Positions 1 through 23,625 of a stretch of DNA of 23,625 nucleotides are shown here, in pieces. The stretch is from positions 7,050 to 30,674 of IMG/VR virus record IMGVR_UViG_3300001349_000061, one strand, 5' to 3'. Position 1 is the first letter of the stretch, and every line of letters starts with the position of its first letter. Both the position numbers and the translations under genes were made by a program. The stretch comes from a virus. Below the pieces are notes generated by a model. It saw only the letters and a program-made list of their open reading frames with translations. It was not told the DNA's origin and ran no database searches.

Positions 1-22
1 ATCCATTTATAAAGGATAGCAC

Positions 23-241
23 ATGAATACTTTATTTACTGCACTTCTGCTTATATGCAATATGGAAAATGGAGTTCCTGTTTGCAAAGGCGTGGCAAAT
101 CCTGGTCTTTACCCTACTTTAGAGATATGCTTACAGAGCGTAGCCGAAGGAATTAAAACCTTTGAGTCTAATGGTTTTAAGGTTGCAGCCTATCAGTGCT
201 ACGAATGGGGTACAGGCAAGCATATTAAGGATCTACTCTGA
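23..241 (+). CDS. Small two-cysteine protein with hydrophobic N-terminus, function unknown
   Basis: This 72-residue protein starts at an ATG with a good ribosome site (AAGGA, 6 nt upstream). The first 12 residues are hydrophobic, as in a short signal peptide or membrane anchor, which suggests export to the membrane or periplasm. The body has cysteines in a pattern L-x-x-C then A-x-x-C near the end (motifs YPTLEIC and AAYQC). The minus-strand gene that overlaps its 3' end by 9 nt has the same arrangement, so the two may be diverged relatives. No known family was recognised. Its promoter is not clear: TATAAAGG just upstream is only a weak late-promoter match at the window edge. Confidence 0.6.
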   Translation: MNTLFTALLLICNMENGVPVCKGVANPGLYPTLEICLQSVAEGIKTFESNGFKVAAYQCYEWGTGKHIKDLL

Positions 242-433
242 ACTCTTCATTGTTTCAGGTATGCAATATGCCCTAATGACCGGAGATCCTGTGTAGGTAA
301 AATTTAGTTCTCTTGCCATATATGTACAGTCTGATAGTTTAGAGAAATAAACTCTATCGGCTATTTCTTCACCTCTACTTACTATCAGTAGTACAAAATA
401 TATCGCACCAAATTCAACCACCAGTTCACCCAA
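233..433 (-). CDS. Small two-cysteine protein with hydrophobic N-terminus, function unknown
   Basis: This is the last gene of the minus-strand operon that begins at 2297. The reading frame opens with TTG at 433, directly after the stop of the upstream gene; a GTG four codons later (giving MVVEF) is an equally good start, and no ATG is available. The protein is about 62-66 residues, with a hydrophobic stretch near the N-terminus (AIYFVLLIV) and two cysteines in the pattern LSDC and RAYCIP. The cysteine spacing resembles the converging gene at 23-241, and MVVEF also begins the gene at 1642-1824. Export and a disulfide are plausible. The function is unknown. Confidence 0.55.
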   Translation of the reverse strand: MGELVVEFGAIYFVLLIVSRGEEIADRVYFSKLSDCTYMARELNFTYTGSPVIRAYCIPETMKSSE

Positions 434-634
434 TTATGTTTTACCACCTACGTAACCGGCAACCAATCCAATGATGCCAGTGATGCTCATCTGTAACAAC
501 TCTACTATGTTACCGTCTAATTCACCACCGTGTTCATTTGCTGCAGCAAACTCATCTATTACAATTAACCCGAGCAATGCCATTAAACCGCACGCCATGA
601 CAAGGACAATAAGTCCTTTAATATTACTAATCAT
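434..634 (-). CDS. Small membrane protein with two transmembrane helices (holin-like in shape only)
   Basis: This 66-residue protein has an N-terminal hydrophobic helix (about residues 7-26), a short acidic hydrophilic loop (EHGGELDG), and a second helix ending in GYVGGKT. The ATG follows the TAA of the upstream gene with no gap, and a GAGGA ribosome site sits inside the end of that gene, so translation is probably coupled. Its size and two-helix shape resemble many phage holins. However, no endolysin gene lies beside it and no holin family motif was recognised. Small proteins ending in GxxGGK are common in marine T4-like phages without known function. Confidence 0.6.
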   Translation of the reverse strand: MISNIKGLIVLVMACGLMALLGLIVIDEFAAANEHGGELDGNIVELLQMSITGIIGLVAGYVGGKT

Positions 635-952
635 TTAAAATTCCTCTACTACAAACTCGCCCCAGGCTTGGCCAAATATCCATATTAAAACTAATATATA
701 CGCAGATGCAACTAATAGTGCAGGCACAACAAGTAGCTGTATCCAACGCGGTTTATTCTTTACCCAACGAATTATTTTTTTAATTTTATTTTTTAATCCA
801 TCTAATACATAAGTGCCTATTGTCCAACGTATCATTCTCATTACTATTAGAATAGGCGAAGTGATTACATCAAAGAGCACCAGGAAAAGATCTACTGCAG
901 CATCGACGATATTGTCAAGGCTAAATACTTTCTTGAGTTTATTCTTATCCAT
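635..952 (-). CDS. Membrane protein, function unknown
   Basis: This 105-residue protein has two strongly hydrophobic regions, about residues 17-40 and 72-96, separated by a very basic stretch (KNKIKKIIRWVKNKPRW). It looks like an inner-membrane protein with a positively charged cytoplasmic loop. It lies 13 nt downstream of the IscA-like gene and directly abuts the next membrane protein gene. The ribosome site is weak (GGGT). A lysis or membrane-remodelling role is possible from the context of several small membrane proteins, but nothing in the sequence proves it. Confidence 0.6.
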   Translation of the reverse strand: MDKNKLKKVFSLDNIVDAAVDLFLVLFDVITSPILIVMRMIRWTIGTYVLDGLKNKIKKIIRWVKNKPRWIQLLVVPALLVASAYILVLIWIFGQAWGEFVVEEF

Positions 953-965
953 TTTTTACCCGTTC

Positions 966-1247
966 TTAAACACCAAAGCTCTCTCCGCATCCACAACTTG
1001 CTGTTGCATTAGGATTGACCACCTTTAAGAAGGATCCTCCTAACTCTTCAACATAATCAATTGTACATCCGAAGATAAACATTTCAGCCATTGGGTCTAA
1101 CCATAGGTTTTCTACTGTAGCAGCTGCATCAGTCACACCCCATTCATATTGAAAGCCTGCGCATCCCCCGCCTTTTACAGCAAGAGATACGTTTGGCTTA
1201 CCAACCTTTTTCAAATATTCTTTGGCAGGTTCAGTTACTTTTATCAC
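966..1247 (-). CDS. HesB/IscA/ErpA-type (A-type) iron-sulfur carrier protein
   Basis: This 93-residue protein has the full length and signature of A-type Fe-S carriers. It has an N-terminal helix, then GGGCAGFQY with Cys29, and a C-terminal CGCGESF with Cys85 and Cys87; together these are the three conserved cluster ligands. An additional Cys61 is present. Cellular IscA/ErpA proteins bind and deliver 2Fe-2S or 4Fe-4S clusters to apo-enzymes. HesB-like genes are known in marine T4-like phages. The start codon is GTG and overlaps the upstream stop by 4 nt (GTGA), so translation is likely coupled. The radical SAM gene at 3366, which needs a 4Fe-4S cluster, is encoded nearby; a functional link is only a guess. 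Confidence 0.9.
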   Translation of the reverse strand: MIKVTEPAKEYLKKVGKPNVSLAVKGGGCAGFQYEWGVTDAAATVENLWLDPMAEMFIFGCTIDYVEELGGSFLKVVNPNATASCGCGESFGV

Positions 1248-1639
1248 CTATTATCTACTACCGTTTTCTTTTGCGTAGCTGTTACACTATTCTTTTTAGA
1301 TGCAGCTATAGCTTCCTTGCCATAGAAGGCTGCAACAATTGCTGCGACTGATACAAAGTAAACCGCTGCCATATCACCAAGGATTTCACCAGCTTGTACT
1401 AGTCCTAACCATATTGCAAGTACTACAGAGAAAGGATATAGCAGCATTCCAAATAATGCAAACCATGCCATGTTTCTCTGTGCGTCTTGTTTCTTGTCTT
1501 CATTTTCCATATCAGAACGCATGTCCTGAAGCTCAATCATTCTCTGTTCCATTGCAATCTCTTCATCAGTTATAACGCCATCACCATCACGATCCAAATG
1601 ATTCCATTGGGAATCAGTATCTAGTTGTTTACCGGCCAT
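1244..1639 (-). CDS. EF-hand calcium-binding membrane protein
   Basis: The start is taken as ATG at 1639 because AAGAGGT lies 6 nt upstream; a longer frame to 1693 would run through the upstream gene. The 131-residue product has one canonical 12-residue EF-hand loop at residues 16-27 (DRDGDGVITDEE, with D16, D18, D20, T24 and E27 as ligands), a charged helix to about residue 55, then two transmembrane segments (about 58-82 and 91-112) and a lysine-rich tail. This predicts a membrane-anchored protein with a calcium-responsive soluble domain. A single EF-hand often dimerises. Its role in infection is unknown. It is translationally linked to its neighbours on both sides. Confidence 0.75.
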   Translation of the reverse strand: MAGKQLDTDSQWNHLDRDGDGVITDEEIAMEQRMIELQDMRSDMENEDKKQDAQRNMAWFALFGMLLYPFSVVLAIWLGLVQAGEILGDMAAVYFVSVAAIVAAFYGKEAIAASKKNSVTATQKKTVVDNR

Positions 1640-1641
1640 TT

Positions 1642-1824
1642 TTACCTCTTTAAATTTTTCTTTTGTGGACATTTTGAATCTGGGTAGTACCAAAACTTTT
1701 TATCATAGTATCGATTGGGTTTAGTTACATTCTCTCTATATGTACATACTTGCACAAACGTGTTTGCGCCGTTAATCCAAAAATGCGTATACGTCACGGC
1801 TACTAATATAAACTCTACCACCAT
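1642..1824 (-). CDS. Small protein with hydrophobic N-terminus, function unknown
   Basis: This 60-residue frame begins at an ATG overlapping the last codons of the upstream gene (stop at 1815) and ends 2 nt before the ATG of the EF-hand gene, so it fills the operon gap exactly. The N-terminus MVVEFILVAV is hydrophobic, and there are two cysteines (VCTY and KCPQ) with an aromatic, basic stretch between them. It shares MVVEF and the C-T-Y motif with the gene at 233-433, which suggests a common small secreted family. The ribosome site is poor and translation is probably coupled. Confidence 0.55.
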   Translation of the reverse strand: MVVEFILVAVTYTHFWINGANTFVQVCTYRENVTKPNRYYDKKFWYYPDSKCPQKKNLKR

Positions 1825-2297
1825 CCTTTAGCTAATCCAGTTAACCAAACCATCCCACTAATTATCGCGATCGCCAGTAATCCTAAGAATATACCAGCTA
1901 CCCATTCAATGATTAACTGCTTTCGTTCTTCTTTTTTATATACGGCCTCTCTACGCTCCTTACGCATCTGGGCTTCAATCCGTACAATCTCGTCCCAGGC
2001 CGATGGACCATAAAATAGCGAAATATGAGACCGTAATTCCTCACGCATTTCCTTTGCCTTCTGTTTGTGTCCCCAGACTTCCAATGCATTTTGTTCAACT
2101 TGACTTGCACCAAATATCTTTTTAAACATCGGCGGGTTTTCTGCCTTACCGTGAGCAAAATCTAAGTCAGACATTGCGCCAGCCCACTGCGATAGTGTGC
2201 CTGCCATGTCAGATATATCTTTCCCCACAGCCATCATTTTCTTAAGGCCATTGTATGCAGCTGTAGCCCCAGCTATAGCCGTTACTGGATCGATCAT
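1815..2297 (-). CDS. Conserved T4-like phage protein with C-terminal membrane anchor, function unknown
   Basis: The first gene of the minus-strand operon. ATG at 2297 is chosen because GGAGGA lies 9 nt upstream; the frame extends to 2369 but that would overlap the divergent gene. The 160-residue product has an Ala/Gly-rich N-terminus (MIDPVTAIAGATAAYNGLKK), a soluble middle, a long highly charged helix (about residues 78-128, probably coiled coil) and one C-terminal transmembrane helix (about 130-152). The pattern resembles conserved hypothetical proteins of marine T4-like phages. A structural or membrane-associated role is possible. Expression is probably late, from the TATAAATA at 2334-2327 on this strand. 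Confidence 0.7.
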   Translation of the reverse strand: MIDPVTAIAGATAAYNGLKKMMAVGKDISDMAGTLSQWAGAMSDLDFAHGKAENPPMFKKIFGASQVEQNALEVWGHKQKAKEMREELRSHISLFYGPSAWDEIVRIEAQMRKERREAVYKKEERKQLIIEWVAGIFLGLLAIAIISGMVWLTGLAKGWW

Positions 2298-2326
2298 CTC
2301 GAGCCGTCCTCCATTGTTCCTGAAGC

Positions 2327-2338
2327 TATTTATAAATA
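2327..2338. promoter_or_regulatory. Bidirectional T4-type late promoter (palindrome TATTTATAAATA)
   Basis: The 12-bp perfect palindrome contains TATAAATA on the plus strand (2331-2338) and TATAAATA on the minus strand (2334-2327). TATAAATA is the T4 late promoter element recognised by the gp55-type sigma factor. Each copy is correctly placed for the diverging genes: the plus-strand gene starts at 2364 and the minus-strand operon at 2297. Confidence 0.75.
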
Positions 2339-2363
2339 AAGAGTAATTTAGAGGAGATTTGTT

Positions 2364-3275
2364 ATGCAAAAACCTGTACTAGTAGCCGGAGGATGCTCGT
2401 TTACTGATCCAAATAACTGGCAATATTTTTCAAAAAGCCATGGAGTTAATGAAATCAAGGCTTGGCCACAAGTTTTAGCTGATATTATTAAAGATAAGCA
2501 CGGAATAGATTATAAAGTAATTAATACTGGCCGCGGCGGAGCTAGTTTAAGTAAATCAATTGACCGAATACAAAGAGCTGTATTTTCAGAAGAGCGTAAT
2601 ATAAAGCCACATCCAGAAAATTTAATAGTACTAGGATTGACAGATTGGTGGCGAGAATACTCTACATACACTGAAATTAATTTTAACCCTGCTGTATATT
2701 ATATGTACCAACTAAAAGACAGTATAGAAAAGGGAGAACATCCCTTAGTTTCGCTTCCTCGCCATATATCAAATAATCCTGAAGACCAAGAGCGCGCATT
2801 GCGAGACTGTGAACGAATGGGTATAGAAAATTTTGCGCGTGACTGGTTACCGAATTATTATGTTTGGGGCGAGTATAGAAAAAGAAGAATTCATTATGCG
2901 TTTCAACAGATATATAATGTTATAACTATGGCAAAAGCTCTTGGATATAAAGTTTTAATTTATCAACTTTTATATCCGCTCCCTCCACACGAACATTATT
3001 TAGAAAGATTTGGTCTTGAAAACCCGCTTAAGCAAAGTATGGATGCATGGCTAATCGATCATATGCATGAAGTCTTTTTGTATGATGTTTTAAAAAAAGA
3101 AGAATCTATAATAGGATTTCCTTTTGTTAAAGTTTTAGGTGGATATAATTACGAGGCCTCTATCAATTATCAAAATGAAAAATATTGTATTGCTCCGAAC
3201 GATGGTCATCCAAACCAACTTGGACACGAACTTATAGCGAAAGAATTTTATAATGCTTGGAAAAATACAGAGTAA
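2364..3275 (+). CDS. SGNH/GDSL-type hydrolase-like protein
   Basis: This 303-residue protein has the ordered blocks of the SGNH hydrolase fold: GGCSFTDP (block I, nucleophile Ser12), NTGRGGAS (block II, residues 54-61), VLGLTDWW (block III position, about 89-96, where the usual Asn is replaced) and NDGHPNQLGH (block V, Asp280 and His282). The Asp-His spacing is one residue shorter than the common DxxH. The family includes esterases, acetylhydrolases and lipases acting on carbohydrate or lipid esters. There is no signal peptide. The start has a strong GAGGAGA ribosome site and a late promoter. It heads a cassette with radical SAM and sulfotransferase-like genes, so a role in modifying a surface glycan or virion component is possible but unproven. 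Confidence 0.75.
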   Translation: MQKPVLVAGGCSFTDPNNWQYFSKSHGVNEIKAWPQVLADIIKDKHGIDYKVINTGRGGASLSKSIDRIQRAVFSEERNIKPHPENLIVLGLTDWWREYSTYTEINFNPAVYYMYQLKDSIEKGEHPLVSLPRHISNNPEDQERALRDCERMGIENFARDWLPNYYVWGEYRKRRIHYAFQQIYNVITMAKALGYKVLIYQLLYPLPPHEHYLERFGLENPLKQSMDAWLIDHMHEVFLYDVLKKEESIIGFPFVKVLGGYNYEASINYQNEKYCIAPNDGHPNQLGHELIAKEFYNAWKNTE

Positions 3276-3303
3276 ATTTATTAGATTATATTATAAAATA
3301 AAA

Positions 3304-3337
3304 TATAAATTTAGTAAAAAGAAACCTCATATAAATC
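3304..3337 (+). promoter_or_regulatory. Two near-consensus late promoter elements
   Basis: The 90-nt gap before the radical SAM gene holds TATAAATT (3304-3311) and TATAAATC (3330-3337), each one base away from the T4 late consensus TATAAATA. The second is 28 nt from the ATG at 3366, a distance like that of the perfect copies elsewhere. The gap is very AT-rich, so chance matches are possible. Confidence 0.35.
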
Positions 3338-3365
3338 GTCTTTATATTTACGAAGAGGATGATTA

Positions 3366-4151
3366 ATGGGACTATTCTCTGACCTTAAAGGTATTACGGT
3401 ATGGTTAGATATTTCTACATTCTGTAACGCGGCGTGTCCTCAATGTCACAGGACCGATCCAAACGGATTAGATAAAATGGATTGGTTACCACTAAAGAAG
3501 TGGGATCTCGAAGAATTTGTAAATGCATTTCCTGCTGGTTCAATGGATAGAATTGGCAAATTTTGGCTATGCGGAACGTGGGGTGATCCGCTTATGAGTA
3601 AAGATCTACTAGAAATGTGTAAACATATTATAGATCACTCTAATGCAACAATTCATATTAACACTAATGGCGGATTAAGATCTCCAAGCTGGTGGGAAAA
3701 ATTAGGTAGTTATTGCGGTGATAGATTACTAATCTATTTTGATATTGATGGCATTAATAATGAAATGCATGCCAAATATCGTCGAGGCGTTGAACTAGAC
3801 AAAGTATTGGAAAACATGGAAGCGATTTCTAATACTCCAGCCAATGTAAAAGCTTTTATTATTTTGTTTAAGCACAACGAAAATTACACCTACGACATGA
3901 TGAATCTAGCTAAAATGTATGGCGCTAATGAATGTTATGTAATTAAATCAGACAGATTTTTAGTTAACAATAAATTTAGATTTGTAAATGAAGATGGAGA
4001 AGAAGAGTTTTTAGAAGAAATGACTAGAAAAGATTTATCAAGACATATTATGAATAGTGAGTGGGTTGACCGAGCAGAAGAATTTGTTCAGTCCAGACAG
4101 ACTAAAGATAAAAATCAAATGAAAGACTTAGATAATGCCTACATCAGATAA
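3366..4151 (+). CDS. Radical SAM enzyme, core domain
   Basis: This 261-residue protein has the radical SAM cluster motif CX3CX2C at Cys20, Cys24 and Cys27 (CNAACPQC), which binds the 4Fe-4S cluster that cleaves S-adenosylmethionine. A GTWGDP motif at residues 70-75 corresponds to the SAM-binding GGEP motif, and HINTNGG follows at about 97-103. The ribosome site is GAGGATGATTA before ATG. The frame stops at 4151, just where a C-terminal SPASM-type auxiliary cluster domain would be expected; that domain is encoded in the next, overlapping frame. Relatives act on peptides, sugars or cofactors, so the substrate cannot be told. The core may work in trans with the next protein. Confidence 0.88.
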   Translation: MGLFSDLKGITVWLDISTFCNAACPQCHRTDPNGLDKMDWLPLKKWDLEEFVNAFPAGSMDRIGKFWLCGTWGDPLMSKDLLEMCKHIIDHSNATIHINTNGGLRSPSWWEKLGSYCGDRLLIYFDIDGINNEMHAKYRRGVELDKVLENMEAISNTPANVKAFIILFKHNENYTYDMMNLAKMYGANECYVIKSDRFLVNNKFRFVNEDGEEEFLEEMTRKDLSRHIMNSEWVDRAEEFVQSRQTKDKNQMKDLDNAYIR

Positions 4152-4467
4152 GCCGTGTATCGAATGTATGTGGCAAAAGGATAACACTATATTAATTAAT
4201 CCTGACGGTCAAGTATATCCATGCTGCTACTTAGGAAATATACATTACACGGCACTTGCTACTAATCATAAGAGTGGACTAACTTTCTCTAAGTATGAAG
4301 TATTAGCGAAATATCATGCTCAAAGAGAAAAGTTTAATATTAATACTAATAATATAGATGACATTTTAGAATCCGAATGGTTTAACGAAACTTTGCCTGA
4401 ATCATGGGAAAGTTATGATACAACTCCTGGACCATGTTTACAGTGGTGCAATAATGCTGAGAAATAA
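4135..4467 (+). CDS. SPASM-like auxiliary Fe-S domain, separate frame from the radical SAM core
   Basis: This 110-residue frame overlaps the radical SAM core by 17 nt in the +1 register. It carries six cysteines in SPASM-like order: CIEC (Cys8, Cys11), PCC (Cys30, Cys31, after the typical NPDGQVYP strand) and CLQWC near the end (Cys101, Cys105). SPASM domains bind auxiliary 4Fe-4S clusters and normally are fused C-terminal to the core. Here an in-frame stop at 4129-4131 closes the frame just upstream, and an ATG at 4135 gives a possible independent start, without a clear ribosome site. It may be a true two-subunit enzyme, a recoded protein, or a gene broken by an indel. Confidence 0.7.
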   Translation: MPTSDKPCIECMWQKDNTILINPDGQVYPCCYLGNIHYTALATNHKSGLTFSKYEVLAKYHAQREKFNINTNNIDDILESEWFNETLPESWESYDTTPGPCLQWCNNAEK

Positions 4468-5068
4468 AGGCAAGCCATTTATAATATGGGCATCAGCTAG
4501 AACAGCAAGTCTCGGTTTATATTATGATTATAAAGTCAAGAATAATCAGGTCGGGCACGAGACTAAGGGGCATCTACCTCTTGAAAAGGATGATAGCGAG
4601 CTAACATATCTTTTTGATAACAACTACTCTTTTTGTTATCATTTATCAGGATATGATCATATTGGCTCATCAATAGAAAAAGCTATACAACATTTGAGTC
4701 AGCAGCAGGACTACCATCATATAATTTTATATCGAGAAGATGCAGTTGCCAGATATAAATCTACATTGCTTGCTTTAGCTACAGGTGCTTGGCATGCTCA
4801 AGATAGATTTATTATAAATGATGCAAAGTGGGATGAGCATAAAGATAGAGATTGGGTTACACTAGAAAAGGAAATACAAAAACATTATTTCCATATAAAA
4901 GAGTGGCTTGATAACACAAATCAAGAATATGACGTTGTCGAATTTAATGAAGCTATAAAATACATATCTTCTTATACAGGTAATAATAACCATAAATTCC
5001 ATAAAGCAATACCAGAAAATCCGAAACTTGAAAAAGAATTAGAAAAATTAAATTTAACTATTTTATAA
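4454..5068 (+). CDS. Sulfotransferase-like protein
   Basis: ATG at 4454 is preferred over the frame's first start at 4415, giving 204 residues and a 14-nt overlap with the SPASM-like gene. Near the N-terminus IIWASARTASLGL has the shape of the 5'-phosphosulfate-binding loop of PAPS-dependent sulfotransferases. ILYREDAVARYKSTLLA at about residues 90-106 resembles the 3'-phosphate-binding R-x-x-x-x-x-R-x-x-S segment. Such enzymes move sulfate from PAPS to hydroxyls or amines of glycans, lipids or proteins. The remainder is charged and helical with no membrane segment. It is the last gene of the late cassette. The family call rests on two short motifs. Confidence 0.6.
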   Translation: MLRNKGKPFIIWASARTASLGLYYDYKVKNNQVGHETKGHLPLEKDDSELTYLFDNNYSFCYHLSGYDHIGSSIEKAIQHLSQQQDYHHIILYREDAVARYKSTLLALATGAWHAQDRFIINDAKWDEHKDRDWVTLEKEIQKHYFHIKEWLDNTNQEYDVVEFNEAIKYISSYTGNNNHKFHKAIPENPKLEKELEKLNLTIL

Positions 5069-5116
5069 GTGATTGATTCTCAACAAAACTATTTTTGCAA
5101 AAAGCGAAATTAACTG

Positions 5117-5145
5117 TGTACAAACGCTTTTGAATAGTGTAGGAT
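5117..5145 (+). promoter_or_regulatory. Early/middle promoter P1 (TGTACA-N17-TAGGAT)
   Basis: TGTACA at 5117-5122 is followed after exactly 17 nt by TAGGAT at 5140-5145, a sigma70-type -10 box. Transcription would begin near 5152, just before the ribosome site of the gene at 5171. The same -35-like hexamer and spacing recur at three other unit starts in this window. Confidence 0.7.
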
Positions 5146-5170
5146 GGTTACATCAAATGAGGAGATAGTC

Positions 5171-5548
5171 ATGAAATTCGCAGTATACCAAATCCAACTC
5201 ACAGCAGCTCAGCGCAAAACAGTTAACGAGTCTGGTGACTTCGACTCAGTACCAGCTTTTGCAGCTAAGACTAAAATGTCTATGGATTTCTCAGGCAATA
5301 AAATCGGTGGTCTGGCTTCTGATGCTTTTGATGCTGGTTACTACACTCACGTTGCTAACATCACAGCCGAAGATTACAACGATTGTTTCGAGGTTGGTAA
5401 CATCGGTCCTGACGAAAACATTGAGCGTTTAGGTCGTATGTCTTCACTTTCAGTTGGTGATGTTATTGTCGCTGAAGATGGTACAGTAGCGGTTATCGCT
5501 CCAATTGGCTTCGTAGCTTTCTCTCACAATCCAAAGATAGCAGCATAA
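5171..5548 (+). CDS. Conserved phage protein, possibly YodL-like, function unknown
   Basis: ATG at 5171 is chosen because GAGGAG lies 6 nt upstream; the in-frame codon at 5144 lies inside the promoter -10 box. The 125-residue protein begins with a strand-like MKFAVYQIQL. Its C-terminus has SLSVGDVIVAEDG followed by IGFVAF, which resembles the end of YodL-like domains of phages and mobile elements, though this is a tentative match. Codon use is less AT-rich than the preceding cassette. It is the first gene of an early unit, and its TAA overlaps the next ATG (TAATG). Confidence 0.7.
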   Translation: MKFAVYQIQLTAAQRKTVNESGDFDSVPAFAAKTKMSMDFSGNKIGGLASDAFDAGYYTHVANITAEDYNDCFEVGNIGPDENIERLGRMSSLSVGDVIVAEDGTVAVIAPIGFVAFSHNPKIAA

Positions 5549-5826
5549 TGGAAGGCGTAAATCAGGAAATACGTAATAGGATTCGTCTTTCGGTAGCAGC
5601 ATACGCTTACGAATATAAAGACGATCCTGTTATGTCTGATGCTTCTTTTGATGAATTGTCTAGACAAATTGATATTACGGTTAAGACTGGTAATCGTAAA
5701 CTAGACAATTTTTTTAAAAAGCATTTTGAGCCTGACACTGGTATGTGGATCCGCAAGCATCCTGAGCGTAACAAGTTGGATCACATCTATAGAAATTATT
5801 ATGGAGGGGAAGCATATGGATCTTAA
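5548..5826 (+). CDS. Small protein resembling the Ia domain of NAD-dependent DNA ligase
   Basis: This 92-residue protein contains YAYEYKDDPVMSDASFDEL at about residues 19-37. This matches the pattern YYxxDxPxxSDxxYDxL, the NMN-binding Ia region at the N-terminus of bacterial LigA. No adenylation domain or KxDG motif follows, so it cannot be a ligase by itself. It may bind a nucleotide or simply share the fold. Similar short stand-alone proteins occur in other phages without known function. Start and previous stop overlap (TAATG), so translation is coupled. Confidence 0.65.
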   Translation: MEGVNQEIRNRIRLSVAAYAYEYKDDPVMSDASFDELSRQIDITVKTGNRKLDNFFKKHFEPDTGMWIRKHPERNKLDHIYRNYYGGEAYGS

Positions 5827-6127
5827 ATTTACAACGTGCGGTGACTATATGAAAGGAAAAGAAGATGAAAAAGAATGGTTTGAATTTGGAGGAGTCACAT
5901 ACGATGTTACCTTCGGACAATCTGACACGGTTAGGCATGGCGGTCCTTTTGACCGCGGAAGCGCTGATTCGTACTATGGTCGTACTGTTGATCCCCATTA
6001 TTGGCCTAGTGGCACTTATAAAGCACTTCGGGTAGAATCCATAGATATGACTAAAGATGAAATCCAAGAATATTATGCTGGCTACGAGTACAATGAAGTG
6101 TCTGGAGATAAGAAGGATTGGGGATGA
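5816..6127 (+). CDS. Conserved hypothetical small phage protein
   Basis: ATG at 5816 follows a strong GGAGGGG ribosome site; the frame is open back to 5726 but the upstream part overlaps the previous gene. The 103-residue product is acidic and rich in aromatic residues and glycine (HGGPFDRGSADSYYGRT, PHYWPSGTYKALRVESID). No family was recognised. It overlaps the preceding gene by 11 nt and the next small frame by 4 nt (ATGA), so it belongs to the P1 operon. Confidence 0.7.
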   Translation: MDLKFTTCGDYMKGKEDEKEWFEFGGVTYDVTFGQSDTVRHGGPFDRGSADSYYGRTVDPHYWPSGTYKALRVESIDMTKDEIQEYYAGYEYNEVSGDKKDWG

Positions 6128-6264
6128 TTAAGGTCAACGGTAAAATCTTTAATTGTGTATTAGATGCTATTGAGTATCGCGATATCCTTGATGCTCACTA
6201 TATAAAGGTAGTGTGGACTTATCTGAGTAAAGAAAGAGCAACAAATGATTACCGTCGAGTTTGA
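6124..6264 (+). CDS. Very small hypothetical protein (46 residues)
   Basis: A 46-codon frame starts at ATG 6124, overlapping the previous TGA, with AAGGA about 6 nt upstream, and ends 20 nt inside the next gene. It fills what would otherwise be a 117-nt gap in a tightly packed operon. The product is MIKVNGKIFNCVLDAIEYRD onward, with no recognisable domain; a short beta strand followed by a helix is likely. Coding status rests on the ribosome site and packing only. Confidence 0.5.
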   Translation: MIKVNGKIFNCVLDAIEYRDILDAHYIKVVWTYLSKERATNDYRRV

Positions 6265-6472
6265 TATGGATGAAACGCTTATCACTGTCTTAGACGATAC
6301 CGGAGAGTTGGAGGATGTGTCAGTCTTTATGTTTGAAGACTATATACACATTCGGCAATGGAATGAGAAGATGCAAAAGTTTGATGTAATTACTATGAAA
6401 CCTGAAATGTATTTGAAGCTAATGCGAGCATGGAGATTGCCTGAAGGTTCTTACGTGATGAATTATGAGTAG
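6245..6472 (+). CDS. Conserved hypothetical small acidic protein
   Basis: This 75-residue protein begins MITVEFDMDETLITVLDD and looks mostly beta (alternating strands), ending in a helix with RAWRLPEG. AAAGAG sits upstream of the ATG. The N-terminal DMDET superficially recalls the HAD motif DxDxT, but the chain is far too short for a phosphatase and the other motifs are missing. It is the last gene of the P1 unit. The function is unknown. Confidence 0.65.
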   Translation: MITVEFDMDETLITVLDDTGELEDVSVFMFEDYIHIRQWNEKMQKFDVITMKPEMYLKLMRAWRLPEGSYVMNYE

Positions 6473-6473
6473 G

Positions 6474-6490
6474 TGTGACAACTTGTCACA
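6474..6490. promoter_or_regulatory. Perfect 17-bp palindrome, candidate operator of P2
   Basis: TGTGACAA and TTGTCACA form a perfect 8-bp inverted repeat around one central base. It directly abuts the -35 box TGTACA at 6491, the usual place for an activator or repressor dimer. There is no following T-run on either side, so it is not a terminator of the upstream gene. Confidence 0.6.
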
Positions 6491-6519
6491 TGTACATTAC
6501 TGTGTTTTTAGTGTAGTAT
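6491..6519 (+). promoter_or_regulatory. Early/middle promoter P2 (TGTACA-N17-TAGTAT)
   Basis: TGTACA at 6491-6496, then 17 nt, then TAGTAT at 6514-6519. It lies in the gap between the P1 unit and the gene at 6543, with an expected start near 6526. The perfect palindrome at 6474-6490 sits immediately upstream. Confidence 0.7.
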
Positions 6520-6542
6520 GATTTTATAACATGGAGAATAAT

Positions 6543-6815
6543 ATGACTGATCAACAAAAAGCAGACCGTCTTGCACTTATCGCTAAAATCGCACATAAAC
6601 AAAAAGTCGAAAAAGCAACAAAGGTACGGATGGCTAAAGTAAAGGCCAGCTCTAAAACTCTCACAAAACGTGTACCTAAAAAAGCTCGTTCGTTCATGGA
6701 CATTCCTAAAGAAGGAAACAATGTTTACGCGTGGACTGATGCATCAAAATATGCAAAAGAATATTATGGAGAAACCTTGTATGAAACAACCAGATACGAC
6801 AACGAATGGGATTAA
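6543..6815 (+). CDS. Small basic hypothetical protein
   Basis: ATG at 6543 is preferred over 6531 because GGAG is 6-7 nt upstream of it and 6531 is at the predicted transcript start. The 90-residue product has a lysine-rich, helical first half (KIAHKQKVEKATKVRMAKVK) and a more acidic, aromatic second half (YAWTDASKYAKEYYGETLYE). It could bind nucleic acid through the basic half, but no domain was recognised. It is the first gene of the P2 unit. Confidence 0.65.
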   Translation: MTDQQKADRLALIAKIAHKQKVEKATKVRMAKVKASSKTLTKRVPKKARSFMDIPKEGNNVYAWTDASKYAKEYYGETLYETTRYDNEWD

Positions 6816-6825
6816 TGGAATTGAA

Positions 6826-7134
6826 ATGGAATTGATGCTGAACCCTATTAAGGCTCAGCTTGATGACATGGATAAGAAGATCAATACTCTATGCGAAGTA
6901 ACGTTAGCTTGGAATGAAAGCATTGATAACATTAACAGGCATCTGACCGAAAGCATGGAAGTAATTAAACAGGAAATAGGAATTTCCAGCTGGGTTGATG
7001 ATAGCAGTGCACTCATCGATATCAATAAATTTATTTTGAAAAGTTCTTATGAAAAGGACGAAAAGGATGAGAAGGTAATTAGACTCAAACCTGAATTATT
7101 TAATGGAGGCGAAAGCAATGATGATGGAAATTGA
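6826..7134 (+). CDS. Small acidic coiled-coil-like hypothetical protein
   Basis: ATG at 6826 has GGAA 5 nt upstream and lies 10 nt after the previous stop; the frame is open to 6670 but that part overlaps the previous gene in another frame. The 102-residue product is mainly helical with heptad-like spacing (IKAQLDDMDKKINTLCEV, IDNINRHLTESMEVIKQE), so it probably oligomerises, and ends in a charged tail (EKDEKDEK). The function is unknown. Confidence 0.65.
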   Translation: MELMLNPIKAQLDDMDKKINTLCEVTLAWNESIDNINRHLTESMEVIKQEIGISSWVDDSSALIDINKFILKSSYEKDEKDEKVIRLKPELFNGGESNDDGN

Positions 7135-7381
7135 ATTGGAGAAAATTGTGAACCGTAATGAAATGATTGAAGAGTTGCTTAAACGCAACTGCAAAGTCAT
7201 TTTTCAAAAAGTTGATGGAACGGAACGTACTATGATTTGTACGTTACAAGAATCAGCTATTGGAACTGACAAAGCACAGCGTGATGTAAAGTCTCGCAAC
7301 GAAAATGTAATAGCAGTTTGGGATGTAGAAAATAAAGGATGGCGGTCATTTAAAACCGATTCAGTAATTTCTTTTTCTTAA
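7118..7381 (+). CDS. SH3/Sm-like small beta-barrel protein (WYL_2/DUF2693-like)
   Basis: ATG at 7118 follows GGAGG by 8 nt. The 87-residue protein has an N-terminal helix, then CKVIFQKVDGTERTMICTL and later VIAVWDVENKGWRSFKTDSV. This arrangement of KxDGTxRxMxCTL with VWDxxxxxWRSFxxDxI is typical of the small SH3-like domain found in many T4-like phages (WYL_2, formerly DUF2693). A nucleic-acid or ligand-binding role is suspected for the fold but not established. It overlaps the preceding gene by 17 nt, and belongs to the P2 unit. Confidence 0.75.
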   Translation: MMMEIELEKIVNRNEMIEELLKRNCKVIFQKVDGTERTMICTLQESAIGTDKAQRDVKSRNENVIAVWDVENKGWRSFKTDSVISFS

Positions 7382-7404
7382 TAAATAAATAAAAAGGAGA
7401 TTAC

Positions 7405-7608
7405 ATGTATATTTCACTCGAAGTGTTTTTTGCAATTGTTACGTGCGCAGTTTCGTATTTTACATATGTATTAGGTAAACGAGACAATGAAACACATCGA
7501 CAAGAAATTGTTGATGCTACTATAGATTATCTTATTAATGAAAATATGGTCAGATGGGAACGCAGATCCGACGGCGAAATAGAATTATTTGCGCTCGACG
7601 AAAAATAA
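7405..7608 (+). CDS. Small single-pass membrane protein
   Basis: This 67-residue protein has an N-terminal transmembrane helix (about residues 4-24, LEVFFAIVTCAVSYFTYVL) and a charged cytoplasmic tail. AAGGAG sits 7 nt before the ATG. The 23-nt upstream gap contains repeated AATAAATA, one base from the late-promoter consensus, but in AT-rich sequence this is weak evidence. It is the last gene of the P2 unit. The function is unknown. Confidence 0.65.
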   Translation: MYISLEVFFAIVTCAVSYFTYVLGKRDNETHRQEIVDATIDYLINENMVRWERRSDGEIELFALDEK

Positions 7609-7611
7609 GTG

Positions 7612-7640
7612 TGTACATCCGATTAAAACTGTGTTAGAAT
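7612..7640 (+). promoter_or_regulatory. Early/middle promoter P3 (TGTACA-N17-TAGAAT)
   Basis: TGTACA at 7612-7617, 17 nt, then TAGAAT at 7635-7640 preceded by TGT, an extended -10. It drives the unit with the gene at 7662, gp33 and a small basic protein. The predicted start is near 7647 and GAGG follows before the ATG. Confidence 0.72.
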
Positions 7641-7661
7641 AGTGTTATTGATGAGGAATAT

Positions 7662-8147
7662 ATGATGAACAAACCTGTGAAAATTCGTAAGAAGCGTAAG
7701 CCAATGTCAGCCGAACAACGTGAAGCAGCTGCTGAACGTCTTAAGCTAGCCCGCGAAAAGCGTATGAAGAATAATCCTCCCACCTATAAAAACATTCATG
7801 AAAGTGTTTTAGCTATTCCAGACGATCAGCCTATGTCTCTAAAGAGCGTACGGCATTGGATTAAAACACAAAAGGATCTTATGTCATCAGAGCGTAAAGC
7901 TATGAAGATGGATCCTCAAAATAAAACTGGAGCATATAGTCGATATCATAATTGTCAAGCATACATCCGTAATCTAGAACGTTATTTACGTGATGGCACC
8001 TATATAGACGGGTTTTACGGTGAGTACGGTAAGTCTCTTATGAAATGGAAATGTGTAGTTCCTTCGTATGATAAAGAGGGTAATATTAAACGTACTCATG
8101 GTGTCTATTATGAAGACCTAGGTATGACTTGGAGTGACTATGATTGA
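7662..8147 (+). CDS. Conserved hypothetical protein upstream of gp33
   Basis: This 161-residue protein has a very basic N-terminus (residues 1-37, KIRKKRKPMSAEQREAAAER), probably a disordered or nucleic-acid-binding helix, followed by a helical middle (SVRHWIKTQKDLMSSERKAM, YHNCQAYIRNLERYLRDGTY) and a beta-type end (MKWKCVVPSYDKEGNIKRTHG). It looks like a protein conserved in marine T4-like phages, but I know no function for it. It overlaps the gp33 gene by 8 nt, so their expression is coupled. The position next to gp33 and gp32 fits a replication or transcription role. Confidence 0.75.
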   Translation: MMNKPVKIRKKRKPMSAEQREAAAERLKLAREKRMKNNPPTYKNIHESVLAIPDDQPMSLKSVRHWIKTQKDLMSSERKAMKMDPQNKTGAYSRYHNCQAYIRNLERYLRDGTYIDGFYGEYGKSLMKWKCVVPSYDKEGNIKRTHGVYYEDLGMTWSDYD

Positions 8148-8370
8148 ATCAAAATTCTTAACTAAATCGAAATTCAGTGTTCTTATTGAGAACGCTGTCA
8201 TCAAGCAGAAAATGTCATACATGGACGCTGTTCTCGACGTCTGTGATAAAAATAACATTGATCCTGAGGATGTAAAGAAATTTATATCCACCCCGATTCG
8301 AGACAAAATTGAAGCCGAAGCAATGCGGCTTAACTATCTTCCGAAAGGAAATACACTACTTTTTGAATAG
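8140..8370 (+). CDS. 33: Late-transcription coactivator gp33-like
   Basis: ATG at 8140 has GGAG 5 nt upstream. The 76-residue helical protein has the core pattern of gp33 from marine T4-like phages (FSVLIENAVIKQKMSYMDAVLDVC, then IDPEDVKKFISTPIRDKIEAEAMRLNYL). It ends with a short hydrophobic tail (NTLLFE), where T4 gp33 carries its sliding-clamp-binding motif. In T4, gp33 bridges RNA polymerase and the clamp and, with gp55, activates late promoters. TATAAATA late promoters in this window fit such a system. The position just upstream of gp32 also matches T4 gene order, but no gp59 lies between them. Confidence 0.75.
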   Translation: MIESKFLTKSKFSVLIENAVIKQKMSYMDAVLDVCDKNNIDPEDVKKFISTPIRDKIEAEAMRLNYLPKGNTLLFE

Positions 8371-8379
8371 GAGAGTACT

Positions 8380-8529
8380 ATGACACAAACTCGTGACGAA
8401 CGTATGGCAAAATCAGAGGCAGCTCGTGATAAACGTAAGATGCTTAAAAAAACCTTACTGTCGAAAACTGAAAGGTTTTATACGAGAATGAGAAAACTCC
8501 GACGAAAGAAGTCGAAACAAAATTTATAA
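8380..8529 (+). CDS. Very small basic protein (49 residues)
   Basis: A 49-codon frame starts at ATG 8380 with AGGAGA 6 nt upstream and ends at 8529, inside the late promoter of gp32. The product is strongly basic and helical (MTQTRDERMAKSEAARDKRK, then many Lys and Arg), ending KKSKQNL. It may bind nucleic acid. It fills the gap between gp33 and gp32 and is probably cotranscribed with gp33. No family was recognised. Confidence 0.65.
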   Translation: MTQTRDERMAKSEAARDKRKMLKKTLLSKTERFYTRMRKLRRKKSKQNL

Positions 8530-8532
8530 ATA
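8525..8532 (+). promoter_or_regulatory. T4-type late promoter of gp32
   Basis: A perfect TATAAATA, 69 nt upstream of the gp32 start. It lies just before the early/middle promoter P4, so gp32 can be transcribed both early and late, as in T4. Confidence 0.72.
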
Positions 8533-8535
8533 CGG

Positions 8536-8564
8536 TGTACAACAACGTAAGAATGTTGTATAAT
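8536..8564 (+). promoter_or_regulatory. Early/middle promoter P4 (TGTACA-N17-TATAAT)
   Basis: TGTACA at 8536-8541, 17 nt, then a perfect TATAAT at 8559-8564. A 7-bp inverted repeat (TACAACA 8538-8544 and TGTTGTA 8554-8560, 9-nt spacer) spans from the -35 box to the -10 box and may be an operator. The expected transcript start is near 8571, giving a leader of about 30 nt. Confidence 0.75.
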
Positions 8565-8601
8565 AATACAGTTAATACTACAGCAATACAAGGAAAAATA
8601 A

Positions 8602-9507
8602 ATGTCTTTTGCAAATCTAAAGCGTAACAAGGATAATATCTCTAAACTCATTAAAGCTGCTGAAGCAACCGGTGGTGGTGGCGAGAAGAAATCCTATGCA
8701 GACGAACGTCTGTGGAAACCTACAGTAGATCAAGCGGGTAATGGTTACGCCATTCTGCGATTCCTTCCTGCTCGTGAAGGTGCAGAACTGCCTTGGGCAC
8801 GGTACTGGGACCATGGTTTTAAAGGACCAACAGGTCAATGGTACATTGAAAAGTCTCTCACATCTATCGGCCAACCAGATCCAGTAGGCGAATTGAATTC
8901 TCGTCTATGGAATACTGGTATTGAAGAAGATAAAGAAGCTGCTCGTCGACAAAAACGTCGGTTGCATTACGTAACTAATGTCTATGTTGTATCTGATCCA
9001 TCTAATCCTGAGCGTGAAGGCCAAGTCTTCTTGTATCAGTTTGGTAAGAAAATCCATGACAAAATTATGGATATGATGCAGCCTGAATTTGCTGATGAAG
9101 ATGCAGTAAATCCATTTGATATGTGGGAAGGTGCAGACTTTAAACTTAAGATTCGTAATGTCGAAGGTTATCGTAACTATGACAAATCTGAGTTTGCTCG
9201 TCCAGCTCCACTCTTGGGTGGCGATGATGCGGCGCTAGAAGCTGTCTATGATAAGATGTATGATCTATCCGAATGGTCAGATCCTTCAAGTTATAAGACA
9301 TACGATGAACTTAAAACTAAACTGAGTTCCATCCTCGGTGAGGTTGCTGGTATGGGTGCGATGACTATGTCGCAAAACACTCAGATGAATGAACCTGAGT
9401 CTGCTCCATCACCGCAACGCATCGAACCGGTGGCGGCAGAGAATATCAAAGTCGAAGACGATGATGACACTCTAAGCTATTTTGCAAAATTAGCTGAAGC
9501 CGACTAA
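8602..9507 (+). CDS. 32: Single-stranded DNA-binding protein gp32
   Basis: This 301-residue protein coats ssDNA in replication, recombination and repair. It begins with the cooperative-binding N-terminus (residues 1-18, basic LKRNKDNISKL, like the T4 LAST motif), followed by a core with the phage gp32 pattern (AILRFLPAREGAELPWARYWDHGF, VTNVYVVSDPSNPEREGQVFLYQFGKKI). It ends in a flexible acidic tail (EDDDDTLSYFAKLAEAD) that in T4 recruits partner proteins. T4 gp32 holds zinc with one His and three Cys. This protein has no cysteine at all, so the zinc site is lost. AAGGA precedes the ATG. It has both an early/middle and a late promoter, and a terminator follows. Confidence 0.93.
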   Translation: MSFANLKRNKDNISKLIKAAEATGGGGEKKSYADERLWKPTVDQAGNGYAILRFLPAREGAELPWARYWDHGFKGPTGQWYIEKSLTSIGQPDPVGELNSRLWNTGIEEDKEAARRQKRRLHYVTNVYVVSDPSNPEREGQVFLYQFGKKIHDKIMDMMQPEFADEDAVNPFDMWEGADFKLKIRNVEGYRNYDKSEFARPAPLLGGDDAALEAVYDKMYDLSEWSDPSSYKTYDELKTKLSSILGEVAGMGAMTMSQNTQMNEPESAPSPQRIEPVAAENIKVEDDDDTLSYFAKLAEAD

Positions 9508-9602
9508 AAATCCTAAAGAGGAAGTGGCCCTCTACTTTAGGTCGGTAAAAGCACTGGTACCGGATAACCCAGTCGGTTGATGCATACGTGAAATGCATAT
9601 AG
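9508..9602. other. Structured intergenic region downstream of gp32
   Basis: This gap between convergent genes has no ORF worth calling. It contains several possible hairpins: CCTAAAG with CTTTAGG at its left end (9513-9542), ACTGG with CCAGT, and ATGCAT repeated either side of ACGTGAA. Together with the terminator that follows, it could be a structured gp32 3' UTR or a short RNA. No tRNA features are present. Confidence 0.4.
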
Positions 9603-9632
9603 AAAGGGAGGCACCTAGGAAGGCCTCCCTTT
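9603..9632. terminator. Bidirectional intrinsic terminator between gp32 and the tape measure gene
   Basis: A perfect 10-bp stem, AAAGGGAGGC with GCCTCCCTTT, encloses a 10-nt loop. The A-run on one side and T-run on the other allow it to end transcription from both strands. It serves gp32 (plus) and the tape measure operon (minus), which converge here. Confidence 0.88.
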
Positions 9633-9636
9633 TGAT

Positions 9637-11595
9637 TTATTGAACAAGCGCAAACCCGTCATTATTATTACCGGTTGCAACCGCAGTAGTAGTCGAGCTA
9701 TTACTGTTATCAGTGTTGCTATTATCGATATTATTAATAACTACCTGCTGAAAGTTTTTGCCCAGTTCGCTTGCTATAGCTTGTACAGCCTGAAGAGCCG
9801 CTGCCGTTTCAGAATCTCTTGTGCTAACGCGTTCTGCTGTAGAAGAATTATTAGCATTAATTCTAGATCGAGCTACGGCCCGTGATGAGTCGTCTCCTAG
9901 ACCCACAGAAAATGTTGGCATTACTTCAAACGGAAATCTGTCTTTTATAAAGTCTGGAATAAGGCTTGATGTTGGTTTAGGTATTGTTATTCCAGGGAAG
10001 CTGAATTGCAATGATTCAGATAATATAATATATAATTCATCACCAAGGTTATTAATAAAATTAAACACTTTATCAAAAGCATTTTTAAATCCATTAGTGA
10101 TTCGTGTTACCTGGTAATTAAATTCAGCTGCGACTAGATCTCTCATTAGTCCAAAGTTATCGCCGACAAACCTTACTACGTTTTTGATTCCATTCCATAC
10201 TGGATCAACCATGTCAGTAAAACTAAATCCTCTTAAGATTTCTGCAGCGTTTTCCATACCAAACTTTTCAAGCAACCAGGCAGGTATCGTTATAAAGAGC
10301 AAGTCAAACGCTTCGGTAATACCTTTAACTACCCCAAGAAGACCTCCTTCAATACCTGCTATTAACTTCTCTCCGAAGGTAGCGCCTTCTTCTTCGCTAG
10401 TAAATCCGTCATAAAACCCTGTAACAAAATCTATAACGCTTATCAATATTTGCGTAAAGGGTCTCAATACGGTTTTCAATACAAGCTCTATAGGCTTAAG
10501 TAAAGGTTTTAAAAATCCATAAGCTTTATCAAGGAAATCAGTAACTTTACCAAATGCACCAGCGAACTTCTCGGCAATACTAACACCGTCTTCTCCTACG
10601 CCAAATGATATTTTTGGAAACTTAGGTAATTCAAGATCAATTTTACTTACATAGTCACCGACGGCACTTAAAAATCCTATCTTAGGAATTTCTGGGACCT
10701 TAAGATCTATTTTACTTATTTTGTCACCAGCTTGATTTAAAAAACTTATTGCTGGTACTGACAATTTAAATTTAATATTATCAATAAATTTACCAGCGTC
10801 ATCGATAAAATTGATTGCTGGCAACTTAATTTTAAAATCGATAAAGTTAGTTATTGCTTTACCAGCATCATCGACAAAATTAATTACTGGTAGCTTGATC
10901 TTATAGTCAATAAAATCTGCTATCTTTGTTCCAGCAGCGTCAACAAAATTGATTACTGGTAGCTTGATCTTGTAATCTATAAAGTCACTAATCTTTGTTC
11001 CAGCTGCATCAACAAAATTGATTACTGGTAGCCTAATTTTAAAATCAATAAATTCACCAATGGCCTCACCAGCAGAGGTAATAAATCTAGGAATAGGAAT
11101 TTGCGGCAATTTTATTTTACCCCAGCTCCCATCTTCAAATGTTATTTTAGGTAATTTAGGCAGCTTAAACTCTGTTATAGATTTTAGCGAGGTTCCAAGT
11201 GCGGTAAGAGACGCTTTTGCATTTTTAACTAGTCTAGGAAGATCTAAAGCTTTAAGAGCAGCATCAAAGCCGGTAAGCGATGCTAAAGATGCAATGCCCA
11301 ATGGGCTAGTTAACAGTCTTAGTGCACCATATAAAGAAGCAAGATCTCCTAAACCAATAGAGCCAGTAGTTTTTTCAAGAGCCTTACTAATACCAGCTCC
11401 GGTAGTACCACCGGTTTTACTACTGCCTTCTATCTTATCTTCTAGGCTATCTCCACCAAAAAATTTTCTTACAAGTACGCCAGTTAAATCATCGACCGAT
11501 TTAGTCGTTTCCGTTTGAGCGTCAATAAGGTCATCGGTCTGCTTCATTTCTGAACGCATAACGTGTATAAGATCGTTTAGTGTTGTATCAGCCAT
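9637..11595 (-). CDS. Tape measure protein (gp29-like role) with tandem repeats
   Basis: This 652-residue protein is the longest on the minus arm and follows the chaperone-like frameshift gene directly (ATG adjacent to the fusion stop), as in most tailed phages. An N-terminal helical region has Gly/Ala-rich hydrophobic stretches (GLGDLASLYGALRLLTSPLG). A run of about nine units of 22-23 residues at 142-337 has the core KLPxINFxDxAGxxIxxFI. Hydrophobic, helical segments follow to about residue 550 (for example ILISVIDFVTGFYDGF), and the C-terminus is a low-complexity Asn/Ser/Thr tail. Tape measures set tail length and pass through the tube to the host membrane. T4 gp29 is 590 residues. Identity rests on context and composition. 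Confidence 0.8.
   Translation of the reverse strand: MADTTLNDLIHVMRSEMKQTDDLIDAQTETTKSVDDLTGVLVRKFFGGDSLEDKIEGSSKTGGTTGAGISKALEKTTGSIGLGDLASLYGALRLLTSPLGIASLASLTGFDAALKALDLPRLVKNAKASLTALGTSLKSITEFKLPKLPKITFEDGSWGKIKLPQIPIPRFITSAGEAIGEFIDFKIRLPVINFVDAAGTKISDFIDYKIKLPVINFVDAAGTKIADFIDYKIKLPVINFVDDAGKAITNFIDFKIKLPAINFIDDAGKFIDNIKFKLSVPAISFLNQAGDKISKIDLKVPEIPKIGFLSAVGDYVSKIDLELPKFPKISFGVGEDGVSIAEKFAGAFGKVTDFLDKAYGFLKPLLKPIELVLKTVLRPFTQILISVIDFVTGFYDGFTSEEEGATFGEKLIAGIEGGLLGVVKGITEAFDLLFITIPAWLLEKFGMENAAEILRGFSFTDMVDPVWNGIKNVVRFVGDNFGLMRDLVAAEFNYQVTRITNGFKNAFDKVFNFINNLGDELYIILSESLQFSFPGITIPKPTSSLIPDFIKDRFPFEVMPTFSVGLGDDSSRAVARSRINANNSSTAERVSTRDSETAAALQAVQAIASELGKNFQQVVINNIDNSNTDNSNSSTTTAVATGNNNDGFALVQ
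10585..11172 (-). repeat. In-frame repeats of about 69 bp inside the tape measure gene
   Basis: Seven well-aligned units begin at protein residues 184, 207, 230, 253, 275, 297 and 320, with more diverged copies upstream from 142. Three central units are nearly identical at the DNA level: the segment with ACAAAATTGATTACTGGTAG recurs 69 bp apart. Recent unit duplication is likely there, older elsewhere. Confidence 0.85.
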
Positions 11596-12485
11596 TTATT
11601 TGCTCAAACTCTTGTCTCTTGCTCTCTCATTTTCTTCTTTAATATGTTCAATAAGCAGTGTTAAATAAATTTCCCTCTCCCAGGGTACCATGTTTTCTAT
11701 TTCAGATAACGAATAATGGTGATGTTGCATCAAAGCAAAATTCGTTTTAAAATATCCAACTAATGATTCATGAGAAAGGCATATTACAAAAAATCGTTCA
11801 TACCCTGGAGCGTCATATGATTTTCATGTCCGCATGATTTACACTTATAATCTAGCTCGTGCTTTAGGGTTGGCATTGCCTCAACAAATTCGCGAATCTT
11901 TGAAAACTGATCTCCACTTAGTGATTCGATAAACTCCATAATCTCTTCTTCAGATTCATCTCTAAAATCAATTCTTTCTTGTGGAGTCTCAACTGCTTCA
12001 ATGCAACGAGAAACCATTTTAAATGTCATTTCTGTTTGCGATTCAAATTGTCCAAGATCTAAAAGATCGTTATATCTAGGCCAACGCAACGATAGCGTAA
12101 GCTCATCAGTAATAGCCACCTTTGACTCTATTTCTGGCACTTCAATTTGAATAGCTTCGATAGGAATAATAGCGTCATTTGATGTTTCGCATTCACTACA
12201 TTTTAAACCTACCTTTGTAGTTTCACCTACTGACTTGGCTCGAATACGTGTAAACAAGTATTCTACATCAAACGTTGTAAGTTTGTTTTTGTCAATAGTA
12301 TCCTGTACGCACGATTCAATGGTGTCAACAACGGCATTCATTGCTTGACCTTGATCCTGAGATTCCATCGCAAGCATAAGAACCTTTTCTTCTTTTACAA
12401 GGTACGGTCTAAATCTTACTGCTTGTTTCGTTGAGGGTATTACTACGTCATACTTTGGTACATTATTAATTTTTGGTAAAGCCAT
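11596..12485 (-). CDS. Frameshift fusion of gp26-like protein with gp51-like extension (-1 recoding)
   Basis: If ribosomes slip back one base at T TTT TTG (11793-11787), the gp26-like chain of 233 residues continues for 63 more, to a stop at 11596 that abuts the tape measure ATG. The extension reads VICLSHESLVGYF at first, then MQHHHYSLSEIENMVPWERE and a charged helix. This fits the C-terminal part of two-frame tail assembly chaperones such as lambda gpG-T, which bind the tape measure and tube protein. The frame is open without a stop across the whole gap. The only internal ATG (44 codons) has no ribosome site. The total is 296 residues. Efficiency cannot be judged from sequence. Confidence 0.75.
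11784..12485 (-). CDS. 26: gp26-like baseplate hub assembly / tail chaperone protein, zero-frame product
   Basis: This 233-residue protein resembles the T4 gp26 family of T4-like phages (MALPKINNVPKYDVVIPST, then RPYLVKEEKVLMLAMES). It has two CxxC pairs, Cys96/Cys99 and Cys215/Cys218, the second followed by His220 and His223, so a zinc site is likely. In T4, genes 26 and 51 work in baseplate hub assembly, just upstream of the hub and tape measure genes. The family motif and position are clear; the exact biochemical role is not. The zero-frame stop follows the slippery site directly. Its start lies 1 nt from the previous stop, so it is coupled to the tube-like gene. Confidence 0.78.
   Translation of the reverse strand: MALPKINNVPKYDVVIPSTKQAVRFRPYLVKEEKVLMLAMESQDQGQAMNAVVDTIESCVQDTIDKNKLTTFDVEYLFTRIRAKSVGETTKVGLKCSECETSNDAIIPIEAIQIEVPEIESKVAITDELTLSLRWPRYNDLLDLGQFESQTEMTFKMVSRCIEAVETPQERIDFRDESEEEIMEFIESLSGDQFSKIREFVEAMPTLKHELDYKCKSCGHENHMTLQGMNDFL
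11787..11793 (-). promoter_or_regulatory. -1 ribosomal frameshift site T TTT TTG
   Basis: Zero-frame codons are TTT TTG followed by the stop TAA, and both tRNAs can re-pair with TTT TTT after a -1 slip. AGGG, an internal ribosome-binding-like element, lies 9 nt upstream (11806-11803), close to the spacing that stimulates dnaX frameshifting. No clear downstream hairpin was seen. Confidence 0.75.
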
Positions 12486-13072
12486 TATACAGATCTCCAG
12501 TCTTTATATGATAATTGCACATTCAATTCAACCATTCCATTTTGTTCGTTATTAAACTGTATAGCGTTCATGGTTGTAGGAAACGCCTTGTCTAATACGC
12601 ATGTGTACACAGATTTTGCACTCGTAAATAAATCAATATCTATGTCTACGTTCAGCTGCCCGATATTAAAATTAATATCAATCGGAAGATCAAGAGCAGC
12701 GCCTTTTTCTAATTGTTCTATTCTCACTTCAAAACCATATTCGTCAGGATAATTCAAATCTTTAGTATCAAAGTTTATAATAAGACTTTGCCAATATTCA
12801 AAATACTCTTTGACCGCATAATCATTTGTAACATGAAACGTCAATGTCACATCATCCTGAGCATACATATATGCTTGCTTAACTTGTTTCATACCAACGA
12901 TACGTTCATTCGTAAGTATCTGGCGACCTGGAAGCTGCACGTCTTTACACAATAAATTTAATTGACGAGTACTGACGATACCAGGTAAAGCAGGAAGATA
13001 TACTCTAAATAAATTAGGGGAAGCAATGCCACGGCTAATTGCACCTTTAAGTTCATCTACAGAAAATGACAT
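12485..13072 (-). CDS. Tail-tube-fold protein (gp19/gp54-like)
   Basis: ATG at 13072 overlaps the upstream stop (TAATG); a longer frame to 13159 would run through that gene. The 195-residue protein has the gp19 pattern: an N-terminal helix, SPNLFRVYLPALPG, LLCKDVQLPGRQI, a mid-chain DVTLTFHVTNDYAVKEYFEYWQS, and a C-terminal strand ELNVQLSYKDW. T4 gp19 forms the tail tube; gp48 and gp54 share the fold and initiate the tube on the baseplate. The place between gp4 and the gp26-like gene, rather than after a sheath gene, favours a gp54-type initiator over the main tube subunit, but sequence alone does not decide. Confidence 0.7.
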   Translation of the reverse strand: MSFSVDELKGAISRGIASPNLFRVYLPALPGIVSTRQLNLLCKDVQLPGRQILTNERIVGMKQVKQAYMYAQDDVTLTFHVTNDYAVKEYFEYWQSLIINFDTKDLNYPDEYGFEVRIEQLEKGAALDLPIDINFNIGQLNVDIDIDLFTSAKSVYTCVLDKAFPTTMNAIQFNNEQNGMVELNVQLSYKDWRSV

Positions 13073-13656
13073 TAGATAGCAGCCCTTGAATCTTTGTATA
13101 CAGTAGATTTGCCAGACTTTTGAAAATCTGCGGTTGGTAGAAACGTAGCGATCTCCCACTCAGGCGGAGGTACGTATGCAAACCTACTTCTTACATTTGA
13201 ATTAAGATAGTGTTTAAAGCATGGCTTAAAATATTTTAACTTCGAAGCTCTTTTAAGTGTATTGTACGTCGCCTGGAATTTTGTAGTCTCATCATATTTT
13301 CTATTGTTTGTTATATCCATAAGACTATCTAACATTTTTGCACGTAGTGGTACAGGTAGATAATGTAGATTTAATCCATAGAATCCGCCTGGTGCAGGAC
13401 CAACCACTACTGTCAACGGAAAGCTATCGTAATACGGCAGGTCATCCTTTGTTTTAGGATCGTAAAAGAACATATACATGTTGCCTGCAATGCCACGATT
13501 CTTTAGCTCAATAGGATCTTCCTTCATCAATTGAGAACGATTGACTTTACCCATAGCTTGCGCTTTGCGTCTAAACCAATTCATTGACTCTTTTGTGCGA
13601 GGATTGATCCCTGCTCTAAATGCTTCATATTCTAGTTTTTGAAATATATTTGCCAT
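13072..13656 (-). CDS. Conserved T4-like phage structural protein, function unknown
   Basis: This 194-residue protein carries the conserved core YMFFYDPKTKDDLPYYDSFP and GGFYGLNLHYLPVPLRAKML, known to me from marine T4-like phages as a virion-associated or baseplate protein without settled role. The C-terminus is basic and ends KDSRAAI. There is no ribosome site before the ATG. A perfect late promoter ends only 5 nt upstream, so its own transcript would begin at or near the start codon. It can also be read from the gp4 transcript. The next gene overlaps by 1 nt. Confidence 0.75.
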   Translation of the reverse strand: MANIFQKLEYEAFRAGINPRTKESMNWFRRKAQAMGKVNRSQLMKEDPIELKNRGIAGNMYMFFYDPKTKDDLPYYDSFPLTVVVGPAPGGFYGLNLHYLPVPLRAKMLDSLMDITNNRKYDETTKFQATYNTLKRASKLKYFKPCFKHYLNSNVRSRFAYVPPPEWEIATFLPTADFQKSGKSTVYKDSRAAI

Positions 13657-13661
13657 ACGAG

Positions 13662-13669
13662 TATTTATA
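13662..13669 (-). promoter_or_regulatory. T4-type late promoter abutting a start codon
   Basis: Perfect TATAAATA on the minus strand, followed by CTCGT and then the ATG at 13656. It overlaps the gap just after the gp4 stop. The predicted transcript would have essentially no leader. Confidence 0.65.
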
Positions 13670-13671
13670 TG

Positions 13672-14154
13672 TTATTTTTTCTTTTTTCTCACAGGACCTA
13701 GCGGCTTTAATTTCTTCAGCGGTTTAGGCATAATACCCATGTTCTGCAATGTATGCTCGGTCCATACTTGAAATTCCCAGTTACGATCCTTTGCAAAACT
13801 GTTTGCGGCTTCCCATTTGTTCATATTCTTGACATATGTAAATGCTTCTGTGATATAACGCTTTGTTCGTTTAGAGCCGGTAGGTGGTTTAGTCTCTTTG
13901 TCAGGTTTAATCTCTACAAGTATAGTACGATCTTCTAAGACAATTTTAAGATCAGGAAAGTAACGATGATAACGTTTATCGCCATCATAATAATATGGTA
14001 CAACTATCTCTTCGCTAGACCAGCCCTTTACTTTAGGATTATCATCACACCATTTAAAGCAATGCCTTTCCCACATTGATCTAAATACAATGTTAGTATG
14101 ATCTCCATTGTATTTCTTTGGGTTCTTTGGTTTGTATTTGCCTGAGTATGCCAT
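13672..14154 (-). CDS. 4: Head completion protein gp4 (PD-(D/E)XK nuclease-like)
   Basis: This 160-residue protein aligns by eye along its length with T4 gp4 (also called gp50 or gp65): both begin MAYSGK, then have a YxGD segment, RSxWE, NPxVxxWxSE and VPYY. It shows a nuclease-type core, FPD (Pro67-Asp68), then VEIK (Glu81 and Lys83), as in the PD-(D/E)XK superfamily, followed by the conserved PxKETKPP. In T4 this 150-residue protein is needed to complete the DNA-filled head so tails can join. The C-terminus here is a longer lysine-rich tail (KPLGPVRKKKK). It starts the minus-strand arm, likely from a late promoter near 14196. Confidence 0.9.
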   Translation of the reverse strand: MAYSGKYKPKNPKKYNGDHTNIVFRSMWERHCFKWCDDNPKVKGWSSEEIVVPYYYDGDKRYHRYFPDLKIVLEDRTILVEIKPDKETKPPTGSKRTKRYITEAFTYVKNMNKWEAANSFAKDRNWEFQVWTEHTLQNMGIMPKPLKKLKPLGPVRKKKK

Positions 14155-14163
14155 AAGTTTCCA

Positions 14164-14171
14164 TATAAATA
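14164..14171 (+). promoter_or_regulatory. T4-type late promoter of the plus-strand baseplate arm
   Basis: Perfect TATAAATA, 34 nt upstream of the gp48-like start at 14206. It is the entry point for the tightly linked genes gp48-like to the protein ending at 21934. Confidence 0.75.
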
Positions 14172-14188
14172 GTCATAAGTTTTTTAAG

Positions 14189-14196
14189 TATTTATT
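14189..14196 (-). promoter_or_regulatory. Possible late promoter of gp4 (AATAAATA)
   Basis: AATAAATA on the minus strand, one base from consensus, 34 nt upstream of the gp4 ATG at 14154. It faces the plus-strand promoter at 14164-14171, so the two transcripts would start within a few bases of each other and run past each other. Confidence 0.4.
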
Positions 14197-14205
14197 GGAA
14201 AAAAT

Positions 14206-15177
14206 ATGCCAAAATATAAATTTCCTCTCGAGAATCAGGATGACTATAAAGGTGTAATCTATTTTACGCAGCTTATAGAAATTCCACCTACGATCAAAAC
14301 TGATGCCTTTCAACGGCAGATGGATAATGAAGGCGGCGGTGGCACAGATATACGAGATCTCGGTGATATATTCTTTAGCAGCCTTCAATCGGGGTCTGTC
14401 ACAACCGGTGAGACCGTACAATTATATTTACCTGCAGCAATTGCTGTACAAGATGGCGTAGAGTTTGACAATACATTTTCTTTTGGAATTGCTGGTGAAG
14501 CGGCACGTCAAAGTCTAAGCAGAGGCAGCGGATCGGTTCTTGGCGGAGCTTTGTCTTCGGCATTAGGCACAGGTGGTATCGGTTCTATCTTATCGAATTT
14601 GAATAGTCCAGATATTGCACGTGTAGCTGCAGCCGGAGCCGCTAAAAAATTAGGTTCAACTGCAGGAGGTGTGGTATCAAGTGCGACAGGTACAGTAGTT
14701 AATCCTAATATTCGTGCGGTGTTTAAATCTGTTAGACCTAGAGAGCATTCGTTCTCATTTAAATTCTTACCAAGGTCACAAAGAGAAGCAAGAGAAATAG
14801 GTGACATTGTCGACTGGTTTAGGCAAGAGATATATCCAGAACCTATCAAGGTCGTCGCTGGTGGCCGAAGTCTACCAGTCGGATATAAGTTCCCAAATAA
14901 AATGGGTATTCGTATGAGATACGGAAATAAAGATATTGGAGCACAACTTCTTCCAGCTTATATACAATCAATGAATACAAACTATAACGCAACTACTATG
15001 TCGTTCTATCGTGACGGTGAATTTAGTGAAATAGATTTGACACTTAACTTGGTTGAATTTAGAACATTAGATAAAGATGATATTAAACACGGATTTAATG
15101 TTTACGGTAAAAACTTTAAAGACATTTATGAAGAATTTTTTAATAGTTTAACTAACGACGCAGAAGGACCTCCATAA
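14206..15177 (+). CDS. 48: Baseplate tail-tube cap protein, gp48-like
   Basis: This 323-residue protein resembles gp48 of marine T4-like phages: a C-terminal half with VFKSVRPREHSFSFKFLPRS, REIGDIVDWFRQEIYP and a final YNATTMSFYRDGEFSEIDLT with NLVEFRTL, which is the tube-type fold. Between about residues 95 and 165 lies a Gly/Ser/Ala-rich, hydrophobic linker. In T4 gp48 (364 residues) and gp54 cap the baseplate hub and start tube assembly. GGAA precedes the ATG. The stop overlaps the next start (TAATG). The gp48 versus gp54 choice rests on the motif resemblance. Confidence 0.75.
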   Translation: MPKYKFPLENQDDYKGVIYFTQLIEIPPTIKTDAFQRQMDNEGGGGTDIRDLGDIFFSSLQSGSVTTGETVQLYLPAAIAVQDGVEFDNTFSFGIAGEAARQSLSRGSGSVLGGALSSALGTGGIGSILSNLNSPDIARVAAAGAAKKLGSTAGGVVSSATGTVVNPNIRAVFKSVRPREHSFSFKFLPRSQREAREIGDIVDWFRQEIYPEPIKVVAGGRSLPVGYKFPNKMGIRMRYGNKDIGAQLLPAYIQSMNTNYNATTMSFYRDGEFSEIDLTLNLVEFRTLDKDDIKHGFNVYGKNFKDIYEEFFNSLTNDAEGPP

Positions 15178-15914
15178 TGTCTACTTATTTTAAAAACTTT
15201 CCGCTGACTGATTATAATTTTGGATTAAACATTCCTTCTGTTAGATTTCAGAATCTAAGTGCATATGTAGATGTTATTGATCAGATTAAGGATAATCTAT
15301 CGTTTTATACATATCATAATATTCAAGAAGGCGACAGACCTGACCAGGTATCACAGCAGCTATATGGTTCTACAGATTTTTATTGGACGTTCTTTCTATT
15401 GAATAGTACTCTTAGAGAACAAGGGTGGCCTTTATCTTATGACACACTTTTAAAACTAATTAATAAACAATTTCCTGATACTGTCGTCGAAACACGAAGC
15501 AATCTCACCGGTATTTTTAAGGTTGGTCAAACTGTAACTGGTTCCACATCAGGTGAAACCGGCATTATCGTGCATAGAAACTTAGATCTCGGGCAGTTAA
15601 CGATTAAAGGAACAAAGTATTTTAATGGATCTGAGGTTCTTACCTCACAGGTTGGCGAGGAAGTCCAGTCTATTACACTGATTAGTTCTATCTCAGAAAA
15701 GAATGCGACACGGTATTGGGAAACCGTTGTCAACGATAAGAAAGAGCAGGTCGATATCAATCCATATGACGCAAGACCTAGTGCATATACACCTATTAGT
15801 AATTTTGATTACTTTATTACAAAGAATGACGAGCTTAAATCAATTAGTGTATTGAAGCCTGATGTTGTTCGTGATGTATTTAATGAATACCAGGATAAAT
15901 TTTTAGATGCCTGA
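15177..15914 (+). CDS. 53: Baseplate wedge protein gp53
   Basis: This 245-residue protein has the gp53 signature EGDRPDQVSQQLYGSTDFYWTFFLLN (about residues 59-84), matching the T4 stretch RPEELANAIYGNPQLYWVLLMCN. T4 gp53 (196 residues) links wedge to hub in the baseplate. The extra length lies in a beta-rich insert at about residues 110-172 (GIFKVGQTVTGSTSGETGII, LTIKGTKYFNGSEVL), an added domain. AAGGA lies upstream of the ATG. The C-terminus (SISVLKPDVVRDVFNEYQDKF) corresponds to the T4 end. It overlaps gp27 by 8 nt. Confidence 0.85.
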   Translation: MSTYFKNFPLTDYNFGLNIPSVRFQNLSAYVDVIDQIKDNLSFYTYHNIQEGDRPDQVSQQLYGSTDFYWTFFLLNSTLREQGWPLSYDTLLKLINKQFPDTVVETRSNLTGIFKVGQTVTGSTSGETGIIVHRNLDLGQLTIKGTKYFNGSEVLTSQVGEEVQSITLISSISEKNATRYWETVVNDKKEQVDINPYDARPSAYTPISNFDYFITKNDELKSISVLKPDVVRDVFNEYQDKFLDA

Positions 15915-17307
15915 TTATGTACCAAACGATCCGCATGAGTATGAATTAGAATCTATTATACTCTCAACTCAGCGTAATGCTCATGATGTAGATATTACTA
16001 CATCTATGGTTGAACTTGAGATCTTTGAGCATCTCGATAGAGCTTATTTGACAGGATCTTTGACATTTGTCGATGGCGGCCGTGTTATTGAAATCATAGA
16101 TTTTCAGGGTACAGAATACGTTGATATACAACTAAAGCTGCATAATACTTCGCATAGGGTAGTTAAACGGTTTATCGTAAGGCAGGTTAATTCCATTGTT
16201 CCTTCAACCGATACTACAGACGTTGTTACTCTTGCACTTATTGATTACGATGCATACTACAGCTCGCTTGTGAATGTAAATAAAATGTATGAGGGTAAGC
16301 CAAGTAAAATTATCGGTGATATATTACGAGATAATTATGGATCAAGTAAAAGAGTATCTAGAGCAGGTGAAGCTAATATCCTACAAGAACAAAACTGGGA
16401 TACAGCAAGCGAAATACCTGAAGTAGCTGCACAAGCTATTACAAAATCTACGTCGTATGAATTACAATCTGCATTTAGATATATCGTGCCAAACTTAACG
16501 CCGCTCGAAGCCATTGAGGTTATTAAGAAAAGAACTACCGGTTTAACTGGTACACCATTCTTTTGCTTTGCATCACTTGCTGATAATAACTTTAGATTCT
16601 TTGATCTATACACGCTCATACAACAACCACCGATTAATGTAGATGGTCCGTATTTTTATTCTGGTCAGTTAACACAATCATTGCCAAGCAGCGGTTCAGA
16701 CTTAAGTAAATCTATATCTCATATGAAAACACCAAAGAATGCTAATACACTAGAACTAATTGGTAATGGCGATGTAGGTGCTTTGTATGAATTTGTAGAC
16801 ACGACACATGGATTAGAGTTTAACGTTGCCTATGATTTAGACAAAGTAATGAAAAATCTATTACAAACTAATGCATATCCTGCAGCTGATACAAGAACAA
16901 CCTTTAATGAAATTCCTATTAGCGAATATAAGTCAAAGCGTGTACATAAGATCGCTACAGCAAATACGTACTACGATTCAAGGAATATATATGAAGAGAG
17001 TTCGGCATCAAAGCACGCAGCAAAGAGTATCCAGAAATCAGTACGCAATCTTCTTGGTAAATCTATATTAGAAATAACGGTACCTGGCCTTAACTTCATG
17101 CCACAAGGCGGCCATAAAACTATTGGAAGAACCTTGTCAGTCGTTTCTATTGCTGACATTACTCAACACAGAGAGATATATGATCGCAAACGTAGCGGCG
17201 ACTATTTAGTATATGCTTCTAAACATTCGTTCACGCAAGACAGATATAGCGTTGGGTTAAGTCTTGTAAAGATCGCTAATTACAGAGGAAACACTGCAGT
17301 CAGATGA
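15907..17307 (+). CDS. 27: Baseplate hub protein, gp27-like
   Basis: This 466-residue protein starts MPDYVPNDPHEYELESIILS and contains the pattern of the hub ring protein: VELEIFEHLDRAYLTGSLTFVDG, RFIVRQVNSI and a large C-terminal part ending in KRSGDYLVYASKHSFTQD-type strands, as in the torus domains of gp27 and the D proteins of other contractile phages. T4 gp27 (391 residues) forms the trimeric torus that holds the gp5 spike. The gene directly before the gp5-like gene, with a 4-nt overlap (ATGA), fits this role. Primary-sequence similarity to T4 gp27 is low, so the call relies on pattern and position. Confidence 0.75.
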   Translation: MPDYVPNDPHEYELESIILSTQRNAHDVDITTSMVELEIFEHLDRAYLTGSLTFVDGGRVIEIIDFQGTEYVDIQLKLHNTSHRVVKRFIVRQVNSIVPSTDTTDVVTLALIDYDAYYSSLVNVNKMYEGKPSKIIGDILRDNYGSSKRVSRAGEANILQEQNWDTASEIPEVAAQAITKSTSYELQSAFRYIVPNLTPLEAIEVIKKRTTGLTGTPFFCFASLADNNFRFFDLYTLIQQPPINVDGPYFYSGQLTQSLPSSGSDLSKSISHMKTPKNANTLELIGNGDVGALYEFVDTTHGLEFNVAYDLDKVMKNLLQTNAYPAADTRTTFNEIPISEYKSKRVHKIATANTYYDSRNIYEESSASKHAAKSIQKSVRNLLGKSILEITVPGLNFMPQGGHKTIGRTLSVVSIADITQHREIYDRKRSGDYLVYASKHSFTQDRYSVGLSLVKIANYRGNTAVR

Positions 17308-18197
17308 TGGAACATTACGGAGATAACGTAAGGTGGTTTATTGGTGTAGCAACTAATAATCTAGATCCTCTGCAACTGGGAAGAGTGCAGGTGAGAATTT
17401 TTGGTATTCATTCCAGAGATCATATTGCTATTCCTAATCATGCATTACCATGGGCGACTGTCTTACAGGGTACACATTCAGGCGGTACATCGGGTATCGG
17501 TATGCTGCCACAAATTTTACCAGGTGCACAGGTATTTGGTATGTTTTTAGACGGTAAAGAATCACAATTGCCATGCGTCGTTGGCGTAATGCCAAAGATT
17601 GAAATACCATCTGAACAGCAGTTATCAGGTATGCAGCTAAAGACTTCCACGTATAGCATAGGTTATGGCGTCGGTCAAGTAGATCCTGCTCTTGCAAGAG
17701 CAGCTGGCCTTACGACTGAACCCAATGTAGTACCAATCGGTGCTGGTACAGTTGGCTCTACAAATGTTGAAAGAGCGTTTAATTACTTTACGAGTCGAGG
17801 CTTTAGCGAAAAGCAAGCTGCAGGTATGGTCGGCAATTTAATTGTAGAATCAGGAACTGAATTACCTCCACACGGGCCCAGGGGAGACGGTGGGAAGGCT
17901 GCAGGTATTGCACAATGGCATCCTGGCCGTAGAAATATATTTGAACAGGTTTATGGTAAACCATGGCAATCTAGTACGTTTGAAGATCAATTGCAGTTTA
18001 TCGTATGGGAATTAAATAACGCTGATAGTCATTCAGGCAGTTTAAATAAAAAAGCTGGTGATGCTTTAAAACAAGCAAACACGGTACAAACTGCAGCAAC
18101 CATATTTGATGCGCAATACGAAAGAAGTTCTGGCGCTGCAAGATCTCGTAGGATCAACAGCGGATTGGCTGTATATGAGGAATATGCAAATGGTTAG
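17304..18197 (+). CDS. 5: gp5-like spike protein: OB-fold domain plus phage tail lysozyme
   Basis: This 297-residue protein has two parts. Residues 8-98 form the gp5 OB-fold (WFIGVATNNLDPLQLGRVQV, IPNHALPWATVLQG, GAQVFGMFLDGKESQLPCV), which docks on the gp27 torus. Residues about 152-295 form a phage tail lysozyme of the Phage_lysozyme2 type (NVERAFNYFTSRGFSEKQAA, GNLIVESG with likely catalytic Glu182, GIAQW at 201-205). This hydrolyses peptidoglycan during infection. T4 gp5 (575 residues) also carries a beta-helix. Here the chain stops after the lysozyme, and the beta-helix is in a gene two positions downstream. A second ATG at 17307 is also possible. Confidence 0.88.
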   Translation: MMEHYGDNVRWFIGVATNNLDPLQLGRVQVRIFGIHSRDHIAIPNHALPWATVLQGTHSGGTSGIGMLPQILPGAQVFGMFLDGKESQLPCVVGVMPKIEIPSEQQLSGMQLKTSTYSIGYGVGQVDPALARAAGLTTEPNVVPIGAGTVGSTNVERAFNYFTSRGFSEKQAAGMVGNLIVESGTELPPHGPRGDGGKAAGIAQWHPGRRNIFEQVYGKPWQSSTFEDQLQFIVWELNNADSHSGSLNKKAGDALKQANTVQTAATIFDAQYERSSGAARSRRINSGLAVYEEYANG

Positions 18198-19737
18198 TTT
18201 TAATAGGGTTAACTCTGCGCTATCAAGTTATAATCAAAGGTTAAGTACAGCCGATTTTGCCAGTGCTGCTCCTACAGTTTTGGGTGAATATAATGCAAAG
18301 TTAACGTCAACTGTAGGCAAAACAGTAGGGCAAAAAGTTAACGGATTTGAGGCAATAAGCCAATTAGAAGACTATAGCGGTCAGTTAGGTGATAATCTCT
18401 TTGGCCTTGCTACAGTAGCTTTAACATCAGAAGTTGAAGGCTTCCTTGATACTCTAATTGAAAACATTGAAGACGCCTTTACTAACCTTGGTGGCGGCCA
18501 TGCAGAGTTTACTGATGTATTAACAGCCCTTGGAACACTTGCTGTATTAACAGGTACTAATCCAGGTTCTGCATTTTTAAAGAGTTATTATGGTGGTAGT
18601 TCGTCGAATGCCATGGCGGTACTCTTATCAAAAGCAACTGGCAAAAACGTATCGCAACTCTTAAGTACAGTAGAAACCTTACAATCTGCAGGCTCAAAAC
18701 AATTTGTACAGGCAGCGTTTGGAAGAGTCTTATCAGAAGTACTAAATCCTATTATTGCTGAGTTCAACAAAAAAGTAGATCTAAATCTTGGTACTGCAAT
18801 TGATAAAGTACTACAAGCAATTGTTGACGTTGTTGATAGTCCGGTAGCATTGATTATTAACGATCTTACCGGAGGTAAGTTATTAGGCGCTGAGCTAAAC
18901 AACGCCATTCGTTTGTTATCAAATGGGCAGTATGCAGAAGCAATTCTACTTGTATCGCAAAATTCAAATGAACCATATTCGGTTATCGAAGAAAGATTGT
19001 TGAACATTGATACAAAAATATCAACACGAATTACATATACAGGATCAACGACGCTGCCAGTCTTTGATATCGGTTCAAATGCGAATGGATGGGAAGGTGT
19101 TGCAACTACGACAATCACAAATCGCTCAAACGCATCGAGCCCTATTAATTACAATTTTACAAGACTAGGCGGTGTACAAGAACTTGAAGCGGATATGCGA
19201 TCAGCTACAAGAGATATTAGTGAAACTGTTATCCATTGGTCTGCAACATATTTGGATCAAGATATTGGTTCTGAAGAAATACATGGATGGCATAGACAAC
19301 GTGGATTCAGTGGGATTGGCTATCATTATGTCATTCGTCGTGATGGAACAATAGAACGTGGCCGGCCGATTAATATTACTGGTGCACATGCTAAAGCCAA
19401 TGGTCATAATAACTTAAGTATCGGTGTTTGCCTTGTTGGTGGGTACACTGTTCCATCTGCAGTTGGTCTACGAAATCCACCGGCAGGTTCGGAATCGTTT
19501 ACAGAAGCTCAAACAAAGACTATGAATGAATTTTTAAATACGTTTTATAAAGTATTTCCTGGCGGTCAGGTATTCGGACATAATGATACTGATCCAAATA
19601 ATAAAATCGATCCAGGATTTGACGTATCTAAATACATTCGTAATACTTTTAATAAGAGTAACGTGACAATCGGAACATCCCAACCCCTTTCACCTGCGCA
19701 AATCGCACAAGCTAGAGCAAATAATGTGGTATCATGA
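18190..19737 (+). CDS. Virion protein with C-terminal N-acetylmuramoyl-L-alanine amidase
   Basis: ATG at 18190, with GAGG 9 nt upstream, is preferred over upstream in-frame starts that lie within the lysozyme gene. The 515-residue product has an N-terminal region of about 340 residues with no recognised domain (helical and Gly/Ala/Leu-rich). An amidase_2/T7-lysozyme-type domain follows: TVIHWSAT (His349), GYHYVIRRDGTI, INITGAHAKANGHNNLSIGV, FGHNDTDP (His464) and KIDPGFD (Lys472, Asp474). His349, His464 and Asp474 would bind zinc; Asp replaces the T7 Cys ligand, as in AmpD-type relatives. It would cut the peptide from peptidoglycan. Its place within the spike genes suggests it is part of the virion. 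Confidence 0.85.
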   Translation: MVSFNRVNSALSSYNQRLSTADFASAAPTVLGEYNAKLTSTVGKTVGQKVNGFEAISQLEDYSGQLGDNLFGLATVALTSEVEGFLDTLIENIEDAFTNLGGGHAEFTDVLTALGTLAVLTGTNPGSAFLKSYYGGSSSNAMAVLLSKATGKNVSQLLSTVETLQSAGSKQFVQAAFGRVLSEVLNPIIAEFNKKVDLNLGTAIDKVLQAIVDVVDSPVALIINDLTGGKLLGAELNNAIRLLSNGQYAEAILLVSQNSNEPYSVIEERLLNIDTKISTRITYTGSTTLPVFDIGSNANGWEGVATTTITNRSNASSPINYNFTRLGGVQELEADMRSATRDISETVIHWSATYLDQDIGSEEIHGWHRQRGFSGIGYHYVIRRDGTIERGRPINITGAHAKANGHNNLSIGVCLVGGYTVPSAVGLRNPPAGSESFTEAQTKTMNEFLNTFYKVFPGGQVFGHNDTDPNNKIDPGFDVSKYIRNTFNKSNVTIGTSQPLSPAQIAQARANNVVS

Positions 19738-21293
19738 CAACAGAAAACGATGAAATAGAACAGCGCCAGCTTATATATGGTAACTCAGTATATAGCGAAG
19801 GCGTTTATCCTGTAGGATATCAAGACCCAGGTGGATTGTATCCGAAGACTGCATACTATTATCAGTCTTCACTAAACCAGGCTGCACGTGGTTTAATTCG
19901 TAATGAATTATCCACAAACGGTGGTATACCTACTTTAGGAACTGAAAGAAACTATGATCTTTCTTCTGAAATTCCTGAAGCAGCTGCAGCAGCCCAAGGA
20001 TATTCAGTATATCCTAAGAATCAGGTATGGGAAACTCCGGGCGGTCATGTAATCGAATTAGATGATACGCTTACAAATGAACGTATTATGATTCGGCATA
20101 AGTCAGGATCTGGTGTAGAGATTAAGCCTGATGGTACGGTTTATATAAGCAGTATCGATGATGTTCTTATTAGTTGTGCAAATGATAAGCATGTAGTGGT
20201 CGAAGGTAATGCTCATATGACATACCAGGGTGATCTTAACGTTGATGTAGCCGGAGACTATAACCTATCTGTAGGTGGTAATAAAACACAAATTATTAAT
20301 GGTGATCTTGTTTCAGAAATCGATGGTGCAAAAAGAACAAACATTGGTTTAAACGAAGGCACTACTGTAAAAGGACACCAATCAAATACTGTTGCAGAGA
20401 CAAAGATCGATACGATTCTTGGTGGCTATACTGCTGCAGTAAAAGGTAAGTTTGAGATTGCTAATGAAGGTGACATGGGTATCTTTGCGTCTGGATCTCA
20501 ACGTATTACGTCAGAGACACGTCAGAACATGACGTCACCTGATACAAACATTCATGCTACGAACCTATCGGTCTTTGGCGATGTTGGTACGTTTGGTGGT
20601 GAAAATATTGTACTATATTCATATAACCATCATTTAGGGAATACTTTATGGTTAGGCGATGGTGACGGCGGATCTGGTACAATTAACGTAGATACGATTC
20701 GTGCTGTGCGTATTGAAGTTGACGGTGATATTGTAGCAAGTAATAGTATGACTGCACCTACGTTTCATGGTGATCTTGATGGTGTTGCAGAAGAAACGCG
20801 ACAGTCCAGGCACCAACTGTATTCTGATCCGGACACAGACGCAGGATCTGCAGGTAATGTAGGTGCGCCAGGAGCTCCAATTACAAATAATGCAATTAAC
20901 ACCGATGTTCTCGCTGATGATATTAAGGCGACTGCTATTCCAAATCTTGATGTAGCAAATACATATCAAAAATCAGCCTATGGTATTCAGGATGTATTAG
21001 TAGATCCTGAAGGTGAGTTAAAGAAACTTATTAATAAAACTGATTTGACTGGTGGCGTAACTGATAGAAATCTAACTACAAGCGAAGTTAGATCTAAAAT
21101 GCGTGACAATGCTACGTTAAACAATACCGACTTTACATCGATACAAATTGCTGAAGGCAAACTAAATCCAGAATACAGTTCACCAAATCCTAAGAAGATC
21201 GGTCGTACTGCAAGTTCTAAACCAACTGTCAGCGAGAACAATACTATTGTAGGACCGGTTGGTCCAGTGGATAAAGGAGCGGGTCCACGATGA
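19734..21293 (+). CDS. Spike beta-helix protein (gp5 C-terminal / VgrG-like)
   Basis: The start overlaps the amidase stop by 4 nt (ATGA). This 519-residue protein opens with an extended segment. At about residues 103-165 it has GGHVIELDDTLTNERIMIRH, then GSGVEIKPDGTVYISS, the typical entry into the gp5/VgrG needle. Short beta repeats follow (AHMTYQGDLNVDVAGDYNLS, KTQIINGDLV and similar). T4 gp5 has this triple beta-helix as its own C-terminus. From about residue 350 the sequence is low-complexity and polar and ends in a GPVGPV repeat, so the tip may bear other components. It probably trimerises and sits at the tip of the membrane-piercing needle. Confidence 0.82.
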   Translation: MTTENDEIEQRQLIYGNSVYSEGVYPVGYQDPGGLYPKTAYYYQSSLNQAARGLIRNELSTNGGIPTLGTERNYDLSSEIPEAAAAAQGYSVYPKNQVWETPGGHVIELDDTLTNERIMIRHKSGSGVEIKPDGTVYISSIDDVLISCANDKHVVVEGNAHMTYQGDLNVDVAGDYNLSVGGNKTQIINGDLVSEIDGAKRTNIGLNEGTTVKGHQSNTVAETKIDTILGGYTAAVKGKFEIANEGDMGIFASGSQRITSETRQNMTSPDTNIHATNLSVFGDVGTFGGENIVLYSYNHHLGNTLWLGDGDGGSGTINVDTIRAVRIEVDGDIVASNSMTAPTFHGDLDGVAEETRQSRHQLYSDPDTDAGSAGNVGAPGAPITNNAINTDVLADDIKATAIPNLDVANTYQKSAYGIQDVLVDPEGELKKLINKTDLTGGVTDRNLTTSEVRSKMRDNATLNNTDFTSIQIAEGKLNPEYSSPNPKKIGRTASSKPTVSENNTIVGPVGPVDKGAGPR

Positions 21294-21934
21294 GCGACTT
21301 TAATTTTTATCACTCATACTATACACCAAATCCAGGAATTCGTAAGATTGTACCTGACCCGGTGTTTAATCCTAATAATGCGGTACGGATCTATTCGGGT
21401 ACTAAACTAGCAAAGGGTGTAAGCATCGGCAAGTTCCTTGGTGGTGCAGGTGAAAAAACAAATCTAAATCATATTACATCTGATGCTGATAAGCTACAGA
21501 TTGCACGTCAGTTATATCTTCAGGCCATGGCGATGAATACGGTCAATACAGATACTGGTAAATTTGCTAATAATCGACTCATTGTTGTAGAAGGATTATA
21601 TAAAAAAGGTCCTAGCGAAAAGCTTACGTCAGGAAGTTTAAATGATTTGGCAACAAAAGGTCAAGTCGTGGTGTATCAGCTTATTGACGGTAATGGTAAC
21701 CCGGATCATATTGCTATGTTTGATCTTGCTGTGTATTGGAAAGATAGTATCCTATTCGATAAGATTATATTAGATTATGACACGTTTAACCCAGATAAAA
21801 GTTTAGAATGTCATGTAATTTTACAAATGCCGGTAGTAAATTCAAACTACGAAGCAAGATTTAAAAAAGAACTTGAAACAAGATACAATGGAAATCTACA
21901 AACTTCAGGTGAACTAGCAGAATTGCTTGAATAA
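21290..21934 (+). CDS. Conserved virion structural protein, function unknown
   Basis: This 214-residue protein begins MSDFNFYHSYYTPNPGIRKI and contains FANNRLIVVEGLYKKGPSE and VVVYQLIDGNGNPDHIAMFD. I know similar sequences from marine T4-like phages, where they are annotated only as structural. It is not a recognisable enzyme. GGAG lies 10 nt before the ATG, and the 4-nt overlap (ATGA) ties it to the spike gene. Its position between spike and gp25 suggests a baseplate or spike-tip part. It is the last gene before a new late promoter. Confidence 0.7.
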   Translation: MSDFNFYHSYYTPNPGIRKIVPDPVFNPNNAVRIYSGTKLAKGVSIGKFLGGAGEKTNLNHITSDADKLQIARQLYLQAMAMNTVNTDTGKFANNRLIVVEGLYKKGPSEKLTSGSLNDLATKGQVVVYQLIDGNGNPDHIAMFDLAVYWKDSILFDKIILDYDTFNPDKSLECHVILQMPVVNSNYEARFKKELETRYNGNLQTSGELAELLE

Positions 21935-21937
21935 AAT

Positions 21938-21945
21938 TATAAATA
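21938..21945 (+). promoter_or_regulatory. T4-type late promoter of gp25
   Basis: Perfect TATAAATA in the 35-nt gap between genes, 24 nt before the gp25 start codon, allowing gp25 and gp6 to be transcribed separately from the spike genes. Confidence 0.78.
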
Positions 21946-21969
21946 ATACAAATTATCTGGAATACATTT

Positions 21970-22416
21970 ATGGCAACCACACGTAACTTTGCAGTCGAAG
22001 ATGGCAACCTAACATCAGGTAGTGTCGTCACGTCTCGTAGTAAAAATTATGTAGATATTGATTTGTCATTTGAACCACGTTCTGATGGCGATATATTTAA
22101 AAAGACAGATGCTGCAGCCGTAAAACAGGCAGTTAAGAATATCTTAACCACAGGTTTTAGAGAGCGCCCTTTCTTTCCATCATTTGGTGGAGGTTTGGGT
22201 AATGCGTTATTCGAACTTATGGATGACGGAACTTCATATGAAATTGAACAGGCAATCATTGCTTCTATTCAAAACTATGAGCCAAGAGCCGTGCTTGATA
22301 AAGTAACTGTAAGTGATAACATAGATAATAATTCAATAGATGTAACCGTTCGTTTTGGTATTGTAAATGTCGGCGAAATTGTTACGGTCGAAACATCCTT
22401 ATCAAGGCTGAGATAA
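21970..22416 (+). CDS. 25: Baseplate wedge protein gp25
   Basis: This 148-residue protein has the gp25 pattern: YVDIDLSFEPRSDGDIF, a helix with ADAAAVKQAVKNILTT-type spacing, RPFFPSFGGGLGNALFELMD and the conserved Glu-Pro-Arg (NYEPRAVL). Family members range from T4 gp25 (132 residues) to TssE of type VI secretion and start sheath polymerisation on the baseplate. A late promoter and a weak ribosome site (CTGGAA) precede the ATG. The stop is 1 nt from the gp6 start. Confidence 0.92.
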   Translation: MATTRNFAVEDGNLTSGSVVTSRSKNYVDIDLSFEPRSDGDIFKKTDAAAVKQAVKNILTTGFRERPFFPSFGGGLGNALFELMDDGTSYEIEQAIIASIQNYEPRAVLDKVTVSDNIDNNSIDVTVRFGIVNVGEIVTVETSLSRLR

Positions 22417-22417
22417 T

Positions 22418-23625
22418 ATGGCAACTACTGTACAAAATACTAAATTAGATTTTGATAATATCAAAAACTCACTTAAAACTTATTTTGCTCAGCAACCTGA
22501 GTTTGAAGACTATAACTTCGAAGCTTCTGGTCTTTCAAATATTTTAGATGTACTTGCATATAATACACATTATAATGCTTTGACTGCTAACTTTGCATTG
22601 AATGAAGCATTCTTGTCAACAGCACAGCTAAGAAGTTCTGTGGTTTCTCATGCTGCAACACTTGGTTATGTTCCTCGTTCACGTACATCCTCTCGTGCCG
22701 AAGTAAATCTAAGTTTGAACCTGTCGGGCGTCGCGGGCCGCCCTGGTTCTGTAGTTATTGGCGCTGGTACAACATTTACGGCTGATGCTGGTGATACGAC
22801 ATATACGTTTCGTACCATAGAAGATTATACTGCGACTGATGATGGCGATGGGTTTTATCAATTTTTAAATGCTAATGGTGAATCTACAATTCAAATCTTT
22901 GAAGGTAGTGAGAAAACAAAAACGTTTTATGTTGGTGAAGTTGGCGAAAGACAACTTTATGTTATTCAAGATGAAGCCATTGATACTACGACGGCTGCAG
23001 TTTATGTGTATGATACGCCATCAAGTTCTAACTTCGTAACATATACTCCTATTACAAATGCTGTTTCAGTAAATTCGCTATCACGCTATTATCAAATCTC
23101 AGAAGCGCCAAATGGTTTTTACGAACTAAACTTTGGTGATGGTATTTCATTTGGTAAATCTCCGGAGGCTGGTAACAAGATCGAAGTAGTTTATCTTTCT
23201 TGTGTAGGTGCTGCAGCAAATAACGCATCACTCTTTTCTCCAACTAATACGGTATCGGTTGCTGGATCAAATTACGCGTTAAACGTTACGACAATTGCAA
23301 ATTCTGGCGTCGGCGGTGCACGTCAATCAATCGAATCTGTTAGACAAAATGCTCCTATTGCGTTTGCTGCACAACAAAGACTTGTTACTGCTGAAGATTA
23401 TAGAGCCGTTATTCAACGTAACTATGCTACAGTAACTGACGCTATTGCATGGGGTGGAGAAGATAACGTTCCAGCAAATTTCGGTAAAGTTTACGTTTCA
23501 CTTGTATTCGAAGATGGTACAACGGCCGCTCAACAAGACGCTGTCAAAAACTCAATTGTACAAGAAGTGACAACCAACTTGTCTATCTTATCAATTGATA
23601 CAGTGTTTGAAGATCCAGTACGTAC
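22418..23625 (+). CDS. 6: Baseplate wedge protein gp6, 5' part (runs off the window)
   Basis: The frame opens with ATG at 22418 and stays open to the window end, 402 codons. It begins MATTVQNTKLDFDNIKNSLK, then has LSNILDVLAYNTHYNALTA, ATLGYVPRSRTSSRAEVNLS and GFYELNFGDGISFGKSPEAG, and ends in RLVTAEDYRAVIQRNY. This is the gp6/J-type baseplate wedge pattern. T4 gp6 (660 residues) forms the inner ring of the baseplate and pairs with gp25. The C-terminal part, including the dimerisation helices, lies outside this window. It follows gp25 without a gap, and AAGG lies upstream. Confidence 0.88.
   Translation, partial: MATTVQNTKLDFDNIKNSLKTYFAQQPEFEDYNFEASGLSNILDVLAYNTHYNALTANFALNEAFLSTAQLRSSVVSHAATLGYVPRSRTSSRAEVNLSLNLSGVAGRPGSVVIGAGTTFTADAGDTTYTFRTIEDYTATDDGDGFYQFLNANGESTIQIFEGSEKTKTFYVGEVGERQLYVIQDEAIDTTTAAVYVYDTPSSSNFVTYTPITNAVSVNSLSRYYQISEAPNGFYELNFGDGISFGKSPEAGNKIEVVYLSCVGAAANNASLFSPTNTVSVAGSNYALNVTTIANSGVGGARQSIESVRQNAPIAFAAQQRLVTAEDYRAVIQRNYATVTDAIAWGGEDNVPANFGKVYVSLVFEDGTTAAQQDAVKNSIVQEVTTNLSILSIDTVFEDPVR

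Follow-up and report, generated by a model that had tools for sequence, protein, structure and literature searches.

Vladimirov et al. reportedly found in 2022 that frameshifting is conserved in several T4-like groups, and T4 is said to use its genes 26 and 51. The slip heptamer of phage lambda differs from poly-T, and the P2 frameshift uses T TTT TTG. In the part of a 2016 review that treats these systems, lambda gpG and gpGT are likewise a short product and its -1 extended form acting on the tape measure protein, and P2 and its relatives have a frameshift counterpart, gpE and gpE+E', with a 2- to 3-fold higher efficiency, which we liken to the present locus by description (PMC5009743). The same part of the review excepted T4 from the conserved G-T frameshift (PMC5009743). 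In passages of later papers, Vladimirov et al. 2022 are credited with the finding that some T4-like phages have one short and one fused longer gene with no frameshifting (PMC10885494), and poly-T slip signals in T4-like TAC-N genes are credited to Vladimirov, Gautam and Davidson, Virology 2022;566:9-15 (PMC12846349). Judged by title, the literature that we searched held no other paper on gp26/gp51 frameshifting. As far as these citing passages describe the T4-like tail chaperones, gene family and scheme are the same as here; the present finding is sound, its kind has already been published, and the locus is one further marine member. What is added here is a larger comparison of relatives and a codon-level signal for an upstream Shine-Dalgarno-like element.

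The locus lies in the window, by which we mean the whole 23,625-nt stretch of viral DNA that was analysed, and the feature is confined to its minus strand (Table 1). Because the gp26-like gene ends AAC GAT TTT TTG TAA, the preliminary description was right in placing the heptamer T TTT TTG there with a stop codon adjoining it. Likewise present, as it described them, are an AGGG that precedes the slip site by 9 nt and a 63-codon open -1 frame that reaches the tape measure ATG. This frame is open from position 11823 to its TAA, the ATG at 11595 abuts that stop with zero gap, and the short form joined to the extension gives a product of 296 aa. One coordinate needed a small correction, since 11596, previously given as the start, is the final base of the -1 stop codon on the minus strand. 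Other genes upstream of gp26 were assigned by PHROG to a DNA end protector and to head closure. For the tape-measure-like ORF the Pfam search returned no match, and its identity is a weak assignment, drawn from position and from one weak match to PHROG 1272 (tail length tape measure).

Table 1. Features of the tail chaperone locus in the window
Feature	Position	Strand	Details
Tail tube family (gp19/gp54-like) gene	12485..13084	-	PHROG 45 tail tube, 4.8e-31; upstream of gp26
gp26-like gene, putative short form of tail assembly chaperone (TAC-N)	11784..12485	-	233 aa
AGGG, weak Shine-Dalgarno-like element	11803..11806	-	9 nt upstream of heptamer
Slippery heptamer T TTT TTG	11787..11793	-	P codon TTT 11792-11790, A codon TTG 11789-11787
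gp26-like 0-frame stop TAA	11786-11784	-	read from the sequence
-1 frame extension (gp51-like, putative TAC-C)	11596..11787	-	63 codons 11787-11599 plus TAA 11598-11596
Tape-measure-like gene	9637..11595	-	652 aa; PHROG 1272, E 3.1e-4 (weak), and position

The gp26-like protein belongs to PF12322 (T4_baseplate; 1.3e-62, 211.8 bits against a gathering cut-off of 24.5, covering profile positions 2-218 of 219) and to PHROG 150 (5.2e-63), and its AlphaFold model has a mean pLDDT of 89.8. When this model was compared with the PDB, three entries stood out, all of them matching within residues 1-95 only: 3fgx (Z 7.9), the tail assembly chaperone of HK97 (2ob9; residues 1-87, Z 7.2, with an rmsd of 4.3 over 85) and YqbN 3klu (Z 6.8). 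Outside these three no row was above Z 2.8. We take YqbN and 3fgx to be prophage relatives of tail chaperones. By itself, Foldseek scored the model against 2ob9 at E 0.33 and probability 0.90. Because the tool warns that Z below 8 may mean just a common arrangement, support for a chaperone fold is moderate, and we state with moderate confidence that the predicted short form resembles the HK97 tail assembly chaperone at its N-terminal part. Several of the best matches in a viral model library bear the name baseplate hub subunit or baseplate hub assembly chaperone. Zinc ribbons were also considered for gp26 and rejected, the Pfam matches being under the cut-off. Set beside lambda by features, without a sequence alignment, the window differs in its poly-T heptamer, in a short form that is much longer and has two CxxC pairs, and in its T4-like genome. 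The earlier placement of the locus in a lambda G/GT-type scheme agrees with the kept slip site, the open -1 frame that encodes a conserved domain with no start of its own, the abutting tape measure ATG, the tail tube gene upstream and the chaperone-like fold.

To compare relatives we assembled 89 loci, consisting of the window, L001-L003, L004-L007, L015 and 80 IMG/VR loci, the latter being the best 80 of at least 599 relatives in a scan that used two motifs located in the first third of gp26. Of these loci 87 were the window itself or were fetched via gp26, and two (L006 and L015) via the extension; the slip site was never the search query. The gp26 proteins of L001 and L002 are 100% identical to that of the window. 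Removal of ten near-duplicates and of L018, L020 and L092, in which the -1 frame runs off the contig, left 76 non-redundant loci, and nine additional loci outside the 89 were inspected by eye or by string search. A tblastn search with the gp26 protein found 721 phage records with one place each, a search that a diverged paralog could escape.

An in-frame T TTT TTN is present at the gp26 end in 89/89 loci, with a final base of T in 51, C in 28, A in 6 and G in 4. The 0-frame stop follows 0-3 codons past the slip in 87 of the 89, and 8 and 9 codons past it in L006 and L058, respectively. The codon preceding the P codon is GAT, AGT, AAT, TCT or GCT in every one of the 89 loci, so its third base is always T. 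Calculated from the genes' own codon use, this third-base T in 76/76 non-redundant loci has a log10 P of -17.1 and TTT at the P codon in 76/76 a log10 P of -10.7, values that ignore shared ancestry and thus overstate independence. At the 16,807 other codon positions in the gp26 genes of the 76 non-redundant loci, an in-frame T TTT TT is found 10 times. The heptamer at the gene end is far beyond chance. At the P codon, all 2,850 pairs with the same residue also have the same codon; at the codon before it this holds for 86% of pairs. Downstream, codon identity in the -1 frame is 43% for the first ten codons and 46% for codons 12-43, and at the codons flanking the slip site we found no further constraint (0.43 against an average of 0.46 in the -1 frame). 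In marine T4-like relatives the slip site, the stop and the open -1 frame are therefore all kept, as had been proposed for comparison, while the low synonymous change expected near the site was found at the slip codons and at an upstream Glu codon and not at other flanking codons. A broad synonymous constraint around the site was rejected, because the constraint is found solely at those positions, although over the site the window is identical for 43 bases to L018, the nearest distinct relative among the best 80 of at least 599.

The -1 frame extension matches PHROG 634, ‘baseplate hub assembly catalyst’, at 6.2e-28. It also matches positions 238-281 of PHROG 150, the gp26 family, at 2.6e-6, and because of this PHROG 150 seems to include two-part proteins. 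With the 63-aa extension as query, tblastn found 594 phage records, mostly cyanophages. The gp51 domain occurs once in the 30,674-base record from which the window is taken, itself a fragment, and this single occurrence is in the -1 frame. Among relatives, 36 codons separate the slip site from the P[WFY]E motif of the extension in 76/76 non-redundant loci, and in the 86 loci whose frame ends inside the contig the -1 frame yields 58-68 residues if the two residues of the slip site are taken as the first. In 468 pairs, substitutions in the extension at the successive -1-frame codon positions numbered 4749, 2634 and 10184, a pattern which indicates that the extension is protein-coding in the -1 frame. 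We hold it to be very probable, on comparison of sequences, that this is the tail chaperone locus of a marine T4-like (Kyanoviridae-related) myovirus and that it gives a short and a long product via -1 ribosomal frameshifting.

We infer the slippage itself, its frequency, the two products and their roles from what the sequence provides, that is, from the anatomy of the locus, homology, conservation of the slip site and the -1 frame, the absence of a start and the fold resemblance of the short form. Most ribosomes would translate the gp26-like gene as far as its UAA, releasing the short chaperone of 233 aa. A minority, with the P and A sites on UUU UUG, would slip back one base to UUU UUU and continue in the -1 frame, making the 296-aa long form with its gp51-like C-terminal domain. 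By analogy with lambda gpG and gpGT, the tape measure protein, the product of the next gene, would have a coat of many short copies and a few long ones, and the C-terminal domain of the long form would recruit tail tube subunits.

Upstream of the slip site we calculated pairing with the anti-Shine-Dalgarno sequence of E. coli, which may not be that of the host. In relatives, 8-base pairing peaks 7 nt upstream of the heptamer with a mean of -6.1 kcal/mol. On average the best pairing within the stretch that was searched is -6.2 for the natural sequences, compared with -4.9 for synonymous shuffles (z -10) and -1.8 for random in-gene sites. Codon choice shows the same preference at two positions, in tests that ignore ancestry: the Glu codon before a conserved Gly is GAG in 23 and GAA in 11 cases compared with 423 and 1243 elsewhere (p 4e-7), and the conserved Gly upstream of the slip favours GGA/GGG over GGT/GGC (p 0.005). 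For Lys in the same upstream place AAG is not favoured, with 7 AAG to 18 AAA against 596 to 864 elsewhere. In the window the element is CAG GGT, which includes the AGGG and pairs at -4.0 kcal/mol, and 40/40 synonymous shuffles pair at least as well. Because shuffles of the window do as well, the Shine-Dalgarno-like element belongs to part of the group and is not shared by this window; we see a signal that it may be kept by codon choice in relatives and not in the window. Over this element the window carries CCAGGGUA (11808-11801, minus strand), which is complementary to UACCCUGG (11687-11680, minus strand) in the conserved P-W codons. The two lie ∼110 nt apart, and the 141-nt fold has a z of -2.5, with 3/200 shuffles as good. 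Such pairing could hide or time the Shine-Dalgarno-like element, or could be due to chance.

Local structure downstream of the slip site in the window is nothing unusual (z +1.1; -1.2 and +1.2), and a downstream stimulator in the window is not claimed, local structure being absent. In relatives, single-sequence folding of 75 nt downstream gave a mean z of -1.3, with 23/76 below -2, compared with -0.3 and 8/76 for control windows, and a simpler shuffle over 70 nt gave a mean z of -1.7. RNAalifold gave an empty structure with the alignment as well as with shuffled controls, and is thus uninformative on a consensus structure. Some relatives may therefore have downstream structure, as far as folding of single sequences can suggest it.

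In both T4 and Aeromonas phage 25 the genes for gp26 and gp51 stand apart, one on each strand, and in each phage both proteins belong to PF12322, as does gp26 of the window. Against an HMM of the marine fusion, T4 gp26 aligns to columns 11-236 and ends at the slip point, whereas T4 gp51 aligns to columns 24-280 and crosses it. An HMM of the extension matches T4 gp51 (1.5e-8 among 14 sequences) and not gp26. These alignments indicate that T4 encodes a short form (gp26) and a long form (gp51, an in-frame fusion that also carries the C-terminal extension) as two paralogs, so that, unlike the window, it has its long form in one frame of a second gene on the opposite strand. Hence the proposal of one short and one extended product rather than two genes suits the marine locus but not T4 itself. 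A further T4-like locus, L106, was excluded from alignment A3 because its gp51 is interrupted: at 3001-3746 the T4-like gp51 breaks off near residue 120 and the remainder is open in another frame, through sequencing error or in reality.

We also examined seven distant T4-like records, namely Aeromonas PX29, Vibrio PG216 and Vibrio R10Z, Sinorhizobium phiM12, Nitratidesulfovibrio SRB7757, Stenotrophomonas Mendera and Rhizobium RHph_I9. T TTT TTC, TTG or TTT is kept in frame in 7/7, and L108 and L109, which match the Vibrio PG216 gp26 at 100% and 88%, keep the heptamer also. In four of the seven (PG216, R10Z, Mendera and RHph_I9) the stop reads TAATG or TGATG, which makes a separate gp51 start possible in those lineages, and of those four Mendera alone has a fair Shine-Dalgarno (-5.8) before the junction ATG. 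A wider scheme can tentatively be drawn, although we think it rather unlikely as a whole: the Shine-Dalgarno-like element, often GGAGGG and ∼7-9 nt upstream, would stimulate the marine T4-like frameshift, and lineages with TAATG or TGATG would make three products (the short form, the fused long form and a free C-terminal domain), intermediate to the two-gene arrangement of T4.

Does the extension have a start of its own? If there were two genes joined by translational coupling, ribosomes would terminate at the UAA of gp26 and start again close by in the -1 frame, giving a free gp51. Many records do annotate a separate gp51, among them those of P-SSM2, S-PM2, S-CRM01 and Rhizobium RHph_I9, the Vibrio PG216 record has a separate hypothetical gene at the gp51 place, and some records have an ATG overlapping the stop or just past it. 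When a wide span is taken, beginning at the upstream -1 stop and extending 12 codons beyond the slip, 43/76 non-redundant loci have an ATG, GTG or TTG (GTG or TTG only in 28, ATG in 15, none in 33). Against this, in the window the stretch from the upstream -1 stop to the slip is free of ATG, GTG and TTG, and the first candidates in the -1 frame are a TTG at offset 18 and an ATG at 19, both within the conserved domain. From 1 codon before to 6 after the slip, 57/76 loci have no start, 10 have ATG and 9 have GTG or TTG, and of the 22 candidate starts in this narrow span just one reaches -4 kcal/mol in pairing with the anti-Shine-Dalgarno, compared with 57 of 71 gp26 starts. The tape measure start of the window is itself weak (-2.4), so the missing Shine-Dalgarno at gp51 candidates is not decisive alone. 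The gp51 annotations of C48C1 (L004 3283-3387) and Mosig (L006 2555-2689) start inside the domain and cut conserved residues, which is expected for a gene without its own start. Moreover, the heptamer is kept even where an ATG exists, and the spacing from slip to P[WFY]E is fixed. We consider coupling very unlikely. A separate gp51 with ribosome site and start, which would have spoken for two genes, is thus mostly absent, with a junction ATG in some relatives, and the frameshift reading of the preliminary description stands on the heptamer in all loci, the constant 36-codon spacing, the gp51 domain in the -1 frame and the startless majority.

T runs can cause polymerase slippage, and transcriptional slippage on the T run would make nearly the same long product. 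A run of 7 or 8 T covers the site in 51/89 loci, but 38/89, the window included, have six T only, and the codon-phase constraint together with the upstream Shine-Dalgarno-like element of relatives fits slippage of the ribosome, so we regard a transcriptional origin as very unlikely. That the -1 ORF is a decayed gp51 remnant and the heptamer a chance poly-T, an Asp-Phe-Phe coincidence in an AT-rich genome, is hardly credible, for although Phe is mostly TTT in gp26 genes (fraction 0.74), control [DSNA]F[F/L] tripeptides elsewhere in these genes carry a heptamer in only 2/14 cases, compared with 89/89 loci and 76/76 non-redundant loci at the gene end, and the -1 ORF is under protein-level constraint.

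With ribosomal frameshifting as the preferred reading, what cyanophage, pelagiphage and related genomes annotate as ‘baseplate hub subunit’ and ‘hub assembly catalyst’ would be better read as one two-product tail chaperone gene. In some of these records the start given for a separate gp51 truncates the conserved domain; others have no gp51 entry. The fold match and the larger set of relatives support the published assignment as T4-like tail assembly chaperones.

Several other genes of the window were observed. On the plus strand, Radical_SAM (7e-14) and SPASM (2.6e-7) matches lie in two frames, at 3366-4151 and 4135-4467, with a 17-base overlap that holds an internal ATG. These two domains commonly share one protein, and the pair could be a split gene, a case of coupling or a sequencing indel. 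A Fe-S cluster biosynthesis gene of the HesB/IscA type is at 966-1247 on the minus strand (PF01521, 2.6e-10). In the baseplate region, a gp5-like OB domain with a tail lysozyme is encoded at 17304-18197 on the plus strand, and an Amidase_2 ORF at 18106-19737 on the same strand overlaps it, placing two cell-wall enzymes in this region.
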